Shown here piece after piece: positions 1 through 64,000 of a stretch of 64,000 nucleotides of DNA. The translations under genes and the position numbers were made by a program. The notes below the pieces were generated by a model that worked only from the letters and a program-made list of their open reading frames with translations, had not been told where the DNA came from and searched no databases. The DNA comes from Abyssalbus ytuae (GTDB lineage: Bacteria > Bacteroidota > Bacteroidia > Flavobacteriales > Flavobacteriaceae), in the NCBI RefSeq assembly GCF_022807975.1, contig NZ_CP094358.1:1922001-1986000 (forward strand), written 5' to 3'. Position 1 is the stretch's first letter. Every line of letters starts with the position of its first letter.

Positions 1-204
1 ACACCATTAGTGACAGCAAGAGGAGTAGGAGCTGCCGGAAACAGGTCTATTGGTACAGGGGCTGCCGGAGGCATGCTTATAGGAACTATTTTGGGTATTC
101 TGGTAATTCCCATCTTATTTATTCTATTTCAGTGGTTACAAGAAAAGTTTAGTGGAGCACCTGTTGAAATCAAAAATGATATTGAATCCTCCAAAGAAAA
201 TTAA
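1..204 (+). CDS. RND efflux permease, C-terminal end (partial gene)
   Basis: The frame is already open at base 1 (codons for TPL precede the first GTG), so the gene starts outside the window. The remaining 67 residues show a Gly-rich loop (GVGAAGNRSIGTGAAGG), one long hydrophobic helix and a charged cytoplasmic tail. This is how AcrB/HAE1-type proton-driven RND pumps end. An outer membrane factor gene follows after only six bases, which supports the call, because permease and outer membrane channel are usually encoded together. Substrate cannot be judged from the tail. The family call rests on the last helix plus context, so it is good but not certain. Confidence 0.8.
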   Translation, partial: TPLVTARGVGAAGNRSIGTGAAGGMLIGTILGILVIPILFILFQWLQEKFSGAPVEIKNDIESSKEN

Positions 205-210
205 TTACAA

Positions 211-1614
211 ATGAGAAAACAAAACATATATAATTTACTATTACTGGTAAGTATTTCGGTAGTATTAACTTCTTGTTTTTCAACCAAAAATTATCAACGT
301 GCAGAAGATGAACTGATGAATAAGAATGCTTTTAAAAAAGATTCTGTTGCTCATGACACTGTGTCCATGGCATTAATATCCTGGAGGGAATTATTTACCG
401 ATCCTATTCTCCAAAGTTATATTGAAGAAGGATTAACCAATAACATAGATATAAAAATTGCATTACAACAAATAATTGCAGCCGAAGCCTATTTAAAGCA
501 GGGAAAAGCTGCATATTTTCCAACATTAACGGGAAATGCACAATATACACATCAGGAAAATTCGGAAAACAGTCAATTTGGGAGTAGCTTTCCCTCTTTA
601 GATTCGTATGAACTAAGCGGCACGCTTTCCTGGGAAGCCGATATCTGGGGGAAAATACGTAGCAACAAACGTGCTTATCATGCATCTTATTTACAAACCG
701 TTGCTGCACATACAGCTGTGAAAAGTGAATTAATAGCCCAAATAGCAGACATATATTATCAATTGATTTCTGTAGATGAACAAATAAAAATTACTGAAGA
801 AACTATTAAAAACCGGGCACAAAGTGTAGAAACTACTAACGCTTTAAAAGAGGCCGGCAGTGTAACAGAAGTAGGTGTTAAACAAACAGAGGCACAGCTA
901 TATACAGCCCAGGCTTTATTAATTGACCTAAAAAACCAGTCATGGCTGTTAGAAAATACCTTGTCTGTTTTATTGGGTAAAACCCCTGAAAGTATCACCA
1001 GAGGCTCTCTTGAAAATCAGCATATTCCTAATTCTTTAGCCACCGGTGTTCCTTCTCAATTACTAAGTAATCGGCCGGATCTTATTGCGGCAGAATATGA
1101 TTTAATACAAGCTTTTGAGTTGTCTAACGTTGCCCGCAGCAATTTTTACCCTTCATTAACACTAACTGCTTCAGGTGGTTTACAGAGCCTGGAGTTTGAT
1201 AATTTTTTTAATGCCAACTCCTTGTTCGCAACTATTGTTGGCGGAATAACACAACCTGTTTTTAATAGTAGAAAAATCAGGTCTCAATATGAAGCTTCTC
1301 TTGCTCAACAAGAACAAGCCAGATTGCGCTTTAAACAAACTTTTTTAACTGCAAATAAAGAAGTTTCAGATGCATTATACTCATATAAAGCTGCTACCGA
1401 TAAAATAGAAATCAACCAAAAAGAATACAAAGCATACTCCCTAGCAAGTGAATATTCTAATGAATTATTAAATAACGGTTTGGCAAATTATCTTGAAGTT
1501 TTGCGTGCCCAGGAATACGCTTTAAACTCACAATTAGGATTGGTTACCTCAAAATATGACCAGTTAAAATCTATAATTAATTTATATAAAGCTTTAGGCG
1601 GAGGTTGGAAGTAA
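211..1614 (+). CDS. Outer membrane factor lipoprotein of an RND efflux system (TolC/NodT type)
   Basis: A 467-residue protein of normal length for the NodT/OprM family. It starts with a lipoprotein signal peptide (lipobox LTSC, Cys22), then shows two homologous halves of long alpha-helical heptads and beta segments, with the family signatures SNRPDL near residue 288 and NARSNFYPSL-like VARSNFYPSL near residue 308. It would trimerise into the channel that carries substrates from the periplasm across the outer membrane. It lies six bases after the permease end, so the two are surely one operon. The TetR gene follows 23 bases later. Confidence 0.93.
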   Translation: MRKQNIYNLLLLVSISVVLTSCFSTKNYQRAEDELMNKNAFKKDSVAHDTVSMALISWRELFTDPILQSYIEEGLTNNIDIKIALQQIIAAEAYLKQGKAAYFPTLTGNAQYTHQENSENSQFGSSFPSLDSYELSGTLSWEADIWGKIRSNKRAYHASYLQTVAAHTAVKSELIAQIADIYYQLISVDEQIKITEETIKNRAQSVETTNALKEAGSVTEVGVKQTEAQLYTAQALLIDLKNQSWLLENTLSVLLGKTPESITRGSLENQHIPNSLATGVPSQLLSNRPDLIAAEYDLIQAFELSNVARSNFYPSLTLTASGGLQSLEFDNFFNANSLFATIVGGITQPVFNSRKIRSQYEASLAQQEQARLRFKQTFLTANKEVSDALYSYKAATDKIEINQKEYKAYSLASEYSNELLNNGLANYLEVLRAQEYALNSQLGLVTSKYDQLKSIINLYKALGGGWK

Positions 1615-1637
1615 AAAACCTCCGTTTTTGTTTTTGT

Positions 1638-2237
1638 ATGATAAAAAAAGAAGAATTTTTAAAGTTATCAATAGAAAAATTTCACCAATTCGGAAGTAAT
1701 AGTTTTACTATGGATGAACTGGCTAAAGAGCTGGGTATATCTAAAAAAACAATTTATCAACTTTTTGGAAACAAAAATGAATTGGTCTCTGAAAGTGTGA
1801 AGTTTTATTTAAAAAAAATAGAAGGGGAAATCAATCAGGTTATTGAACAAAAAAAATCAGAACCTTTAATTTGTATAGTTTCTATATACAAAATTGGCTT
1901 TGCCCAGATGAAAAAAATCAGCTCTCCTTTTTTATTTGAACTAAGAAAATACCATCCGACGGCAAATCAAATTTTTGAAGACTTCCGAACAGAAATAATT
2001 CATAAAACTATTTTTAATTTATTGAAAAAATCGCAAGAACTGGGTCAGATCCGTCCCAATATAAACATTCAACTCTGTTGTAAATTATACTTTTATCTGG
2101 TAGATATTATGCTTTTTACTAAAATTAACCTATACAAAGATTATACAAACACCCAATTGCTGGAGCACTTGATAATACATAATTTGAAGGGGTTGTTAAC
2201 TCAATCTCAACTGTCTCAACAAAATTTTGATATATAA
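1638..2237 (+). CDS. TetR/AcrR-family transcriptional regulator
   Basis: The 199-residue protein starts with a helix-turn-helix of TetR type: a helix around IEKFHQFGSNSFTMDELAKE, then LGISKKTIYQLFGNKNELV, the recognition helix. The C-terminal two thirds are helical, as expected of a ligand-binding and dimerisation domain. An in-frame ATG at 1605 would overlap the end of the outer membrane factor gene and add an atypical leader; the ATG at 1638 puts the family N-terminus at the start. Placed directly after the efflux genes, it most likely represses or senses substrates for that operon. This is inferred from position, not from a visible operator. Confidence 0.88.
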   Translation: MIKKEEFLKLSIEKFHQFGSNSFTMDELAKELGISKKTIYQLFGNKNELVSESVKFYLKKIEGEINQVIEQKKSEPLICIVSIYKIGFAQMKKISSPFLFELRKYHPTANQIFEDFRTEIIHKTIFNLLKKSQELGQIRPNINIQLCCKLYFYLVDIMLFTKINLYKDYTNTQLLEHLIIHNLKGLLTQSQLSQQNFDI

Positions 2238-2240
2238 TTG

Positions 2241-2750
2241 CTATCTCAACGGCATTCCTTTAGCAGCCCACCAGGGATGCACTTCAATAATCAACCGGCC
2301 TGATTTAACCATAGGGTCCGAATTCGCAAGGCTATCCGCCATCTCCAGAGTAGGAACGTTATAAATTGTAATTCCCCTTATCTCTCCATCGTCTCCAAAC
2401 GGACCGGAAATATCGGCATATCCTTTTTCATACATCTTGGTTAAATGGGCCAAATGTAATTTTTGAAGGCTGTCAGCTTCTTTGTCAGATTGAGAACGAT
2501 TAGTCCCCTTTTTTAAAAATGCAATAAAATATTGCTGCATGATGATGGTATCCTTTGTTTTTTCATCTACATAATCAAAAGTTTGAAACCCTTTGGACTC
2601 CAGGTCTTTTTTGATTTTAGAAACAGTTGACAAATTATTTTTTTCGACCTTTTCTTTAAGTTCCGTTTGTTTAACTTTATTTTCTTCTTGGGTTTGATTT
2701 ACACATGACACCGAAATTATCCCTAGTGCCAATAATATCACATTTTTCAT
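2241..2750 (-). CDS. YCII-related domain lipoprotein
   Basis: A 169-residue predicted lipoprotein (lipobox SVSC, Cys16) with a short charged linker rich in Lys and Glu (residues 20-50). The C-terminal part resembles the YCII-related fold: a first strand with QQYFIAFLKKG, a helix region with HLAHLTKMYEKGYADISGPFGDDG, then ITIYNVPTLEMADSLANSDP and a final IIEVHPWW. YCII-like proteins are small ferredoxin-like barrels, some with proposed oxidoreductase or binding roles, but the exact reaction is unknown. It converges on the TetR gene with three bases between them. It is probably a single-gene unit. Confidence 0.75.
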   Translation of the reverse strand: MKNVILLALGIISVSCVNQTQEENKVKQTELKEKVEKNNLSTVSKIKKDLESKGFQTFDYVDEKTKDTIIMQQYFIAFLKKGTNRSQSDKEADSLQKLHLAHLTKMYEKGYADISGPFGDDGEIRGITIYNVPTLEMADSLANSDPMVKSGRLIIEVHPWWAAKGMPLR

Positions 2751-2854
2751 AGAAACACTCTTTTAAGTTAGTTCTATAAAAATATTAAATATTTAATCAA
2801 GCTTCTAAAATCACTATTTTTGAACATTATAAAAACACTTTGCCCCAAAGTAAA

Positions 2855-3370
2855 ATGAAAAAAATATCTCCTCTGTTTATAATTAAAGGTATTTTACTGT
2901 TTCTGGTTTATTCAACCTTATCGGTTTATACTCTTTTCTTCGTTCCTTCTGAAGTGCCTGAAAAAGCATCATTACAAAAAGTCACTATTGCTTCCGATAG
3001 TTTATATTGTATGATTAGAAAAAACTCCAAAAAAAGTTATTTATCTACGACCTATAAAGGCACGGAGATAAAAAGCATTGAGTTTGATAAAAAAGCTTGT
3101 CTTGAAATTCTCGGGAGTAATGAATTTCTTTTACAAGTAAAAGAAAAACCGGAAAGTTATACTTTATTGATTGGGGAAAAAGCAGGGCTTTTTAAAAAGA
3201 AACATAAATTATATGAAGTAACTGACAATAATAAGGTTTTGTTAAGTTATGATGAATCTGCCAAAGTATTTCAAAACCAAACAAATATGTTTCGGTATTT
3301 TTCCATAGGCTTTTTTAGTTTAATGTTATTTATTCTAGGAAAGAGTTTTTATAAAAAGTTAAAATCATAA
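2855..3370 (+). CDS. Hypothetical membrane-anchored protein with two membrane segments
   Basis: I do not recognise this 171-residue protein. It has a hydrophobic helix at residues 8-30 (around IIKGILLFLVYSTLS), a hydrophilic extracytoplasmic domain of about 110 residues rich in Lys and Ser, and a second hydrophobic helix near the C-terminus (FSIGFFSLMLFILG) followed by a basic tail. A TTG at 2840 is in frame, but the ATG at 2855 is the better start. The upstream CACTTTGC near 2836-2843 is a weak TAnnTTTG-like box and would give a very short leader. The gene converges on the CYTH gene. Confidence 0.6.
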   Translation: MKKISPLFIIKGILLFLVYSTLSVYTLFFVPSEVPEKASLQKVTIASDSLYCMIRKNSKKSYLSTTYKGTEIKSIEFDKKACLEILGSNEFLLQVKEKPESYTLLIGEKAGLFKKKHKLYEVTDNNKVLLSYDESAKVFQNQTNMFRYFSIGFFSLMLFILGKSFYKKLKS

Positions 3371-3379
3371 AAATTTTCA

Positions 3380-3847
3380 CTACCAGTTTTTATACGGATT
3401 TTTAACTAGCTGAGAATTATAATATTTTACATTGCCAGTTACCTCTTCTCCCAGCCAACCGGGCTTAGTAATGTCTTCATTTTCCGAATTCAATTCTACT
3501 TCAGCTATAATTAACCCTTCATTGTCACCAAAAAACTCATCAATTTCAAAAGTATGATGATCACTTTTTACCTCATAACGTATTTTGTCTATAATTCCCG
3601 GTTCACATATTTTGAGTAAATGTTCGGCTTCTTTTAAAGGTATTTCTTTTTCCCATTCAAAACGGGTGGTACCATTGACATTACCCAACCCTTTAACAGT
3701 TAAAAAACCCTTTTCACCTTTTATTCTCACACGTACTGTTCGTTCAGGATGTGTATTTAAAAAACCCTGTACAACTCGTGTGCTGGTGTGTGCTTCTTTT
3801 TTAAAGGCTTTGGATATTACCAAAAACTTTCGTTCTATTTCTATCAT
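3380..3847 (-). CDS. CYTH domain protein (triphosphate tunnel enzyme)
   Basis: The 155-residue protein opens with MIEIERKFLV, which contains the ExExK signature of the CYTH superfamily (class IV adenylate cyclases, thiamine triphosphatases, inorganic triphosphatases). Charged beta-strands follow, such as RTVRVRIKGEKGFLTVKG, FEWEKEIP, IDKIRYEV and FEIDEFFG, which line the tunnel that binds a triphosphate and metal ions. The length fits a single stand-alone CYTH domain. The substrate cannot be fixed from sequence; in bacteria such proteins are most often inorganic or thiamine triphosphatases. It lies three bases after the VOC gene on the same strand, so the two are probably co-transcribed. Confidence 0.85.
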   Translation of the reverse strand: MIEIERKFLVISKAFKKEAHTSTRVVQGFLNTHPERTVRVRIKGEKGFLTVKGLGNVNGTTRFEWEKEIPLKEAEHLLKICEPGIIDKIRYEVKSDHHTFEIDEFFGDNEGLIIAEVELNSENEDITKPGWLGEEVTGNVKYYNSQLVKNPYKNW

Positions 3848-3850
3848 AAA

Positions 3851-4228
3851 CTAATTTACTCTCCAGGGCGGATTTTTTCTGTTTTTACCTGCATTAAACA
3901 AAATTATTTGGTTTCCGTCCGGGTCTTTCAAACGAGCTTCCCTCCACAACCAACTTTTATTTTCGGGTAACTCATCAAAAATAAAACCATCTGCTTCAAG
4001 TTTTATTACCAAATCATCAAGTTTATCATCTTCAAAATAAACATACATCCCATCCCCTTCCGGTAAACAGTCAACTTTATGAATTGAAAAAGTTGAATCT
4101 CCGTCCGGGCACTCAAAACGTGCATATTTTGGTAATGATCTTACAATTAGTTTTAACCCAAGTTTTTCATAAAACTTAATAGACTCTTCTACATTAACAC
4201 TCGGTACGGTTACTTGGTTGAGATTCAT
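3851..4228 (-). CDS. VOC (glyoxalase/bleomycin resistance) superfamily protein
   Basis: A 125-residue single-domain protein with the beta-alpha-beta-beta-beta layout of the vicinal oxygen chelate fold: TVPSVNVEESIKFYEKLGLK at residues 8-27, a middle strand region ARFECPDGDSTFSIH, then VYFEDDKLDDLV and the C-terminal signature REARLKDPDGNQIILF. Family members are metal-dependent lyases, dioxygenases or binding proteins; this one has no feature that tells which. It is the first gene of a two-gene minus-strand unit with the CYTH gene and is divergent from dinB, with 39 bases between them. Confidence 0.85.
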   Translation of the reverse strand: MNLNQVTVPSVNVEESIKFYEKLGLKLIVRSLPKYARFECPDGDSTFSIHKVDCLPEGDGMYVYFEDDKLDDLVIKLEADGFIFDELPENKSWLWREARLKDPDGNQIILFNAGKNRKNPPWRVN

Positions 4229-4255
4229 ATATTAAATTTTAGAGTAAAGATATTT

Positions 4256-4263
4256 TATTTTTG
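4256..4263 (+). promoter_or_regulatory. dinB promoter, -7 box TATTTTTG
   Basis: TATTTTTG matches the Bacteroidota -7 consensus TAnnTTTG and lies only four bases before the dinB ATG at 4268. No clear TTG lies 17-23 bases upstream. The position implies a nearly leaderless transcript and argues against the longer dinB frame that opens at 4214. Confidence 0.5.
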
Positions 4264-4267
4264 CTAT

Positions 4268-5371
4268 ATGAATGAAAAACTACCCATTAGAAAAATAATT
4301 CATGTAGATATGGATGCTTTTTATGCTTCGGTAGAACAAATGGACAACCCGGAGCTTAAAGGCAAGCCTGTTGCTGTAGGTGGTGGTGAAAAAAGAGGAG
4401 TGGTATCAGCTGCCAGCTATGAAGCCAGGAAATTTGGAGTGAGAAGTGCGATGAGCGGGTTTTTAGCAAAAAGAAATTGTCCCGACCTCATTTTTGTTCG
4501 TCCCCGGTTTGAACGATATGGAGAAATATCGAAGCAAATACGAAAAATATTTTATGATTATACCGATTTGGTTGAACCACTCTCATTAGACGAAGCTTAT
4601 CTTGATGTTACCCATAATAAAAAAGGAAATCCGTCTGCTACGCTTATAGCAAAAGAAATAAGACAACGTATTTTAGATGAGGTTGGCTTAACTGCATCAG
4701 CAGGTATATCTATTAACAAGTTTATTGCTAAAATAGCCAGCGATTATAATAAACCTAACGGCCAAAAAACTGTTAATCCCGAAGAAGTGGAGGAGTTTCT
4801 GGAAAACCTTGAAATACGAAAGTTTTACGGTGTGGGAAAGGTGACTACAGAAAAAATGTATCAATTGGGAATTTTTACCGGCAAAGACCTTAAGAAAAAA
4901 TCAATAGAATTCCTGGAAAATGAGTTTGGCAAAAGTGGCAAATTTTATTATCATGTAGTAAGAGGTATTCATGAAAGTGCTGTAAAACCTCATAGAATTC
5001 CTAAGTCGGTGGGTGCCGAAAGAACTTTTAATGAGAACCTGAGCAGTGAAATTTTTATGCTTGAAAAGCTTCAGAATATTGCCACAGAACTGGAAAGAAG
5101 GCTTCAAAAAAATAAAATTGCCGGAAAAACCATCACTCTAAAAATAAAATACAGTGATTTTACCCTCCAAACCAGAAGTAAAACCCTTCATTATTTTATT
5201 TCCGATAAAAGTTTAATACTGGAAAATGCCAAAGAACTTCTTTATCAGGAAAGACTTCAAAATTCAGTCAGGTTGCTTGGCATTTCATTGTCCAATTTAA
5301 ATACAGAAACCGGCAAACAAAAAAATATTTCGCCACAAGTAGTATCTGTACAGCTTAAGTTTGATTTTTAA
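4268..5371 (+). CDS. dinB: DNA polymerase IV (Y family)
   Basis: The 367-residue protein has the full Y-family layout. The palm motif DMDAFYASVEQ near the N-terminus supplies the first metal-binding Asp, PVAVGG and GVVSAASYEARKFGV mark the nucleotide-binding part, SLDEAYLDV gives the second catalytic Asp-Glu pair, and the thumb helix-hairpin-helix (FYGVGKVTTEKMYQLGI) and little finger follow. It performs error-prone bypass of damaged bases. An earlier in-frame start at 4214 would extend into the divergent VOC gene and past the promoter box, so the ATG at 4268 (MNEKLPIRK) was chosen. No LexA box was recognised. Confidence 0.96.
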   Translation: MNEKLPIRKIIHVDMDAFYASVEQMDNPELKGKPVAVGGGEKRGVVSAASYEARKFGVRSAMSGFLAKRNCPDLIFVRPRFERYGEISKQIRKIFYDYTDLVEPLSLDEAYLDVTHNKKGNPSATLIAKEIRQRILDEVGLTASAGISINKFIAKIASDYNKPNGQKTVNPEEVEEFLENLEIRKFYGVGKVTTEKMYQLGIFTGKDLKKKSIEFLENEFGKSGKFYYHVVRGIHESAVKPHRIPKSVGAERTFNENLSSEIFMLEKLQNIATELERRLQKNKIAGKTITLKIKYSDFTLQTRSKTLHYFISDKSLILENAKELLYQERLQNSVRLLGISLSNLNTETGKQKNISPQVVSVQLKFDF

Positions 5372-5424
5372 TACGAAAAAATTTGTCATACCTTTAGCCA
5401 CAAAATATATTATATCAGTTTGAT

Positions 5425-5590
5425 TAAGGTTTAACTTAAGGTTAATTAATAGGGAATTGTGTGAGAATCACAAGCTGTCGCGCAACTGTAAGTAACTTTT
5501 AAGTTTTTTATCATAAAAAAATCCACTGTTAAAATTTTTTGACGGGAAGGAAGATAAAAAATGTTACAAGCCAGGAGACCTGCCTTACAT
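5425..5590 (+). promoter_or_regulatory. Cobalamin (adenosylcobalamin-class) riboswitch upstream of metE
   Basis: The conserved core elements are present in order: AGGGAA at 5451-5456, a small hairpin GTGTGAGAATCAC, then GCTGTCGCGCAACTGTAA at 5474-5491, and the B12 box GCCAGGAGACCTGCC at 5570-5584. They match the well-known cobalamin aptamer. The gene downstream is the B12-independent methionine synthase, a classical target that is switched off when B12 is available. The aptamer ends about 180 bases before metE. I see no obvious intrinsic terminator in that gap, only a weak GCTTT/AAAGC hairpin at 5603-5620, so the mode of switching is unclear. Confidence 0.93.
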
Positions 5591-5768
5591 CATAATGATT
5601 ATGCTTTCGCGATTTAAAGCACTGGTCAAACATTGATGTTTACTCATAATAAAGAACATACGCTCTACAAAAATTATGAGGATAATATCTGTATTTCCTT
5701 CTTAAAATCAGTAAGCATACTATTTAACTAAAAGTTTAAAAAATTAAATCAATTAAACCTTTAAATGT

Positions 5769-8084
5769 ATGATTACTCAAATTCTTGGTTATCCCCGAAT
5801 AGGGGAAAAAAGAGAGCTCAAAAAAGCTTGTGAAGCTTATTGGGCAGGAAAAATTTCTCAAAAAGAGCTTTTTGAAGTTTCAAAAAATATTAAAAAAGCC
5901 AATTGGGAAATTCAAAAAAAACAGGGTATAGATTTGATACCTTCCAACGATTTTTCATTTTATGACCAGGTTCTGGACATGACGCTAACATTGGGCGCCA
6001 TACCTGAGAGATTTGAAAAACTGGTTGAAAAAGATATGAATAAAACCGATTTGTATTTTGCCATGGCCAGAGGATATCAAAAAAACGGACTGGACATAAT
6101 AGCCATGGAAATGACAAAATGGTTTAATACCAATTACCATTATATAGTACCGGAATTTAAAAAAAATCAAAATTTTGAATTCTCCTCATCTAAAATCATT
6201 GACGATTATAAGGAAGCATTGGAATTGGGAATTAAAACAAAACCGGTTCTTATTGGCCCTGTGTCATTTTTATTACTTGGAAAAGAAAAAGAGGAAGGAT
6301 TTGATAAACTGGAACTAATCAATAATTTAATTCCAGCCTATATTTCTATTTTAAAAGAGTTAGAAACTTTAAAAGTAGACTGGATTCAAATTGACGAACC
6401 TTTTTTAACCACTGATTTAAGCACTAAAGAAAAAGAAATATACGCATGGGTGTACAATCAATTTGCTACACAGGTACCTTCAGTTAAATTATTGCTTACC
6501 TCTTATTTTGATGGTTTAAAAGACAATGCCGAAACGGTTGTAAATCTTCCTGTAGCAGGCATACACCTGGATTTAACCTCAGATGAAGATCAACTAGACG
6601 AAATATTAAATATATTTCCCCCTCAAAAATTTCTTTCCCTGGGGTTGGTTAACGGAAGAAATGTTTGGAAGAACAGCTATAAAGCTTCTTTATCCAAAAT
6701 AAATACTGCAGCCAAAAAATTGGGCGGAGAAAGAATAATTATTTCTACTTCCTGCTCTTTACTCCATACTCCATACAATCTGGATAATGAAAACGATATT
6801 AAAAGTTTACCGCCGGAAATAAAAAACCGGATGGCCTTTGCCAAACAAAAAATAACAGAGCTCAGCCACCTTAAATTATTAGCTGATCCTATAACATTTA
6901 ATGAAAATGAAGATATTTTAACCCATAATAATGCTCTTTTAAAAAGTAGAGATCATTCTACATTAATTCATAAACCCCAAATAAAAAACCGGGTAAAAAA
7001 CCTGACCGATGATAGTGTCCACCGAAAGAGTACTTTTGCAATCCGGCAAAAATATCAAAAAGAATTATTTAACTTTCCTCTGTTTCCCACTACGACTATA
7101 GGTTCTTTTCCTCAAACACCGGAAGTTAGAAAAAAAAGAAATCAATTAAAAAAAGGAGAAATTTCTCTTAATGAGTATAATGAATTTATAAAAAATGAAA
7201 TTAAAGAATGTATACAATTTCAGGAAGAAATAGATTTAGATGTGCTGGTACATGGAGAGTTTGAAAGAAACGATATGGTAGAGTTTTTCGGAGAACAGCT
7301 TGATGGTTTTGCTTTTACCCAAAATGGCTGGGTGCAAAGTTACGGCTCAAGAGCAGTGAAACCCCCGATAATATACGGTGATGTGGAAAGGAAAGCTCCT
7401 ATGACCGTAAACTGGTCTGCCTATGCACAGTCCCTGACAAAAAAGCATGTAAAAGGAATGCTTACCGGCCCTATAACTATTTTACAATGGTCTTTTGTAA
7501 GAGATGACCAGCCAAGAAAAACCACTGCTTTTCAAATTGCTTTGGCCATAAGGGATGAAGTGTCCGACCTTGAAAAAGCTGGCATTCACATTATCCAGAT
7601 AGATGAACCTGCCATACGGGAAGGTTTACCTTTAAGAGCAGCCGATAAAAAAGAATATCTGAGCTGGGCAGTACAAGCTTTTAAAATAAGCTCTTCGGGA
7701 GTGAAGGACTCTACACAAATTCACACTCATATGTGCTATTCAGAATTTAATGAAATAATAGAACATATAGCTCAAATGGATGCTGATGTTATTACTATTG
7801 AAACTTCACGATCTCATATGGAATTGCTTGAAGTTTTTAAAGTATTTAAATACCCTAACGAAATTGGCCCGGGTGTATACGATATTCATTCTCCCAGGGT
7901 ACCTACCGAAGAAGAAATGGAACAATTAATTCAAAAAGCCTCTTCACTTTTATCTCCTGAACAAATTTGGGTAAACCCGGATTGTGGACTAAAAACCAGG
8001 AATTGGGAAGAAACAATGCTCGCTCTGAAAAACATGGTAAATGCTGCTAAAAATTACCGGAGAAAACTTCTAATAAATGCTTAA
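5769..8084 (+). CDS. metE: Cobalamin-independent methionine synthase (5-methyltetrahydropteroyltriglutamate-homocysteine methyltransferase)
   Basis: The 771-residue protein has the duplicated two-barrel layout of MetE. The N-terminal half begins ITQILGYPRIGEKRELK, a folate-binding motif. The C-terminal half carries TTIGSFPQTPEVRK, the zinc-site HMCYSEF (His and Cys), a conserved Glu region VITIETSRSHMELL and the last zinc ligand in NPDCGLKTR. It transfers a methyl group from methyl-tetrahydrofolate to homocysteine in the cytoplasm. Its control by a cobalamin riboswitch suggests that the cell also has a B12-dependent MetH, outside this window. Normal length; no defects seen. Confidence 0.98.
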   Translation: MITQILGYPRIGEKRELKKACEAYWAGKISQKELFEVSKNIKKANWEIQKKQGIDLIPSNDFSFYDQVLDMTLTLGAIPERFEKLVEKDMNKTDLYFAMARGYQKNGLDIIAMEMTKWFNTNYHYIVPEFKKNQNFEFSSSKIIDDYKEALELGIKTKPVLIGPVSFLLLGKEKEEGFDKLELINNLIPAYISILKELETLKVDWIQIDEPFLTTDLSTKEKEIYAWVYNQFATQVPSVKLLLTSYFDGLKDNAETVVNLPVAGIHLDLTSDEDQLDEILNIFPPQKFLSLGLVNGRNVWKNSYKASLSKINTAAKKLGGERIIISTSCSLLHTPYNLDNENDIKSLPPEIKNRMAFAKQKITELSHLKLLADPITFNENEDILTHNNALLKSRDHSTLIHKPQIKNRVKNLTDDSVHRKSTFAIRQKYQKELFNFPLFPTTTIGSFPQTPEVRKKRNQLKKGEISLNEYNEFIKNEIKECIQFQEEIDLDVLVHGEFERNDMVEFFGEQLDGFAFTQNGWVQSYGSRAVKPPIIYGDVERKAPMTVNWSAYAQSLTKKHVKGMLTGPITILQWSFVRDDQPRKTTAFQIALAIRDEVSDLEKAGIHIIQIDEPAIREGLPLRAADKKEYLSWAVQAFKISSSGVKDSTQIHTHMCYSEFNEIIEHIAQMDADVITIETSRSHMELLEVFKVFKYPNEIGPGVYDIHSPRVPTEEEMEQLIQKASSLLSPEQIWVNPDCGLKTRNWEETMLALKNMVNAAKNYRRKLLINA

Positions 8085-8089
8085 TTATG

Positions 8090-8113
8090 AACCCCCGTTT
8101 AATTCGGGGGTTT
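8090..8113 (+). terminator. Intrinsic terminator after metE
   Basis: AACCCCCG and CGGGGGTT form an 8-bp stem with a 7-base loop, followed by a short T/A stretch. It separates metE from the PAS gene. The T-run is short (three), so it may be leaky. Confidence 0.7.
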
Positions 8114-8126
8114 AAAAATCATATCT

Positions 8127-8636
8127 ATGAAAACCTTAAAAAATTATGATGAAGCCTTACTAAAGTTCTATAAAAAACAACAATTAAACTGTTTGCCACT
8201 TATTTCGTGGGAGTTTTATTGTGCAAAATTTTACAATGAAAATAAATTAAATAAGGAAGTAACTCTTTTAAATTCACTGGCTGTGGTATGGAAAAATAAA
8301 TGGAACTTTAAAAATCACCTAAAGCAAAACACCACCATTATTGTAACTGACACTTTAGTTAAAATTGTTTACGCCAGCAGTAATATTGAAGAAATGACAG
8401 GCTATAAGCCTCATGAACTATTAGGAAAAAGCCCTAAAATTTTTCAAGGTGAAAAAACAAATTCTGATATTCTTAAAAGCTTTAAAATTGCTATTAAAAA
8501 TAAGAAGCCTTTTCATTCAACTTTAGTAAATTATAAAAAAGACGGCAGTGAATATAATTGTGAAATAAAGGCTTATCCTGTTTTTAACAGCAAAAATAAA
8601 CTGGTAAACTTTATAGCTTTTGAAAAAGCCGTTTGA
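8127..8636 (+). CDS. Single PAS-domain protein
   Basis: A 169-residue protein with a helical N-terminal third and one PAS domain from about residue 65 to the end. PAS hallmarks are IIVTDTLVKIVYASSNIEEMTGYKP, GKSPKIFQG, then FKIAIKNKKPF and a final strand VYPVFNSKNKLV-like run ending FIAFEK. The GKSPKIFQG motif sits where photoactive LOV domains have a Cys in the NCRFLQ motif; that Cys is absent here, so flavin adduct chemistry is not expected. No output domain (kinase, cyclase, DNA-binding) follows, so it must act through a partner or as a stand-alone sensor. It lies after the metE terminator. Confidence 0.8.
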   Translation: MKTLKNYDEALLKFYKKQQLNCLPLISWEFYCAKFYNENKLNKEVTLLNSLAVVWKNKWNFKNHLKQNTTIIVTDTLVKIVYASSNIEEMTGYKPHELLGKSPKIFQGEKTNSDILKSFKIAIKNKKPFHSTLVNYKKDGSEYNCEIKAYPVFNSKNKLVNFIAFEKAV

Positions 8637-8645
8637 TCATACCTT

Positions 8646-10088
8646 TTAAAAATTACAACTTGAAATTTCAGTTACCCTCAAAGTATTAACCATACCCTTA
8701 TCCTGAATTGGCATTGCTGCAAGGCTTATCATCATGTCTCCTTCTTCAACAAAGCCTTTTTGGCACGCAATAGCATTTACATCTTCTATTGTCTGGTCAG
8801 TACTCACAAATTTATTATAGTAAAATACCTGAACTCCCCAAAGCAAGCTGAGTTGTGTTAAAATACGCTTGTTAGAAGTGAATACCAATATATGTGCTTT
8901 TGGTCTCCATGCAGATATTTGAAAAGCCGTATAACCACTGTTTGTAAGGGTTGATATTACTTTGGCATTAATTTCATTTGCCATTGTTGCTGCATGATAA
9001 CAAACGGATTTTGTAATATACCTTTTGGTTTTAATGTGTGGGGGTTCTTGTGGCACTTTAATTAAATGAGAATGCTCAACACTTTGTATGATACTTGACA
9101 TTTTTTCAATTACCTGTACAGGATATTTTCCCACCGATGTTTCTCCTGATAACATAACCGCATCTGCTCCATCCATTACCGAATTTGCCACATCATTTAC
9201 TTCGGCCCTGGTGGGTGTAAGGCTGGAAATCATTGTTTCCATCATTTGCGTGGCAATAATAACGGGTATACGTGCTTTTTTGGCCCTAAGAACCAACTGT
9301 TTTTGAATTAACGGAACTTCCTGGGCAGGTACCTCAACTCCCAGGTCACCCCTGGCTACCATTAAACCGTCACAATAAGCTACAATTTTATCAATATTTT
9401 CTACAGCTTCCGGTTTTTCAATTTTTGCTACAACAGGTATTTTAAAATCTGAATTTTCTTTGATAAGTTCCTGCAAATCCATTAAATCCTGACTGTGCCT
9501 AACAAATGAAAGAGCAATCCAATCTACTTGTTGGTTAATAGCAAAAATTGCATCTTTTATATCTTTTTTTGTAAGTGCAGGAAGAGAAATATCTGTATTG
9601 GGAAGGTTCACTCCTTTTTTCGATTTCAAAGGGCCGCCTTGTATAACAACAGCTTCAACTTCCGATTCTTTATTGGTAGAAACCACCTCAAAAATAAGCT
9701 TTCCGTCATCTAATAAAATCCTTTCTCCGGGTTTTACATCTCTGGGAAATTCTTTATAGTTCATATAAACCCTGTCTTTGTTTCCATCAAAAGGCTTACC
9801 TGTAACAAAAGTGATCTTATCTCCGTTATCTACCTCTACTCCTTCTTCCATAACCCCTACACGAAGTTTAGGTCCTTGCAAATCGGCTAATATAGCGGTA
9901 TTAAATCCATATTCTTCATTAATTAACCTGATCATTTTTATCTTCTCTGCAACTCCGTCATAATCAGCATGAGAAAAATTAATCCTGAAAACGTTTACTC
10001 CCGCTTCCATCATATTTTTTAATATTTCTCTAGAACTGGTAGCAGGCCCCAGTGTGGCAACTATTTTTGTCTTTTTATTATTAGGCAT
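8646..10088 (-). CDS. pyk: Pyruvate kinase
   Basis: The 480-residue protein matches pyruvate kinase from end to end: KIVATLGPATSSRE at the start, FRINFSHADYDG, the B domain (residues about 75-170), VVAKIEKPEAVENID with the catalytic Lys, DGLMVARGDLGVE, and the signature VIIATQMMETMI. It turns phosphoenolpyruvate and ADP into pyruvate and ATP in the last step of glycolysis. The C-terminal domain is complete. It is the last gene of the minus-strand run acpP-fabF-rnc-IPExxxVDY-pyk, an order I know as common in Flavobacteriia, and follows the previous gene by only four bases. Confidence 0.97.
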   Translation of the reverse strand: MPNNKKTKIVATLGPATSSREILKNMMEAGVNVFRINFSHADYDGVAEKIKMIRLINEEYGFNTAILADLQGPKLRVGVMEEGVEVDNGDKITFVTGKPFDGNKDRVYMNYKEFPRDVKPGERILLDDGKLIFEVVSTNKESEVEAVVIQGGPLKSKKGVNLPNTDISLPALTKKDIKDAIFAINQQVDWIALSFVRHSQDLMDLQELIKENSDFKIPVVAKIEKPEAVENIDKIVAYCDGLMVARGDLGVEVPAQEVPLIQKQLVLRAKKARIPVIIATQMMETMISSLTPTRAEVNDVANSVMDGADAVMLSGETSVGKYPVQVIEKMSSIIQSVEHSHLIKVPQEPPHIKTKRYITKSVCYHAATMANEINAKVISTLTNSGYTAFQISAWRPKAHILVFTSNKRILTQLSLLWGVQVFYYNKFVSTDQTIEDVNAIACQKGFVEEGDMMISLAAMPIQDKGMVNTLRVTEISSCNF

Positions 10089-10092
10089 TTAC

Positions 10093-10557
10093 TTAAAAAA
10101 TTAAGTTCTTTTTTGATTTAAGTTGGTTTATATCTATTAAATAAGCTGTTATTATTTGGGGCATTTCAATAATCTTCTTTAAAATAAATTTTGATTGTTT
10201 GAATATACCTCCATTGTCTATTTTTAAAAAATAATCAACTTTTTTGTGCTCTGGTATATAATAATTGGTGACTGTTGACATGTCTTTTTTAAACAGATTT
10301 ATTTCATCATTCTCCTGGCTGACTTTTGAAATGTTTGATATTAAATTCCATTTAGTATCATCTATCAAATCTTCCCACTCATATACTGAAAATGAAGCAT
10401 CTGTTATGGATTTTAAATCAAAATCCAATCGGCTAAATTTTGTATTTATATATGAATTTAAGAAGTAAGCTATTCTATAATCTTCCAAAGAACAATGTAT
10501 AGCGATTAAAGTATAAGAATGTTCATCAAAATCTTCTAAAAGTTTGTAGACAGCCAT
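10093..10557 (-). CDS. IPExxxVDY family protein
   Basis: The 154-residue protein carries the family motif IPEHKKVDYFLKI (IPExxxVDY) about two thirds along. The family is restricted to Bacteroidota and has no known function. It is acidic in the middle and has no signal peptide or membrane segment, so it is probably cytoplasmic. The frame can be extended two codons upstream to a TTG, but the ATG at 10557 (MAVYKLLEDF) is the natural start. It sits between rnc and pyk, four bases from pyk, and is probably translated from the same messenger. The constant position next to rnc hints at a role linked to RNA processing or glycolysis, but that is guesswork. Confidence 0.85.
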   Translation of the reverse strand: MAVYKLLEDFDEHSYTLIAIHCSLEDYRIAYFLNSYINTKFSRLDFDLKSITDASFSVYEWEDLIDDTKWNLISNISKVSQENDEINLFKKDMSTVTNYYIPEHKKVDYFLKIDNGGIFKQSKFILKKIIEMPQIITAYLIDINQLKSKKNLIF

Positions 10558-10663
10558 ATACAATTTACATGGAGGCGTAAAGATATAATTCTATTAAAGA
10601 CCAAACAACTTTTAATGTTTCTTTCATCATTTATTTTATTTATTAAAAAACAACTCCCAAAAT

Positions 10664-11404
10664 TTATATTCTTGTATCAATTTTTTTTTGCAGAGCATAA
10701 TATGCTCTTTTTGCTGCCAGTTCTTCAGCTTTCTTTTTTGAAGTTGCCCGGGCTTTTGTAATTATTTTGTCATCAATCTTAAATTTAACGGCAAAATGTT
10801 TTAACTCTTCATTTCCATTATCTTCATACACTTCAAAATTAAAAGACTTTTTTTCTTTCTGGCACCATTCAATAAGCAAGCTTTTATAGCTAATAATCTT
10901 TCCTTCCAATTGTTCTATGTCCACATAAGGTTTAATTACTCTCCTGTCTATAAATTTTTGACAATATGCATAACCCCTGTCCAAATAAATTGCTCCCACA
11001 AGCGCTTCAAAAACATTGCCGTGAATATTATCTCCAAAGTTTTCTTTAGGTATAGAGCTGTTTACATATTTTATAAGATTCAGGTCTCTTCCTAATTCGT
11101 TCAAATGCTCTCTGCTCACTACTTTTGACCTCATCTTTGTGAGGTATCCTTCATCTCCGGAAGGCACTTCTTTAAAAAGATATTCAGATATAACCGACCC
11201 CAACATTGAATCTCCCAAAAATTCCAATCGCTCGTAATTAACCAGATTTCCCTCTTTATCTGTTATTTTTACAGATCTGTGAGTAAAGGCTTTTTTGTAG
11301 AGTTCAATATTTTTAGGTTTAAATCCTAAAATGTGCCTGATTTCTAAAAAAAAATTCCCGCCCTTATCGGGCCGGGAATTGAATATTTTGTGAATGAACT
11401 TCAT
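10664..11404 (-). CDS. rnc: Ribonuclease III
   Basis: The 246-residue protein has the RNase III catalytic domain (ERLEFLGDSMLGSVISEYLF with the conserved Glu and Asp, later GNVFEALVGAIYLDRGY) and a C-terminal double-stranded RNA-binding domain (SYKSLLIEWCQKEKKSF to KKKAEELAAKRAYYAL). It cleaves double-stranded RNA in rRNA precursors and messenger hairpins. The start follows the fabF stop by 18 bases. Unusually, codons 9-20 form a strong GC-rich hairpin followed by a T-run, an intrinsic terminator inside the coding sequence (see separate entry). No later start codon gives a plausible N-terminus, so I keep this start. Confidence 0.96.
   Translation of the reverse strand: MKFIHKIFNSRPDKGGNFFLEIRHILGFKPKNIELYKKAFTHRSVKITDKEGNLVNYERLEFLGDSMLGSVISEYLFKEVPSGDEGYLTKMRSKVVSREHLNELGRDLNLIKYVNSSIPKENFGDNIHGNVFEALVGAIYLDRGYAYCQKFIDRRVIKPYVDIEQLEGKIISYKSLLIEWCQKEKKSFNFEVYEDNGNEELKHFAVKFKIDDKIITKARATSKKKAEELAAKRAYYALQKKIDTRI
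11346..11380 (-). terminator. Intrinsic-terminator hairpin inside the first codons of rnc
   Basis: Read on the minus strand, AATTCCC and GGGAATT pair over 7 bp and GCCC and GGGC pair over 4 bp, with a single bulged G and a GATAA loop. Nine T residues follow, two of them in the stem. It starts 24 bases after the rnc start codon. It could end most acpP-fabF transcripts or act as an attenuator controlled by translation of rnc. Confidence 0.75.
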
Positions 11405-11422
11405 TCAAATCAGAATTGATAG

Positions 11423-12673
11423 CTAATCTAATTTCTTAAAAAGCACACATGCATTATGCCCACCAAACCCAAAAGTATTACTTATGGCCACTTTTACATC
11501 TCTTTTTTGAGCTTTATTAAGTGTAAAGTTCATTTTAGGATCTATTTTCTCGTCATAAGTTTCATGGTTAATAGTTGGCGGCACCACACCATGTTCAATG
11601 GCCAGAATAGATGCTATTGCTTCTACAGCCCCGGCCGCACCTAATAGATGGCCTGTCATGGATTTGGTAGAATTTATATTAATATCGTAAGCATGCTTCC
11701 CGAATACTTCTTTTATAGCTTTAGATTCTGCTACATCTCCTAAAGGAGTAGAAGTACCGTGCATATTAATAGCATCTACATCATTAATATCTATTCCTGC
11801 ATCCTTAAGGCAATTAAACATTACATTTTTTGCACCAAGCCCTTCAGGATGTGGTGCTGTCATGTGATACGCATCTGCTGATAAACCTCCTCCTGCTAAT
11901 TCTGCATAAATTTTGGCTCCTCTGGCTTTTGCATGTTCATACTCTTCAAGAATTAATGCTCCCGCACCTTCACCCAACACAAACCCATCGCGGTTTGCAT
12001 CAAACGGTCTTGATGCTGTTTTAGGGTCATCATTTCTTGTAGAAAGAGCATGCATTGCATTAAAACCACCAATGCCGGCTTCAGTGACTGCAGCTTCCGA
12101 GCCTCCTGTAACAATAATATCTGCATATCCTAACCGGATATAATTAAGGGCATCTATCATTGCATTTGCCGAAGATGCGCATGCAGATACGGTTGTAAAG
12201 TTAGGGCCTCTGAAACCATGTTTTATAGAAATCAACCCAGGTGCAATATCAGCAATCATTTTAGGAATAAAGAATGGATTAAACCTGGGTGTTCCGTCAC
12301 CTTTGGCAAAAGCCATTACCTCTTCCTGAAAAGTTTCCAACCCGCCAATTCCTGCTCCCCATATTACTCCAATTCTGTCTTTATCAATAGAATCGATATT
12401 CAAGTTAGAATCAGTTATGGCCTCGTCAGATGCTACTATTGCATATTGGGTAAATTTATCCTGTCGTCGGGCTTCTTTTTTATCTATGAAGTCCGTAACG
12501 TCAAAATTTTTTATTTCACAGGCAAATTGGGTTTTAAACTTAGAAGCATCAAAGTACGTAATAGGGGCTGCGCCACTTACCCCATTTTTTAAACCGTTCC
12601 AATATTCTGAAAGATTATTCCCTATGGGGGTTAATGCTCCTAAACCTGTTATGACAACTCGCCTTAATTTCAT
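11423..12673 (-). CDS. fabF: 3-oxoacyl-[acyl-carrier-protein] synthase II
   Basis: The 416-residue protein is a complete condensing enzyme: RRVVITGLGALTPIGNN at the N-terminus, the active-site Cys in TVSACASSANAM, the catalytic His residues in NMHGTSTPLGD and KSMTGHLLGAAG, and the final NTFGFGGHNACVLF. It extends acyl-ACP chains with malonyl-ACP in fatty acid synthesis. An earlier in-frame start at 12730 would place the start inside the hairpin after acpP; the ATG at 12673 gives the family N-terminus. It follows acpP and precedes rnc on the same strand. Confidence 0.97.
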   Translation of the reverse strand: MKLRRVVITGLGALTPIGNNLSEYWNGLKNGVSGAAPITYFDASKFKTQFACEIKNFDVTDFIDKKEARRQDKFTQYAIVASDEAITDSNLNIDSIDKDRIGVIWGAGIGGLETFQEEVMAFAKGDGTPRFNPFFIPKMIADIAPGLISIKHGFRGPNFTTVSACASSANAMIDALNYIRLGYADIIVTGGSEAAVTEAGIGGFNAMHALSTRNDDPKTASRPFDANRDGFVLGEGAGALILEEYEHAKARGAKIYAELAGGGLSADAYHMTAPHPEGLGAKNVMFNCLKDAGIDINDVDAINMHGTSTPLGDVAESKAIKEVFGKHAYDININSTKSMTGHLLGAAGAVEAIASILAIEHGVVPPTINHETYDEKIDPKMNFTLNKAQKRDVKVAISNTFGFGGHNACVLFKKLD

Positions 12674-12715
12674 TTGAAAGAATTTAGTTTCTGTAAAAGA
12701 AATTATAAAATACCA

Positions 12716-12753
12716 AAAAAATTTATTCACGCAAAAGCATGAATAAATTTTTT
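12716..12753 (-). terminator. Hairpin with flanking T-runs between acpP and fabF
   Basis: AAAAAATTTATTCA and TGAATAAATTTTTT form a perfect 14-bp stem around a 10-base loop with an inner GC pair. On the minus strand it follows acpP by 19 bases and ends in a T-run. It probably works as a partial terminator that lets acpP be made in excess over fabF, or as a 3' stabiliser of acpP mRNA. The stem is AT-rich, so strength is uncertain. Confidence 0.65.
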
Positions 12754-12772
12754 AGTTTTTTGTTTATATAAA

Positions 12773-13006
12773 TTACTTTGCTTCCTCTATATATTTTATT
12801 GCTTGACCTACTGTAGCAATATTTTCAGCTTGATCGTCCGGAATTTGAATATCAAATTCTTTTTCAAATTCCATAATTAACTCAACAGTGTCTAGTGAGT
12901 CAGCGCCTAAATCGTTAGTGAAGCTTGCTTCCGGCACTACTTCGTTTTCATCTACACCTAATTTGTCTACGATAATCGCTTTTACTCTTGATGCAATGTC
13001 TGACAT
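12773..13006 (-). CDS. acpP: Acyl carrier protein
   Basis: The 77-residue protein is a standard acidic acyl carrier protein. It contains the phosphopantetheine attachment site in [15 protein letters not shown], with the modified Ser in DSL, and the preceding [18 protein letters not shown]. It carries growing acyl chains for fatty acid and lipid A synthesis. The frame is open further upstream, but [17 protein letters not shown] is the known family start, and a TAnnTTTG box lies 33 bases before it. It is the first gene of the acpP-fabF-rnc-IPExxxVDY-pyk run and is divergent from purN. Confidence 0.98.
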
Positions 13007-13038
13007 AATTTTATAAGTTTTAAAATTTAAATTGTTGG

Positions 13039-13046
13039 CAAAAATA
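13039..13046 (-). promoter_or_regulatory. acpP promoter, -7 box TATTTTTG
   Basis: On the minus strand TATTTTTGC fits TAnnTTTG and lies 33 bases before the acpP ATG. No clear -33 TTG at the usual distance was found. Confidence 0.55.
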
Positions 13047-13193
13047 AAAAACTTTAGTTTAAAAAAGTGTTTTAACAATAAAATGTGTTTTTAAAGTTAA
13101 CAATTTTTTTGCTGAAGTAATTCATTTTTACCTTCTCATTGTTAATAATTATTCTTTTTTTTGTGCTGACAACATCTTTATTGTACCTGATTT

Positions 13194-13766
13194 ATGAAGA
13201 GAATTGTAATTTTTGCTTCGGGTTCCGGAACTAATGCTGAAAACATCATACAATATTTCAAAAAAAAGGGCAACGCCAAGGTCGTCGCTGTTCTTGCAAA
13301 CAAGAAGGATGCCAAAGTTTTAGAAAGAGCTAACAACCACAAAATCAGTTCTTTATATTTTAACAGGTTTGCTTTTTATGAAGCGGATGTTATACTAACC
13401 CTCCTTCAGTCCATTAATCCCGATCTCATTGTTCTTGCCGGATTTTTATGGAAACTACCCGAAAATATCATTCATGCGTTTCCAAATAAAATAATAAACA
13501 TTCACCCTGCGTTGTTACCTAAGTTTGGGGGCAAAGGTATGTATGGAATGCATGTGCATAATGCTGTTGTCAAAAACAAAGAAAAAGAAACCGGCATTAC
13601 TATTCATTATGTAAATGAAAACTATGATGAGGGAAATATTATTTTCCAGGCCAAAACAAAAGTGATTCCTGCCGACACTCCCGAAGATATAGCTTCCAAA
13701 ATACATTTGCTGGAATATGAATATTTTCCGAAAACCATTGAAAAACTTTTGAATGAAGAAGTTTGA
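13194..13766 (+). CDS. purN: Phosphoribosylglycinamide formyltransferase
   Basis: The 190-residue protein opens with RIVIFASGSGTNAENII, the phosphate-binding loop of GART. The catalytic signature appears in INIHPALLPKFGGKGMYG, with the Asn-His pair and, further on, the Asp in ENYDEGNIIFQ. It adds a formyl group from 10-formyl-tetrahydrofolate to GAR, the third step of purine synthesis. Length is normal. The end overlaps rnhA by 14 bases. It is divergent from acpP across a 187-base gap. Confidence 0.96.
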   Translation: MKRIVIFASGSGTNAENIIQYFKKKGNAKVVAVLANKKDAKVLERANNHKISSLYFNRFAFYEADVILTLLQSINPDLIVLAGFLWKLPENIIHAFPNKIINIHPALLPKFGGKGMYGMHVHNAVVKNKEKETGITIHYVNENYDEGNIIFQAKTKVIPADTPEDIASKIHLLEYEYFPKTIEKLLNEEV

Positions 13767-14220
13767 TGTACACATATATACTGACGGGTCATCCAGGGGC
13801 AACCCGGGTCCAGGTGGCTATGGCATCATTATGGAATGGGTTGGCAAACCCTACCGAAAAGAATTCTCCCAGGGATTTAAAAACACAACCAATAACCGTA
13901 TGGAACTTATGGCGGTCATTGAAGCATTGAAAAAACTTAAAAACCTCAATACGAATGTTAAAGTTTTTACAGACTCTAAATATGTTGCTGATGCTGTGAA
14001 TAAAGGTTGGGTATTCGGATGGGAAAAAAAAGGTTTTTCCGGAAAAAAAAACCCGGATTTATGGGTAGAATTTCTAAAAAGTTTCCGAAAACATACTGTT
14101 ACCTTTCATTGGATAAAAGGGCACAACGAGCATCCGCAAAATGAACGTTGTGATTTTCTTGCCGTCGAAGCTTCAAAAAAGCCTTTACTAAAAACCGATA
14201 GTGGTTTTGAAAATCAATAA
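13753..14220 (+). CDS. rnhA: Ribonuclease HI
   Basis: The 155-residue protein contains all catalytic acidic residues of RNase H1: Asp in IYTDGSSRGNPGPGG, Glu in NNRMELMAVIEAL, Asp in FTDSKYVADAV, and the final Asp in NERCDFLA, plus the His-containing loop WIKGHNEHP. It removes RNA from RNA-DNA hybrids. The start lies inside the last codons of purN (14-base overlap), so translation is probably coupled. The pair continues no further; a promoter box and a new gene follow about 100 bases later. Confidence 0.96.
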   Translation: MKKFDVHIYTDGSSRGNPGPGGYGIIMEWVGKPYRKEFSQGFKNTTNNRMELMAVIEALKKLKNLNTNVKVFTDSKYVADAVNKGWVFGWEKKGFSGKKNPDLWVEFLKSFRKHTVTFHWIKGHNEHPQNERCDFLAVEASKKPLLKTDSGFENQ

Positions 14221-14317
14221 ATTATTATTTAGTAAATAGAGAAGCGCAAGCAAAAAATAAAATACTGTTTGTGTCTATAACTAGCCAAAGAGAGCCCTTT
14301 CTTGTTTAATTTTTATG

Positions 14318-14325
14318 TAAGTTTG
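14318..14325 (+). promoter_or_regulatory. PfkB gene promoter, -7 box TAAGTTTG
   Basis: TAAGTTTGC fits TAnnTTTG exactly and lies 20 bases before the ATG at 14346. A TTG lies 13 bases upstream, closer than usual. Confidence 0.55.
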
Positions 14326-14345
14326 CAAAAAAAATTTATTGCTGT

Positions 14346-15272
14346 ATGAGCAAACTTATGATTGTTGGAACCGTTGCCTATGACGCTATTGAAACACCAT
14401 TTGGTAAAACAGATAAAATTTTAGGAGGTTCTGCCCCGTATATAGGTCTTGCCGCATCACAATTTGATATAGATTCAGCGATTGTGTCAATTGTAGGTGA
14501 TGATATGAACCGGGAATATCTCAATATGCTCGCCACCAAAAATATTGATGTTTCTTCTATAGAAATTGTAAAAGGCGGAAAAACATTTTTTTGGAGCGGG
14601 AAATACCATAATGATCTAAATTCAAGAGACACCTTAGACACTCAATTAAATACACTGGCTGATTTCAATCCCATAGTTCCGGAAAATTACAAAGATTCGG
14701 AGGTTGTTATGCTGGGAAATCTTCATCCCAACATTCAGTTAAGCGTGATAAATCAGATGAATAAAAGACCAAAATTAATAGTTTTAGATACTATGAACTT
14801 TTGGATGAACCACACGTGGGACGAATTAATGAATGTAATTTCAAAAGTAGATGTAATAACCATTAATGATGAAGAGGCAAGGCAAATGACAGAGGAATAT
14901 TCACTTGTAAAAGCCGCCCAAAAAATACATCAGTTAGGACCAGATTACGTCGTTATAAAAAAAGGAGAACATGGAGCTCTTTTATTTAATAACGGAAATG
15001 TATTTTTTGCTCCTGCTCTTCCTTTAGAAGAAGTTTTTGACCCAACCGGTGCCGGTGACACTTTTGCCGGTGGTTTTGCCGGTTATTTAACAAAAACTGA
15101 TGACTTCTCTTTTGAAAATATGAAGAATGCTATTATACACGGTTCCAATCTTGCCTCGTTTTGTGTAGAAAAGTTTGGAACAAAAAGAATGCAAAACCTG
15201 AAAAAAACCGAAATTTTTGCCAGGTTGCAACAATTTAAGGAATTAACACAGTTTGAAATAGAATTATCATAA
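14346..15272 (+). CDS. PfkB-family carbohydrate or nucleoside kinase
   Basis: The 308-residue protein begins LMIVGTVAYDAIETPFGKTD and contains LGGSAPYIGLAASQF, the N-terminal PfkB substrate region. Near the C-terminus it has DPTGAGDTFAGGFAGYL, the anion hole and catalytic Asp of ribokinase-like kinases. It should phosphorylate a sugar or nucleoside with ATP. The substrate is not clear; the purine genes on both sides make a nucleoside or ribose substrate attractive, but this is inference. A terminator-like hairpin lies directly after its stop codon and before the purF-type gene. Confidence 0.9.
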   Translation: MSKLMIVGTVAYDAIETPFGKTDKILGGSAPYIGLAASQFDIDSAIVSIVGDDMNREYLNMLATKNIDVSSIEIVKGGKTFFWSGKYHNDLNSRDTLDTQLNTLADFNPIVPENYKDSEVVMLGNLHPNIQLSVINQMNKRPKLIVLDTMNFWMNHTWDELMNVISKVDVITINDEEARQMTEEYSLVKAAQKIHQLGPDYVVIKKGEHGALLFNNGNVFFAPALPLEEVFDPTGAGDTFAGGFAGYLTKTDDFSFENMKNAIIHGSNLASFCVEKFGTKRMQNLKKTEIFARLQQFKELTQFEIELS

Positions 15273-15278
15273 TAACGC

Positions 15279-15304
15279 ACCCTGATTTTCGGGGTCTTTT
15301 TTTA
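15279..15304 (+). terminator. Intrinsic-terminator hairpin between the PfkB gene and the purF-type gene
   Basis: ACCCTGA and TCGGGGT form a 7-bp stem (one G-T pair) with a TTT loop, followed by an eight-base T stretch after one C. It ends only eight bases before the next ATG, so the downstream promoter must lie inside or upstream of the hairpin. Confidence 0.7.
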
Positions 15305-15311
15305 TAAATAC

Positions 15312-17210
15312 ATGAGTGACATTATTAAGCATGAATGCGGTATCGCAATGGTTAGGCTCTTAAAACCATTAGATTATTACAGGGATAAATACGGAACTGC
15401 ATTTTATGGCATAAATAAAATGTATTTGATGATGGAGAAACAGCACAACAGAGGACAAGATGGTGCAGGTTTTGCCAGCATAAAATTAAATATGCAGCCC
15501 GGAGAACGTTATATGAGCAGGGTGAGATCTAACCAGCCTCAGCCTATTCAGGATATTTTTAAACAAATAAATGAAAGAATTAACGGGGTTCTAACCGAAA
15601 ACCCTGAATATTCAAACAGTAGTAACGACCTTAAAAAAAACATCCCTTACCTGGGTGAACTTATGCTAGGCCATGTACGATACGGCACTTTTGGAAAAAA
15701 CAGTATAGAAAGTGTACATCCTTTTTTGAGACAAAATAACTGGATGCACAGAAACCTCATAGTTGCAGGAAACTTTAATATGACTAATGTAAATGAACTT
15801 TTCGACAATCTGATTCGTTTAGGACAGCATCCCAAAGAAAAAGCTGATACTATAACGGTCATGGAAAAGATTGGTCACTTTTTAGATGATGCTGTAGCAA
15901 AGCTCTACAAACAGATAAAAAATGAAGGCTATAATAAATTAGAGGCTTCACCCATCATTGCTGAAAGGCTTAATGTTGCCAAAATATTAAAAAAAGCTGC
16001 CAAAAACTGGGATGGAGGTTACGCTATGGCCGGGTTGCTGGGACATGGAGATGCTTTTGTGTTACGTGATCCTGCAGGAATCAGGCCTGCCTATTACTAC
16101 AAAGATGACGAAGTAGTGGTTATTGCTTCGGAAAGGCCGGTTATACAAACAGTATTTAATGTCCCTTTTCATTCTATTGCCGAACTGGATCCTGGTAAAG
16201 CAATTATTATAAAAAAAGAAGGAGATGTGGCAATTAAAAGAATACTGGAACCTCTGGAAAGAAAAGCTTGTTCCTTTGAGCGGATTTATTTTTCCAGAGG
16301 GAGTGATGCCGAAATTTATGAAGAAAGAAAGAATTTAGGAAGACTGTTGTTTCCCAAAATACAGGAAGCAATAAACGGAGATATTGAAAACACAGTATTT
16401 TCATATATCCCCAATACGGCAGAAACCTCTTTTTTTGGCATGGTAAAACAAGCACAGGATTTTCTTAATAAAAAGAAAGAAGAGCTTATTTTAAAAGAAG
16501 GGACTTCTCTAACCAGTGAAAAACTTCACGAAATACTGTCCGTAAGACCCAGAATTGAAAAGGTCGCAATTAAAGATGCCAAATTAAGAACTTTTATAAC
16601 TGAGGATAGCAGCAGGGACGATCTTGTAGCTCATGTATATGACATAACTTACGGTTCGGTAAAGCCTACTGATAATCTTGTAATTATAGATGACAGCATT
16701 GTAAGAGGAACTACCTTAAAGAAAAGTATTTTAAAAATACTTGACAGACTACATCCTAAAAATATTATCGTAGTATCCTCAGCCCCGCAAATAAGATATC
16801 CTGACTGCTACGGTATTGATATGGCAAGACTCGAAGATTTGGTGGCCTTTAGAGCAGCATTAGCATTACACAAAGAAAAAGGATCGTATAATATAGTAGA
16901 AAATATTTACCATAAATGTAAATCTCAGGTGGATTATCAGGATATTGATGTGATCAATGCGGTAAAAGAACTTTACCTTCCTTTTACAGATGAGGAAATA
17001 TCCGATAAAATTGGTCAGCTTCTAAGCCCGCAAGATATAAAAGCAAAAGTTAAAATAATTTTTCAAACGGTGGATAATCTTCATAAAGCATGCCCAAAAC
17101 ATTTAGGAGATTGGTATTTTACAGGAGAGTATCCTACGCCTGGGGGTAACAGGGTAGTTAATCGTGCTTTTATCAATTTTTATGAAGGAAATAAAGAACG
17201 GGCTTACTAA
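15312..17210 (+). CDS. purF: PurF-type amidophosphoribosyltransferase, long Bacteroidota form
   Basis: The 632-residue protein has a class II glutamine amidotransferase domain whose catalytic Cys is residue 9 (IKHECGIAMV), so a short leader peptide must be removed, as in Bacillus PurF. HNRGQDGAG and LGHVRYGTFG are glutaminase motifs. The C-terminal phosphoribosyltransferase domain has the PRPP loop NLVIIDDSIVRGTTLK and SSAPQIRYPDCYGID. It converts PRPP and glutamine to phosphoribosylamine. It is about 130 residues longer than E. coli PurF, with extra segments in the glutaminase half and the C-terminus. A second, shorter PurF may exist elsewhere in the genome, so this could be a paralogue. Confidence 0.85.
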   Translation: MSDIIKHECGIAMVRLLKPLDYYRDKYGTAFYGINKMYLMMEKQHNRGQDGAGFASIKLNMQPGERYMSRVRSNQPQPIQDIFKQINERINGVLTENPEYSNSSNDLKKNIPYLGELMLGHVRYGTFGKNSIESVHPFLRQNNWMHRNLIVAGNFNMTNVNELFDNLIRLGQHPKEKADTITVMEKIGHFLDDAVAKLYKQIKNEGYNKLEASPIIAERLNVAKILKKAAKNWDGGYAMAGLLGHGDAFVLRDPAGIRPAYYYKDDEVVVIASERPVIQTVFNVPFHSIAELDPGKAIIIKKEGDVAIKRILEPLERKACSFERIYFSRGSDAEIYEERKNLGRLLFPKIQEAINGDIENTVFSYIPNTAETSFFGMVKQAQDFLNKKKEELILKEGTSLTSEKLHEILSVRPRIEKVAIKDAKLRTFITEDSSRDDLVAHVYDITYGSVKPTDNLVIIDDSIVRGTTLKKSILKILDRLHPKNIIVVSSAPQIRYPDCYGIDMARLEDLVAFRAALALHKEKGSYNIVENIYHKCKSQVDYQDIDVINAVKELYLPFTDEEISDKIGQLLSPQDIKAKVKIIFQTVDNLHKACPKHLGDWYFTGEYPTPGGNRVVNRAFINFYEGNKERAY

Positions 17211-17298
17211 CGTATTGTTATTCAGTTTATTTTAACAAATAAATTGAACAGTTTAACTGATTTTTTAGATTTCAAGAAAAACTTTACTGTATATTTGA
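17211..17298. other. Gene-free stretch before the first repeated element
   Basis: No gene is seen. The stretch holds the -7 box TATATTTG at 17290-17297, which precedes copy 1 of the repeated element by one base. The whole gap from purF to sodA (17211-17964) is non-coding apart from the three repeated elements; the spacers between them are AT-rich, without open frames of note. Confidence 0.6.
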
Positions 17299-17380
17299 AT
17301 CACCATAGCATAAGTAGGTTAAGTTCATGGTAAGATTTGGGGCAAAAAAAGGTGGAATTTCTTCCACCTTTTTTATTTTT
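17299..17380 (+). ncRNA. Putative small RNA, copy 1 of 3
   Basis: An 82-base element found three times in 650 bases. It starts ATCACCATAGCATAAG one base after a perfect -7 box (TATATTTG). ACCAT and ATGGT can pair around a 20-base loop. The 3' end is an intrinsic terminator: GGTGGAA and TTCCACC around a TTTC loop, flanked by A7 and T6. The transcript would be about 75 nt. I do not recognise it as a named RNA family. Copies 1 and 2 are identical over their whole length. Confidence 0.7.
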
Positions 17381-17642
17381 ATATAAATCACTTTTTGGAG
17401 AGTGATGTATTATCAGAACTTAAAGTTTGCATAATAACTTTACTAGAGAATAAAATCAAATTATATTTCCACCTGATAATTCCTTTAATTATTACAAATA
17501 ATACATGATTAAAATGTGATGTTTAAAAGCTTAAAAACCACATGGTTATTTGTTAAAAAAATCAAAATTAGTGCATTTCATCTAAAATATTAGCATTATA
17601 TCACATTTTTTTTACGGTTTTACCTCATTCGTCTACTTTCGT

Positions 17643-17724
17643 ATCACCATAGCATAAGTAGGTTAAGTTCATGGTAAGATTTGGGGCAAAAAAAGGTGGA
17701 ATTTCTTCCACCTTTTTTATTTTT
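17643..17724 (+). ncRNA. Putative small RNA, copy 2 of 3
   Basis: Identical to copy 1 over all 82 bases, including the 5' hairpin arms and the terminator. It is preceded at the same one-base distance by TACTTTCG (17634-17641), a near match to TAnnTTTG. The flanking spacer sequence is unrelated to that of copy 1, so identity stops at the element borders. Confidence 0.7.
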
Positions 17725-17868
17725 AACCAAACCTTTTTTGAAAAATTCATCTTTATAAACTATTGAGTGTTAATTTTTTAAAATCTTAATTTAAATATGT
17801 CTTTCGTCTAAATTTTTGGTAATATAACTGATTTTTTTTGAGGAAATAACAAACAGCAATACTTTCAC

Positions 17869-17950
17869 ATCACCATAGCATAAGTAGGTTAAGTTCATGG
17901 TAAGATTTGGGGCAAAAAAAAGGTGGAATCTCTTCCACCTTTTTATTTTT
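17869..17950 (+). ncRNA. Putative small RNA, copy 3 of 3
   Basis: Differs from copies 1 and 2 by one extra A before the terminator stem, one fewer T after it, and a T-to-C change in the terminator loop (TCTC). The stem is untouched. It is preceded at one base by TACTTTCA (17860-17867), with TTG at 17838-17840 exactly 19 bases further upstream, a full Bacteroidota promoter. Its terminator also faces the 3' end of sodA and could end both transcripts. Confidence 0.7.
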
Positions 17951-17964
17951 ATATCACTTTTTCT

Positions 17965-18573
17965 TTATTTATTCAAACTGTAAAGTTCAGCAACTTTTTC
18001 CCAATTAATAACATTATAAAACGCCTCTATATAATCCGGCCTTCTATTTTGATAGTTTAAATAATATGCATGTTCCCATACATCAATTCCTAATATAGGG
18101 AAACCTTCACAGCCTACATCTGGCATTAAAGGGTTATCCTGGTTAGGTGTAGAGCATACTTCTACCTTACCTCCCTTATGAACACAAAGCCATGCCCAAC
18201 CTGAACCAAATCGGGTAGCCGCAGCTTTAGAAAATTTTTCTTTAAAAGCATCAAAAGAACCGAATGCTTTGTCTATAGCAGCAGCCACTTCACCTGTAGG
18301 GGTTCCGCCTCCTTGAGGGGACATAATTTCCCAGAATAATCGGTGATTATAAAATCCTCCCCCATTATTCCTTACAGCCATATTACTCATGTCAAGTTCT
18401 GTAAGAATCTCTTCTATGGTTTTTCCTTCCAAATCAGTACCTGAAATAGCATTATTAAGATTATTTGTATAACCTGCATGATGTTTGGTATGATGAATCT
18501 CCATTGTCCTTGCATCAACATGAGGTTCTAGAGCATCATACGCATATGTTAATTTTGGTAACTCAAAAGCCAT
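17965..18573 (-). CDS. sodA: Superoxide dismutase (Fe/Mn type)
   Basis: The 202-residue protein is a complete Fe/Mn superoxide dismutase. Metal ligands appear in [18 protein letters not shown] and [26 protein letters not shown] at the start and [14 protein letters not shown] at the end are typical. Metal choice cannot be settled from these motifs. No signal peptide, so it acts in the cytoplasm. It is divergent from the AddA-like gene, and a TAAATTTG box lies upstream on its strand (18614-18621). Its 3' end faces the bidirectional terminator of small-RNA copy 3. Confidence 0.96.
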
Positions 18574-18613
18574 GATTTTTTGTTTTTTTTAGATTAATAA
18601 TTATTTGTGTATT

Positions 18614-18621
18614 CAAATTTA
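18614..18621 (-). promoter_or_regulatory. sodA promoter, -7 box TAAATTTG
   Basis: On the minus strand TAAATTTG fits TAnnTTTG and lies about 40 bases before the sodA ATG. No -33 TTG at 17-23 bases was seen; one lies at 14 bases. Confidence 0.45.
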
Positions 18622-18700
18622 CATATAAAGCTAAACAATAAGTAATAATTCTTTGTTAAGAACTCATAGACTTTCACTATTTTGCAATAAAATCTACATA

Positions 18701-21700
18701 TTGGAAATTCCTTTTAAAATATATAATGCATCAGCCGGATCAGGTAAAACATTTACTTTAGTTAAGGAATATCTCTCAATACTTCTCTCAACAAAAAACT
18801 CTGCCGTCGTTAAAAATATTCTGGCTATTACATTTACAAATAAGGCAGTAAATGAAATGAAAACAAGGATTTTAAATAAACTTACTTTTTTTGCCAGTAA
18901 AGAGATTTTTAACCGGAATGATGAAATGGCAGCCCATATATGCCGAGATATAAAAATGGACATTTACGAACTAAATGCCCGGGCTGAAAGATCTCTAAAA
19001 TTTATATTACACAATTACTTTTACTTTGATATTGTAACTATAGATAAGTTTAATCACAGGCTTCTAAAGACGTTTGCGCACGATCTTAAAATACCGCTTA
19101 ATTTTGAAGCAGGCATCGATACGAAACTAATGTTGGAAGAAGCGGTAGATAATTTAATTGACAAAGCCGGAGAAAATGAATTATTAACTAAAATATTGAT
19201 TGAATTTGCTTTGTCTAAAGCTGATGAAGACAAAGACTGGGATATTTCGAGAGATTTGAAACAAACTGCATTCCTTTTGCTGGAAGAAAACCATGTTGAA
19301 CATATATCTCAAATAAAAAATAAAAATTTAAAAGATTTCATCACACTTTATGGCTTGCTAAACCAATTAATAAAAGAGCAGAGAAAAAACATCCAGAGTG
19401 ATGCTTCCACTCTTTTAAGTTTCTTAACTTCCAAAAATCTTGATGCCAATGATTTTACCAGAGGCACACTTTTTAATCATTTTAAAAAAATTGCCAGTGG
19501 TATTTTCAATAAACTCTATGAAAATAAACTGGAAGAAAATATTCTTGAAGGAAATGTTTACAACAAATCACTGTCACCAGACAAAAAAGCCATTATAGAT
19601 GTATTGATCCCTGAAATTTCAGCAGCTTACCACGAAACCAAAAAAAAAATTTATCAGTTAAAATTTTTTGAAAACTTCAAAAAAAATGTTGTTCCCTATT
19701 CCCTTTTAAATTCTATCCATAAAGAATTGGAAGAAATCAAGGAAGAACAAAACCTTATTCTTGTTTCTGAGTTTAATAATATTATATCATCTGCCATTTC
19801 CAACCAGCCTGCCCCTTTTATATATGAACGTATCGGAGAAAAATACCGAAACTATTTTATTGACGAGTTTCAGGATACTTCAGAAATGCAATGGAAAAAC
19901 CTGTTGCCTTTAATTTCCAATGCTTTAGAAACCGAAACAACAGATGGAAAGCATGGTTCCTTAATGATTGTTGGCGATGCTAAACAGGCTATTTATAGGT
20001 GGCGTGGCGGAAAAGCTGAACAATTTATTGATTTATACAATTGCAATAACCCTTTTAAGGTTTCAAAAAAAATAGAAGTATTACCCAAAAACTACAGAAG
20101 CCATGATGAAATAGTCAAGTTTAATAATAGTTTTTTTACACATATTTCTAATTTTTTGACAAACAACCGGTATAAAGAATTGTATAAAAATCAAAGCTAT
20201 CAGGAAACAAATGGAAAAAGTGGAGGGTATATAAACTTTACTTTCCTGGAAAATGATGAAGACCAACTTTATTGCGAAACTGTGCTTAATCATATAGTAA
20301 CTTTAATAAAGCAGGGATATAATTATAAAGATATTTGTATACTCACGCAAAAGAAAAAGCACGGATTTTTAATAGCCAATTATTTGGCAGAAAAAGATGT
20401 GCCTCTCGTATCTTCTGAATCTCTATTACTTAAAAACAATACCAAAGTAAATTTTTTAATAAATCTTATCTCTTTAAAAAATTCGCCTAATAATAAAGAA
20501 ACTATTTTAAATATTATAAAATTTTATACCACGCAAAATAATATTGAAGACAAGCATGCCTGCCTTTTAAAATACAAAAACAATATAAACGCTTTGTTTG
20601 AACTTTATGATTTTAATCTTTCCACTTTTACCTCCTTACCTTTTTATAATGCAGTAGAATATGCAATAAGCTGTTTTAACATACACCATACTTCCGATGC
20701 TTATTTACAATATTTTTTAGATGAAATATTACTATTTACACAAAAAAACAACAGCAATATTAACTTTTTAGAATATTGGGAAAATAAAAAAGATTCTTTA
20801 AGTATAGTTGCTCCCCAGGATATGAATGCTGTGCAAATAATGACAATTCATAAATCAAAAGGTCTCGAGTTTCCTATTGTTATTTTTCCTTTTGCTAATA
20901 CAAAAATATATGAAGAAATAAATCCGAAAACATGGATGCCTGTAAACAAAGACATTTTTAATATTCCTTATGCCCTTATTGATAAAAACAAAGACCTTTC
21001 GTCTTATAACGAATACGGCCTGGAACATTACAATGACTGGCAGGCCAAACTGGAGCTGGATCAGTTTAATGTATTATACGTGGCCTTAACCAGACCTGTT
21101 GAAAAACTTTTTATTATCTCAAAAAGGGAAATTGACAAAAAGGGAAATGAAAACACAACCACTTTTTCAGGTTTATTCATAAATTACCTAAAAGCAATTG
21201 GTTTATACACAGAGAAGCAGAATAATTTTGAATTTGGAAATAAAGAAAAACATCTTTTACCCGTTACATTACATAATATGGAGTCTCATTCCATACCTTT
21301 TATTTCAAATAACACCTATAACCAAACTTTTAAAATTGTTACAAAAGGAGGTTCCCTGTGGAATACAAAACAAGCAACTGCCATTGAAAAAGGAAATTTG
21401 TATCACTATATATTATCTAAAATAAAATATTCATCCGATATTGAATCTGCTATAGAAGATTGTATAGAAGAAGGGATTATAAGTAATGAGGAAAAAATAA
21501 CAGTAGTTAAAAAGATAAAAGATGTTGTCCTTCATTCTGAGCTGCAAAAATATTTTTCCAACAAAAACGTTGTTTTAAACGAACAGGCAATTCTTTGTAA
21601 AGAAGGCTCCATTGTCAAACCCGACAGGATAGTAGTCTATAATAACACCCGAACAACCATTATAGATTACAAAACAGGAACTGATAATCCGGCGTTTGAC

Positions 21701-21808
21701 AATCAATTAAATATGTATGCAAAACATCTGGAAGAAATGAATTATAACATTGAAAATAAAATTATTGTTTTTATAAATGATGAGATTAAGATAAAATATA
21801 TTCTGTAA
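18701..21808 (+). CDS. AddA/RecB-like UvrD-family helicase-nuclease
   Basis: About 1035 residues. The helicase half has Walker A in IYNASAGSGKTFTL, the DExx motif in FIDEFQDTSEMQW, VGDAKQAIYRWRGG, MTIHKSKGLEFPIVI and LYVALTRPVEKL. A C-terminal PD-(D/E)XK nuclease is visible in KPDRIVVYNNTRTTIIDYKTG. Such proteins resect double-strand breaks for RecA loading, together with an AddB partner. No ATG lies near the N-terminus. The TTG at 18701 fits: it follows a near-consensus box (TATTTTGC, around 18678) and gives the family N-terminus just before the Walker A strand. The likely partner, an AddB-like gene, lies 1.6 kb downstream, after ompA. Confidence 0.9.
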   Translation: MEIPFKIYNASAGSGKTFTLVKEYLSILLSTKNSAVVKNILAITFTNKAVNEMKTRILNKLTFFASKEIFNRNDEMAAHICRDIKMDIYELNARAERSLKFILHNYFYFDIVTIDKFNHRLLKTFAHDLKIPLNFEAGIDTKLMLEEAVDNLIDKAGENELLTKILIEFALSKADEDKDWDISRDLKQTAFLLLEENHVEHISQIKNKNLKDFITLYGLLNQLIKEQRKNIQSDASTLLSFLTSKNLDANDFTRGTLFNHFKKIASGIFNKLYENKLEENILEGNVYNKSLSPDKKAIIDVLIPEISAAYHETKKKIYQLKFFENFKKNVVPYSLLNSIHKELEEIKEEQNLILVSEFNNIISSAISNQPAPFIYERIGEKYRNYFIDEFQDTSEMQWKNLLPLISNALETETTDGKHGSLMIVGDAKQAIYRWRGGKAEQFIDLYNCNNPFKVSKKIEVLPKNYRSHDEIVKFNNSFFTHISNFLTNNRYKELYKNQSYQETNGKSGGYINFTFLENDEDQLYCETVLNHIVTLIKQGYNYKDICILTQKKKHGFLIANYLAEKDVPLVSSESLLLKNNTKVNFLINLISLKNSPNNKETILNIIKFYTTQNNIEDKHACLLKYKNNINALFELYDFNLSTFTSLPFYNAVEYAISCFNIHHTSDAYLQYFLDEILLFTQKNNSNINFLEYWENKKDSLSIVAPQDMNAVQIMTIHKSKGLEFPIVIFPFANTKIYEEINPKTWMPVNKDIFNIPYALIDKNKDLSSYNEYGLEHYNDWQAKLELDQFNVLYVALTRPVEKLFIISKREIDKKGNENTTTFSGLFINYLKAIGLYTEKQNNFEFGNKEKHLLPVTLHNMESHSIPFISNNTYNQTFKIVTKGGSLWNTKQATAIEKGNLYHYILSKIKYSSDIESAIEDCIEEGIISNEEKITVVKKIKDVVLHSELQKYFSNKNVVLNEQAILCKEGSIVKPDRIVVYNNTRTTIIDYKTGTDNPAFDNQLNMYAKHLEEMNYNIENKIIVFINDEIKIKYIL

Positions 21809-21908
21809 GCAAAATAAATACGTAATTTTGTTTAACTCATTTAAATGTTTGTTGAACTTAAACGCTGAACATTTATTGAATAAGAACAAAAAATTTATAT
21901 ATTTGTTT

Positions 21909-21938
21909 TTGTTAATAAGTTGTAACAACTTACATTTG
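21909..21938 (+). promoter_or_regulatory. ompA promoter TTG-N19-TACATTTG
   Basis: TTG at 21909-21911 and TACATTTG at 21931-21938 are separated by exactly 19 bases, a textbook Bacteroidota promoter 36 bases ahead of the ompA ATG. Two more -7-like boxes lie upstream: TAATTTTG at 21833-21840 and TATATTTG at 21898-21905. Several transcription starts are therefore possible. Confidence 0.75.
21917..21931. promoter_or_regulatory. Inverted repeat in the ompA promoter spacer, possible operator
   Basis: AAGTTGT-A-ACAACTT is a perfect 7-bp inverted repeat with one central base. It fills the spacer between the -33 and -7 elements, where a repressor would block RNA polymerase. No regulator is known to me for this site. 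Confidence 0.45.
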
Positions 21939-21974
21939 TCATTAATTAACACTTAAAATTAAATATAATTGAAC

Positions 21975-23336
21975 ATGAAACATCTTAGCAAAATTTTAGC
22001 TGCTTTGTTATTATTAGTAGCTTTTGGTACTGCTCATGCACAAGACCAAAGCAATCCATGGCAGATTAGTTTCGGTGTAAACGCAGTTGACGTTTATCCC
22101 ACTAACTCTGATAAAGCATATGCGAGTACATGGTTTGATGAGTATTTCAATGTAACTGACCACTGGAACATAATTCCTTCAATATCTTACGTTGCTGCTT
22201 CAAAATACGTAGGTAGCGGATTTTCTGTAGGTGCCAGAGGATCATTAAACAAAATCGATAAGCTTGGCGACATGCCTGCAGATGACCTGTCACACTATGC
22301 AATTGACGGTACAATTAAATATAACCTAAACGAAGTTTTCCATTTAGGTATGTTTGATCCGTTTGTTGAAGTAGGTGGTGGTTATACATGGGTTGACGAT
22401 ATAGGAGCAGGTACCGTAAACGGAGGTTTAGGTTTTAACTTCTGGTTTACTGATAACTTAGGTTTAACTGTTCAATCTACATATAAGCACGTTTTTGAAG
22501 ATTATGGTGTTGAACATTTCCAACACTTAGCCGGTTTAGCTATTAAATTTGGTGGTACCGATACTGATGGTGACGGTATTTATGACAAAAACGATGCCTG
22601 TCCTGAAGTTCCAGGTGTTAAAGCTTTCAATGGTTGTCCTGATTCTGACGGCGACGGTATAGAAGATGCTAAAGATGCTTGTCCTAATGAAGCTGGTTTA
22701 CCTGCCTTAAATGGTTGTCCTGATTCTGATGGTGACGGTGTTGCTGACAATGTAGATAATTGTCCTACTGTAGCTGGTTTAGCTGAATTAGCCGGTTGTC
22801 CTGATGCTGACGGTGATGGTGTTGCTGATAATGTAGATGACTGTCCTAATGAAGCTGGTCCTGCTGATAACAAAGGTTGTCCTTACGTAGACAAAGATGG
22901 TGACGGAGTACTTGATAAAGACGATGCTTGTCCTGAAGTACCTGGTACAGTAGCTAACAGAGGTTGTCCTGAAGTAACTGAAGAAGTTCAGAAACAATTA
23001 AATGATTATGCAAGGACTATCTTATTCGATTCAGGTAAGTCTACTATCAAATCTGAATCTAATGCAGTATTAGCTGACATTATCAACATCTTAAAAGAGT
23101 ATCCAAACTCTAAGTTTACAGTTGAAGGTCATACTGACAGCGTTGGTAGTGCTACTCTAAACCAAAGATTATCTGATGCAAGAGCTTTATCTGTAAAAGA
23201 TTACTTAGTAGCTCACGGTATTGATGCATTCAGACTTTCTTCTAAAGGGTATGGTGAAGACAGACCTATAGCTTCTAACGCTACAAGAAGCGGTAGAGCT
23301 CAAAACAGACGTGTTGAAATCAACTTAGTGAAATAA
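21975..23336 (+). CDS. OmpA-family outer membrane protein with thrombospondin type 3 repeats
   Basis: The 453-residue protein has a signal peptide ([22 protein letters not shown]), an N-terminal beta-barrel of about 170 residues ending around [13 protein letters not shown], about five calcium-binding thrombospondin type 3 repeats ([15 protein letters not shown]-type, residues about 195-325) and a C-terminal OmpA peptidoglycan-binding domain ([39 protein letters not shown]). It ties the outer membrane to the cell wall and is probably abundant. A TTG two codons earlier is in frame; the ATG is preferred. The gene has its own strong promoter and a perfect terminator. Confidence 0.95.
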
Positions 23337-23361
23337 GAGAAATTTATATAAAACACTATAT

Positions 23362-23398
23362 AAAAACGCTCCGGAATTCCGGAGCGTTTTTTATTTTT
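23362..23398 (+). terminator. Intrinsic terminator after ompA
   Basis: AACGCTCCGG and CCGGAGCGTT form a long stem around AATT, flanked by A-rich and T-rich tracts (TTTTTT). It ends six bases before the next ATG at 23404, so the AddB-like gene must be expressed by readthrough or from an upstream internal promoter. Confidence 0.9.
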
Positions 23399-23403
23399 AT
23401 TAA

Positions 23404-26142
23404 ATGGAAAGTTTTTTAGCATCAGTTGCAAAAGATGTAACTTCAATTCATACAGATTTTTTAAAATTAGTATTTGTGGTTCCTGGTAAAAGAGCCGGTA
23501 CATTTCTTCAAAAAGAATTACTTTCAGTAATACCACAAACAACCTTTTCTCCAAAAATTATAAGCGTTGAAGAGTTTGTTGAGGAACTATCAAATCTCAA
23601 ACTAATCTCCAACCTTCAACTCCTTTTTGAATTCTATGAGGTATACAAAAAACTTAATGAGGCTCCGGAAGACTTTTACAGCTTTAATAAATGGGCTCAG
23701 GTTTTATTACAGGACTTTAATGAAATAGACAGGTATCTTATACCTCCTAAAAAAATATTTAACTATATATACTCCGTAAAAGATATTGACCATTGGAGTA
23801 ATCAGGAGAACAAAACAGAATTACAGGAAAATTATATGAAATTCTGGAAAGACCTTGATATTTATTACACCGGATTTACACATCATCTTCTTTCCAAAAA
23901 AAAAGGATACCAGGGGCTCATTTACCGGGAAGCTATTGAGAACATAGAATTTTATCTTCAAAACAATGATAATCACCATGTTTTTGTTGGTTTTAATGCT
24001 TTGAATAATGCAGAAGAAAGATTAATACAGGAATTTTTACATAATGGGAATGCTTCTATTTATTGGGATACCGATGAACATTTTATAAATGATCCGGTTC
24101 ATGATGCAGGGTTATTTATGAGAAGATATAAAAGTGAGTGGAAGTTTTTTAATTATAATCCTTTCAGGATAATTTCTTCTTTATACAACACTCCAAAAAG
24201 TATTCAACTCATTGGGGTTCCAAAAAATATTTCCCAGGTTAAATATGCCGGTAAAATTTTGCAGAACTTGTCTTCTGAGCAATTTCAATCCCTGGCCGTT
24301 ATTCTGGCCGATGAAACACTTTTAACTCCCTTTCTTAACTCTGTACCCCAAACCATAGAAAAAGTCAATGTAACCTGCGGATTTAAGCTTCAGCATACTC
24401 CTTTAGCTTCATTCTTTTCTACTATTATCGAATTATTAGAAGAAAGACATAAAAACACATGGTATTACAAAAAAGTAATTGCTTTCTTTTCTCATCCGGT
24501 AAGCAGAAATCTGTTTACAAATGAAAAGACCGATTATTCAAACATTATAATAGAAAACATTCAACTAAAAAATATTACAAGGGTAGATTTAAAAACAATT
24601 ACAGAAAGTCTTCCTGAACCTTTACATAATATAATAAAGCTTGTTTTTTATAATGAGGAAACACATAATATATCACAAACAATTAATAATATTATTTCTT
24701 TAATACTAAAAGTCAAACCAACTATTAATGACCCTGTGTTTTTGGAATATCTTTTCCGGTTTTACGAAGTATTTAATCAATTATTGCTACTTAACACTAC
24801 CTATCACAATATTCCCAATATAAAAACTTTAAGAGGAGTCTATCAGGAAATTTTAAACAGTGAATCAATAGACTTTAAAGGAGAACCCCTGGACGGATTA
24901 CAGGTAATGGGAGTTTTGGAAAGCAGAAATATAGATTTTGAAACAGTGATAATAACTTCGGTTAATGAAGGCATACTTCCCTCGGGAAAAAGTTACAATT
25001 CGTTCATTCCTTTTGAAATAAAGCAGGAGTACGGCCTTCCCTCGCACAAAGAAAAAGATGCCATATATACTTATCATTTTTACCGCTTGCTTCAAAGAGC
25101 AAAAAATATTTATATAATTTATAACACAGAACCTGATGTGTTGGAAGGAGGTGAAAAAAGCAGGTTTATAAGGCAAATAATACATCAAAACTTACCCAAT
25201 CACACAATAAAAGAAATTATTGCCAGCCCTGAAGTGTATTTTGAAGAAGAAAAGCTTTTAGAAATTCACAAAAATGCCCAACTCATTAATAAACTTAAAG
25301 AGATTGCCGAAAAAGGATTTTCTCCCTCTACACTCTCAAACTATATGCGTAACCCTATCGATTTTTATGACCAGGTAATATTAAATATTAAAAAAGAAGA
25401 AGAGGTTGAAGAGACAATTGCTTTAAATACTCTGGGAACGGTTGTACACAATACCCTTGAGGAATTATATAAACCTCTGACGGGAAAAATCTTGAACACC
25501 CAACTAATAAATGAAATGAAGCCAAAAATAGAGGATATTATCAGGTTGAATTTTGAAAAAGTATATAAAGCAGGAGATATAACAAAAGGTAAAAACTTAA
25601 TAAGCTTAAATGTTTGCAGAAGATATATAGAGAATTTCTTGAATTTCGAAACTCAACGACTCAATAAAGGAGATAAAATTAAAATACTTCATATTGAAAG
25701 CAATTTAAAAATACCTTTAAATATCTCAGGATTAAATTTTCCGGTTTTTTTAAAAGGAAAAGTAGACAGGGTTGAAGAAGTAAACGGAATCATTAATGTA
25801 ATAGATTATAAAACAGGAAAAGTAAGCACTCCTGATATAGAGATTACAGAATGGGAAAACTTAACAGAAGATTATAAAAACAGCAAAGCTTTTCAATTAC
25901 TATGTTATTCTTATATGATTAATGAGGAAAAGAACTTTGAAAAACCGGCAGGAGCAGGTATAATTTCATTTAAAAATCTACAACATGGGGTTATGCAGTT
26001 TGCTACCAAAGAAACATCAAGATCCAGAAACAAAGAAACTATAATTAATAAAAACACCCTTGAGATTTTTAAAAAGGAACTTCACAAACTAATTCTTGAA
26101 ATATTCAATCCGGATATTCCGTTTATTGAAAAAGAAGTTTAA
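23404..26142 (+). CDS. AddB-like PD-(D/E)XK nuclease family protein
   Basis: The 912-residue protein starts with a helicase-like domain without intact ATPase motifs (VFVVPGKRAGTFLQKEL replaces a clear Walker A) and ends with a PD-(D/E)XK nuclease domain: FSPSTLSNYMRNPIDFYDQV, then LGTVVHNTLEELY and GIINVIDYKTGKV. It should pair with the AddA-like protein upstream. In classical AddB a Cys occupies the RCPF position and three more Cys near the C-terminus complete a 4Fe-4S cluster. Here that position is Asn (RNPIDFY) and the protein ends without such cysteines. It converges on the aminotransferase gene with ten bases between. Confidence 0.85.
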   Translation: MESFLASVAKDVTSIHTDFLKLVFVVPGKRAGTFLQKELLSVIPQTTFSPKIISVEEFVEELSNLKLISNLQLLFEFYEVYKKLNEAPEDFYSFNKWAQVLLQDFNEIDRYLIPPKKIFNYIYSVKDIDHWSNQENKTELQENYMKFWKDLDIYYTGFTHHLLSKKKGYQGLIYREAIENIEFYLQNNDNHHVFVGFNALNNAEERLIQEFLHNGNASIYWDTDEHFINDPVHDAGLFMRRYKSEWKFFNYNPFRIISSLYNTPKSIQLIGVPKNISQVKYAGKILQNLSSEQFQSLAVILADETLLTPFLNSVPQTIEKVNVTCGFKLQHTPLASFFSTIIELLEERHKNTWYYKKVIAFFSHPVSRNLFTNEKTDYSNIIIENIQLKNITRVDLKTITESLPEPLHNIIKLVFYNEETHNISQTINNIISLILKVKPTINDPVFLEYLFRFYEVFNQLLLLNTTYHNIPNIKTLRGVYQEILNSESIDFKGEPLDGLQVMGVLESRNIDFETVIITSVNEGILPSGKSYNSFIPFEIKQEYGLPSHKEKDAIYTYHFYRLLQRAKNIYIIYNTEPDVLEGGEKSRFIRQIIHQNLPNHTIKEIIASPEVYFEEEKLLEIHKNAQLINKLKEIAEKGFSPSTLSNYMRNPIDFYDQVILNIKKEEEVEETIALNTLGTVVHNTLEELYKPLTGKILNTQLINEMKPKIEDIIRLNFEKVYKAGDITKGKNLISLNVCRRYIENFLNFETQRLNKGDKIKILHIESNLKIPLNISGLNFPVFLKGKVDRVEEVNGIINVIDYKTGKVSTPDIEITEWENLTEDYKNSKAFQLLCYSYMINEEKNFEKPAGAGIISFKNLQHGVMQFATKETSRSRNKETIINKNTLEIFKKELHKLILEIFNPDIPFIEKEV

Positions 26143-26152
26143 CATTATTAAT

Positions 26153-27649
26153 TTAAATATCAAACCATCCATTTAAAGATTCATTTACATCTTGTTTATG
26201 TGATTTAAATTCGAATTCATTATTGCTGCGGTTATAATCATAATCGTTTGACCATTTTTCATAATTGGCAGCAACTTCTTCCAGGGCATCACATATATAT
26301 TTTACCTCTTCATTAGTCATGGTAGGATGTATGGACATTCTAACCCAGCCGGGTCTTTCAAACAAAAATCCACTTAAAATCTTTTTTTCTAACTCTTTAG
26401 AAACATCATGGTTAACATTTAATAAATAGTGGCCGTAAGTACCGGCACACGAACATCCGCCCCGAGTTTGAATACCAAATCTGTCATTTAACAATTTGAC
26501 CACAAGGTTATAATGGACATTTTCTATAAAAAAAGAAAAAACACCCAATCTTTCTATGTGTTTATCTGCCAAAATAATAAGATTATCTATTTTTGATAAC
26601 CTATCAAATATATATTGATTTATTTCATGCTCCCTCTCTAATATATTATTAACCCCCATTTTTTCTTTTAGCTTTATTGCCAATGCAGTTCTAATACTTT
26701 GCATAAAACCGGGGGTACCACCATCCTCCCGTGTTTCTATATCATCAATATAATCATGGTCTCCCCATGGATTTGTATAATTTACAGTACCACCGCCAGG
26801 ATTATCCGGAACTAAATTTTTGTAAAGTTTTTTATTAAAAATAAGCACCCCTGATGAGCCGGGGCCTCCCAAAAACTTGTGTGGCGAGAAAAAAATGGCA
26901 TCTAAATATGCATTTTCATCAGCAGGGTGCATATCAATATTCACATAAGGGGCGGAACATGCAAAATCAACAAAACACAAACCATTGTATTGATGTATTA
27001 GCTTAGCTACTGCATAATAGTCTGTTACAATTCCTGTCACATTAGAACATGCAGTTACCGAAGCAATCTTTATAGGATGATCTTTATGTTTCTCTAATAG
27101 AGTTTTAAAGCTTTTTAAACAGATAAGCCCTTCCTCATTATGAGGTATTAGAATAACCTTTGCAATAGTTTCTAACCATGAAGTCTGATTGGAGTGATGT
27201 TCCATATGAGAAACAAAAACAATAGGCCGTATTTCATCAGGTATTTTAGTATGACTTTTTAAATTCTCTGAAACTTTTATTCCCAGAATACGCTGAAACT
27301 TATTAACAGCACCAGTCATCCCAGTTCCTACCGTTATTAAAACATCGTCTTTATTGGCATTGGTATGTTTTTTTATTATTTGCCGGGACTTTTTGTATGC
27401 AAAGGTCATCAATGATCCGGTTAAAGAAGTTTCAGTATGAGTATTGGCTACAAAGGGGCCAATAACATTTGTTAAGGTATCCTCTATCGGCTTATATAAG
27501 CGACCGCTTGCAGTCCAATCTGCATAAATAATTTTTTTTTGTCCAAAAGGGGAAGCAAAAGTTTGATTAACACCAACAATATTGTCTCTGAATTGGTTAA
27601 AATATGCTTCTAAGGAAGAAATATCTTTTTTGTGGGAGGTAGTATTCAT
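26153..27649 (-). CDS. Class V aminotransferase (cysteine desulfurase-like PLP enzyme)
   Basis: The 498-residue protein has the fold I PLP pattern: ITVGTGMTGAVNKFQR, ASVTACSNVTGIVTD, LCFVDFACSAPYVNID with the PLP-binding Asp, and the PLP Lys in FFSPHKFLGGPGSSGVL. A Cys-rich loop GGCSCAGTYGHYL lies where cysteine desulfurases keep their active-site Cys. It is about 90 residues longer than SufS. Substrate is unknown; no suf or isc genes are nearby. The gene stands alone between convergent and same-strand neighbours. Confidence 0.85.
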   Translation of the reverse strand: MNTTSHKKDISSLEAYFNQFRDNIVGVNQTFASPFGQKKIIYADWTASGRLYKPIEDTLTNVIGPFVANTHTETSLTGSLMTFAYKKSRQIIKKHTNANKDDVLITVGTGMTGAVNKFQRILGIKVSENLKSHTKIPDEIRPIVFVSHMEHHSNQTSWLETIAKVILIPHNEEGLICLKSFKTLLEKHKDHPIKIASVTACSNVTGIVTDYYAVAKLIHQYNGLCFVDFACSAPYVNIDMHPADENAYLDAIFFSPHKFLGGPGSSGVLIFNKKLYKNLVPDNPGGGTVNYTNPWGDHDYIDDIETREDGGTPGFMQSIRTALAIKLKEKMGVNNILEREHEINQYIFDRLSKIDNLIILADKHIERLGVFSFFIENVHYNLVVKLLNDRFGIQTRGGCSCAGTYGHYLLNVNHDVSKELEKKILSGFLFERPGWVRMSIHPTMTNEEVKYICDALEEVAANYEKWSNDYDYNRSNNEFEFKSHKQDVNESLNGWFDI

Positions 27650-27744
27650 TTCTAAAACAACAGGTTTATTTTCGCTTAAAATTAACTATTCTGCTTAACT
27701 TTATTAACATTCAAAGAATATTAATCCATTTTTCCAGAAAATAT

Positions 27745-28458
27745 TTATTTTTTATCAGGCCGTGTTGGCCTTACTTCTACCTTACTTGGTAAGGTTCTTG
27801 GGTGCATTTTAAGTAAATCTAATACCAATTCCCCTATATCTTCCGGTTGTATTTTCCAGTTATCAGCTTCATTTGGCTGGTGATTGTTAAAATGTGTAGC
27901 CACAGAACCTGGCATTATGGTGGAAACTTTAATATCATACTGTCTTAAATCTAACATTGCTGCCTGTGTAAAACCAACCACTCCAAATTTGGAAGCATTA
28001 TATCCGGCAGCTGTAGGGAAAAAATTGGTGCCTGCTAAACTAGCTATCGTTATATAGTATCCTTTCGATTTTTTTAAGGCTCCAACTGTTGCTTTTAAGG
28101 TGTGAAAAATACCCGACAGGTTTGTATTAATCATTTCATTCCAATCCTTAACCGACAGCTCATCAACCGGAGCAAAATGGCCTACCCCCGCGTTTGCAAC
28201 TACTACATCTATTTGCCCCCATTTATCAATTATTTCCTTTACAGCTTTTTCCTCATCTTCTAAGGAGCTCACATCTGACTGAATAGCCAATACTTTAGGA
28301 GTGTCGGGCGTTAACTCTTTAACAGCCTGTAAGGTTGTTTCCAAATCCCTGCCGCTTATGGCTACTTTCATACCTGCGTCCAGTAATGTTTTAGCTATTC
28401 CAAACCCAATCCCTTTTGTACCGCCTGTTATGTAGGCAACTTTGCTTTCTAAACTCAT
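27745..28458 (-). CDS. Short-chain dehydrogenase/reductase
   Basis: The 237-residue protein shows the classical SDR signature: KVAYITGGTKGIGFGIAK for NAD(P) binding, VVANAGVGHFAPV, the catalytic Ser in ITIASLAGTNFF and the Tyr-Lys pair in AAGYNASKFGVVG. It most resembles FabG-type 3-oxoacyl reductases, but many substrates are possible. An in-frame ATG ten codons upstream exists; the start at 28458 (MSLESKVAYITG) fits the family. A gene of its own, with 95 bases to the aminotransferase downstream. Confidence 0.92.
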   Translation of the reverse strand: MSLESKVAYITGGTKGIGFGIAKTLLDAGMKVAISGRDLETTLQAVKELTPDTPKVLAIQSDVSSLEDEEKAVKEIIDKWGQIDVVVANAGVGHFAPVDELSVKDWNEMINTNLSGIFHTLKATVGALKKSKGYYITIASLAGTNFFPTAAGYNASKFGVVGFTQAAMLDLRQYDIKVSTIMPGSVATHFNNHQPNEADNWKIQPEDIGELVLDLLKMHPRTLPSKVEVRPTRPDKK

Positions 28459-28617
28459 GATTTCAAATTTTAGATGAATATAAAACACTATGAAAATTTA
28501 AGAAAATGAAGAACGTTATTGTTTTCTTAAAATAACAAATTTCAGGGTTAATTTTCAATAAATAAGTTTTATAAAAAAAGTAAAAAGAAACTTCAGGAAA
28601 GGAAAGAAATAAAATAA

Positions 28618-28881
28618 TTAATGCCTTTTTAATAAAATATATTCTTTGATTGTTTTAGCATATAAATCTCTGTTCTTTTGGGTGTTATTTCCATGAGACA
28701 TAAAGTATCCAAAAGCTTCATTTTGACAAAACTCTTCAAGACTCTCATGTCTTAGCTGGTCATATAAACGAAGTGTTTTTTCGAAGTCAATTTTAAATTC
28801 AACATCAGCACCATTAATTAAATCAATAATGTTATCAATGCTGTTGCTTAAAAACTTTAAATACTTAATTGCTTCGTTCAT
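28618..28881 (-). CDS. Small hypothetical protein
   Basis: An 87-residue, mostly helical, soluble protein with many charged residues (LRLYDQLRHESLEEFC, KNRDLYAKTIKEYILLK). I do not recognise it. Its start overlaps the end of the membrane protein gene at 28865 by 17 bases, so it is the last gene of a three-gene minus-strand unit (lipoprotein, membrane protein, this). No signal peptide, membrane segment or known motif was seen. Function unknown. Confidence 0.6.
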   Translation of the reverse strand: MNEAIKYLKFLSNSIDNIIDLINGADVEFKIDFEKTLRLYDQLRHESLEEFCQNEAFGYFMSHGNNTQKNRDLYAKTIKEYILLKRH

Positions 28882-29245
28882 TATTTTTATTCCTGAAATA
28901 CTTTATTATAAGTAAGGTGCTTAATATCATAACAATAAAAAACTTTGTAGTTGCCTCATTTAACCCTGTGTCCTTTAGCCCAGTGACCAAAATAATAATA
29001 TTATACAGGCTTAAGGATACCGGAACAAGTAAACTAAACCTGTAGGGTTTATCCTTTGCCAAAAAGAATGCGAGAATCCAGCCAATGTGTGAAAAAACAT
29101 TTATGGCAACCATGTATAAAAAAACACGCCTGCTGGAAAAACCCAGAAACTCACCAGGGCCTAATTGAATCATATCATGAATAAAAGGCAGCATTGACAC
29201 TACAATTACTGTCAATGCTACCCAAAGATTTTTATCTTTAAACAT
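28865..29245 (-). CDS. Hypothetical membrane protein with four predicted membrane helices
   Basis: The 126-residue protein is mostly hydrophobic. Four helices are visible, near LWVALTVIVVSMLPFI, VFLYMVAINVFSHIGWIL, LLVPVSLSLYNIIILV and FFIVMILSTLLIIKYF, followed by a basic, polar C-terminus (RNKNNERSN). I do not recognise the family. The start codon overlaps the end of a 48-residue lipoprotein gene by eight bases, and its own end overlaps the next gene by 17 bases, so the three are tightly coupled in translation. Confidence 0.7.
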   Translation of the reverse strand: MFKDKNLWVALTVIVVSMLPFIHDMIQLGPGEFLGFSSRRVFLYMVAINVFSHIGWILAFFLAKDKPYRFSLLVPVSLSLYNIIILVTGLKDTGLNEATTKFFIVMILSTLLIIKYFRNKNNERSN

Positions 29246-29384
29246 CTGTTTCTTTTATTTCATCCCTTTCAATTGCCTGCTGCCCCTGATCATAAAGAGC
29301 TTCCGTTTCATCAACTGAATCTACACAAGACGAAGTTAAACTTAACAATAAAATTAACGATAAAAAAAATTTAGATACTTTCAT
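29238..29384 (-). CDS. Small lipoprotein (48 aa)
   Basis: A short gene encoding 48 residues: a signal peptide with lipobox LTSSC (Cys20), then an acidic tail (VDSVDETEALYDQG, ERDEIKETDV). The mature peptide is only about 29 residues and strongly negative. A perfect TAnnTTTG promoter lies 31 bases upstream. The last codons overlap the start of the membrane protein gene by eight bases, which supports that both are translated. Function unknown; a small partner for the membrane protein is the simplest guess. Confidence 0.75.
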   Translation of the reverse strand: MKVSKFFLSLILLLSLTSSCVDSVDETEALYDQGQQAIERDEIKETDV

Positions 29385-29414
29385 GACTTTTGAATTTTTA
29401 AATTACACAATATT

Positions 29415-29448
29415 CAAAAGTACAAAAGCCCCGCATATTAATGACAAA
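29415..29448 (-). promoter_or_regulatory. Promoter of the small lipoprotein operon, TTTG-N22-TACTTTTG
   Basis: On the minus strand TACTTTTG (29415-29422) fits TAnnTTTG and TTTG (29445-29448) lies 22 bases upstream, within the usual 17-23. The leader to the ATG at 29384 is about 25 bases. Confidence 0.65.
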
Positions 29449-29660
29449 GAACAAAAATCGGGTAGTCAAATTACTACAATCTTTATCAACAAATATAACT
29501 AAATATTTATTTAAATGATTAATACCTATCAAGTATTTACCTATTTATATTCCTTATAGTAAATAAATTATGGAATAAAAATCTATAACAATTCTTTTTT
29601 TTACTGTTAAGACGAAATAAAAGTTATCTGTTTCCTCTCTATACCAAATCCGGCACCCAT
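29449..29660. other. AT-rich gap without recognised features
   Basis: Between the lipoprotein operon promoter and the peroxidase terminator I see no gene, repeat or conserved structure. The sequence is AT-rich, and all frames are closed at short distances. Confidence 0.6.
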
Positions 29661-29683
29661 AAAAAAAGCTGCCCTAAGGCAGC
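29661..29683 (-). terminator. Intrinsic terminator after the di-haem peroxidase gene
   Basis: On the minus strand GCTGCC and GGCAGC pair around a TTAG loop and are followed by seven T residues. It starts seven bases after the stop codon of the peroxidase gene. Confidence 0.88.
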
Positions 29684-29689
29684 CTCTTA

Positions 29690-30709
29690 CTATAAAGTTT
29701 TGTGTTTGTCATCTATATCAGCGGTAAGTGTTTTTAAAAATGAAACAATATTTTTAGTTTCTATTTCTGAGGGTTCTTTGTTATTTTGCAGTTTTGCCAT
29801 GATTTTTACCGCTTCTTCAAGACTGTCAATAGAACCATCGTGAAAATAAGGATAAGTTTTTTCTATATTCCGTAAGCTAGGTGTTTTAAAAATATATTTG
29901 TCACTATCTTTTTTAGTTAAGTCATATAAACCGGCATCAATGAGTTTACTTTTTGTAAATTCCCAATAATTACCATATAAACCGAATTTTTGCATAAGTT
30001 GTCCTCCTAAGGCAACACCATTATGGCAAGCTATACAACCATTATCAATAAATGCTTTTAAGCCGTCTTTTTCATGTTTATTTAAAGCTGTTTCATCACC
30101 TTCCAGCCATTTATCAAAGCGACTTTCAGGAAGAAACTGTCGTTCAAAAGCACCTATCGCCCCGGTTAGATTTTTAAAAGTGACAGGATTTTCTTCATCC
30201 GGATATACCTCTTTAAATAACTCTTGGTATTCTTCAATATCTTTTACTCTGGATACTAAAAACTCTTCAGACGGGATATTATGTTCAACAGGATTTAATA
30301 TAGGCATTCCGGCTTGTTCTTCAACATCTTTGGCCCGACCATCCCAAAATTGCTTGGCATGTAAAGAAGCATAGATCACAGAGGGAGAATTACGGCTTCC
30401 TAATTCCCTGGTATCTCCAGGAGATGTTGGCAAATTATCTACACCAAAGGTGTTCAGGTTGTGGCAGGAATTACAACTAATATTGCCATCTTTAGACAAA
30501 CGGGTATCAAAATAAAGCTTTTTACCTAATTCAATTTTGTTTTCAGGAATGACTTCATAAGCCAGAGATGAAATAGGCTTAAAAAAGTTATTGGCTTGAA
30601 GTTGTAATTCGGTTTTTTGAGTTGGTTTTGTAACTTTTAAATTTTCTTTCCTCTCTTTTTTACATGCAACAATACTTAGCGCAATTAAAAGGAATATTAT
30701 TTTTTTCAT
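29690..30709 (-). CDS. Di-haem cytochrome c peroxidase family lipoprotein (CcpA/MauG type)
   Basis: The 339-residue protein has a lipoprotein signal (lipobox IVAC, Cys16) and two haem-binding CXXCH motifs, CNSCH around residue 80 and CIACH around residue 226. Other family elements are ELGKKLYFDTRLSKDG, RNSPSVIYASLHAKQFWDGRA and FKTPSLRNIEKTYPYFHDGS. It should reduce hydrogen peroxide or act as an oxidase in the periplasm, anchored by lipid. The length is normal. It has its own terminator and stands alone, with a tRNA gene upstream. Confidence 0.93.
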   Translation of the reverse strand: MKKIIFLLIALSIVACKKERKENLKVTKPTQKTELQLQANNFFKPISSLAYEVIPENKIELGKKLYFDTRLSKDGNISCNSCHNLNTFGVDNLPTSPGDTRELGSRNSPSVIYASLHAKQFWDGRAKDVEEQAGMPILNPVEHNIPSEEFLVSRVKDIEEYQELFKEVYPDEENPVTFKNLTGAIGAFERQFLPESRFDKWLEGDETALNKHEKDGLKAFIDNGCIACHNGVALGGQLMQKFGLYGNYWEFTKSKLIDAGLYDLTKKDSDKYIFKTPSLRNIEKTYPYFHDGSIDSLEEAVKIMAKLQNNKEPSEIETKNIVSFLKTLTADIDDKHKTL

Positions 30710-30871
30710 TTTAATGCTATATTTAGCTGGTTAATAAATATAAAGATACGGCTAAACCGAATAAGTATGTGTAACATCGGTTACAAAATAATCTTAAAAA
30801 GAGGAGATTACGGAAGGTTATAAAAACAAAAAAGCATTTACAAAATAAATGTAAATGCCTGATAATAAGTG

Positions 30872-30945
30872 TGGAGAAGATGGGACTCGAACCCACGACC
30901 TCTTGACTGCCAGTCAAGCACTCTAGCCAGCTGAGCTACATCCCC
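30872..30945 (-). tRNA. tRNA-Ala (anticodon GGC)
   Basis: 74 bases fold into a full cloverleaf: D-arm GCTC/GAGT, anticodon stem CTTGA/TCAAG with loop CTGGCAG (anticodon GGC, reading GCC), variable loop AGGTC, T-arm with TTCGAGT. The G3-U70 pair, the identity mark of alanine tRNAs, is present, with A73. The 3' CCA is not encoded. The acceptor stem has a T-T mismatch at positions 6 and 67. Confidence 0.95.
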
Positions 30946-31005
30946 AAAATTTTTTTCAAAAATAACTTTTTTATTTAAGTTTGAAAACACTTTATTCCAA
31001 ATTTG

Positions 31006-31515
31006 ATGAAAATAAGAAAAGCTATTACCTCAGACATTGAAAATATATTAAAAACCACCAGAGCATGTGCTTCAAAAATGAGAGAACAGAAAATTTTTCA
31101 GTGGAACGAACACTACCCTAATTATGAGGCTTTTAAAGAAGATGTGGATAGAGAAGAACTGTTTGTGCTTGAAAGTAAGGAAAAAATTATTGGCTGTATT
31201 ACCATTTCTACTTTAAAAGACGATATATATAACGAAATCAATTGGCTTACTCCCGATGAAAAGCAAATTTATTTACACCGGTTGGCTGTTCATCCTGATT
31301 ACCAGGGACAAGGCTGTGCCCAAAAGCTAATGAGTTTTGCTGAAGATTATGCGCTTGATAACAATTTTTTATCCATCAGGCTGGATACATTTAGCAAAAA
31401 CATACGCAATGTTAATTTTTACGAACGCAGGGGGTATATAAGACTAGGTGAAGTATTTTTTCCAAAACAAAGTGATCATCCGTTTTATTGTTATGAGTTA
31501 ATTCTGAAAAAATAA
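31006..31515 (+). CDS. GNAT-family N-acetyltransferase
   Basis: The 169-residue protein has the acetyl-CoA binding signature in LHRLAVHPDYQGQGCAQKLM, with the preceding strand ITISTLKDDI and a late FYERRGYIRLGEV motif. It transfers an acetyl group to an unknown amine, either a protein N-terminus or a small molecule. An in-frame TTG lies one codon upstream of the chosen ATG. The MATE exporter gene starts seven bases after the stop, so the two are probably one operon. Substrate unknown. Confidence 0.9.
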   Translation: MKIRKAITSDIENILKTTRACASKMREQKIFQWNEHYPNYEAFKEDVDREELFVLESKEKIIGCITISTLKDDIYNEINWLTPDEKQIYLHRLAVHPDYQGQGCAQKLMSFAEDYALDNNFLSIRLDTFSKNIRNVNFYERRGYIRLGEVFFPKQSDHPFYCYELILKK

Positions 31516-31521
31516 AAATAT

Positions 31522-32847
31522 TTGAAAGAAAAAATAAATTTTAAGGAAATTAACAAATTAGCAATCCCGGCGATTATTGCAGGAATAGCCGAACCACTAA
31601 TTTCCCTTACTGATGTGGCAATTATTGGAAATGTTAAAGAAAATGCAGTAGAAGCATTGGCCGCAGCAGGTATTGTAGGGTCTTTCATTTCGGCTATTAT
31701 CTGGATTGTTGCTCAAACTAAAACTGCCATTTCGGCTATTGTATCACAACATTTTGGGGCTAAAAGAATTCATGCGGTAAAAACCCTGGTCCCCCAGGTA
31801 ATTGCTTTTAATTTTCTGTTTAGTATTATTATATACATAACCACTTCTTGGTTTGCCAAAGCAATATTCAGCGCGTATAATGCTGAAGGTTTAATATTAA
31901 ACTATGCACAGGATTATTATAATATAAGGGCTTTAGGCTATCCTCTTACGCTGGTTACATTTGCTTTGTTTGGTGTGTTCAGAGGCTTGCAAAATACCGT
32001 TTGGGCTATGATATGCAGTATCACAGGGGGGATTGTAAACGTTATTTTAGACTATATCCTTGTTTATGGTATAGAGGGTTACCTACCTGCTCTTCATCTT
32101 AAAGGAGCTGCTTATGCCAGTGTAATTGCCCAGGCAGTTATATTAATTTTAGCATTGTTTTTCTTTTTTACCCGGACTCCTTTTAGTTTAAAGCTTCGAA
32201 GAAAAATTAACCCGAACATGAAAGTGTTGTTAATTATGAGTGCTAATCTTTTTGTAAGAACCGCAGCTCTTAATTTTGCCATATATCTTGCCAATGCCTA
32301 TGCTACCAATTATGGTAAAAATTATATTGCAGCTTTAAGTGTCTTAATGAATATCTGGTTATTTTTTGCTTATTTTATTGATGGGTATGCCAACGCCGCT
32401 AATGCTCTTTCCGGCAAACTCCTTGGAGCAGGAGAATATAAAAAACTATGGTTTTTAAGTAAGGACATAAGCAAATATGCCATTGTAATTTCTTTTTTCA
32501 TCATACTTTTTTGTTTCATTTTTTATAGCAAAATAGGATTGATTTTCAATAAAGATGAAGAGGTTTTATTTCTCTTTTCCTCTGTTTTCTGGATAGTATT
32601 ACTCATGCAGCCAATAAATGCTATAGCCTTTGTGTTTGACGGTATTTTTAAGGGACTGGGAGAAGCCCAATATTTACGCAATGTATTATTGGCAGCAACT
32701 TTTGTCGGTTTTTGGCCTGTATTGATTATTTCCGATTATTTTAAACTGAATTTATATGGCATCTGGATAGCTTTTACCGTATGGATGCTCATAAGGTCTT
32801 CTGCCTTGGTAATAAAATTCAGAAACAAATATTTAAAAGCTACATAA
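31522..32847 (+). CDS. MATE-family multidrug efflux transporter
   Basis: The 441-residue protein has twelve predicted membrane helices in two six-helix halves. The N-terminal signature LAIPAIIAGIAEPLISLTDVAIIG is typical of MATE antiporters and VSQHFGAKR follows in the loop after helix 2. It exports organic cations or drugs with sodium or protons. The start codon is TTG; no ATG lies near. It follows the GNAT gene by six bases, suggesting joint expression and perhaps joint detoxification. Confidence 0.92.
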   Translation: MKEKINFKEINKLAIPAIIAGIAEPLISLTDVAIIGNVKENAVEALAAAGIVGSFISAIIWIVAQTKTAISAIVSQHFGAKRIHAVKTLVPQVIAFNFLFSIIIYITTSWFAKAIFSAYNAEGLILNYAQDYYNIRALGYPLTLVTFALFGVFRGLQNTVWAMICSITGGIVNVILDYILVYGIEGYLPALHLKGAAYASVIAQAVILILALFFFFTRTPFSLKLRRKINPNMKVLLIMSANLFVRTAALNFAIYLANAYATNYGKNYIAALSVLMNIWLFFAYFIDGYANAANALSGKLLGAGEYKKLWFLSKDISKYAIVISFFIILFCFIFYSKIGLIFNKDEEVLFLFSSVFWIVLLMQPINAIAFVFDGIFKGLGEAQYLRNVLLAATFVGFWPVLIISDYFKLNLYGIWIAFTVWMLIRSSALVIKFRNKYLKAT

Positions 32848-32853
32848 TATATT

Positions 32854-32861
32854 TACTTTTG
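32854..32861 (+). promoter_or_regulatory. Enoyl-CoA hydratase gene promoter, -7 box TACTTTTG
   Basis: A perfect TAnnTTTG match directly after the MATE stop codon and 14 bases before the ATG at 32876. The upstream element is TTT rather than TTG at 19 bases. Confidence 0.55.
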
Positions 32862-32875
32862 AAAAAACATTCGAA

Positions 32876-33643
32876 ATGGGTACAACCAGACAAAACGGAA
32901 GTTTATATACCGCCATACAGAACAAAATTGCTACAGTTGAATTTGGCCATCCTGCCAGCAATTCTTTTCCATCAGAATTGTTGGAAAGATTAACCAATGA
33001 ATTAGGAAAACTTTCTGAAAACAAGGATGTGAATGTTGTTATTTTAAAAAGTGAAGATGATCGGGCTTTCTGTGCCGGGGCTTCTTTTGATGAACTCGTG
33101 GCCATTACAAATTTTGAAGAGGGGAAAAAGTTTTTTATGGGATTTGCCAATGTTATAAATTCTATGAGAAAATGTTCTAAATTAATCATTGGGCGAATAC
33201 AGGGTAAAACAGTGGGAGGCGGTGTGGGGCTGGTTGCTGCCTGCGATTATACATTAGCTGTAGAGGCAGCATCTGTAAAACTGTCTGAATTTACCATAGG
33301 AATAGGTCCGTTTGTAATTGCTCCTGCCTTAGAACGTAAAATAGGTGTTGCTGCCTTAGGCGAACTGACACTTGCTGCCCATGAGTGGAAAAATGCTTAT
33401 TGGGCCAAAGAAAAAGGCCTATATTCTAAAGTAACTGATTCCACTAAGGAATTAGATAAAGAAATTGAAATGCTTGCTGAAAAACTTGCTTCCTACAATC
33501 CGGAAGCCCTGAAAGCGATGAAAAAAGTATTATGGGAAAACACAAATCACTGGGATAAATTGCTTGAAGAAAAAGCAGAAATATCGGGAAAACTTGTGTT
33601 ATCGGAGTTTACAAAAAATGCCTTACAAAAATTTAAAAAGTAA
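32876..33643 (+). CDS. Enoyl-CoA hydratase/isomerase family protein
   Basis: The 255-residue protein has the crotonase fold: AFCAGASFDEL (first oxyanion strand), GRIQGKTVGGGVGLVAACDYTLAV (second oxyanion Gly and CoA loop) and FTIGIGPFVIAPALERK where a catalytic Glu is often found. At that second position the residues are IGIGP, so the usual second acid may be missing, and the reaction could differ from simple hydration. No fatty-acid oxidation neighbours are present. A 51-residue membrane protein gene follows three bases after the stop. Confidence 0.9.
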   Translation: MGTTRQNGSLYTAIQNKIATVEFGHPASNSFPSELLERLTNELGKLSENKDVNVVILKSEDDRAFCAGASFDELVAITNFEEGKKFFMGFANVINSMRKCSKLIIGRIQGKTVGGGVGLVAACDYTLAVEAASVKLSEFTIGIGPFVIAPALERKIGVAALGELTLAAHEWKNAYWAKEKGLYSKVTDSTKELDKEIEMLAEKLASYNPEALKAMKKVLWENTNHWDKLLEEKAEISGKLVLSEFTKNALQKFKK

Positions 33644-33646
33644 AAA

Positions 33647-33802
33647 ATGATTTTCTTGCAAATAAATGATGATATAGCTTATCAACAAGGTTATAAAATT
33701 GGTTATTTTATCGGGCAGATTCTACCTTTTATAATTCTTATCATAATAGCTTTTATTTTATTCAGATATTTTAGAAATAAAGGGAAAAACCAGGAGCATT
33801 AA
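33647..33802 (+). CDS. Small single-pass membrane protein (51 aa)
   Basis: A 51-residue frame with its ATG three bases after the enoyl-CoA hydratase stop codon. It has a polar N-terminus (NDDIAYQQGYKIGYFIG), one hydrophobic helix (ILPFIILIIIAFILF) and a basic tail (RYFRNKGKNQEH), which follows the positive-inside rule for N-out C-in. The tight spacing and the well-formed membrane topology argue for a real gene. It converges on the oxygenase locus with one base between. No known function. Confidence 0.65.
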   Translation: MIFLQINDDIAYQQGYKIGYFIGQILPFIILIIIAFILFRYFRNKGKNQEH

Positions 33803-33803
33803 T

Positions 33804-34453
33804 TTACCTTGTTTTTAACCACCCTGTAATACTGTATCTTTCTCCTTCCAAAACCGCTTTCACCTCATGTTCAATAATCTGACTTTCAAAAATCACTACC
33901 CTTCCCGGTAACGGATATATTTTTTTGGTAGTTTCTTTGCCTTTTTCATTTATGTATAGAACCAGCTCTCCCCCATTTTCATTCTTCCATAACTTGTCAT
34001 TTAAATAACATACTAATGACAACTTTGTACGATCATCATTTTGAAAAGTGTCCAAATGGCGTTTGTAAAATTTTCCTTTAGGATACACAGCATAATGAAA
34101 CTCTTTTTGAAGGATGCCCAAAAAACAGGTTTTGTTTAAATAAGAAACCAAATCATTTATTTTATCGAAAAAAAATCTCTCGAAATTTTCAGCTTCAGCT
34201 TCGTTTATCCAAAGGATAAAGTCTCCTCTTATTTCTTCAATTATATGCTCATTTGTACGGTTACCTATAGCTGATTTTTTAAATCCGTCTTCTTTATATT
34301 TAAGCAATAATGCATTGCGAAGTCCTGAAACCTCATCTTCAGAAAAAAATTATCAATTACGGCATATTGATGGTCAAGAATATTAGTAATAATATCTTCG
34401 TAGAGTGGATTTTCCTTAAAATCCAATTGTTCAAACAGTTCGTTAACTGCCAT
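33804..34453 (-). pseudogene. 2OG-Fe(II) oxygenase gene broken by a frameshift at an A7 tract
   Basis: Read on the minus strand, the N-terminal part starts at 34453 (MAVNELFEQLDFKENPL) and runs to IDNFF; the rest continues in another frame from SEDEVSGLRNALLLKYKEDG to the end at 33804. The switch lies at seven Ts (A7 at 34343-34349 on the plus strand); one more T would restore one frame of about 216 residues. The C-terminal part has prolyl-4-hydroxylase-like motifs: RHLDTFQ (His-x-Asp), GELVLYI, and IIEHEVKAV with the distal His, then YSITGWLK. All catalytic residues are intact, so the break is recent, a sequencing error, or a slippage site. Confidence 0.8.
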
Positions 34454-34531
34454 ATAAATTTAAAAAAAGTGGACAAATATAAATTATAATTCTATTCGTT
34501 GTATATGAAACTTACTTGAATCAAAAACACT

Positions 34532-34539
34532 TATCTTTG
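34532..34539 (+). promoter_or_regulatory. queD promoter, -7 box TATCTTTG
   Basis: TATCTTTGC fits TAnnTTTG exactly and lies 20 bases before the ATG at 34560. A nearby TTG is only 13 bases upstream. Confidence 0.6.
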
Positions 34540-34559
34540 CACCGAAAAATAAAAATGAA

Positions 34560-35009
34560 ATGAGTAAAATACGCATCACCAAACAATTTAGTTTTGAAGC
34601 AGGCCATGCCCTGTATGGCTATGATGGTAAATGCAAAAATGTTCACGGCCATAGTTACAAATTGTCTGTAACGGTAATAGGAAATCCTATATCGGAAACT
34701 TCACATGTAAAACTGGGAATGGTTATAGACTTTGGTGATCTGAAAAAAATTGTAAAAGAAGAAATAGTTGATAAGTTTGATCATGCGACTGTTTTTAATA
34801 AAAACACACCACACATTGAGCTGGCTACAGAACTGGAAAGGCACGGCCACAATGTTATTCTTGTTGATTATCAACCTACCAGCGAGCAAATGATTATTGA
34901 CTTTTCTGAAAAAATTAAAACACGCCTTCCCGAAGGTATTCAACTTCACTCTTTAAAGCTACAGGAAACAGAATCTTCATATGCAGAGTGGTATGCAAGT
35001 GATAATTAA
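34560..35009 (+). CDS. queD: 6-carboxy-tetrahydropterin synthase (QueD/6-pyruvoyl-tetrahydropterin synthase family)
   Basis: The 149-residue protein has the zinc His in FEAGHALYG and the pair VHGHSYKL, the catalytic Cys in GKCKNVHGH and the final Glu region LQETESSYAEW. It makes carboxy-tetrahydropterin from dihydroneopterin triphosphate in queuosine synthesis; some relatives make tetrahydrobiopterin, but QueD is likelier in this phylum. No other queuosine genes are here. An out-of-frame ATGAAATGA just before the start overlaps it. lpxH follows 81 bases later. Confidence 0.9.
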   Translation: MSKIRITKQFSFEAGHALYGYDGKCKNVHGHSYKLSVTVIGNPISETSHVKLGMVIDFGDLKKIVKEEIVDKFDHATVFNKNTPHIELATELERHGHNVILVDYQPTSEQMIIDFSEKIKTRLPEGIQLHSLKLQETESSYAEWYASDN

Positions 35010-35090
35010 AACTTTCAAGTAATTTTCAGCTATGTTATCTTAATTCATCTCAAGAAAGTAATTTGTTATATTTACGTTTAAATTTCTAAA

Positions 35091-35858
35091 ATGGACATCC
35101 CGAAAGGTAAAAAGATATACTTCGCTTCTGATAATCACCTGGGGGCTCCTACCCGGAAAAAAAGCTTCCCGAGAGAACAAAAATTTGTAAAATGGTTAGA
35201 TGAAGTTAAAAAAGATGCCCACTGTATTTTTTTATTGGGAGATTTGTTTGATTTCTGGTTTGAATATAAAACTGTCGTACCAAAAGGTTTTGTAAGAGTA
35301 TTGGGAAAATTAGCCGAAATTACAGATGCAGGGATTCCTGTGTATTATTTTGTAGGTAATCACGATTTATGGATGCATGGTTATTTTGAAGAAGAACTTA
35401 ACATTCCCGTATATCACAAACCCCGGGAATATACTTTTAACGGAAAATCTTTTTTTATAGGCCACGGCGACGGACTAGGACCCGGTGATAAAGGTTATAA
35501 ACGCATGAAAAAAGTTTTTACCAATCCCATAGCAAAATGGTTTTACAGATGGCTGCACCCTGATGTGGGAGTAAAACTGGCTCAGCATTTATCAGTTAAA
35601 AATAAAATAATCTCCGGTGATGAAGACGTAAAGTTTTTAGGTGAAGAAAATGAATGGCTGGTACAATATTGCAAACGAAAACTGGAAGATAAGCATAGAG
35701 ATTATTTTGTGTTCGGGCACAGGCATCTTCCTCTTGAAATTGAAGTAGGAAATAATTCAACCTATATAAATTTAGGTGATTGGATAAACTATTATACTTA
35801 TGGGGTTTTTGAAGGCGAAAAAATGCAATTAAAGACCTATGAGGATAAAAAATCCTGA
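35091..35858 (+). CDS. lpxH: UDP-2,3-diacylglucosamine diphosphatase
   Basis: The 255-residue protein is a calcineurin-like metallophosphatase with all metal motifs: IYFASDNHLGAP, LLGDLFDFWFEY, YFVGNHDLWMHGYFEEEL, FFIGHGDGLGPGD and VFGHRHLPLEI. The FWFEY and GYFEEEL stretches are typical of LpxH, which removes UMP in lipid A synthesis at the inner membrane face. The loop with RMKKVFTNPIAKWFYRWLHP matches the membrane-associated cap of that family. It has no clear co-transcribed neighbour. Confidence 0.93.
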   Translation: MDIPKGKKIYFASDNHLGAPTRKKSFPREQKFVKWLDEVKKDAHCIFLLGDLFDFWFEYKTVVPKGFVRVLGKLAEITDAGIPVYYFVGNHDLWMHGYFEEELNIPVYHKPREYTFNGKSFFIGHGDGLGPGDKGYKRMKKVFTNPIAKWFYRWLHPDVGVKLAQHLSVKNKIISGDEDVKFLGEENEWLVQYCKRKLEDKHRDYFVFGHRHLPLEIEVGNNSTYINLGDWINYYTYGVFEGEKMQLKTYEDKKS

Positions 35859-36479
35859 AAAGGGGAATCACTAAAGATTAGTATTATTTTTTATTTATCC
35901 TGTTATTTTTTCGGATTTTCCCTTAACAATGCATAACTTATTTTCTATGACCGCCTGCCCGATGGGATAGTCAGGGTATGGAAAATCACACAATGCCTCT
36001 GAATATGCTCACACTGTCAAAAAAATATTGATTGCCATAATATAAACAATGTAATACTGGTAGAACATTGTCGGGCCTATTGCAGCATATACTCCGCTTA
36101 TTTCATTTAAAATAAGAGCAATATATACTTGCTCCCGCAATAGGCCCTGATCATGAAAAGTATATTTGGGTTGGCTATTTTGCAAAATGGGAAGTTACAA
36201 AACGGTCAATACCCAAAGCTTTTGTCGTGGTGCCCGATAATAAATATAATCATGAGCAAGATATGAAAAATCTCGTAAATAAATGGCAAAAAAATGTGTT
36301 CCAATGGTAGGAGGACAATAAAAAATATAGTGGTTCTCCTGAAAATCTAAATTATTATTACCTCTGCATATTTCTTTGCTAAAAACAGTAAAAAATGAAA
36401 ATCATTTTTCTCCACGGACTCAAAAAACTTGTAATAACAGAAATCTTAAGGTTATTCCACCCATAAAATTTTATGATGT
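35859..36479. other. Gene-free, apparently decayed stretch
   Basis: No intact gene fits. A 65-codon open stretch on the plus strand (36116-36310) reads like protein (IWVGYFAKWEVTKRS, AFVVVPDNKYNHEQD, WQKNVFQW) and ends at TAG, but its upstream side is closed by TAA and lacks a start. It may be the tail of a lost gene. An 11-bp inverted repeat lies beside it. The rest is AT-rich and closed in all frames. Confidence 0.5.
36073..36147. repeat. Nested inverted repeat, 11-bp arms
   Basis: GGGCCTATTGC (36073-36083) and GCAATAGGCCC (36137-36147) are perfect complements. Inside them CTTATTT (36097-36103) and AAATAAG (36110-36116) pair around a six-base loop. The whole block could form a 75-base hairpin. 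No T-run follows either arm, so it is not a simple terminator; a small non-autonomous element or a scar is possible. Confidence 0.6.
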
Positions 36480-37160
36480 CTATTTTAACAAATGCTCCAA
36501 CGTTAGTATATCCAATCTTCCATCGGGGTATAAACTGTTTTTTTCTTCAAACGCTTTCACAGCTTCATATGTGGCTGCTTTATAAATACCATCTATAGGC
36601 ATTTCATACCCTTTTTTTACCAGTATTTTTTGCAATTCAAAAACCATAGGGCCCTGAGCACCAAGACCTATATTTTTGTTATTATTGTTATTTTTAAATA
36701 GTTCTTTTAGTATTGTTGAACTTAAAATATTGTTCTGTGTTTCCTGCTTTTTTTTATAATTTTCCGGGCTTATTCCCTGTTCCTCCATAATTCGGATATT
36801 ATCATTGTTTAAACCTTCTTTCTTCAGGTTAGAAGATTGAATCAATTTCTCTTCATAAAACTTAACTTTTCCTAAAAGACTTGCATATTCATTTACAGCC
36901 GATTTTATGGTTTCGTCATCATTTCCCGGGTTTCTTACGTCTATCCCGTTATTAGCCCATTGAGTAATAACATATCCGTTTAGTTTCTCTACCTGCTGGT
37001 AATAATGAAGTAAAAAAGTTTGGTTAAAATAATTCAGGTCAATTTTTTCACTGATTTTATATTCATATTCAGGAGGAGTAAATCTTTTGTGTTTTTTGTA
37101 TAGGTTATATCCCATAATTGAGATAATAACAACAAGTAAAAAAATAATGATTTGTTTCAT
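36480..37160 (-). CDS. Membrane-anchored protein with C-terminal peptidoglycan-binding domain
   Basis: The 226-residue protein has an N-terminal signal anchor (IIIFLLVVIISIMGYNLY), a charged, mostly helical middle part with a run of Asn (KNNNNNKN) as linker near residue 160, and a C-terminal peptidoglycan-binding type 1 domain (MVFELQKILVKKGYEMPIDGIYKAATYEAVKAFE, in pieces). It probably sits at the cell wall. No catalytic domain is visible. It is the last of a minus-strand series after recJ and the GNAT gene, with 44 bases to the latter. Confidence 0.75.
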   Translation of the reverse strand: MKQIIIFLLVVIISIMGYNLYKKHKRFTPPEYEYKISEKIDLNYFNQTFLLHYYQQVEKLNGYVITQWANNGIDVRNPGNDDETIKSAVNEYASLLGKVKFYEEKLIQSSNLKKEGLNNDNIRIMEEQGISPENYKKKQETQNNILSSTILKELFKNNNNNKNIGLGAQGPMVFELQKILVKKGYEMPIDGIYKAATYEAVKAFEEKNSLYPDGRLDILTLEHLLK

Positions 37161-37204
37161 TGCCGAAATTTAGGTTGGTATATCAAAACTATCTAAAAAG
37201 ATAA

Positions 37205-37657
37205 TTATAATTCTTTTTTCATACAAACACTATTAGGCGCATTTACATACGGCCCGTAATTATCAATAAATGAGTAACCGTTTTTTTTATAAAATTGTAT
37301 TGCTCCCAACATATTTTTACCTGTTTCTAACATGCACACGTTATAACCTTCTTGCCCTGCCCATTGTTCAATTTCATTTAAGATTAAGCGTGAAACTCCT
37401 TTGCCTCTGTATTTTTCATCAACAAACATTCTTTTCACTTCTGCCGAGTTTTTATCAAACTCTTTAAAAGCGCCACAACCTATAGCCTTATGTCCGTCAT
37501 ATAAAATAACTACTCCTATTACTCCTTTTAAAGTGTTATGCTGAGGGTAAAACTCATGAAACTCACCATCTTTTCCCCTGAGATATAAATTAAGTTTATT
37601 AATCAATTCTTGCAGATCTTTATGCCGGGCATCTGTTCTTATGAGCCGTGTATTCAT
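37205..37657 (-). CDS. GNAT-family N-acetyltransferase
   Basis: The 150-residue protein has the acetyl-CoA motif in VKRMFVDEKYRGKGVSRLIL, preceded by GCGAFKEFDKNSAEV and followed by ETGKNMLGAIQFYKKNGYSF. Its substrate is unknown. The gene begins one base after the recJ stop codon, so both are almost certainly on one transcript. No further marks of function. Confidence 0.9.
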   Translation of the reverse strand: MNTRLIRTDARHKDLQELINKLNLYLRGKDGEFHEFYPQHNTLKGVIGVVILYDGHKAIGCGAFKEFDKNSAEVKRMFVDEKYRGKGVSRLILNEIEQWAGQEGYNVCMLETGKNMLGAIQFYKKNGYSFIDNYGPYVNAPNSVCMKKEL

Positions 37658-37658
37658 G

Positions 37659-39344
37659 TTACCTGATATCTTTAATTTTTAACTGTAAGGAAACATTTCC
37701 GTTCCACTCATTTTCTTCTAGAGTATAAACCGCCGAAAACGGTTTTTTATCTTTTACCAGGGGCAATTTATTTCCTAAATTGAATCCAATTCCTCCAATA
37801 GGATTTGACAAGTTATGGATAACTGTTACTTTAAGGTGTTTTTCTCCTTCGCCCACTCCTCTGCCATATCCGGTATCGTGTAAATTATTCGTCATAAAAA
37901 CAGGAGTCATATTGCCCGGGCCAAAAGGAGCAAATTGTTTTAATATCCGATAAAGCCTGGGCGTTATTTGTTCAAAATCAATTTCAGCATCAATCATCAC
38001 TTCCGGGGTTAAAAGATTTTTATCAATGGAAGAAGAAACTACTGCTTCAAATTTTTGTTTAAAATCTTCATACTTTTCCTCCCGCAGGGTTAAACCGGCT
38101 GCATACTTATGCCCTCCAAATTGTTCAATAACATCTGCACAAGCTTCAATAGCATTGTAAACATCAAATCCTTTAACAGATCGTGCCGAGGCAGCCAGTT
38201 TTTCACCGCTTTTAGTAAATACCAGTGTTGGCCGGTAATAAGTTTCGGTTAATCTTGAGGCTACAATCCCTATTACCCCTTTATGCCACTTTTGGTTATA
38301 AACCACAGTGGTATATTTTTCTTCTTCCTTATTGTCGAGAATTTGTTGTAAAGCTTCATTAGTAATAAGCTGGTCAAGATTTTTCCGGTCACTGTTAAAT
38401 TCTTCAATTTCTTCAGCAAATTTAACGGCAGTGTTCACATTAGTTTCTGTAAGTAATCTAACAGCATGTTGGCCGTGTTTCATTCTGCCGGCAGCATTAA
38501 TTCTTGGTGCAATAATGAAAACTACATCAGTAATAGTTAATTTTTTTTTAAGTGGTTTGGTTATTGCCGCTATTCCTGTCCGCGGTTGCGAATTAATAAC
38601 TTGTAATCCGTAAAATGCCAATATGCGGTTTTCTCCTGTTATAGGTACTATATCCGAAGCAATAGCTGTTGCCACTAAATCCAAATAGGGAATAAGGTCT
38701 TCAATGGTTTGTCCGTTTTTGGCAGATAATGCCTGAATGAGTTTAAATCCCACGCCACAGCCACATAATTCATCATAAGGATAACTACAATCATCCTGTT
38801 TTGGGTCTAAAACTGCAATGGCTTCCGGAATATTTTTTCCCGGCCTGTGATGATCACAAATAATAAAATCTATCCCTTTTTCTTTGGCATAAAGCACCTT
38901 ATCTACAGCTTTTATACCACAATCGAGAGCAATAATCAATGAAAATTCATTATCATGGGCAAAATCAATTCCCTGAAACGAAATTCCATAACCCTCTTCA
39001 TACCTGTCGGGAATATAAGTTGCTACATTAGGATAAAAAGACAAGAAATAGGAGTACATTAACGAAACTGCTGTAGTACCATCTACATCATAATCTCCGT
39101 AAATAAGAATGTTTTCTCCCTGTTTTATTGCATGTTCTATCCTTTCAACAGCCTTATCCATATCTTTCATTAAAAAGGGATCATGAAGATGTGTTAATGA
39201 AGGCCGGAAGAACATTTTTGCTTCCTCAAAATTTTTAACCCCACGCTGTATCAAGAGCGTAGCAATAATTTCATCAACATTCAATTCCCTCATTAAACAA
39301 TCTATATCCTGCCGGTTTGGTTTTGGTTTTATGGTCCACCGCAT
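37659..39344 (-). CDS. recJ: Single-stranded-DNA-specific exonuclease RecJ
   Basis: The 561-residue protein has the DHH phosphoesterase motifs: IYGDYDVDGTTAVSLMY, LIIALDCGIKAVDKV, FIICDHHRPG and FVVAPRINAAGRMKHG-like IAPRINAAGRMKHG, then the DHHA1 domain GGHKYAAGLTL and a C-terminal OB-like part. It degrades single-stranded DNA 5' to 3' in recombination and repair. Length is normal for the family in this phylum. It begins a minus-strand unit with the GNAT gene one base behind. Confidence 0.96.
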   Translation of the reverse strand: MRWTIKPKPNRQDIDCLMRELNVDEIIATLLIQRGVKNFEEAKMFFRPSLTHLHDPFLMKDMDKAVERIEHAIKQGENILIYGDYDVDGTTAVSLMYSYFLSFYPNVATYIPDRYEEGYGISFQGIDFAHDNEFSLIIALDCGIKAVDKVLYAKEKGIDFIICDHHRPGKNIPEAIAVLDPKQDDCSYPYDELCGCGVGFKLIQALSAKNGQTIEDLIPYLDLVATAIASDIVPITGENRILAFYGLQVINSQPRTGIAAITKPLKKKLTITDVVFIIAPRINAAGRMKHGQHAVRLLTETNVNTAVKFAEEIEEFNSDRKNLDQLITNEALQQILDNKEEEKYTTVVYNQKWHKGVIGIVASRLTETYYRPTLVFTKSGEKLAASARSVKGFDVYNAIEACADVIEQFGGHKYAAGLTLREEKYEDFKQKFEAVVSSSIDKNLLTPEVMIDAEIDFEQITPRLYRILKQFAPFGPGNMTPVFMTNNLHDTGYGRGVGEGEKHLKVTVIHNLSNPIGGIGFNLGNKLPLVKDKKPFSAVYTLEENEWNGNVSLQLKIKDIR

Positions 39345-39437
39345 ACTGATTTACAAATTATAGTTTTAAAAATTTCTGTTTTTCAGTTTGCTAATCAAAC
39401 TATTGTTTTAGGTGAGGGTTTTTAGGTTAAATAAGAT

Positions 39438-39863
39438 TTATGAATTATGGAAAAAAGTTTTAATATTCATCTGGGCGAATTTCCTGAACATTTCCATCAC
39501 TCCACAATACCTTTCTACGGATAAATCGACTGCTTTTTGCAATTTACTTTCATTAAGGTCTTTTCCGTAAAAATGATATTCAACATGAACAGTATGATAA
39601 TATTTAGGGTGTTCATCGGTTAATTCTCCTTCAACATCTATACTGAAATCATCTACTTCAAGCTTCATTTTTTTAATAAGAGAAGCTACATCCAGACCTG
39701 AACATCCTGCCAATGAACTAAGCATCAATGCCTTTGGTCTTAACCCTTGTCCTTGTCCTCCAAATTCCGGGTCAGCTTCAATAAATAAATTGTGTCCTGA
39801 GGGGTTATCACTTTCCATCCTCATACCACCTTTCCATGTAGTAACTACTTTATGAGATGCCAT
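39438..39863 (-). CDS. OsmC-family protein
   Basis: The 141-residue protein has the OsmC fold: an N-terminal strand region around SDNPSGHNLFIEADPEFGG, the first active-site Cys in LAGCSGLDVASLIKK and a second Cys in VERYCGVMEMF. OsmC-type proteins use these two Cys to reduce organic hydroperoxides. Both are present. It lies before recJ on the same strand but 93 bases away, and may have its own promoter. Not an Ohr signature that I can assign with confidence. Confidence 0.9.
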   Translation of the reverse strand: MASHKVVTTWKGGMRMESDNPSGHNLFIEADPEFGGQGQGLRPKALMLSSLAGCSGLDVASLIKKMKLEVDDFSIDVEGELTDEHPKYYHTVHVEYHFYGKDLNESKLQKAVDLSVERYCGVMEMFRKFAQMNIKTFFHNS

Positions 39864-40068
39864 ATATTATGTTTTTATTTCCGTCAAAATTAGGGATTAT
39901 AAAATATAATTAATGTTTATAAATGCCTATTTTGTATTTTGCAACAAAATATAAATTAAACCATGTTATTAGTAAAACCATTCTCTTAAGCCGATATATA
40001 AACGGAAGAGTGCAACAACGAATTGGAAAAACAAAAACACAGGTTTCATTTGAATAATTATTTGTTTT

Positions 40069-40344
40069 ATGATAGGTCAGATAGTTGTTTTAGGAGGTAG
40101 CATTTATTACCTGATAAAGAAAAAAGGAATTGAAGGGTGGTTAATGATGACAGGGACACTTTTAGGTTTATTAGTGGGTATCTTTCAACAATATATATTT
40201 CCTTTTATTCTTACAGAAAAGAATATTAATCACACACAACTTAGTTATTACTATAGTTTTTTCTTTATTATTAGTGCGCTTTTTTCTTTAATATTTGCTG
40301 TTGGATTTATTATATTAATTATAAAAAATATACAAAAAGTATAA
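40069..40344 (+). CDS. Small hypothetical membrane protein
   Basis: The 91-residue protein has three hydrophobic segments: IGQIVVLGGSIYYLI, WLMMTGTLLGLLVGIFQQYI and FFIISALFSLIFAVGFIILII. The loop between the second and third is polar (TEKNINHTQLSYY). I do not recognise it. Its stop codon abuts the rsmI stop on the other strand. The upstream 200 bases contain no gene, only a possible TATTTTGC box about 120 bases before the start. Confidence 0.6.
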   Translation: MIGQIVVLGGSIYYLIKKKGIEGWLMMTGTLLGLLVGIFQQYIFPFILTEKNINHTQLSYYYSFFFIISALFSLIFAVGFIILIIKNIQKV

Positions 40345-41019
40345 TTAATTACTTTTCCCCCCAACAACAATTACTATTTCTCCTCTGGGAGGTTTTTTTT
40401 CGTAATACTCCAAAATATCTTTTACGGTACCCCTAACTGTTTCTTCATGAAGTTTTGTAAGTTCCCGTGACACCGAGATTAACCGGTTTTCGCCAAAATA
40501 AATAACAAAATCAGTGAGCGTTTTTATAAGTTTATGAGGCGATTCGTAAAATACCATGGTGCGGGTTTCTTCGGCAAGTAGTTTTAAACGGGTTTGTCGT
40601 CCTTTTTTTACCGGTAAAAAGCCTTCAAATACAAATTTATCATTGGGCAAACCACTGTTTACCAAAGCAGGTACAAAAGCTGTTGCGCCGGGTAAGCACT
40701 CCACCTCCACGTTGTTTTCTACGCAGGTACGGGTTAATAAAAACCCCGGATCGGATATAGCCGGAGTTCCTGCATCACTTATAAGGGCTATTGTTTCTCC
40801 CCCTTTTATTTTTTTTACAATAGTTTCAACAGTTTTATGCTCGTTATGCATATGATGACTTTGCATGGGGGTATTAATTTCAAAATGTTTTAAAAGTTTG
40901 CCACTCGTTCTGGTATCTTCAGCGAGTATGACATCGGCTTCCTTTAAAATTTTTACTGCCCTATAAGTCATATCTTCAAGATTTCCTATAGGTGTAGGAA
41001 CTATATATAGTTTACTCAT
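40345..41019 (-). CDS. rsmI: 16S rRNA 2'-O-ribose methyltransferase (C1402)
   Basis: The 224-residue protein has the tetrapyrrole methylase-like fold of RsmI: LYIVPTPIGNLEDMTYRAV at the start, VILAEDTRTSGKLLKHF, ALISDAGTPAISDPGF and CLPGATAFVPALVNSGLP. It uses SAM to methylate cytidine 1402 of 16S rRNA. It is shorter than the E. coli protein (286) because it lacks the C-terminal extra domain, which is usual in this phylum. It stands after the 231-residue gene on the same strand, 78 bases apart. Confidence 0.95.
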   Translation of the reverse strand: MSKLYIVPTPIGNLEDMTYRAVKILKEADVILAEDTRTSGKLLKHFEINTPMQSHHMHNEHKTVETIVKKIKGGETIALISDAGTPAISDPGFLLTRTCVENNVEVECLPGATAFVPALVNSGLPNDKFVFEGFLPVKKGRQTRLKLLAEETRTMVFYESPHKLIKTLTDFVIYFGENRLISVSRELTKLHEETVRGTVKDILEYYEKKPPRGEIVIVVGGKSN

Positions 41020-41097
41020 TGACTAGTCCTTGGCTGTATTTTATTGCTCTATATATTTTAAAATTATAAAGCGCACATCAACATAAGCTGTTAGCCT

Positions 41098-41793
41098 TTA
41101 ATTAAATCTTGCTTCTATTAACTCTAAAAACCGATGCTCATATTCTTCTTTACCTTTCCAGTTTTCATGGTCGGGTTTCACCATAGTATGAATAAACTTT
41201 TTAGCATCTTCTTCATTATTAAAGGAGTTAAGTTGAGAAATTACCCTGTTAAAATCATCAATATTGCCATTAAAAAGATGTTTTACAAATGCCAGCCTGT
41301 CATTTAACCCTACTTGTATTGCTCCTTTTAATGTAGTGTTTAAAGTTAATTGCCGCTTTTCATTCATTAACCGAATATCCGCTTCTTTGGGTGATATATC
41401 TTCAGCTTCGCGTTTAACAAATACAGGGTCAGGCATAATACCTTCCAAAATATCTTCCAGTGTTTCAGCCTTGGGCATTTCTTCTACCATATCCCGTATT
41501 GTATCCATAACAGGGGTCATTATTTCTTCTTCATTTTCATGAGGATTGCTTTCCGGTACCTGCTTGTTCCCTTCAAGTACAGAATTTGCCAGCATTTCAA
41601 ACTTACTTTCAATCTCTCCTTTTCCTGTTTCAGGAGGAAGTTCTCCAAAATTAGTTTCAACAAATTTTAAAATTGTAAGCTTTTCATATAGTTTTTGCGA
41701 TGCTGCCTGCAAAGCGTTAATATCTTCCCTGTCTTTCATTTGTAAAATCCTGTTAGCCAGATTTACCAATTCAATTTCTAATTTCTTCTTCAT
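41098..41793 (-). CDS. Conserved hypothetical protein of Bacteroidota
   Basis: The 231-residue protein has a coiled N-terminus (ELVNLANRILQMKDREDINALQAASQKLYEKL, in pieces), an acidic, low-complexity middle and a C-terminal helical part with TLKGAIQVGLNDRLAFVKHLFNG and FNNEEDAKKFIHTMVKPDHENW. I know this type as a soluble protein of unknown function in Flavobacteriaceae. It is divergent from tdk, 92 bases apart, and lies ahead of rsmI. No signal peptide or catalytic motif was seen. Confidence 0.7.
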   Translation of the reverse strand: MKKKLEIELVNLANRILQMKDREDINALQAASQKLYEKLTILKFVETNFGELPPETGKGEIESKFEMLANSVLEGNKQVPESNPHENEEEIMTPVMDTIRDMVEEMPKAETLEDILEGIMPDPVFVKREAEDISPKEADIRLMNEKRQLTLNTTLKGAIQVGLNDRLAFVKHLFNGNIDDFNRVISQLNSFNNEEDAKKFIHTMVKPDHENWKGKEEYEHRFLELIEARFN

Positions 41794-41885
41794 AACTTTT
41801 ATGGTTTATGAGTAATAGCACGTTTATTTTTTTTAAATTTCGACCTTAAAATGAATGTTATTCTTTTCAATCTGAAAATTACGAA

Positions 41886-42539
41886 ATGTTTCTTGAAAAT
41901 ACGGTAAATCATAAAGAACAATTTGGGTGGATAGAAGTAATTTGCGGATCGATGTTTTCCGGTAAAACCGAGGAGCTAATACGTAGACTTAAACGTGCAC
42001 AATTTGCAAGGCAAAAAGTAGAAATTTTTAAACCGGCTATAGATGTAAGGTATAATGAAGAAATGGTAGTGTCTCATGATGATAACGAGATACGGTCTAC
42101 ACCAGTTCCGGCAGCTGCTAATATTAGAATACTTGCCGACAGTTGTGATGTTGTAGGTATAGATGAAGCCCAGTTTTTTGATGACGAGATAGTTACAGTA
42201 TGCAATGACCTTGCCAACAGGGGCATAAGAGTTATTGTGGCCGGATTGGATATGGATTTTAAAGGAAATCCTTTTGGCCCCATGCCGGCTCTTATGGCTA
42301 CTGCAGAATATGTAACCAAAGTACATGCCGTTTGTACCAGAACAGGAAATCTTGCCAACTATAGTTTTAGAAAATCCAGTAACGACAAATTGGTTCTTTT
42401 AGGTGAAACAGAAGAATATGAACCCCTTAGCAGAGCTGCTTTTTACAAAGCTATGCTTAGAGAGAAAGTTAGTAAAATGGAAGTGAATGATCCTGAAGAG
42501 ATCTCAAATAAAAAAGATACCAAGTCTAAAGATGCCTAA
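41886..42539 (+). CDS. tdk: Thymidine kinase
   Basis: The 217-residue protein has the P-loop in [18 protein letters not shown], the catalytic Glu and binding Asp region [14 protein letters not shown], and [15 protein letters not shown]. It phosphorylates thymidine for salvage. The lasso region, where many type II thymidine kinases hold a zinc with four Cys, keeps only one Cys (AVCTRTGN); the others are Thr and Ser (EPLSRAAF). The last codons overlap the alr start by eight bases, so the genes are translationally coupled. Confidence 0.95.
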
Positions 42540-43641
42540 AGTAACAGAAACTGTTTTAGAGATTAATCTGAAAAACCTGAAACAAAATCTAGAATTTCTA
42601 AAATCTAAAATAAAACCCGAAACAAAATTTCTGGCGGTTGTAAAAGCTTTTGGTTATGGCAGCGATTCTGTAGAAATTTCAAAATATCTTGAAAAATCAG
42701 GAGTTGATTATTTTGCTGTAGCCTATACAACCGAAGGGATAACGTTACGGAACGCCGGTATTAAGACCCCCATCTTAGTGTTACACCCACTCCCTTCCCA
42801 CTTTAAAGAGATTGTTGAATATAACCTGGAGCCTAACTTATACAACCGGAAAGTTTTAACTGAATTTATTGAGTGTGCCAAAAAACTCAGCCAAATTAAT
42901 TTTCCGATACATATTAAATTTAATACAGGGTTAAACAGACTGGGGTTTCGAGAAGAGCATATAGAGTTTATTTCCCAACAGGTAAATAGTACAGATGCAA
43001 TAAAAATACAATCCGTTTTTTCACATCTTGTGGCTTCCGAAGATCTTAACGAAAAATATTTTACTTTAAACCAGATTGAAAAATTTAAAACCATTGCCGC
43101 AAAATTGTCCGGGCAAATAGGATATACCCCTGTTATGCACCAGTTAAATACATCAGGAATTCTCAATTATGCTAATGAGGGTCAATTTGATATGGTGAGA
43201 AGCGGAATAGGCTTATACGGTTACGGTAATGATACTAAACACAATGAGTGCTTAAAACCCATAGCTACACTTAAAACTGTGATTTCACAAATTCACTATA
43301 TAGAAAAGGGGGAAAGTGTAGGTTATAACAGGGCATTTATTGCCAGGCAACCTGTAAAAACTGCTACTCTTCCCATAGGTCACGCAGATGGCATTGGAAG
43401 GCAATACGGTAACGGAAAAGGATTCGTAACCATTCATGGAAAAAAAGCTTATATTATAGGGAATGTTTGTATGGATATGTTAATGGTAGATATTACCGGT
43501 ATTGAATGTGAAGAAGGTGACGAAGTAATTATTTTTGGAGAAAATATTACTGCCGAAGATTTAGCAGCTACAGCTGATACTATTTCATACGAATTAATAA
43601 CGGATGTATCTCATCGGATAAAACGTGTGTTTCTTCGATAA
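42532..43641 (+). CDS. alr: Alanine racemase
   Basis: The 369-residue protein has the PLP Lys in [13 protein letters not shown] (usually VKANAYGHG, so partly diverged), [13 protein letters not shown], and the catalytic Tyr in [11 protein letters not shown], plus [11 protein letters not shown]. It makes D-alanine for peptidoglycan. An in-frame ATG at 42487 would extend deeply into tdk; the ATG at 42532 ([12 protein letters not shown]) is the family start and overlaps the tdk end by eight bases (ATGCCTAA). Confidence 0.95.
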
Positions 43642-43728
43642 TTTCAGTTATCATGCTTTTAAGAAACCTTTAACATAGTTGTTTTTTACTTAACTTTAAA
43701 AAACGTATAACTAACTAAATATAAAAAA

Positions 43729-44148
43729 ATGGGTTTTTTAAAAGATTTCAAATCCTTTTTAATGAAAGGAGACATCGTAAGCCTGGCAACAGCGGTTGTA
43801 ATAGGTGGGGCATTTAATCTGGTTGTAAATTCTGCCGTAAACGATATTTTAATGCCAATTGTAGGTGTTTTAACTGGTGGAACAGATTTTACTCAAAAGT
43901 TTATAGCACTAGACGGAAACAGTTACGAATCGTTGGCAGCTGCCCAGGAAGCCGATGCAGCAGTAATTACTTATGGTAATTTAATACAGGCAATTATCAA
44001 CTTTATTATTGTAGGCCTTTTTATTTATGTGTTCCTTAAAGCCTACGAAAGAACCAAGAAAAAAGAAGAAGCTGCTGCTCCTGCAGGTCCCAGTCAAACC
44101 GATTTACTTATGGAAATTCGTGACGAACTTAAAAAACAAAATAAATAG
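43729..44148 (+). CDS. mscL: Large-conductance mechanosensitive channel
   Basis: The 139-residue protein has the two MscL helices: [33 protein letters not shown] (in pieces; the first gate helix) and [22 protein letters not shown], with a periplasmic loop between them and a charged C-terminal bundle ([17 protein letters not shown]). It opens a pore when the membrane is stretched by low osmolarity. Monocistronic: a strong terminator follows. Confidence 0.97.
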
Positions 44149-44183
44149 TGTCGCTACACTGCACATTCTAAATTTGTTTAACT

Positions 44184-44213
44184 AAACCACCTTTTTTCAA
44201 GGTGGTTTTTTTA
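44184..44213 (+). terminator. Intrinsic terminator after mscL
   Basis: AAACCACCTT and AAGGTGGTTT form a 10-bp stem around TTTTC, with a T7 stretch that overlaps the end of the stem. Separates mscL from asd. Confidence 0.9.
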
Positions 44214-44269
44214 TGTGCTATTATTTTTATAACAAATTGTTATTTTTTGATTAAAGTTTTTAATTTTAA

Positions 44270-44299
44270 TTGTACCGGTTAAAATATTCTCTAATTTTG
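44270..44299 (+). promoter_or_regulatory. asd promoter TTG-N19-TAATTTTG
   Basis: TTG at 44270-44272 and TAATTTTG at 44292-44299 are exactly 19 bases apart and lie 24 bases ahead of the asd ATG. This is the best-formed Bacteroidota promoter in the window besides the one before ompA. Confidence 0.8.
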
Positions 44300-44323
44300 T
44301 TATCAAATTAATTATTAAATAAA

Positions 44324-45313
44324 ATGAGAGTAGCAGTAGTAGGCGCTACCGGCATGGTAGGCGAAGTAATGCTTAAAGTTCTTGAAGAACGTAGTTTTCC
44401 GGTTTCTGAATTAATTCCTGTAGCTTCAGAAAAATCTGTTGGTAAAGAATTAGAATTTAACGGAAAAAAATATAAGGTTATCGGTCTTGCCGATGCAGTA
44501 GCGGCTAAACCGGATGTAGCCCTGTTTTCAGCAGGTGGTGGCACATCATTAGAATGGGCCCCAAAATTTGCGGAAGTTGGAACTACCGTAATAGATAATT
44601 CATCGGCCTGGAGAATGAATACTGATAAAAAACTGGTGGTTCCGGAAATCAATGCATCATCTCTTACAACCGAGGATAAAATAATAGCCAACCCTAACTG
44701 TTCGACGATACAACTGGTTATGGCCCTGGCCCCGCTACATGATAAATACAAGATAAAAAGAGTAGTAGTCTCAACCTACCAATCTATAACCGGTACCGGT
44801 GTTAAAGCAGTAAAACAGTTAGAAAATGAATACGCCGGTGTAAAAGATGAAATGGCTTATCCATATCAAATACACAGAAATGCTCTGCCGCACTGTGATG
44901 TGTTTGAAGAAAACGGGTATACCAAAGAAGAAATGAAATTAGTTCGCGAAACTCAAAAGATATTAAATGACAAGTCTATTGCTGTAACTGCAACCGCAAT
45001 ACGTATACCTGTGGTGGGAGGGCACAGTGAATCAGTAAATATTCAGTTTGAAAATGATTTTGAATTATCAGACATAAGAAAAATATTAAATGACACTCCC
45101 GGGGTAACGTTACAGGATAATCCGGATACTAATACCTACCCTATGCCTATATATGCACAAGGCAAGGATGACGTTTTTGTAGGAAGGATACGAAGGGACG
45201 AATCTCAACCCAATACTGTAAATATGTGGATAGTTGCCGACAACCTGAGAAAAGGCGCTGCTACCAATGCAGTTCAGATTGCCGAATACCTGGTAGAAAA
45301 AAATATATTGTAA
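44324..45313 (+). CDS. asd: Aspartate-semialdehyde dehydrogenase
   Basis: The 329-residue protein has MRVAVVGATGMVGEVMLKVL (NADP-binding) with the catalytic Cys in NPNCSTIQLVMAL and the substrate-binding GGHSESVNIQF. It makes aspartate semialdehyde for lysine, diaminopimelate, threonine and methionine. It has its own promoter and terminator and is monocistronic. No defects seen. Confidence 0.97.
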   Translation: MRVAVVGATGMVGEVMLKVLEERSFPVSELIPVASEKSVGKELEFNGKKYKVIGLADAVAAKPDVALFSAGGGTSLEWAPKFAEVGTTVIDNSSAWRMNTDKKLVVPEINASSLTTEDKIIANPNCSTIQLVMALAPLHDKYKIKRVVVSTYQSITGTGVKAVKQLENEYAGVKDEMAYPYQIHRNALPHCDVFEENGYTKEEMKLVRETQKILNDKSIAVTATAIRIPVVGGHSESVNIQFENDFELSDIRKILNDTPGVTLQDNPDTNTYPMPIYAQGKDDVFVGRIRRDESQPNTVNMWIVADNLRKGAATNAVQIAEYLVEKNIL

Positions 45314-45335
45314 TTTACCTATACCAAAATATGTT

Positions 45336-45368
45336 AAAGCTCCTGATTTCTGTTCAGGGGCTTTTTTT
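45336..45368 (+). terminator. Intrinsic terminator after asd
   Basis: AAAGCTCCTGA and TCAGGGGCTTT form an 11-bp stem (one T-G pair) with a 7-base loop and a T7 tail. Confidence 0.9.
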
Positions 45369-45418
45369 ATTCGTTATTTTAGCACATCTTTAACCCTTTT
45401 CATTTAAAAATCAACCTG

Positions 45419-45811
45419 ATGAAAAAATTATTTTTCATATTAACCCTCCTAATTTTAGCCACTATGTCTTCATGTAATAACAAACAACAGGTTATAAAAG
45501 GCAATTTTATACATTCCGTATATTTTTGGTTAAAAAATCCTGATAGTGAAACTGACAGAATCGCTTTTGAAACATCACTGAAGAAATTTATAAACAGTTC
45601 AGAATTTATTATTCAAAAACATATAGGCAGTCCGGCCACCACTAACAGGCAGGTAATTGACAATTCATACACCTACAGCCTGATATTAACGTTTGAAAAC
45701 AAAGAAATGCAGGATAAATACCAGGAAGAAAATGTACATAAAATTTTCATTAAAGAGTCAGAACATCTCTGGGAAAAAGTACTGGTATATGATTCGGAAA
45801 ATTCACTATGA
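45419..45811 (+). CDS. Dabb-family (stress-responsive alpha/beta barrel) lipoprotein
   Basis: The 130-residue protein starts with a lipoprotein signal (lipobox MSSC, Cys19). The mature part is a Dabb-type ferredoxin-like domain: FIHSVYFWLKNPDSETDR, FIIQKHIGSPATTNR, YTYSLILTFENKEMQDKYQ, ending HKIFIKESEHLWEKV. Dabb domains form small dimeric barrels, seen in stress proteins and a few enzymes; no reaction can be assigned. Export to the periplasm or outer membrane is unusual for such a domain. It has its own terminator. Confidence 0.82.
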   Translation: MKKLFFILTLLILATMSSCNNKQQVIKGNFIHSVYFWLKNPDSETDRIAFETSLKKFINSSEFIIQKHIGSPATTNRQVIDNSYTYSLILTFENKEMQDKYQEENVHKIFIKESEHLWEKVLVYDSENSL

Positions 45812-45833
45812 AAAATTATTTAAAATATAACTC

Positions 45834-45867
45834 AAAGCTCATAATATAGTGTTATGGGCTTTTTTTA
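45834..45867 (+). terminator. Intrinsic terminator after the Dabb lipoprotein gene
   Basis: AAAGCTCATAA and TTATGGGCTTT pair over 11 bp (one T-G pair) around a 7-base loop, with a T7 tail. It resembles the asd terminator in size and design. Confidence 0.88.
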
Positions 45868-45899
45868 CATATTTTTATCCCTAATTCATTCAATATATT

Positions 45900-48059
45900 A
45901 TGAAAAAAATAACCATCTTATTATTCGCTTCAGGTGTCATTTTTTCCTGTAATGAGAATAATTCTAAAAACGAAACAACATTGAAGTACCCTACGACAAA
46001 AAAAGTAGACTCTGCCGATGTTTACTTTAACACCGAGGTTAAAGATCCCTACAGGTGGCTGGAAGATGACCGTTCCGAAGAAACTGCCCAATGGGTAAAA
46101 AATCAAAATGAAGTAACCTATGGCTATCTGGAAAAAATACCTTACAGGGATCAGCTGAAAAAAAGGATTGAACAGCAGTGGAACTATGAAAAACTTACCG
46201 CTCCTTTTAAAGAAGGTGAGTATACATATTATTACAAAAACAACGGTTTACAAAACCAGTATGTGGTGTACCGCAAAAAAGGCGACAGTAATGAAGAAGA
46301 AGTCTTTCTGGACCCTAATACCTTTTCTGAAGACGGGACTACTTCATTAATGGGATTAAGTTTTTCAAAAAGTGGTAAACTTGCTGCTTATTCTATCTCC
46401 GAAGGGGGCAGCGACTGGAGAAAGGTAATTGTAATGGATGCTGAAAAAAAGGAAATTACAGAAGATACCTTAGTAGATGTTAAGTTTAGTGGTATTGCGT
46501 GGAAAGGTGATGAAGGCTTTTTTTACTCAAGTTACGACAAGCCGGAAGGTAGTGAGTTGTCTGCAAAAACCGATCAGCACAAGTTATATTATCATAAATT
46601 AGGTACAAAACAAGCTGACGATAAGCTCATATTCGGGGGTACCGAAGAAGAAAAACACCGGTATGTAGGCGGGAATGTAACCGAAGACGACAAATACCTG
46701 GTAATTTCGGCTGCTACATCAACTTCAGGAAATAAGTTATTTATTAAAGACCTTGACAAACCTGAAAGCAAGTTGGTATCTATGGTTAATAATACAGACA
46801 GCGACAATTATATAATAGACAATGACGGTACAAAGCTGTTTATAGTTACCAATTTAAATGCTCCCAATCAAAAAATTGTAACTGCTGATGCATCTAATCC
46901 CACCCCTGATAACTGGAAAGATTTTATTCCTGAAACAGAAAATGTTTTAACCCCTTCCAAAGGAGCAGGTTACTTTTTTGCAGAATATATGGTAGATGCC
47001 ATTTCCAAAGTTTTTCAATATGATTACAAAGGAAATTTAATAAGGGAAGTAAAACTACCCGGCCTGGGTAGCGTAGGGGGTTTTTCAGCTAAAAAAGATG
47101 ATAAGATTATATATTATTCATTCACCAGTTATAATACCCCGGGTAAAATATATTCGTATAATCCCGAAACCAATGAAACAAACACATACTGGACACCAAA
47201 TATAGATTTTAACAGTGATGAATACGAGTCAAAACAGGTGTTTTATCATTCAAAGGACAGCACCAAAATTCCTATGATTATAACTTATAAAAAAGGAATT
47301 GAACTCAATGGTAAAAACCCTACCATACTTTACGGGTATGGAGGATTTAATATCAGCCTTACCCCTTCCTTTAACACCTTAAACTCAGTGTGGCTGGAAC
47401 AAGGAGGCATTTATGCGGTACCTAACCTCAGAGGGGGTGGAGAATATGGCAAAAAATGGCATGTAGCCGGAACAAAAATGCAAAAGCAAAATGTTTTTGA
47501 CGATTTCATAGCCGCTGCCGAATATTTAATTGAAAACAAATACACATCGCCGGAATATCTTGCCATAAGAGGAGGATCAAACGGAGGCCTGCTTGTGGGT
47601 GCTACTATGACACAGCGTCCCGAGCTTTTTAAAGTAGCCGTTCCTGCCGTTGGGGTATTAGATATGCTTCGCTATCATAAGTTTACAGCCGGCGCCGGAT
47701 GGGCGTATGATTACGGAACCTCGGAAGAAAGTGAGGAAATGTTCAATTATATTAAAGCATATTCCCCTGTTCATAATGTAAAAGAAGGCACAAATTATCC
47801 CGCCACATTAATTACTACCGGCGATCATGACGACAGGGTGGTTCCTGCCCACAGTTTTAAATTTGCTGCCGAATTACAGGAAAAACAAAGTGGTAATAAT
47901 CCAACGCTCATACGTATTGAAACCAAAGCAGGGCACGGAGCAGGAAGACCCACCTCCATGTATATTGATGAATATGCCGATGTGTTCGGGTTTATTTTAT
48001 ACAATATGGGCTTTAAAGAACTTCCAAACCAATCGGTATTAAAAGATTTAAAAGAATAG
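45900..48059 (+). CDS. Prolyl oligopeptidase family serine peptidase (S9A), lipoprotein
   Basis: The 719-residue protein has a lipoprotein signal (lipobox IFSC, Cys17), the N-terminal signature DPYRWLEDDRSEETAQWV, a seven-blade propeller, and the catalytic domain: the nucleophile Ser in IRGGSNGGLLVGA, Asp in TTGDHDDRVVP and His in KAGHGAGRP. It cuts small peptides after proline, most likely in the periplasm, where it could supply peptides to the cell. Length matches family members with a signal peptide. It ends before a terminator and a tRNA-Cys gene. Confidence 0.96.
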   Translation: MKKITILLFASGVIFSCNENNSKNETTLKYPTTKKVDSADVYFNTEVKDPYRWLEDDRSEETAQWVKNQNEVTYGYLEKIPYRDQLKKRIEQQWNYEKLTAPFKEGEYTYYYKNNGLQNQYVVYRKKGDSNEEEVFLDPNTFSEDGTTSLMGLSFSKSGKLAAYSISEGGSDWRKVIVMDAEKKEITEDTLVDVKFSGIAWKGDEGFFYSSYDKPEGSELSAKTDQHKLYYHKLGTKQADDKLIFGGTEEEKHRYVGGNVTEDDKYLVISAATSTSGNKLFIKDLDKPESKLVSMVNNTDSDNYIIDNDGTKLFIVTNLNAPNQKIVTADASNPTPDNWKDFIPETENVLTPSKGAGYFFAEYMVDAISKVFQYDYKGNLIREVKLPGLGSVGGFSAKKDDKIIYYSFTSYNTPGKIYSYNPETNETNTYWTPNIDFNSDEYESKQVFYHSKDSTKIPMIITYKKGIELNGKNPTILYGYGGFNISLTPSFNTLNSVWLEQGGIYAVPNLRGGGEYGKKWHVAGTKMQKQNVFDDFIAAAEYLIENKYTSPEYLAIRGGSNGGLLVGATMTQRPELFKVAVPAVGVLDMLRYHKFTAGAGWAYDYGTSEESEEMFNYIKAYSPVHNVKEGTNYPATLITTGDHDDRVVPAHSFKFAAELQEKQSGNNPTLIRIETKAGHGAGRPTSMYIDEYADVFGFILYNMGFKELPNQSVLKDLKE

Positions 48060-48096
48060 CAAAGACCGCATTTTAAAATGCTTTACCTTATATAAC

Positions 48097-48134
48097 CCTG
48101 CCGCTTATAAAAAAGACCGGCAGGTTTATTTTTT
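48097..48134 (+). terminator. Intrinsic terminator after the prolyl oligopeptidase gene
   Basis: CCTGCCG and CGGCAGG form a 7-bp stem with a 14-base loop, followed by TTTATTTTTTT. Confidence 0.8.
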
Positions 48135-48259
48135 TAAGTTAATTAATTTGACGTTACCATACAGCCTGATTTACTATAGAACTTTTTCCTTCTTTTTTTG
48201 GAAAATTAAATAGGGTTTTAAAATAAGAAAGGGCTGCTAATGTAGCAACCCTTATTTTG

Positions 48260-48330
48260 AGGCGCCGAGCAGATTCGAACTGCTGTACAAGGTTTTGCAG
48301 ACCTCTGCCTAGCCACTCGGCCACGACGCC
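48260..48330 (-). tRNA. tRNA-Cys (anticodon GCA)
   Basis: 71 bases fold into a cloverleaf: acceptor GGCGTCG/CGGCGCC, anticodon stem GAGGT/ACCTT with loop CTGCAAA (anticodon GCA), T-loop TTCGAAT. The discriminator base is U73, the identity base of cysteine tRNAs. CCA is not encoded. It is on the minus strand, downstream of folB. Confidence 0.96.
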
Positions 48331-48406
48331 ATTAATTTTGTGGAGGCAAAGCTAATAATTTATTTTAAATTATTTTAATTTTAATTGCCCTGTAATTATA
48401 AAGTTT

Positions 48407-48769
48407 TCAATTTTCTCTCTTCAGAGTCATCTCTATAGTCACCATTTCTACATTTCCGCCTATAGGAGGGTTTATTTTAGATACTTCTATGGTAGACTCA
48501 TCTGCAATGCTGATCTCGTCAAAAATGCGTCTTAAAATGCGTCTGGCAACATGTTCCAGTAATTTAGACCGTATGGCCATTTCTTCTTTAACAATACGGT
48601 TAATATGAACATAATCAACCGTGTCTTTTAAATTATCCGATTGCGCGGATGGCTGTAAATTTGCTTTTACCGATACGTCTACCCTGTAGTCACTCCCTAT
48701 TTTACCTTCTTCAACAAGGCACCCATGGTAAGCATATACCTGAATGTTTTTTATTTTAATTATTCCCAT
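48407..48769 (-). CDS. folB: Dihydroneopterin aldolase
   Basis: The 120-residue protein has the family motifs IKIKNIQVYAYHGCLVEEGKIGSDY (with the catalytic Tyr and Glu), DTVDYVHINRIVKEEM and LEHVARRILRRIF. It splits dihydroneopterin to hydroxymethyl-dihydropterin in folate synthesis. The frame extends 19 codons upstream with a hydrophobic leader, but MGIIKIKNIQVYAYHG is the family start, and a TATTTTTG box lies 18 bases before it. It would share a transcript with nothing else visible. Confidence 0.95.
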   Translation of the reverse strand: MGIIKIKNIQVYAYHGCLVEEGKIGSDYRVDVSVKANLQPSAQSDNLKDTVDYVHINRIVKEEMAIRSKLLEHVARRILRRIFDEISIADESTIEVSKINPPIGGNVEMVTIEMTLKREN

Positions 48770-48786
48770 TTGCCAAAAATGAACTG

Positions 48787-48794
48787 CAAAAATA
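48787..48794 (-). promoter_or_regulatory. folB promoter, -7 box TATTTTTG
   Basis: On the minus strand TATTTTTGC fits TAnnTTTG, 18 bases ahead of the folB ATG at 48769. This argues against the longer open frame that begins at 48826. Confidence 0.55.
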
Positions 48795-49126
48795 CAAAGA
48801 AGAAGTAAAAGATTCACGAAGCACATAGTTTGAAGTATAAGTGAGGGTAATTATCAATACAAAATTATAAGGGACGGATGTCCGATGCCTGATGACAAAG
48901 GTGGTGTTGATTTGTCAATTTGTTGATGCGTAAATGGTTAATTGGATTTTGATGCTTGATAATTTGGAATTCTCTCTTGCTTTTTGTTACCCTGCCGTAC
49001 TGTGTCCTTTTAACTTCGTAAATAATCAGGTTTCAATATAATTATAATACTGAATATTTTCATACATCGTAAATTATGAGGTATCCTTTATAGTTTAGCC
49101 TGTTGTTAAGCAAATATACCGGCATT
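48795..49126. other. Gene-free stretch between folB and the tandem repeat
   Basis: About 330 bases without a gene in either strand. It is rich in TGAT and GATG words (for example around 48895-48960) and otherwise featureless. No clear promoter, terminator or structured RNA was seen. Confidence 0.55.
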
Positions 49127-49247
49127 ATGCTATGGAACACCTTCATACCATGCTATGGAGCACCATCATACTATGCTATGAAACACTTTCATACTATGCT
49201 ATGGAACACCTTCATACTATGCTATGAAACACTTTCATACTATGCTA
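49127..49247. repeat. Tandem repeat, five 23-bp units plus a partial sixth
   Basis: Units of exactly 23 bases start at 49127, 49150, 49173, 49196 and 49219, with a six-base partial at 49242. The consensus is ATGCTATGGAACACCTTCATACT; units 3 and 5 share ATGCTATGAAACACTTT and unit 2 is the most divergent. There are no spacers, so it is not CRISPR. 23 is not a multiple of three, and no gene signals are present, so it is not coding. It lies between folB and sprF, in a gap without genes. Confidence 0.9.
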
Positions 49248-49323
49248 CCCAAAAAATAAGTTTAAAAAGGGAGTGCCTTCCTTACCTTTTTTAATTAACG
49301 ATTTATAAGCAAAGGAATGTTAC

Positions 49324-49356
49324 TATAATAAAACTGCCGGGCGAAAAACCCGGCAG
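49324..49356 (-). terminator. Intrinsic terminator after sprF
   Basis: On the minus strand CTGCCGGG and CCCGGCAG form an 8-bp GC-rich stem around a TTTTTCG loop, followed by TTTTATTATA. It ends the sprB-sprF transcript, 67 bases after the sprF stop. Confidence 0.85.
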
Positions 49357-49422
49357 GTCTAATATATATATAGAGATATATATTGGGGCTGCGGTACCAG
49401 GTACCACATTAAAAAAGTTATG

Positions 49423-50379
49423 TTAGAAGGTACATCTACAATTACTGATTCCCTGAAATACATCAAGCCCTAAAGTAATCATATGAGAACCGCTGTTAAA
49501 TCCTGATATTTCATTTAAAATAACCTGGTAGGAATAGGCAAAATAAAAATTACCTTTCTTTAAACCTACCATAGGACCAATATTAAGAGGGTCACCAAAC
49601 TGATCGTTTAAAAAACGGTAGGATATGCCTGCCCAATAGTAATCTTCAAAATCCCAGAACCTGGCTTTAAAATTAATATCGGTACTGGACCTTCCGTCAC
49701 TCTCAAAAAGCTGGTAAAAAACCGAAGGCTCCAGTTCTAAAGGGCTATTCCTTCTCCTTCTGTATTTATAACCGGCATATATATAATAACTCCTTAGCTC
49801 ATTGGGTTCGAAAGTTGAAAAAATATCCTCGTTTTTATTTAAAAGGTTTGTGGCATTAAAACTTAAATAAAACCCGTTAAACCTGTATAAAAAACCGGCT
49901 TCAAAATTATGGTTAATGATGGATCGGTTACTGTTTATTGAGGGGTCAGGGTTGGTAGCCAGATACTCTTCAAAAGCTTCCTGCTTTATTTTAAACTGAT
50001 TTACCAGGTATGAAATACCAAATGAAAGGAAATGATCATCATACTGATCAATAGTAAGGTGGTGGGCAAAGGATGCCTTTGCCCCGCTTTGCATAGTATT
50101 TCCATTTCTGTCATTATACAGAACGAGTCCCAGACCTGATTTATTTCCTAATCTCACATCCGACCCTATTGACTGGGTATCGGGAGCATCTTCCACACCA
50201 ACCCACTGAGTTAATCCACTCATTCTAATTTTCATATGATCACCAATACCTGCGTAGGTTGGTGCAATCAAAAAAGGGTTGTCGGCAAGGTATTGTGTGG
50301 TTGGCGGGAGGGTAACTTCCTGTGCCGTGACTGCCATACCTGAAGCCAGTGCTAATATGCTATAAAATATCTTCTTCAT
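49423..50379 (-). CDS. sprF: PorP/SprF-family type IX secretion membrane protein
   Basis: The 318-residue protein has a signal peptide (MKKIFYSILALASGMAVTAQ) and the beta-barrel pattern of the PorP/SprF family: QYLADNPFLIAPTYAGIGDHMKIRMSGLTQWVG (in pieces) near the N-terminus, GLGLVLYNDRNG, a typical FLSFGISYLVNQFK strand and the final SGSHMITLGLDVFQ. In Flavobacterium johnsoniae SprF is needed for SprB to appear on the cell surface. Here it begins four bases after the giant adhesin gene ends, which matches that partnership. Confidence 0.94.
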   Translation of the reverse strand: MKKIFYSILALASGMAVTAQEVTLPPTTQYLADNPFLIAPTYAGIGDHMKIRMSGLTQWVGVEDAPDTQSIGSDVRLGNKSGLGLVLYNDRNGNTMQSGAKASFAHHLTIDQYDDHFLSFGISYLVNQFKIKQEAFEEYLATNPDPSINSNRSIINHNFEAGFLYRFNGFYLSFNATNLLNKNEDIFSTFEPNELRSYYIYAGYKYRRRRNSPLELEPSVFYQLFESDGRSSTDINFKARFWDFEDYYWAGISYRFLNDQFGDPLNIGPMVGLKKGNFYFAYSYQVILNEISGFNSGSHMITLGLDVFQGISNCRCTF

Positions 50380-50383
50380 ATTA

Positions 50384-53300
50384 CTATCTGTATAACGTAA
50401 AGTGACCTATAAACTCTCTCGGGTCGTTTTCTCCATTAATTTTAATTACATACCAATAATCACCTGTTGGTAACGGATTACCATCGTATAATCCTTTCCA
50501 TCTATCGCCAACTTTAAGTGTGGCAAGCCATCTTCCGTACCTGTCGTATATTTTGGTAACCATGTTAGGGAATCCCTGGTCATTATCTATTTGCCATTCA
50601 TCATTAGTACCATCACCATCAGGTGTAAATACAGGCGGAATATCTATATCGACAAATTCAATAAAGAACGGCTCGGAATATTCACAACCATTGCTGTCAA
50701 TTACCGTTACAGTGTACGTATCAGTTCGGTTAATGTGGTATACATTATCATCGCCCTGGTATACCCCGTCTACATAATACTCGTACGGAGGCACACCTCC
50801 CGTACCGTTGTATGTAAACTCATTCAGGTTGGTCTCTGTTATATCTAACCCCAGATCCTGAATATCCAGAATGGTAAATGAAAGCTGTGTTGCATCATTA
50901 TTCAAACATCCGTTTGGCGCCATAATTTCAATGATATGATCGCCGGGGTTTACATTTGTAAATACATTTTCAAACTGTCCTGGTCCGGCACCATCCAATG
51001 AATATATAAGGTCGGCATCGGCCGCATTAGTATCAAAAACATTTACGGTAACCGTATTTGTTGAGAAATTGTCAGTACATCCGTATTCAACTGTTACCTC
51101 AGCTGTAAGATCAAACGACGGATCAAGAGTTACATCAAGGCTGGTTCTACACTCGTTGGCATCTTCAATCAAGATAGTATATGTAATACCTCCTGCAAGG
51201 CTTCCGAATGTATGAGGTGACGGCGGAGTACCAGATGTTATCACATCTTCATAGGTCAGTGTATTAGTATCTCCAGGATATGTTATCGCTGCCCTGTACG
51301 GAGCGGTGCCTCCTTCTATTAAAACTTCTATAGAGCCTGTTAAGTCGCCGGCACAAAGTTCCTGTTGCACAGCACCTTCGTTTACTACCAGCGGTTCAGG
51401 ATCTACAATTGTAAATTCTCTGGTTAAATAACATCCGTTTTCATCCTGTGCAATTATAGTGTAAGTACCCGGAGTTAAATCAGTAAAGATGTAGTTAACA
51501 TCAAACTGTTCAAGATCAGGACTAATAGCATATTTAATAACTCCTGTTCCTCCTGAAACTTCATAAATAATCTGACCATTGTTTTCACCCGTACAGGTTG
51601 GATTGCTTGCAATTGCCTGAACTTCCACCAACGGATCGGGTGCTGTAATAGGTACAGGACGGGATACCACTTCACAATCAACACTTTCTACTCTTACGTA
51701 ATAGGTGCCCGGACCAAGATTACTAAAGAAGGCGTTAGATTGAGGCCCCTGTAACGGGGTAAGGCCCGGATTGGCCGAAGGATCGGCATCGTATATCTCG
51801 TACATATAATCTCCGAGTCCTCCGCTGGCATCGGCCCTGATCACTGCATCGGTGTCATCGGCACAAGCCAGGAATGCAGCCGAATCATCAATTGCTACTG
51901 CCAGAGGTGTAATAGGTTCTATGGTAAGTATATTGGATGCATCCGATACACAACCGTTGGCATCCTGTACATAGAACTGGTACTGACCTACTCCTACATT
52001 GAAGTTGGCAGGAACCGAATTAATAAATGGCCCTGTTGCCGAAGCACTGTATAAATAAGGAGCAGTACCTCCTGTGGCGGTAAGTTGTATTTCGGCCTGT
52101 GTAGTACAGGTAAGCGGACTAATTTGTATAATTTCTGCAAATACTTCGGTAGGTTCTGTAATAGCTACAGGACCCTGTGTGGCATCGCAACCCCAGCCAT
52201 CCGTAACTGTTACTTCATAATTACCTGCCGAAAGACCTGTAAATATATTACTGGTTTGAGGAGCAGAAACTACGCCTGTATCAATATTTGTTAATATATA
52301 CTGGAAGAAGCTTGATCCTCTTCCTGTTGCCGGATCTACATCTACCGTAATAGTACCGTCTACATCTCCTTCACAAAGCAATACGGTAGGTGTAACATTG
52401 TTAATTACAATAGGAACAGGAGCCAATACATTGATTGTTCTTGTAATAGTACAACCTCCAGCATCAGTTACATCTACCGAGTAAGTTCCTCCTTCGGATA
52501 AGTTGGTAAATATACCGGAAGCCTGAGGTCCTACCACGGTACCACTTACCGGATAGGTAATGGTGTAGCTATAACTTGTATTCCATCCTCCTGTTGCCAG
52601 AGCTGTTATGGTTCCTGTAGCGGCACAGGTAATATCATCGGTAAGGTTAAGTGTCATATCTAATGGCAGACTTGGGCCCGGAACAACAATATTATTTGAA
52701 ACGGTTGTACACTGGGGCGGATCGGTAGCTGTAACCTGTACAGTAAAGCCGCCTGCCGGAAGCCCTGTTATGGTAACAGGTCCTGTGGCAGTATCTACAC
52801 CAGTATCTGCAATCGTAGTTGGAGTCCCGGTATCATCAAGAACCACATAATCGTATAATCCGCTATAACCGGTTACTTCCAGTACTATGGTTCCATCGTT
52901 ATCTCCTATACAGGTAATTGGCGTTGCATTGGTAGCAACGGCATCAATAGTGTCATAAGGAAGTACGTCATAAGTAATAGTTTCAAAACATCCGGTGTTA
53001 ACATCAGTTACCTGAATGGTATAGGAGCCTACACCCGGTAACACAACATTCGGATTATTAGCCTGAGAAATTGAGGTTCCAAGTACTTCAAACAATAAAT
53101 CGGTTGGTAAAGGAAGTCCTGTAACTTGTACTTCTACAGTTTCTGTTGGAACCGGACAGGTAGCCCTTACCAAAAGATTAGTGTTTAGAATCATTCGTGG
53201 CAGGGTGGTTATGGTCTGACTTACAGGGAAGGTACAACCATTGGCATCCTGTACTGTGAAATTAATAGTCTGGTCAGCACCTGTATCGGTAATAACAAAT

Positions 53301-56300
53301 ACACCTCCGTTATTAAAGAAGTTCACACCGTCCATACTATATACATAGGGTGGCGTACCTGTACCCGCAGTTACTGTCACCGTAATTTCTCCCTGTGCTG
53401 CTCCGTTTGTACTGTCACAGGCAAATTCCTGGGTTACAGCTGCAGTTGCATCAAGGGCTGCAGGTTCGGTAATAGTAAACGAGTCTGTTACCGTACAGCC
53501 AAGAGCTGATTCAACCGTAAAGTCATAAGTTCCTGCAGTAAGGTCTGTAAACACTCCGTTAGTACTTACCAAAGAACCTGAATAGGTTGCAGGAGCATTG
53601 GTGATTGTATAAGTATACGGAGGATCATCATCGGTTGCCGGAGTTAATGTAATAGTTACGGAACCGTCATCACCACCGTTACATGATACCGGTGTAGGTG
53701 TAATTACATCTATTACCGGATCGGTAGGTTCTTCAATATTTGCCTGTACTGTTACCGAACAAGCAGGGCCCGGTACAGCAGTATCTAGATCGGTTACCAC
53801 TATGGTATAGGTTCCTGAAGTATCCAAACCTGAAAATACACCTGTTCCGTTAGAGGTAGCTTCTGCTGCAGGTGCAGTAATTTCATAATTGAAATTACCC
53901 GAACCTCCCGTTACGGTTACTGTAATTTCTCCGTCATTTCGTGCACAGGTTAAATCGTTGCTTACCGTTGGCACAGGATTTATCTGGTTGAATAAAGTAA
54001 CTGGATTAGTGGTTGCGGAACAATTCCATTGGTCTGATACCTCTACCGTATAGGTTCCGGCGCCCAGGTTATTAAAGGTTCCTGTACTGTTAGTATTTCC
54101 TGTAGTTGTTCCGTTAAGGAATAACTCAAATGTCTGGTTAGAACCTTGTCCGCCCACAATATTAGTTACCTGGATAATACCATCCGTTCCATTACAGTTA
54201 AATTGTACAACTTCCAGATCGGCAGTAAGTGGTGTGGGGTCGGTAAGTACCTCGTTGGGCAGTTGGAACTCACATCCGTTCTGATCGGCAATCCAAACCT
54301 GGTAAGTATCAGCTCCAAGACTGTTAAATACCGGAGATGCTACATAGCTTCCCGGGAAGGTTGGTGCAGGATCGGAAGCAGGTGCTACAAAATAAGTGTA
54401 ACCTCCCCATCCTCCTGTCGGGTTAATTATTTCAATAATTCCATCGCCCAGGTCACAGGTAATATCAGTAATATTCGTAGCTGCATTTAGTGTTGCTGAT
54501 GGTCCGGCAATAGTAAATGTTTGATCATTCTGACATTCGGGTGCTGCCACCTGAATAATTCTCACATAGTAATTTCCTGCAGCAAGCAACACATCAGGAC
54601 TTGTGGGTCCGTTAGAGGCAAACGGCAGAGCTCCTCCTGTTTGTGATGTGTTCGTGGCTACATCAAAAACTTCATACGTAATACCCCCTGCATAAGGCGC
54701 AGCCGCATCGTTTAAAGTGAAATTAACAGCACCGCTAGCCGTACCAAAACAAATAACGTTATTTACTATGTTCACGTCTATAGTAAAGGTATTGGGGTCT
54801 GGTACGGTATAGGTTGTACTGATAGTACATCCTGTATCTGTATTAGTGGCTGTCAGGGTATAGGTATCAGGTGGTAAACCTGCAAAATTTACAGAATTTG
54901 GTGCATTCACTGTTGGTGCAATCGTATAGCCGGTATTTGCTCCTAAAATTGTATAAGTCATATTAGGTGTAGCTGCCGGTGGTGTAAAATCTACCGTAAA
55001 TGTAATTTCAGCTCCTACAGTACAGGTATTGGATACCGGAGTCACAACAGGATTGCTGATTTCGGTAAACGGAGCTACAGTAGCGGTGGTGGTGCCCACA
55101 CAACCATTGGTGTCATATACATTAATGGTGTAAGTGCCACCGGTAAGATCGTTTACAGTATAATCTGAATTTGGTCCGTCCTGGGTTACATCAGATGATC
55201 CTCCCGGAGGGATAAATTCATATCGTACGTAAGTACCTGAACCACCTGTTATGGCCGAAGTATCAACTGAGAGTAATGCTGTATTTACATTGTTTCCTGA
55301 AGCACAGGCAAATTCAGTAACATTTACTGTCGGAACGGTTATAAGAGCGGGTTCGGTAATTAACTGATCTATAGTATCAGAACAGCTGTTAACTGTGGTA
55401 ACCTGAATAGTATAAGTCACACCTGCACCGGCTGAGGTACCATCTAAACCTGTAAATGTTGCGGTCGTAGCTGTTGAAGTTGCAGGTGCTATAGGAACAG
55501 CAATTGCGTTAGAGTTATCTATAGTCGAAATTATTGTAAAAGTATACGGCCCTGTTCCGTTATCAACTACCGATACGGTAATTGTTCCGTCATCGGAACC
55601 TTCGCAGGTAACATTTTGGAAGGCATCCACGCTAATAGTGGGTTCCAGTCTGGCCGGAACCTCAACAGTTCTTACCAACGGACAGGTGTTTGGTGTGCCC
55701 ACATCATATACGGTAATGGTGTATGTGCCTGCTGTAGTAGCCTGCGAATAAGTATAAGGATTGATAGGCAATACGGTTCTTGCTTCATTGTCTGCAGCTA
55801 CCGGAGCAGTAATTTCATATTCATAATTTCCTGAACCTCCTGAAGCTTCTATAAGAATTTCAGCATTACCGGCAGGCGCAGGGGTTTCACAATCCAGTAA
55901 TGTGATAAGGTCAACATCCACCTCCATTGGTGGGAAAATATCTAAATTTTCTGTTTCACCACAATTATTAGCATCTGTAATTTCTATTGTTTGACCTGTA
56001 TTAGAACTTAACCCCGTTATTGTATGTGGAAATGAAGAAACCACTTGTGGTGCTCCGGCATTTACACTAATGGTATAAGGAGGTATCCCCGCCACATCCA
56101 ATGTAACAGTAGCTTCGAAAGTACCTTCAGCCGCACAATTGTCATCTAATGTAACTGTAATTTCGGGAGAAGGATCATCAGCAATAATAACATCAAGAGG
56201 TGTAGCTATTATACAGCCATTAGCATCCATAACATATACATCCCAATCTGTATCAACAGTCGGATCCAGGTCTAATGTAGCATTTGTCGAAAATGCAGCA

Positions 56301-59300
56301 GGTAATGGAGCTGCGGCTGCATCTTGTACTGCAGCATACTGATATGGAGGTGTTCCTCCTGATCCTGCAACAGTTACATGAGCATCTTCATTACAATTAC
56401 CGTTTTCATTAAGTACTAACGATATTCCTACAGGTGTAGGCTCTTCAATCCTGAATATAAAGGAGTCACTACATAGAGTTGCAGTAGTTTCCGTTACTGT
56501 AATATAATATTCTCCTGGTCCTAAACCTGTTTCAGAATCTGAATAGTCAGTTCCTGATAATCCGCCGGCACTTCCGGTAATTCCCGTAGTATTATTGGTT
56601 AAGTTTTCGAAAATTTCCCAACTTAAATCAGTTCCACTATAGCCCGAAACCGTAAAATTAATAGTTCCGTTACCTGCTCCATTACAAGTAACATCTACTG
56701 CAGTACCGGTAACATCTATCCCTGAAGGAGGTGCTACCGCCGGAACAGATTCTATATAGGTACAATTCGTACTGGTATCTAATACTTCAAAAACATACGT
56801 AACGCCAAATTGTAATCCGGTAAATTGATGATTTTGTTCATTACCAAATCCGTTTAGTGAAGAAGACGGTAGAGCATTTAAATTGACAAATGTTCCAGTA
56901 TCATAAATTCTGATTTGATAAGGCCCTTCACCACCTACAACGGTAATATCCTGTGTAACACCTCCTACACAAGTAGCACTTGGAGTTGAAGTAATATCCA
57001 AATCACTGGGTGGTGATGCTACCTCAAAGGGTCCAAATTCATATTCACAATTATTGGCATCTATAACTCTTACATAATAATTTCCAAAGTCAAGATCACT
57101 AAAGGATAATGTTGTAGAGGATGTTGGCCCTGTTGGATTTGCTGTTGAAGTGGTTGCCAATGCTCCTAAATTATCATATAAATAATAGGTATAATCCGGA
57201 GTTCCACCAAGTATATCAACATTTATTGATCCTAAAACATTTCCTCCTGCACCACAAGTAATAGGAATAGGTGTAATACCATTATCTGTAATTGTGTCTG
57301 GTTCATCAATGGTTACCGGAAAATTAGCTGAGCAGCTTTTACTATCTGTTACTACTACCACATAATCATCTGCAGATAAACTTGTTGTTCCTAAATCCGC
57401 ACCTGTCGGGTTACCTGTTCCATCATCTTCAAAAACTTCTATGGTATAAGGGGGTATACCTGAGGTGATATTAACAGATAAAGCTCCTGTATTATCTCCA
57501 TTACAAAGTACATCTGTAGGAGTAACATTAAATACAGGCGGATCTGCCGGGGTAATAGTGTATGGCCCTATAATTACATTACAACCGGAGTCATCGGTAA
57601 TTTCAAAATAGTAATCGCCTGATCCAATAGTATTAGCTCCGTAAACATCGGTATTAAATATATTGGATGCCATAGGAGTAAATGGGCCGGTTGATGTTGT
57701 ACCATAACTAAAGCCATAGGCTCCCGAACCTGAAATATCCCCGCCCGAAGCTGTGATAGTAATCTGAGCTTCAGCTAAACAGGTTAAATCATTATCAATG
57801 TTTGCCGTGGCCAATAGTTGATTATCAATTACTACTGTTTGCGTATCATCACAGCCAAGTCCGTCAGTAACTGTAATATCATAAGAACCTGCTGTTAAGC
57901 CTGTAAAAGTATAGGTTGTGGCTGTTACCGGTGTAGGTTGCACACCGGGGTTACCATCTATACTGAATATGTAATCTCCATTCCCTGTTAACACATCCAC
58001 CTGAATTGTACCGTTGCTATCTCCGGCATAACAGTTGGTTTCTATAGTAGAAAATGTTAGAGCGTCTGCTGCCGGTACATTAAGCGGGAATGTATCGGTA
58101 CAACCGTTTGCATCGCGCACCGCTATAATATAATCTCCCGGAGGGATGCCGGCAAATGTATCGTTTGTTCCGTTCGTTGTAAAGTCAAGTCCGGCTAATG
58201 GTGTTCCTCCATTATCCTGTAGCTCATATTCATAACCTGGTGTTCCGTCAGTAGCTGTTGCTACAATGGTTGCATCATTATCGCAGGTATCAGGTACTGT
58301 TATACTACCTCCTGCTACAAGAAGTGTAGGTTCAAAAATTTCAAAAGGTATGTCGATTAAACATCCCAGAGGAGTGGCAGAAGCTGCATCGTCTACATCA
58401 CGAATGGTAAGTGTATAAATCCCCGCCGGAAGGTTAGGTATTGTGACAGGTGAAGTTGTTGAAGATCCTGCTGCTGCTGTAGCAAAGTTGTCAAAACTCC
58501 ATTCAAATCCATTTGGTGTTCCAAAGTTTTCTACAGTAAATGTTATGCTTCCGTCATTTCCTCCGTTACAGCTTACATCGGTAGTGCTTGAAGAAGCCGC
58601 ACTGAATTCGTGTCCTGCATCAATAGTAACAGGAACATCTACACTTAACGGACATTTCTGAGGATCCTGATATACCGTAATATCATCTATGGCTACATCA
58701 TTCCCAAGGGTTTCCAAAGAATTTGTTCTTATCCTTATGGTCAAACTGGTATTTGTTCCGGGATTAAACACTAAAGCCCCAGGGTTAATGGCATCGGTTG
58801 AGGTCCAAACAGGAGTATTTACTTTTGGGATTAATCCTGTAGCAGCCGAAGCTATTACAGTACTTGAACCATCTATCAGTTCTACTATAAGATCAGGGTC
58901 ATGTTCACCCGCTCCACTACCATTACCATCCAACAGGTTCATTAAAAACATATTTACATATAATGGCTGGTTAGGGGTTATATCAAAAATAGCCTTTTCA
59001 TAAATCGTTCCCTGTGGTCCCGGAGAATTTCCAACATTCATTACCAACATTCTTCCGTTAGTGTTTCCGGTATGGTCAGTCGGGTCATGCCATGTACTAA
59101 ATGGTGACACTATATTACTTGTAATGGTATATTCCCCATCATTAATTTCCGGTCCGCCTCCACATGAACCTGCTCCTGCCTGATCTTCAAAACAATAAAA
59201 TCCTGCAGCATCAATTGCCGGACTATTGGTTGTAGCCCCAGCTCCGAAAGTTTCTAATAATAATATACTTGGTGTAGCCGGAATATTACTTATATAATTT

Positions 59301-62300
59301 ACGGTTACTATGTGATCTCCGGGAGTAATATTATTAAATACATTGCTTGTTTGAGGTGATCCCGATCCATCCAGATCGTATGTATAATCATTTGTGGCCG
59401 GTGTTGTTGTTAGCGTTATGTTACCGGTTCCATCACAATTATAATCAACAGAAAAAGTATTGGCAGGTGGTGTAGGCCCGGGTTCTACGGTCACACTCAT
59501 TTCATAAGTACACATATTGGCATCCCTTACAAAAAGAGTATAAGTACCCTCAAACAGGAAGGCTGTATTGGAAGCTCCGTAATTAGCCCCTCCGTCAAAA
59601 CTGTACTCATAAGCCGGAGTACCTCCCTGAACATTGGTAATCCTTACTTCAGCACCCAAGGTCGGGTTACACTCAATTAATGCGGTAACATTCGCTGACG
59701 CTGTTAGTTGTTCTGCTATACCATTAATAGAATATAAAGTTGAGATTGTACATCCTTCCGAATCTCTTACCACCAGGTCATAATCATTGCCTGTAATATT
59801 ATTAAAGGTGTTTGACGTCTGGAAAGTTGCCCCGTTATCTATTGAGTATTCATAAATACCGGATCCTCCTCCTGCAGTTATAGTTAATGTTGAGGTGTCT
59901 CCGTAACAAAGTATAGGTGTGTTGGAGGCTGAAATGGTTAATGCCGGATCCTGAAGTATGGTAATTGTAAACATATCTTCACAGAAAGGTGCAGTCCCGT
60001 TGTTGTCTCTTACATATACATCATAAGTGCCGGGAGAAGTAACATTCACCGGATTTGTTGTACTAAAAGTAGAAGGAGAAGAACCTCCGGTAACCACTGC
60101 ATAAGTGTAATTTCCATCGCCACCGCCTGGATTAATGGTAATATTCGTATCGGTATCACATGTTGACATATCATCGGCTGTTGCTGTTACCGTGAGTTCC
60201 GGTTCAATGGTTATGGTATCATTATCACTACAACCATTGGCATCGGTAACAGTGACCGTATAAGTTCCGGGAGTAATATTGTTAAAAGTTCCGGTTGAAT
60301 TCGTATCACCGGTATTTAATTCATAATTAAAAGGTGCCGTTCCGCCGGATGATATACTGGCGTTAATTGTTCCCGGAGTTCCGTTATAACAGGTTATACT
60401 TGTAGATAATGATAATACCGGAGAGGCAGGGTCGGTTAATGTAAAAGGTTGACTTGCTTCACAGCCATTGGCATCTCTCACTACAATATTATATGATCCT
60501 GCTGTAAGATTGTTAAACGTTCCGTTACCTTGAGGACCTTGCAGTACCGTTCCGACGCCGTCCTGAAGTTCGTATACAAAACCACCCCAACCACCTGTAG
60601 CAGTTGTGGTTGCTGAGCCAGGATTAAATCCGGAAGATGAACAGGATATATTTGTAATTGTTGGTGCCGGTAAATTAAGAGCCGGCGGCGCATTCACAGT
60701 GATAGTTACATCATCGGTACAACCGGTAGTATCGTCAGTTACTTCAATGGTATAACTTCCGGCTGCAAGAGCATTAATATTTATTGTTGCATTTGACTCA
60801 TTCGAAACCAGTCCTGCTCCATTTATTGTATAGCTATATGTTGTTGAAAAATCACTCACTGTAAATGTAATTTCCCCGTCGGTATCACCTGCACAGGTAA
60901 TATCGCTTACGGTAGAACCTACCACACTGATGGGAGTCACATTGTTTATGGTATAGTTTTCCGAGTAAGTACATCCATCCGCATCGGTTACTTCAAAAGT
61001 ATAAGTCCCCGGATCCAGTGAGGTGAAAACTCCTGTGGTATTGGAAGGAGGAATCGTAAAACCGGAAGGAGCTGCAGTCATCTCATAAGTTAAAGGTGTT
61101 GTTCCTCCGGTAGCACTTACCGTAACATCGGTTGCCGGTGCTGTACATGAAATTGCCGAAGAAACAAAACTTAAATCTGTAGGAGGATTAAGCGGATCAA
61201 TAACTATGTTTGCTAACGGGAATGTACAGCTGGGGTTATTGGCATCTCTTATAACAGGAGTATATGTTCCGTCTGATAAGTTACTAAATACCGGAGAAGA
61301 CTGAAAAGTACCTCCAATACTATATTCGTATGTTCCCGAACCTCCGGATGGAGAAGAGAATGTAATAATTCCTAATTGTGACGGACAAGCCAGTCCCTGA
61401 GTGAGTGTTACGGATCCTCCCAATTGGGTGGCCGGATCTATAACAATTTGCTGAGGAGTTGAGTCACAGGTTGAACTTCCCTGAATGCCTCTGACGATTA
61501 CATCATAAGTACCAGGTGCCAAATCGATAAAACCGGAAATACTTCCAAAGTTTACTCCATTATCAATACTATAAGATATGTTGTTATAACCACCATTGTC
61601 AGTAACATTTATTGTAATGGTCCCGTCTTGTTCATTAAAACAGGTTTCATCAGTATGATCTATATTAAATACAATATCCGGAACTACAATAATTTCTACT
61701 TCATTTGATAGAGCCGTACAGTTATTTCCATCAATCACTATAAACACATAAGTACCTTGTTCTCCTGCCGGAATATCAAAAATAACACTGGTTTGCCAAT
61801 TATAATCACCTATATTACCTCCCGGATTTTCCAAAGTTCCATTATGACTGTAAATAGCATAATTATAAGGTGTCTGTCCTCCATTAGCATTCATTTGAAT
61901 ATTACCATCCCTACAGGTAATATTTTGGGAGATGCTGGCCGTTAATGACAAATCAGACTGACTTTCAATTTCAAAGTCTATCGATTCTTCACAACCATCA
62001 TTTGCAGTTCTTACTATAGCAGTATAATTGCCTTCTGCCAACCCTGTAAACTCATAAAAATTATTGAGTTGGGCAGGTACGGTTTGAAGTGTGCTTCCTG
62101 TATCCCTGTCAATCAATTCAAAAGTGTAATCCGGCTCTACATCGTTTAATTGTACGGTAGCAGACCCTAACTGGCCCGGACATAAAGGATCGACATCATT
62201 CACGGATATAACCGGAACTCTCTCTCTTATTTGTTCTACTTCAGAGGGAAAGACACAACCATCGGTAATTGTGGTTTGTCTTATGTTGACATAATAATCT

Positions 62301-64000
62301 CCTGCGGGCAGATTATTAAATACATTATTTGTCTGATACCCTCCGATAGGGTTTCCGGTATTATTATCAACCAACTGGAATTCATATCCTGCAGAAGCGG
62401 AAGGAGTGTCTACGGTAATGCTACCAGGGGTATTACATATGATATCCTGAGGGGTAATTTCAGGATCAAGCTCATTGGTATATACATCAAAATAAAATAT
62501 ACGCTGACAATCATTCTGGTAAACTACCCGGAGCCTGAATTCTCCTGCAGTATCTGCCACATAATCGTTACCGGTATATACCTGCGTCCAGGTACAGGTA
62601 TTACTTGTATTAGGACAATTGTCATCCGGAGTACCCGGATCCGTACAGCTTCCTGTGTTAAGTTGTTCCCAAATTAATGATTGTGCATCATTAATATCGG
62701 TATCAACCAGTGCGTTATCATTTAACCCACATAAATATATCTTGGGAAAATCTTCACCGTTATTGGAACAGGTTTCCACTTCTCCCCTTATAGTTCCGTT
62801 GTTAATAAGTGGAACTACGGGATTTGTTAATGCATTTGTAAATGGAACTACATTTACGACTTCATCAAAGCTTAAACAAGGTGAAGGAGCAACTTTTACT
62901 ACTCCATATTCTCCTACTGCGGTAACAACTAAATCCTGATTCGTTTCTCCAGGTAAAATTGTTGATGCACTGGTGTCAATTATCGTTCTTCCTGTTATCG
63001 GATCTACAGTAAACACTAAGTTTGTGTACCATTGGTAAGAATCAAAACCGGCACCTGCAGAAATTGTTATACTGTTTCCACACAACACCTCATCCCTTAC
63101 AAAGGTACAATCATCAATATGTGCTAAAAAATTGGTAGGACCGGTTAAACCAAAGTCACAATTATCAAACCCGTAAAAACTCGGATCGTCTGAAATTACA
63201 TTAGAATTTAAAATTCCGCTATAGGTAGCAAATGCCTGGTTGTTTATAATATTGGAGCAGGCATCCCTTAATTCAAAACAACTATTTACAACGTTTACCG
63301 AAAACCTTATTTCCTGTGGATCAGGAAGGCCTTGTACTACCAAATTATCAGGTATTGTAAAAGTTAATGTGTGGGTGGCCGCATCGTATACGTAGGTAAC
63401 TCCGGCTGGCAAACTTAAATTAGCCGCAATATCTTCAAAATCTACATTTGCAGGAAGCTCGTCTGTGATAGAGAAATTGGTGGCATCATCATTGCCTATA
63501 TTTTGAAACTCAATTATATATTCAATAGTTTGACCTAAATTAACCTCTTCTCCTCCTATGTCATTACCCGAACCATCTTCTACAGTTTTTACTAACTGCA
63601 TTTCGGGTTCAATAACTTCTACATCAAACGAATTAAAAAATATAAAATACTGGTCTCCGGAAGTAGTTGCCCTGAAACGTGCACCTGTTTCGTCATTGGG
63701 GATAACCGAATTTCCCGGATTGTTTATCCTTATTAAATCTGCATCCCACCCTAAAGTATTTAAACTGGCGGGGGTCCTGTTGTAATTAATAGCTCCAAAG
63801 CTTGAAATACTACTATTAAAGAAATTATTTCCTGGGTTTACAGCATCAGTCAATGTGGTATAATTGGTGTTACTATTAGCCCTTATCCGTAATCGATCTC
63901 CTGTAATAACGTAATCTCCTTCTAATGCTGAAACACCAAAATTAGCACGTACAGGGAATGGAGACGGCAGGGTAATAAACCCGTTAATATCAACATTTAC
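50384..64000 (-). CDS. sprB: SprB-like giant gliding/adhesion protein with T9SS C-terminal domain (partial, 5' end outside)
   Basis: The minus-strand frame is open from base 64000 to the stop at 50384, over 4530 codons; its start lies beyond the window. From the N-terminal side: a conserved lead region, a DUF11-like domain (MQLVKTVEDGSGND, about 63600-63200), an Ig/PKD-like part with WEQLNTG and WTQVYTGNDY, then about 42 SprB repeats of 80-95 residues, marked by GGTPPYTY-type and DANGC motifs. A jelly-roll-like domain interrupts them at about 58640-59270. The last 90 residues are a T9SS type B sorting domain (VFTPDGDGTNDEW, KIYDRYGRWL, GDYWYVIKING). It is exported by T9SS and probably moves along the cell surface during gliding. 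Confidence 0.9.
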   Translation of the reverse strand, partial: VNVDINGFITLPSPFPVRANFGVSALEGDYVITGDRLRIRANSNTNYTTLTDAVNPGNNFFNSSISSFGAINYNRTPASLNTLGWDADLIRINNPGNSVIPNDETGARFRATTSGDQYFIFFNSFDVEVIEPEMQLVKTVEDGSGNDIGGEEVNLGQTIEYIIEFQNIGNDDATNFSITDELPANVDFEDIAANLSLPAGVTYVYDAATHTLTFTIPDNLVVQGLPDPQEIRFSVNVVNSCFELRDACSNIINNQAFATYSGILNSNVISDDPSFYGFDNCDFGLTGPTNFLAHIDDCTFVRDEVLCGNSITISAGAGFDSYQWYTNLVFTVDPITGRTIIDTSASTILPGETNQDLVVTAVGEYGVVKVAPSPCLSFDEVVNVVPFTNALTNPVVPLINNGTIRGEVETCSNNGEDFPKIYLCGLNDNALVDTDINDAQSLIWEQLNTGSCTDPGTPDDNCPNTSNTCTWTQVYTGNDYVADTAGEFRLRVVYQNDCQRIFYFDVYTNELDPEITPQDIICNTPGSITVDTPSASAGYEFQLVDNNTGNPIGGYQTNNVFNNLPAGDYYVNIRQTTITDGCVFPSEVEQIRERVPVISVNDVDPLCPGQLGSATVQLNDVEPDYTFELIDRDTGSTLQTVPAQLNNFYEFTGLAEGNYTAIVRTANDGCEESIDFEIESQSDLSLTASISQNITCRDGNIQMNANGGQTPYNYAIYSHNGTLENPGGNIGDYNWQTSVIFDIPAGEQGTYVFIVIDGNNCTALSNEVEIIVVPDIVFNIDHTDETCFNEQDGTITINVTDNGGYNNISYSIDNGVNFGSISGFIDLAPGTYDVIVRGIQGSSTCDSTPQQIVIDPATQLGGSVTLTQGLACPSQLGIITFSSPSGGSGTYEYSIGGTFQSSPVFSNLSDGTYTPVIRDANNPSCTFPLANIVIDPLNPPTDLSFVSSAISCTAPATDVTVSATGGTTPLTYEMTAAPSGFTIPPSNTTGVFTSLDPGTYTFEVTDADGCTYSENYTINNVTPISVVGSTVSDITCAGDTDGEITFTVSDFSTTYSYTINGAGLVSNESNATININALAAGSYTIEVTDDTTGCTDDVTITVNAPPALNLPAPTITNISCSSSGFNPGSATTTATGGWGGFVYELQDGVGTVLQGPQGNGTFNNLTAGSYNIVVRDANGCEASQPFTLTDPASPVLSLSTSITCYNGTPGTINASISSGGTAPFNYELNTGDTNSTGTFNNITPGTYTVTVTDANGCSDNDTITIEPELTVTATADDMSTCDTDTNITINPGGGDGNYTYAVVTGGSSPSTFSTTNPVNVTSPGTYDVYVRDNNGTAPFCEDMFTITILQDPALTISASNTPILCYGDTSTLTITAGGGSGIYEYSIDNGATFQTSNTFNNITGNDYDLVVRDSEGCTISTLYSINGIAEQLTASANVTALIECNPTLGAEVRITNVQGGTPAYEYSFDGGANYGASNTAFLFEGTYTLFVRDANMCTYEMSVTVEPGPTPPANTFSVDYNCDGTGNITLTTTPATNDYTYDLDGSGSPQTSNVFNNITPGDHIVTVNYISNIPATPSILLLETFGAGATTNSPAIDAAGFYCFEDQAGAGSCGGGPEINDGEYTITSNIVSPFSTWHDPTDHTGNTNGRMLVMNVGNSPGPQGTIYEKAIFDITPNQPLYVNMFLMNLLDGNGSGAGEHDPDLIVELIDGSSTVIASAATGLIPKVNTPVWTSTDAINPGALVFNPGTNTSLTIRIRTNSLETLGNDVAIDDITVYQDPQKCPLSVDVPVTIDAGHEFSAASSSTTDVSCNGGNDGSITFTVENFGTPNGFEWSFDNFATAAAGSSTTSPVTIPNLPAGIYTLTIRDVDDAASATPLGCLIDIPFEIFEPTLLVAGGSITVPDTCDNDATIVATATDGTPGYEYELQDNGGTPLAGLDFTTNGTNDTFAGIPPGDYIIAVRDANGCTDTFPLNVPAADALTFSTIETNCYAGDSNGTIQVDVLTGNGDYIFSIDGNPGVQPTPVTATTYTFTGLTAGSYDITVTDGLGCDDTQTVVIDNQLLATANIDNDLTCLAEAQITITASGGDISGSGAYGFSYGTTSTGPFTPMASNIFNTDVYGANTIGSGDYYFEITDDSGCNVIIGPYTITPADPPVFNVTPTDVLCNGDNTGALSVNITSGIPPYTIEVFEDDGTGNPTGADLGTTSLSADDYVVVVTDSKSCSANFPVTIDEPDTITDNGITPIPITCGAGGNVLGSINVDILGGTPDYTYYLYDNLGALATTSTANPTGPTSSTTLSFSDLDFGNYYVRVIDANNCEYEFGPFEVASPPSDLDITSTPSATCVGGVTQDITVVGGEGPYQIRIYDTGTFVNLNALPSSSLNGFGNEQNHQFTGLQFGVTYVFEVLDTSTNCTYIESVPAVAPPSGIDVTGTAVDVTCNGAGNGTINFTVSGYSGTDLSWEIFENLTNNTTGITGSAGGLSGTDYSDSETGLGPGEYYITVTETTATLCSDSFIFRIEEPTPVGISLVLNENGNCNEDAHVTVAGSGGTPPYQYAAVQDAAAAPLPAAFSTNATLDLDPTVDTDWDVYVMDANGCIIATPLDVIIADDPSPEITVTLDDNCAAEGTFEATVTLDVAGIPPYTISVNAGAPQVVSSFPHTITGLSSNTGQTIEITDANNCGETENLDIFPPMEVDVDLITLLDCETPAPAGNAEILIEASGGSGNYEYEITAPVAADNEARTVLPINPYTYSQATTAGTYTITVYDVGTPNTCPLVRTVEVPARLEPTISVDAFQNVTCEGSDDGTITVSVVDNGTGPYTFTIISTIDNSNAIAVPIAPATSTATTATFTGLDGTSAGAGVTYTIQVTTVNSCSDTIDQLITEPALITVPTVNVTEFACASGNNVNTALLSVDTSAITGGSGTYVRYEFIPPGGSSDVTQDGPNSDYTVNDLTGGTYTINVYDTNGCVGTTTATVAPFTEISNPVVTPVSNTCTVGAEITFTVDFTPPAATPNMTYTILGANTGYTIAPTVNAPNSVNFAGLPPDTYTLTATNTDTGCTISTTYTVPDPNTFTIDVNIVNNVICFGTASGAVNFTLNDAAAPYAGGITYEVFDVATNTSQTGGALPFASNGPTSPDVLLAAGNYYVRIIQVAAPECQNDQTFTIAGPSATLNAATNITDITCDLGDGIIEIINPTGGWGGYTYFVAPASDPAPTFPGSYVASPVFNSLGADTYQVWIADQNGCEFQLPNEVLTDPTPLTADLEVVQFNCNGTDGIIQVTNIVGGQGSNQTFELFLNGTTTGNTNSTGTFNNLGAGTYTVEVSDQWNCSATTNPVTLFNQINPVPTVSNDLTCARNDGEITVTVTGGSGNFNYEITAPAAEATSNGTGVFSGLDTSGTYTIVVTDLDTAVPGPACSVTVQANIEEPTDPVIDVITPTPVSCNGGDDGSVTITLTPATDDDPPYTYTITNAPATYSGSLVSTNGVFTDLTAGTYDFTVESALGCTVTDSFTITEPAALDATAAVTQEFACDSTNGAAQGEITVTVTAGTGTPPYVYSMDGVNFFNNGGVFVITDTGADQTINFTVQDANGCTFPVSQTITTLPRMILNTNLLVRATCPVPTETVEVQVTGLPLPTDLLFEVLGTSISQANNPNVVLPGVGSYTIQVTDVNTGCFETITYDVLPYDTIDAVATNATPITCIGDNDGTIVLEVTGYSGLYDYVVLDDTGTPTTIADTGVDTATGPVTITGLPAGGFTVQVTATDPPQCTTVSNNIVVPGPSLPLDMTLNLTDDITCAATGTITALATGGWNTSYSYTITYPVSGTVVGPQASGIFTNLSEGGTYSVDVTDAGGCTITRTINVLAPVPIVINNVTPTVLLCEGDVDGTITVDVDPATGRGSSFFQYILTNIDTGVVSAPQTSNIFTGLSAGNYEVTVTDGWGCDATQGPVAITEPTEVFAEIIQISPLTCTTQAEIQLTATGGTAPYLYSASATGPFINSVPANFNVGVGQYQFYVQDANGCVSDASNILTIEPITPLAVAIDDSAAFLACADDTDAVIRADASGGLGDYMYEIYDADPSANPGLTPLQGPQSNAFFSNLGPGTYYVRVESVDCEVVSRPVPITAPDPLVEVQAIASNPTCTGENNGQIIYEVSGGTGVIKYAISPDLEQFDVNYIFTDLTPGTYTIIAQDENGCYLTREFTIVDPEPLVVNEGAVQQELCAGDLTGSIEVLIEGGTAPYRAAITYPGDTNTLTYEDVITSGTPPSPHTFGSLAGGITYTILIEDANECRTSLDVTLDPSFDLTAEVTVEYGCTDNFSTNTVTVNVFDTNAADADLIYSLDGAGPGQFENVFTNVNPGDHIIEIMAPNGCLNNDATQLSFTILDIQDLGLDITETNLNEFTYNGTGGVPPYEYYVDGVYQGDDNVYHINRTDTYTVTVIDSNGCEYSEPFFIEFVDIDIPPVFTPDGDGTNDEWQIDNDQGFPNMVTKIYDRYGRWLATLKVGDRWKGLYDGNPLPTGDYWYVIKINGENDPREFIGHFTLYR

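Follow-up and report, generated by a model that had tools for sequence, protein, structure and literature searches.

Probable tandem small RNA genes between purF and sodA in Flavobacteriaceae with predicted pairing to surface-protein mRNA starts

The interval between purF and sodA in the window, the whole 64,000-nucleotide stretch of the Abyssalbus ytuae chromosome analyzed here, holds three tandem copies of an 82-bp element, as found by direct reading and a repeat search. The anatomy of the copies as small RNA (sRNA) genes, their conservation, their synteny and a conserved complementarity to mRNAs in Flavobacterium are established by computation. The copies are likely the genes of a ~73-nt trans-acting sRNA that belongs to the core features of the family Flavobacteriaceae and would block translation initiation at surface-protein mRNAs. 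We infer both the transcription of the sRNA and repression, rather than activation, as its effect. A conserved RNA from one locus paired with a conserved site on a named mRNA class would provide a direct handle on how the cell surface is set, and would let sRNA action be tested cleanly in a setting with non-Shine-Dalgarno initiation signals. To our knowledge, few small RNAs of the Flavobacteriaceae have a known function. A study of Flavobacterium psychrophilum calls the family understudied and describes translation in these bacteria as starting by signals other than Shine-Dalgarno (PMC9723704).

The purF–sodA locus and the anatomy of the copies

The copies start at 17299, 17643 and 17869, thus 344 and 226 nt apart. 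Over 83 nt, copy 2 has the same sequence as copy 1, and copy 3, which has an additional A in the A-run ahead of the terminator plus changes in the terminator itself, is 97% identical across 86 nt. An initial annotation of this DNA had described three near-identical 82-bp copies between purF and sodA, two identical and one slightly different, each with a separate -7 box and terminator, and reading and the repeat search bear out this description. In F. psychrophilum, the Bacteroidota-type -7 box has been mapped at -12 to -5 (PMC9723704). If the boxes sit at that position here, transcription would begin at 17302, 17646 and 17872, the same starts that the initial annotation had proposed, and the RNA is ~73 nt long. 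The features of the locus are as follows.

15312 to 17210, forward strand: purF, upstream neighbor; conserved in relatives
17290 to 17297, forward strand: -7 box of copy 1, TATATTTG; direct reading, spacing conserved in relatives
17302 to 17374, forward strand: predicted sRNA copy 1; from the predicted first base, A17302, to the end of the terminator T-run
17303 to 17341, forward strand: conserved 5' core of copy 1 (CCATAG...TTTGGG); 5' hairpin and G-rich linker, predicted target-pairing region
17345 to 17374, forward strand: intrinsic terminator of copy 1 (GGTGGAA/TTCCACC); arms 17345-17357/17362-17374, from the repeat search and folding
17634 to 17641, forward strand: -7 box of copy 2, TACTTTCG; direct reading, spacing conserved in relatives
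17646 to 17718, forward strand: predicted sRNA copy 2; same sequence as copy 1
17689 to 17718, forward strand: intrinsic terminator of copy 2; arms 17689-17701/17706-17718, from the repeat search and folding
17860 to 17867, forward strand: -7 box of copy 3, TACTTTCA; preceded by TTTG-N19, spacing conserved in relatives
17872 to 17947, forward strand: predicted sRNA copy 3; extra A, altered terminator
17914 to 17947, forward strand: intrinsic terminator of copy 3; arms 17914-17928/17933-17947, from the repeat search and folding
17965 to 18573, reverse strand: sodA, convergent neighbor; conserved in relatives

Each copy ends in a GC-rich stem and then T-runs. Folding predicts two stem-loops per sRNA, with energies over 75 nt of -21.3, -21.3 and -20.4 kcal/mol for copies 1, 2 and 3 (z -3.19, -3.19 and -2.89). 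The 5' 43 nt would form a weak hairpin, closed by CCAU/AUGG around a 20-nt loop, followed by the linker AAGAUUUGGGGCAAA. A riboswitch or attenuator is unlikely because the same strand carries no downstream gene; sodA is convergent, and three terminators stand in succession.

Spread and conservation in the Flavobacteriaceae

BLAST searches with copy 1 detected the element in 203 of 249 sampled family genomes, its own genome counted, and in 181 of the 210 genomes of good quality. Synteny was read in 29 relative loci, those with the best scores. All 29 have PurF as the adjacent gene, and 28 contain SodA (the exception is L007). These loci hold one to five tandem copies in the same direction as purF, terminator-only matches having been dropped before the copies were counted. 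Exceptions to a single locus include G007, G240 and G094, which are among the genomes with copies at separate places.

Copy statistics were drawn from 100 copies in 30 loci (the 29 best-scoring relatives and the window). In 77 copies the first 39 nt match those of the window exactly (CCATAGCATAAGTAGGTTAAGTTCATGGTAAGATTTGGG), and 22 of the remaining 23 form one subclass with C24 changed to T. A TAnnTT[TAC][AG] box ends 5 or 6 nt ahead of CCA in 98 copies, the base preceding CCA is a purine (A or G) in all 100, and a loose test finds a terminator-like end in 100 of 101 sequences, L004 included. The terminator stems vary between copies yet remain paired. An own promoter at a fixed distance and an own intrinsic terminator, both marks of an sRNA gene, are therefore present. 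The promoter position, purine start, terminator, synteny and conserved first 39 nt all favor a small RNA over a peptide, as had been proposed from the sequence of the window, and over a dispersed repeat.

By promoter and linker the copies fall into three subclasses, and in one of them (22 copies) the promoter, TTTGTTATTTCNCACAATACCAGTAATTTAG, is strongly conserved. In class B copies, found in many of L009-L034 and usually nearest sodA, the promoter spacer ATTTCNCACAATACCAG is almost as conserved as the RNA and looks like an operator. Flavobacterium copies diverge more from the window, with roughly four differences, one of them a single-base deletion. A sequence-only model run on 395 genomes of the phylum matched 55, comprising 34 from the family, one of them only marginal, and 21 from other families, all only marginal (best E 0.006); at least seven family genomes had no match.

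Complementarity to surface-protein mRNA leaders

Weak matches of the model fell antisense across gene starts and so led to candidate targets. Under a fixed rule, antisense placement on starts occurred in 9 of 34 family matches vs 2 of 22 in other families, a survey that serves as a lead only given its Fisher p of 0.17. The survey left out copies within the arrays as well as three own-genome relatives of the sRNA (3168159, 3167847 and 1824969), and G609 and G125, start-antisense and outside the fixed rule, were read by eye. The start-antisense genes of CAP-type lipoproteins came from G394 (twice), G382, G574, G313 and G609 in the Flavobacterium group and from G042 in another genus. These seven genes encode proteins of 166-171 aa, with a CAP domain in all six tested; the seventh (G313) aligns with them. 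In G125 (L274, ~1662, reverse strand), 23 nt perfectly complementary to the sRNA of the same genome end 5 nt ahead of the ATG of a 42-codon frame.

Pairing was then evaluated in the best 80 of 310 CAP (PF00188) loci, 77 of them labelled Flavobacterium and some two per genome. The query proteins had been chosen because their leaders matched the sRNA, and the 80 loci are not independent events because the species are related. Ahead of the start codon, CAP leaders carry TTTGCCCCA..AT.TACTTTAA..tTAAacTaC, complementary to the sRNA with a few interruptions; in many leaders the pairing is interrupted. Against the 5' 43 nt of the Flavobacterium-type sRNA, the predicted pairing is -20 kcal/mol or stronger for 76 of 80 leaders and -25 kcal/mol or stronger for 75 (median -39.7), and 73 leaders pair more strongly than every one of their 100 shuffled versions. 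Leader shuffles reach -20 in 22% and -25 in 2.3% of cases, only one of 80 reverse-complemented leaders reaches -20 kcal/mol, and across 200 shuffled sRNAs the median never fell under -25.4. As a control, 160 other starts from the same loci gave a median of -15.4, with 26 reaching -20 and 11 reaching -25; by Pfam, ten of those 11 are further CAP genes and one is a response regulator. The window's own sRNA pairs with the CAP leaders at a weaker median of -34.0.

The paired site is also conserved: among the 76 CAP loci that have it, column identity is 0.82 within the site, against 0.61 upstream and 0.65 downstream, figures that leave out the four loci without it (L308, L314, L320 and L366; the tandem CAP paralog in L314 carries the site). 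Conserved complementarity to mRNAs encoded elsewhere, a further mark of an sRNA, is thus found, nearly all of it in Flavobacterium, and there the CAP-domain (PF00188) lipoproteins are the best supported targets. The initial annotation had suggested the loop of the 5' hairpin as a seed. The CAP leaders support a pairing role for this part of the RNA, but the predicted pairing takes up most of the 5' 43 nt and extends beyond the loop. At L290:754-1119, on the reverse strand, lies a gene for a 122-aa response regulator (PF00072) whose leader gives a pairing energy of -35.3 kcal/mol with the sRNA, which makes this gene a possible non-surface target.

From these data, we propose that each copy would be transcribed from its own promoter and stop at its own terminator, and that the 5' 43 nt would pair with leaders of secreted- and surface-protein mRNAs, reaching and often spanning the start codon. 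A duplex at the start region could then block translation initiation, an outcome that is likely because the predicted pairing extends over the leader and, in many cases, the start codon. Several promoters and copies might provide control by dosage and condition.

In the window's own genome, the targets are proposals on thinner evidence. The top candidate is a 1075-aa secreted-looking DUF11-repeat protein (C1:3387384), whose start codon is paired in a predicted duplex of -42.5 kcal/mol; the lowest value from 100 shuffled sRNAs against 627 own-genome starts was -34.0, and the site surfaced in a genome-wide search with the sRNA model at only E 0.16. The next candidate in the sampled part, a T9SS type B protein (-30.7), and the gene behind the DUF11 gene, which encodes at least 2.7 kaa (-27.1), both lie inside the shuffle range. 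Mean pairing over the 627 starts was better for the sRNA than for 60 of 60 shuffles. Over the same starts, the number at -25 or lower was not raised (4 vs 4.4 expected), and k-mer enrichment gave nothing clear; exact own-genome sites (11-mer) were not in excess (140 vs 133; 14 vs 18). No CAP gene was present in the part of the genome read, and the NCBIfam similarity for DalA was under the cut-off.

Three other readings of the copies were weighed against a block of initiation. The sRNA might pair with the same leaders and activate or stabilize the mRNA, for instance by keeping a nuclease away from it or by unfolding the leader. The pairing ends before the start codon in several CAP leaders, and Rfp18, another flavobacterial sRNA, is required for normal levels of two protease mRNAs (PMC9723704); however, many duplexes reach or cover the start codon, where a block of initiation is the simpler outcome, and we regard activation as unlikely. 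Somewhat less probable still is action mainly through a protein, by titration or chaperone binding, with the CAP-leader pairing secondary. Conservation of 39 nt over many genera exceeds the apparent need of one target class and speaks for such a role; against it stand ~40 nt of oriented, leader-specific and conserved complementarity in 76 of 80 CAP loci. That the copies are a non-transcribed dispersed repeat or leftover attenuators is very improbable, although they are indeed a repeated sequence lying between genes. The copies have their own promoters and terminators at one locus common to the 29 relatives read, and no gene follows on the same strand. The initial annotation had named a dispersed repeat as one case that would speak against it. 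That case fails: the purF–sodA locus holds all three full-length elements of the genome, the rest being one partial match of 38 nt at C1:3168167 and diverged relatives that themselves look like sRNA genes.

Relation to described RNAs and diverged relatives

The initial annotation knew no named family with this sequence, and this holds for Rfam 15, in which the element has no match at gathering score. At relaxed thresholds, most matches were due to the terminator (STnc40, sraA), and FopS matched below its cut-off. The Qrr and OmrA/B RNAs of Proteobacteria, which are Hfq-dependent, likewise comprise several similar sRNA genes with separate promoters; the likeness is one of gene arrangement, and the analogy in dosage drawn initially is plausible. 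LhrC of Listeria monocytogenes, a multicopy sRNA that, by the title of its study, regulates a surface adhesin (PMC4132741), belongs to another phylum and is likened here by description. Among the papers searched we recognized no description as this RNA and its sequence fragments found no match; one of the 85 new Rfp RNAs of F. psychrophilum could be the same RNA (PMC9723704). Rfp18 resembles it as a conserved flavobacterial sRNA with predicted secreted-protein targets, but is described there as pairing through a third stem-loop with protease and adhesin targets (PMC9723704). The window's sRNA folds into two predicted stem-loops instead of the three or more of Rfp18, and the two RNAs are set apart by description only.

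The closest comparison within the phylum is with FopS/GibS of Bacteroides, multicopy paralogues with an intrinsic terminator that pair near the start codon of surface-protein mRNAs (PMC11697453). Unlike FopS, the sRNA is mostly arrayed in tandem at one locus, its predicted pairing covers ~40 nt, and its targets would be CAP lipoproteins or other secreted proteins. It is improbable that the sRNA is the Flavobacteriaceae member of the FopS/GibS family (RF04319). In its favor, both RNAs are multicopy, have the stretch UUCAUGGUA..AGAUUU in common and use a canonical promoter, and start codons are the sites where FopS acts (PMC11697453). The local alignment score of the window core against the FopS/GibS R1 seed was reached by 264 of 20000 shuffles, and the 19 own-genome matches to the FopS model include two diverged sRNA relatives (L080, E 0.21; L085, E 4.9). 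The three copies, however, are absent from those 19 matches and score 19.8-22 bits, on the plus strand, against a FopS gathering score of 56. For the Flavobacterium-type core, the score was reached by 9051 of 20000 shuffles, which is no significant similarity, and UUCAU may be shared only because both RNAs match AUGAA starts. No gene for an RRM_1 protein (PF00076; the RbpB-type partner) was found in the genome at E 0.001, with a positive Bacteroides control. The susC/TonB receptors suggested by the FopS analogy, for which 30 of 41 matches over the cut-off were used, pair no better than 627 background genes (mean -12.5 vs -13.7 for sRNA nt 15-45; -13.9 vs -14.8 for nt 1-44, one-sided p 0.95). 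FopS works alike, but by score, RRM_1 partner and susC pairing the sRNA probably stands outside its family. Four places in the window's genome (L076-L079) carry identical sites that match the FopS model via the antisense of a start region; by eye, they are probably copies of one mobile element.

More tentatively, the sRNA might be an ancient, family-wide "anti-start" RNA, usually a one-locus tandem array with promoter subclasses, whose 5' half is a near-complete antisense of changing surface-protein starts, those of CAP lipoproteins in Flavobacterium and, in the window's organism, those of DUF11-repeat and of type-9-secreted proteins. Such an RNA would adjust envelope composition as a whole, acting without an RRM_1 partner, and might have a common origin with Bacteroides FopS in a class that spans the phylum. 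We consider this broader scheme possible but doubtful.

The own genome also contains more diverged relatives, which themselves look like sRNA genes. The motif AAGTTCAT...TTGRGG occurs nine times in the genome vs once for a control pattern; the nine sites are the three copies, five more sRNA-like places and one target site, in the DUF11 gene. Five of the relatives have in common an exact upstream element, ACTTTTTGTA, within the pattern searched, which suggests a shared activator.

1824959 (-), 1825247 (-), 3145302 (-), 3168174 (+), 3521944 (-), also 846180 (+) and 3167847 (-): diverged sRNA relatives; boxes present, clear terminators in most
C1:846180 (+), 1824973 (-), 1825263 (-), 3168095 (+), 3521960 (-), own genome (G000): matches to the ACTTTTTGTA pattern; loci L236 and L244-L247

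In these relatives the 5' arm of the hairpin appears paired with another part of the shared stretch (one folded, the others by eye). Across 149 family genomes, the operator-plus-seed pattern occurs five times in the own genome and once each in seven others, so that none of the other genomes has a set of more than one. In G032, two near-identical elements 307 bp apart (L216 and L275) carry GATTAAGTTCATGATATGATTTGGGGTCAACACTATCAC and are neither clear sRNA genes nor target starts. Elsewhere in the window, positions 5410-5601 match the Cobalamin riboswitch (92.7 bits) ahead of a gene that by eye is metE-like (5769-8084), an arrangement of ordinary B12 control.
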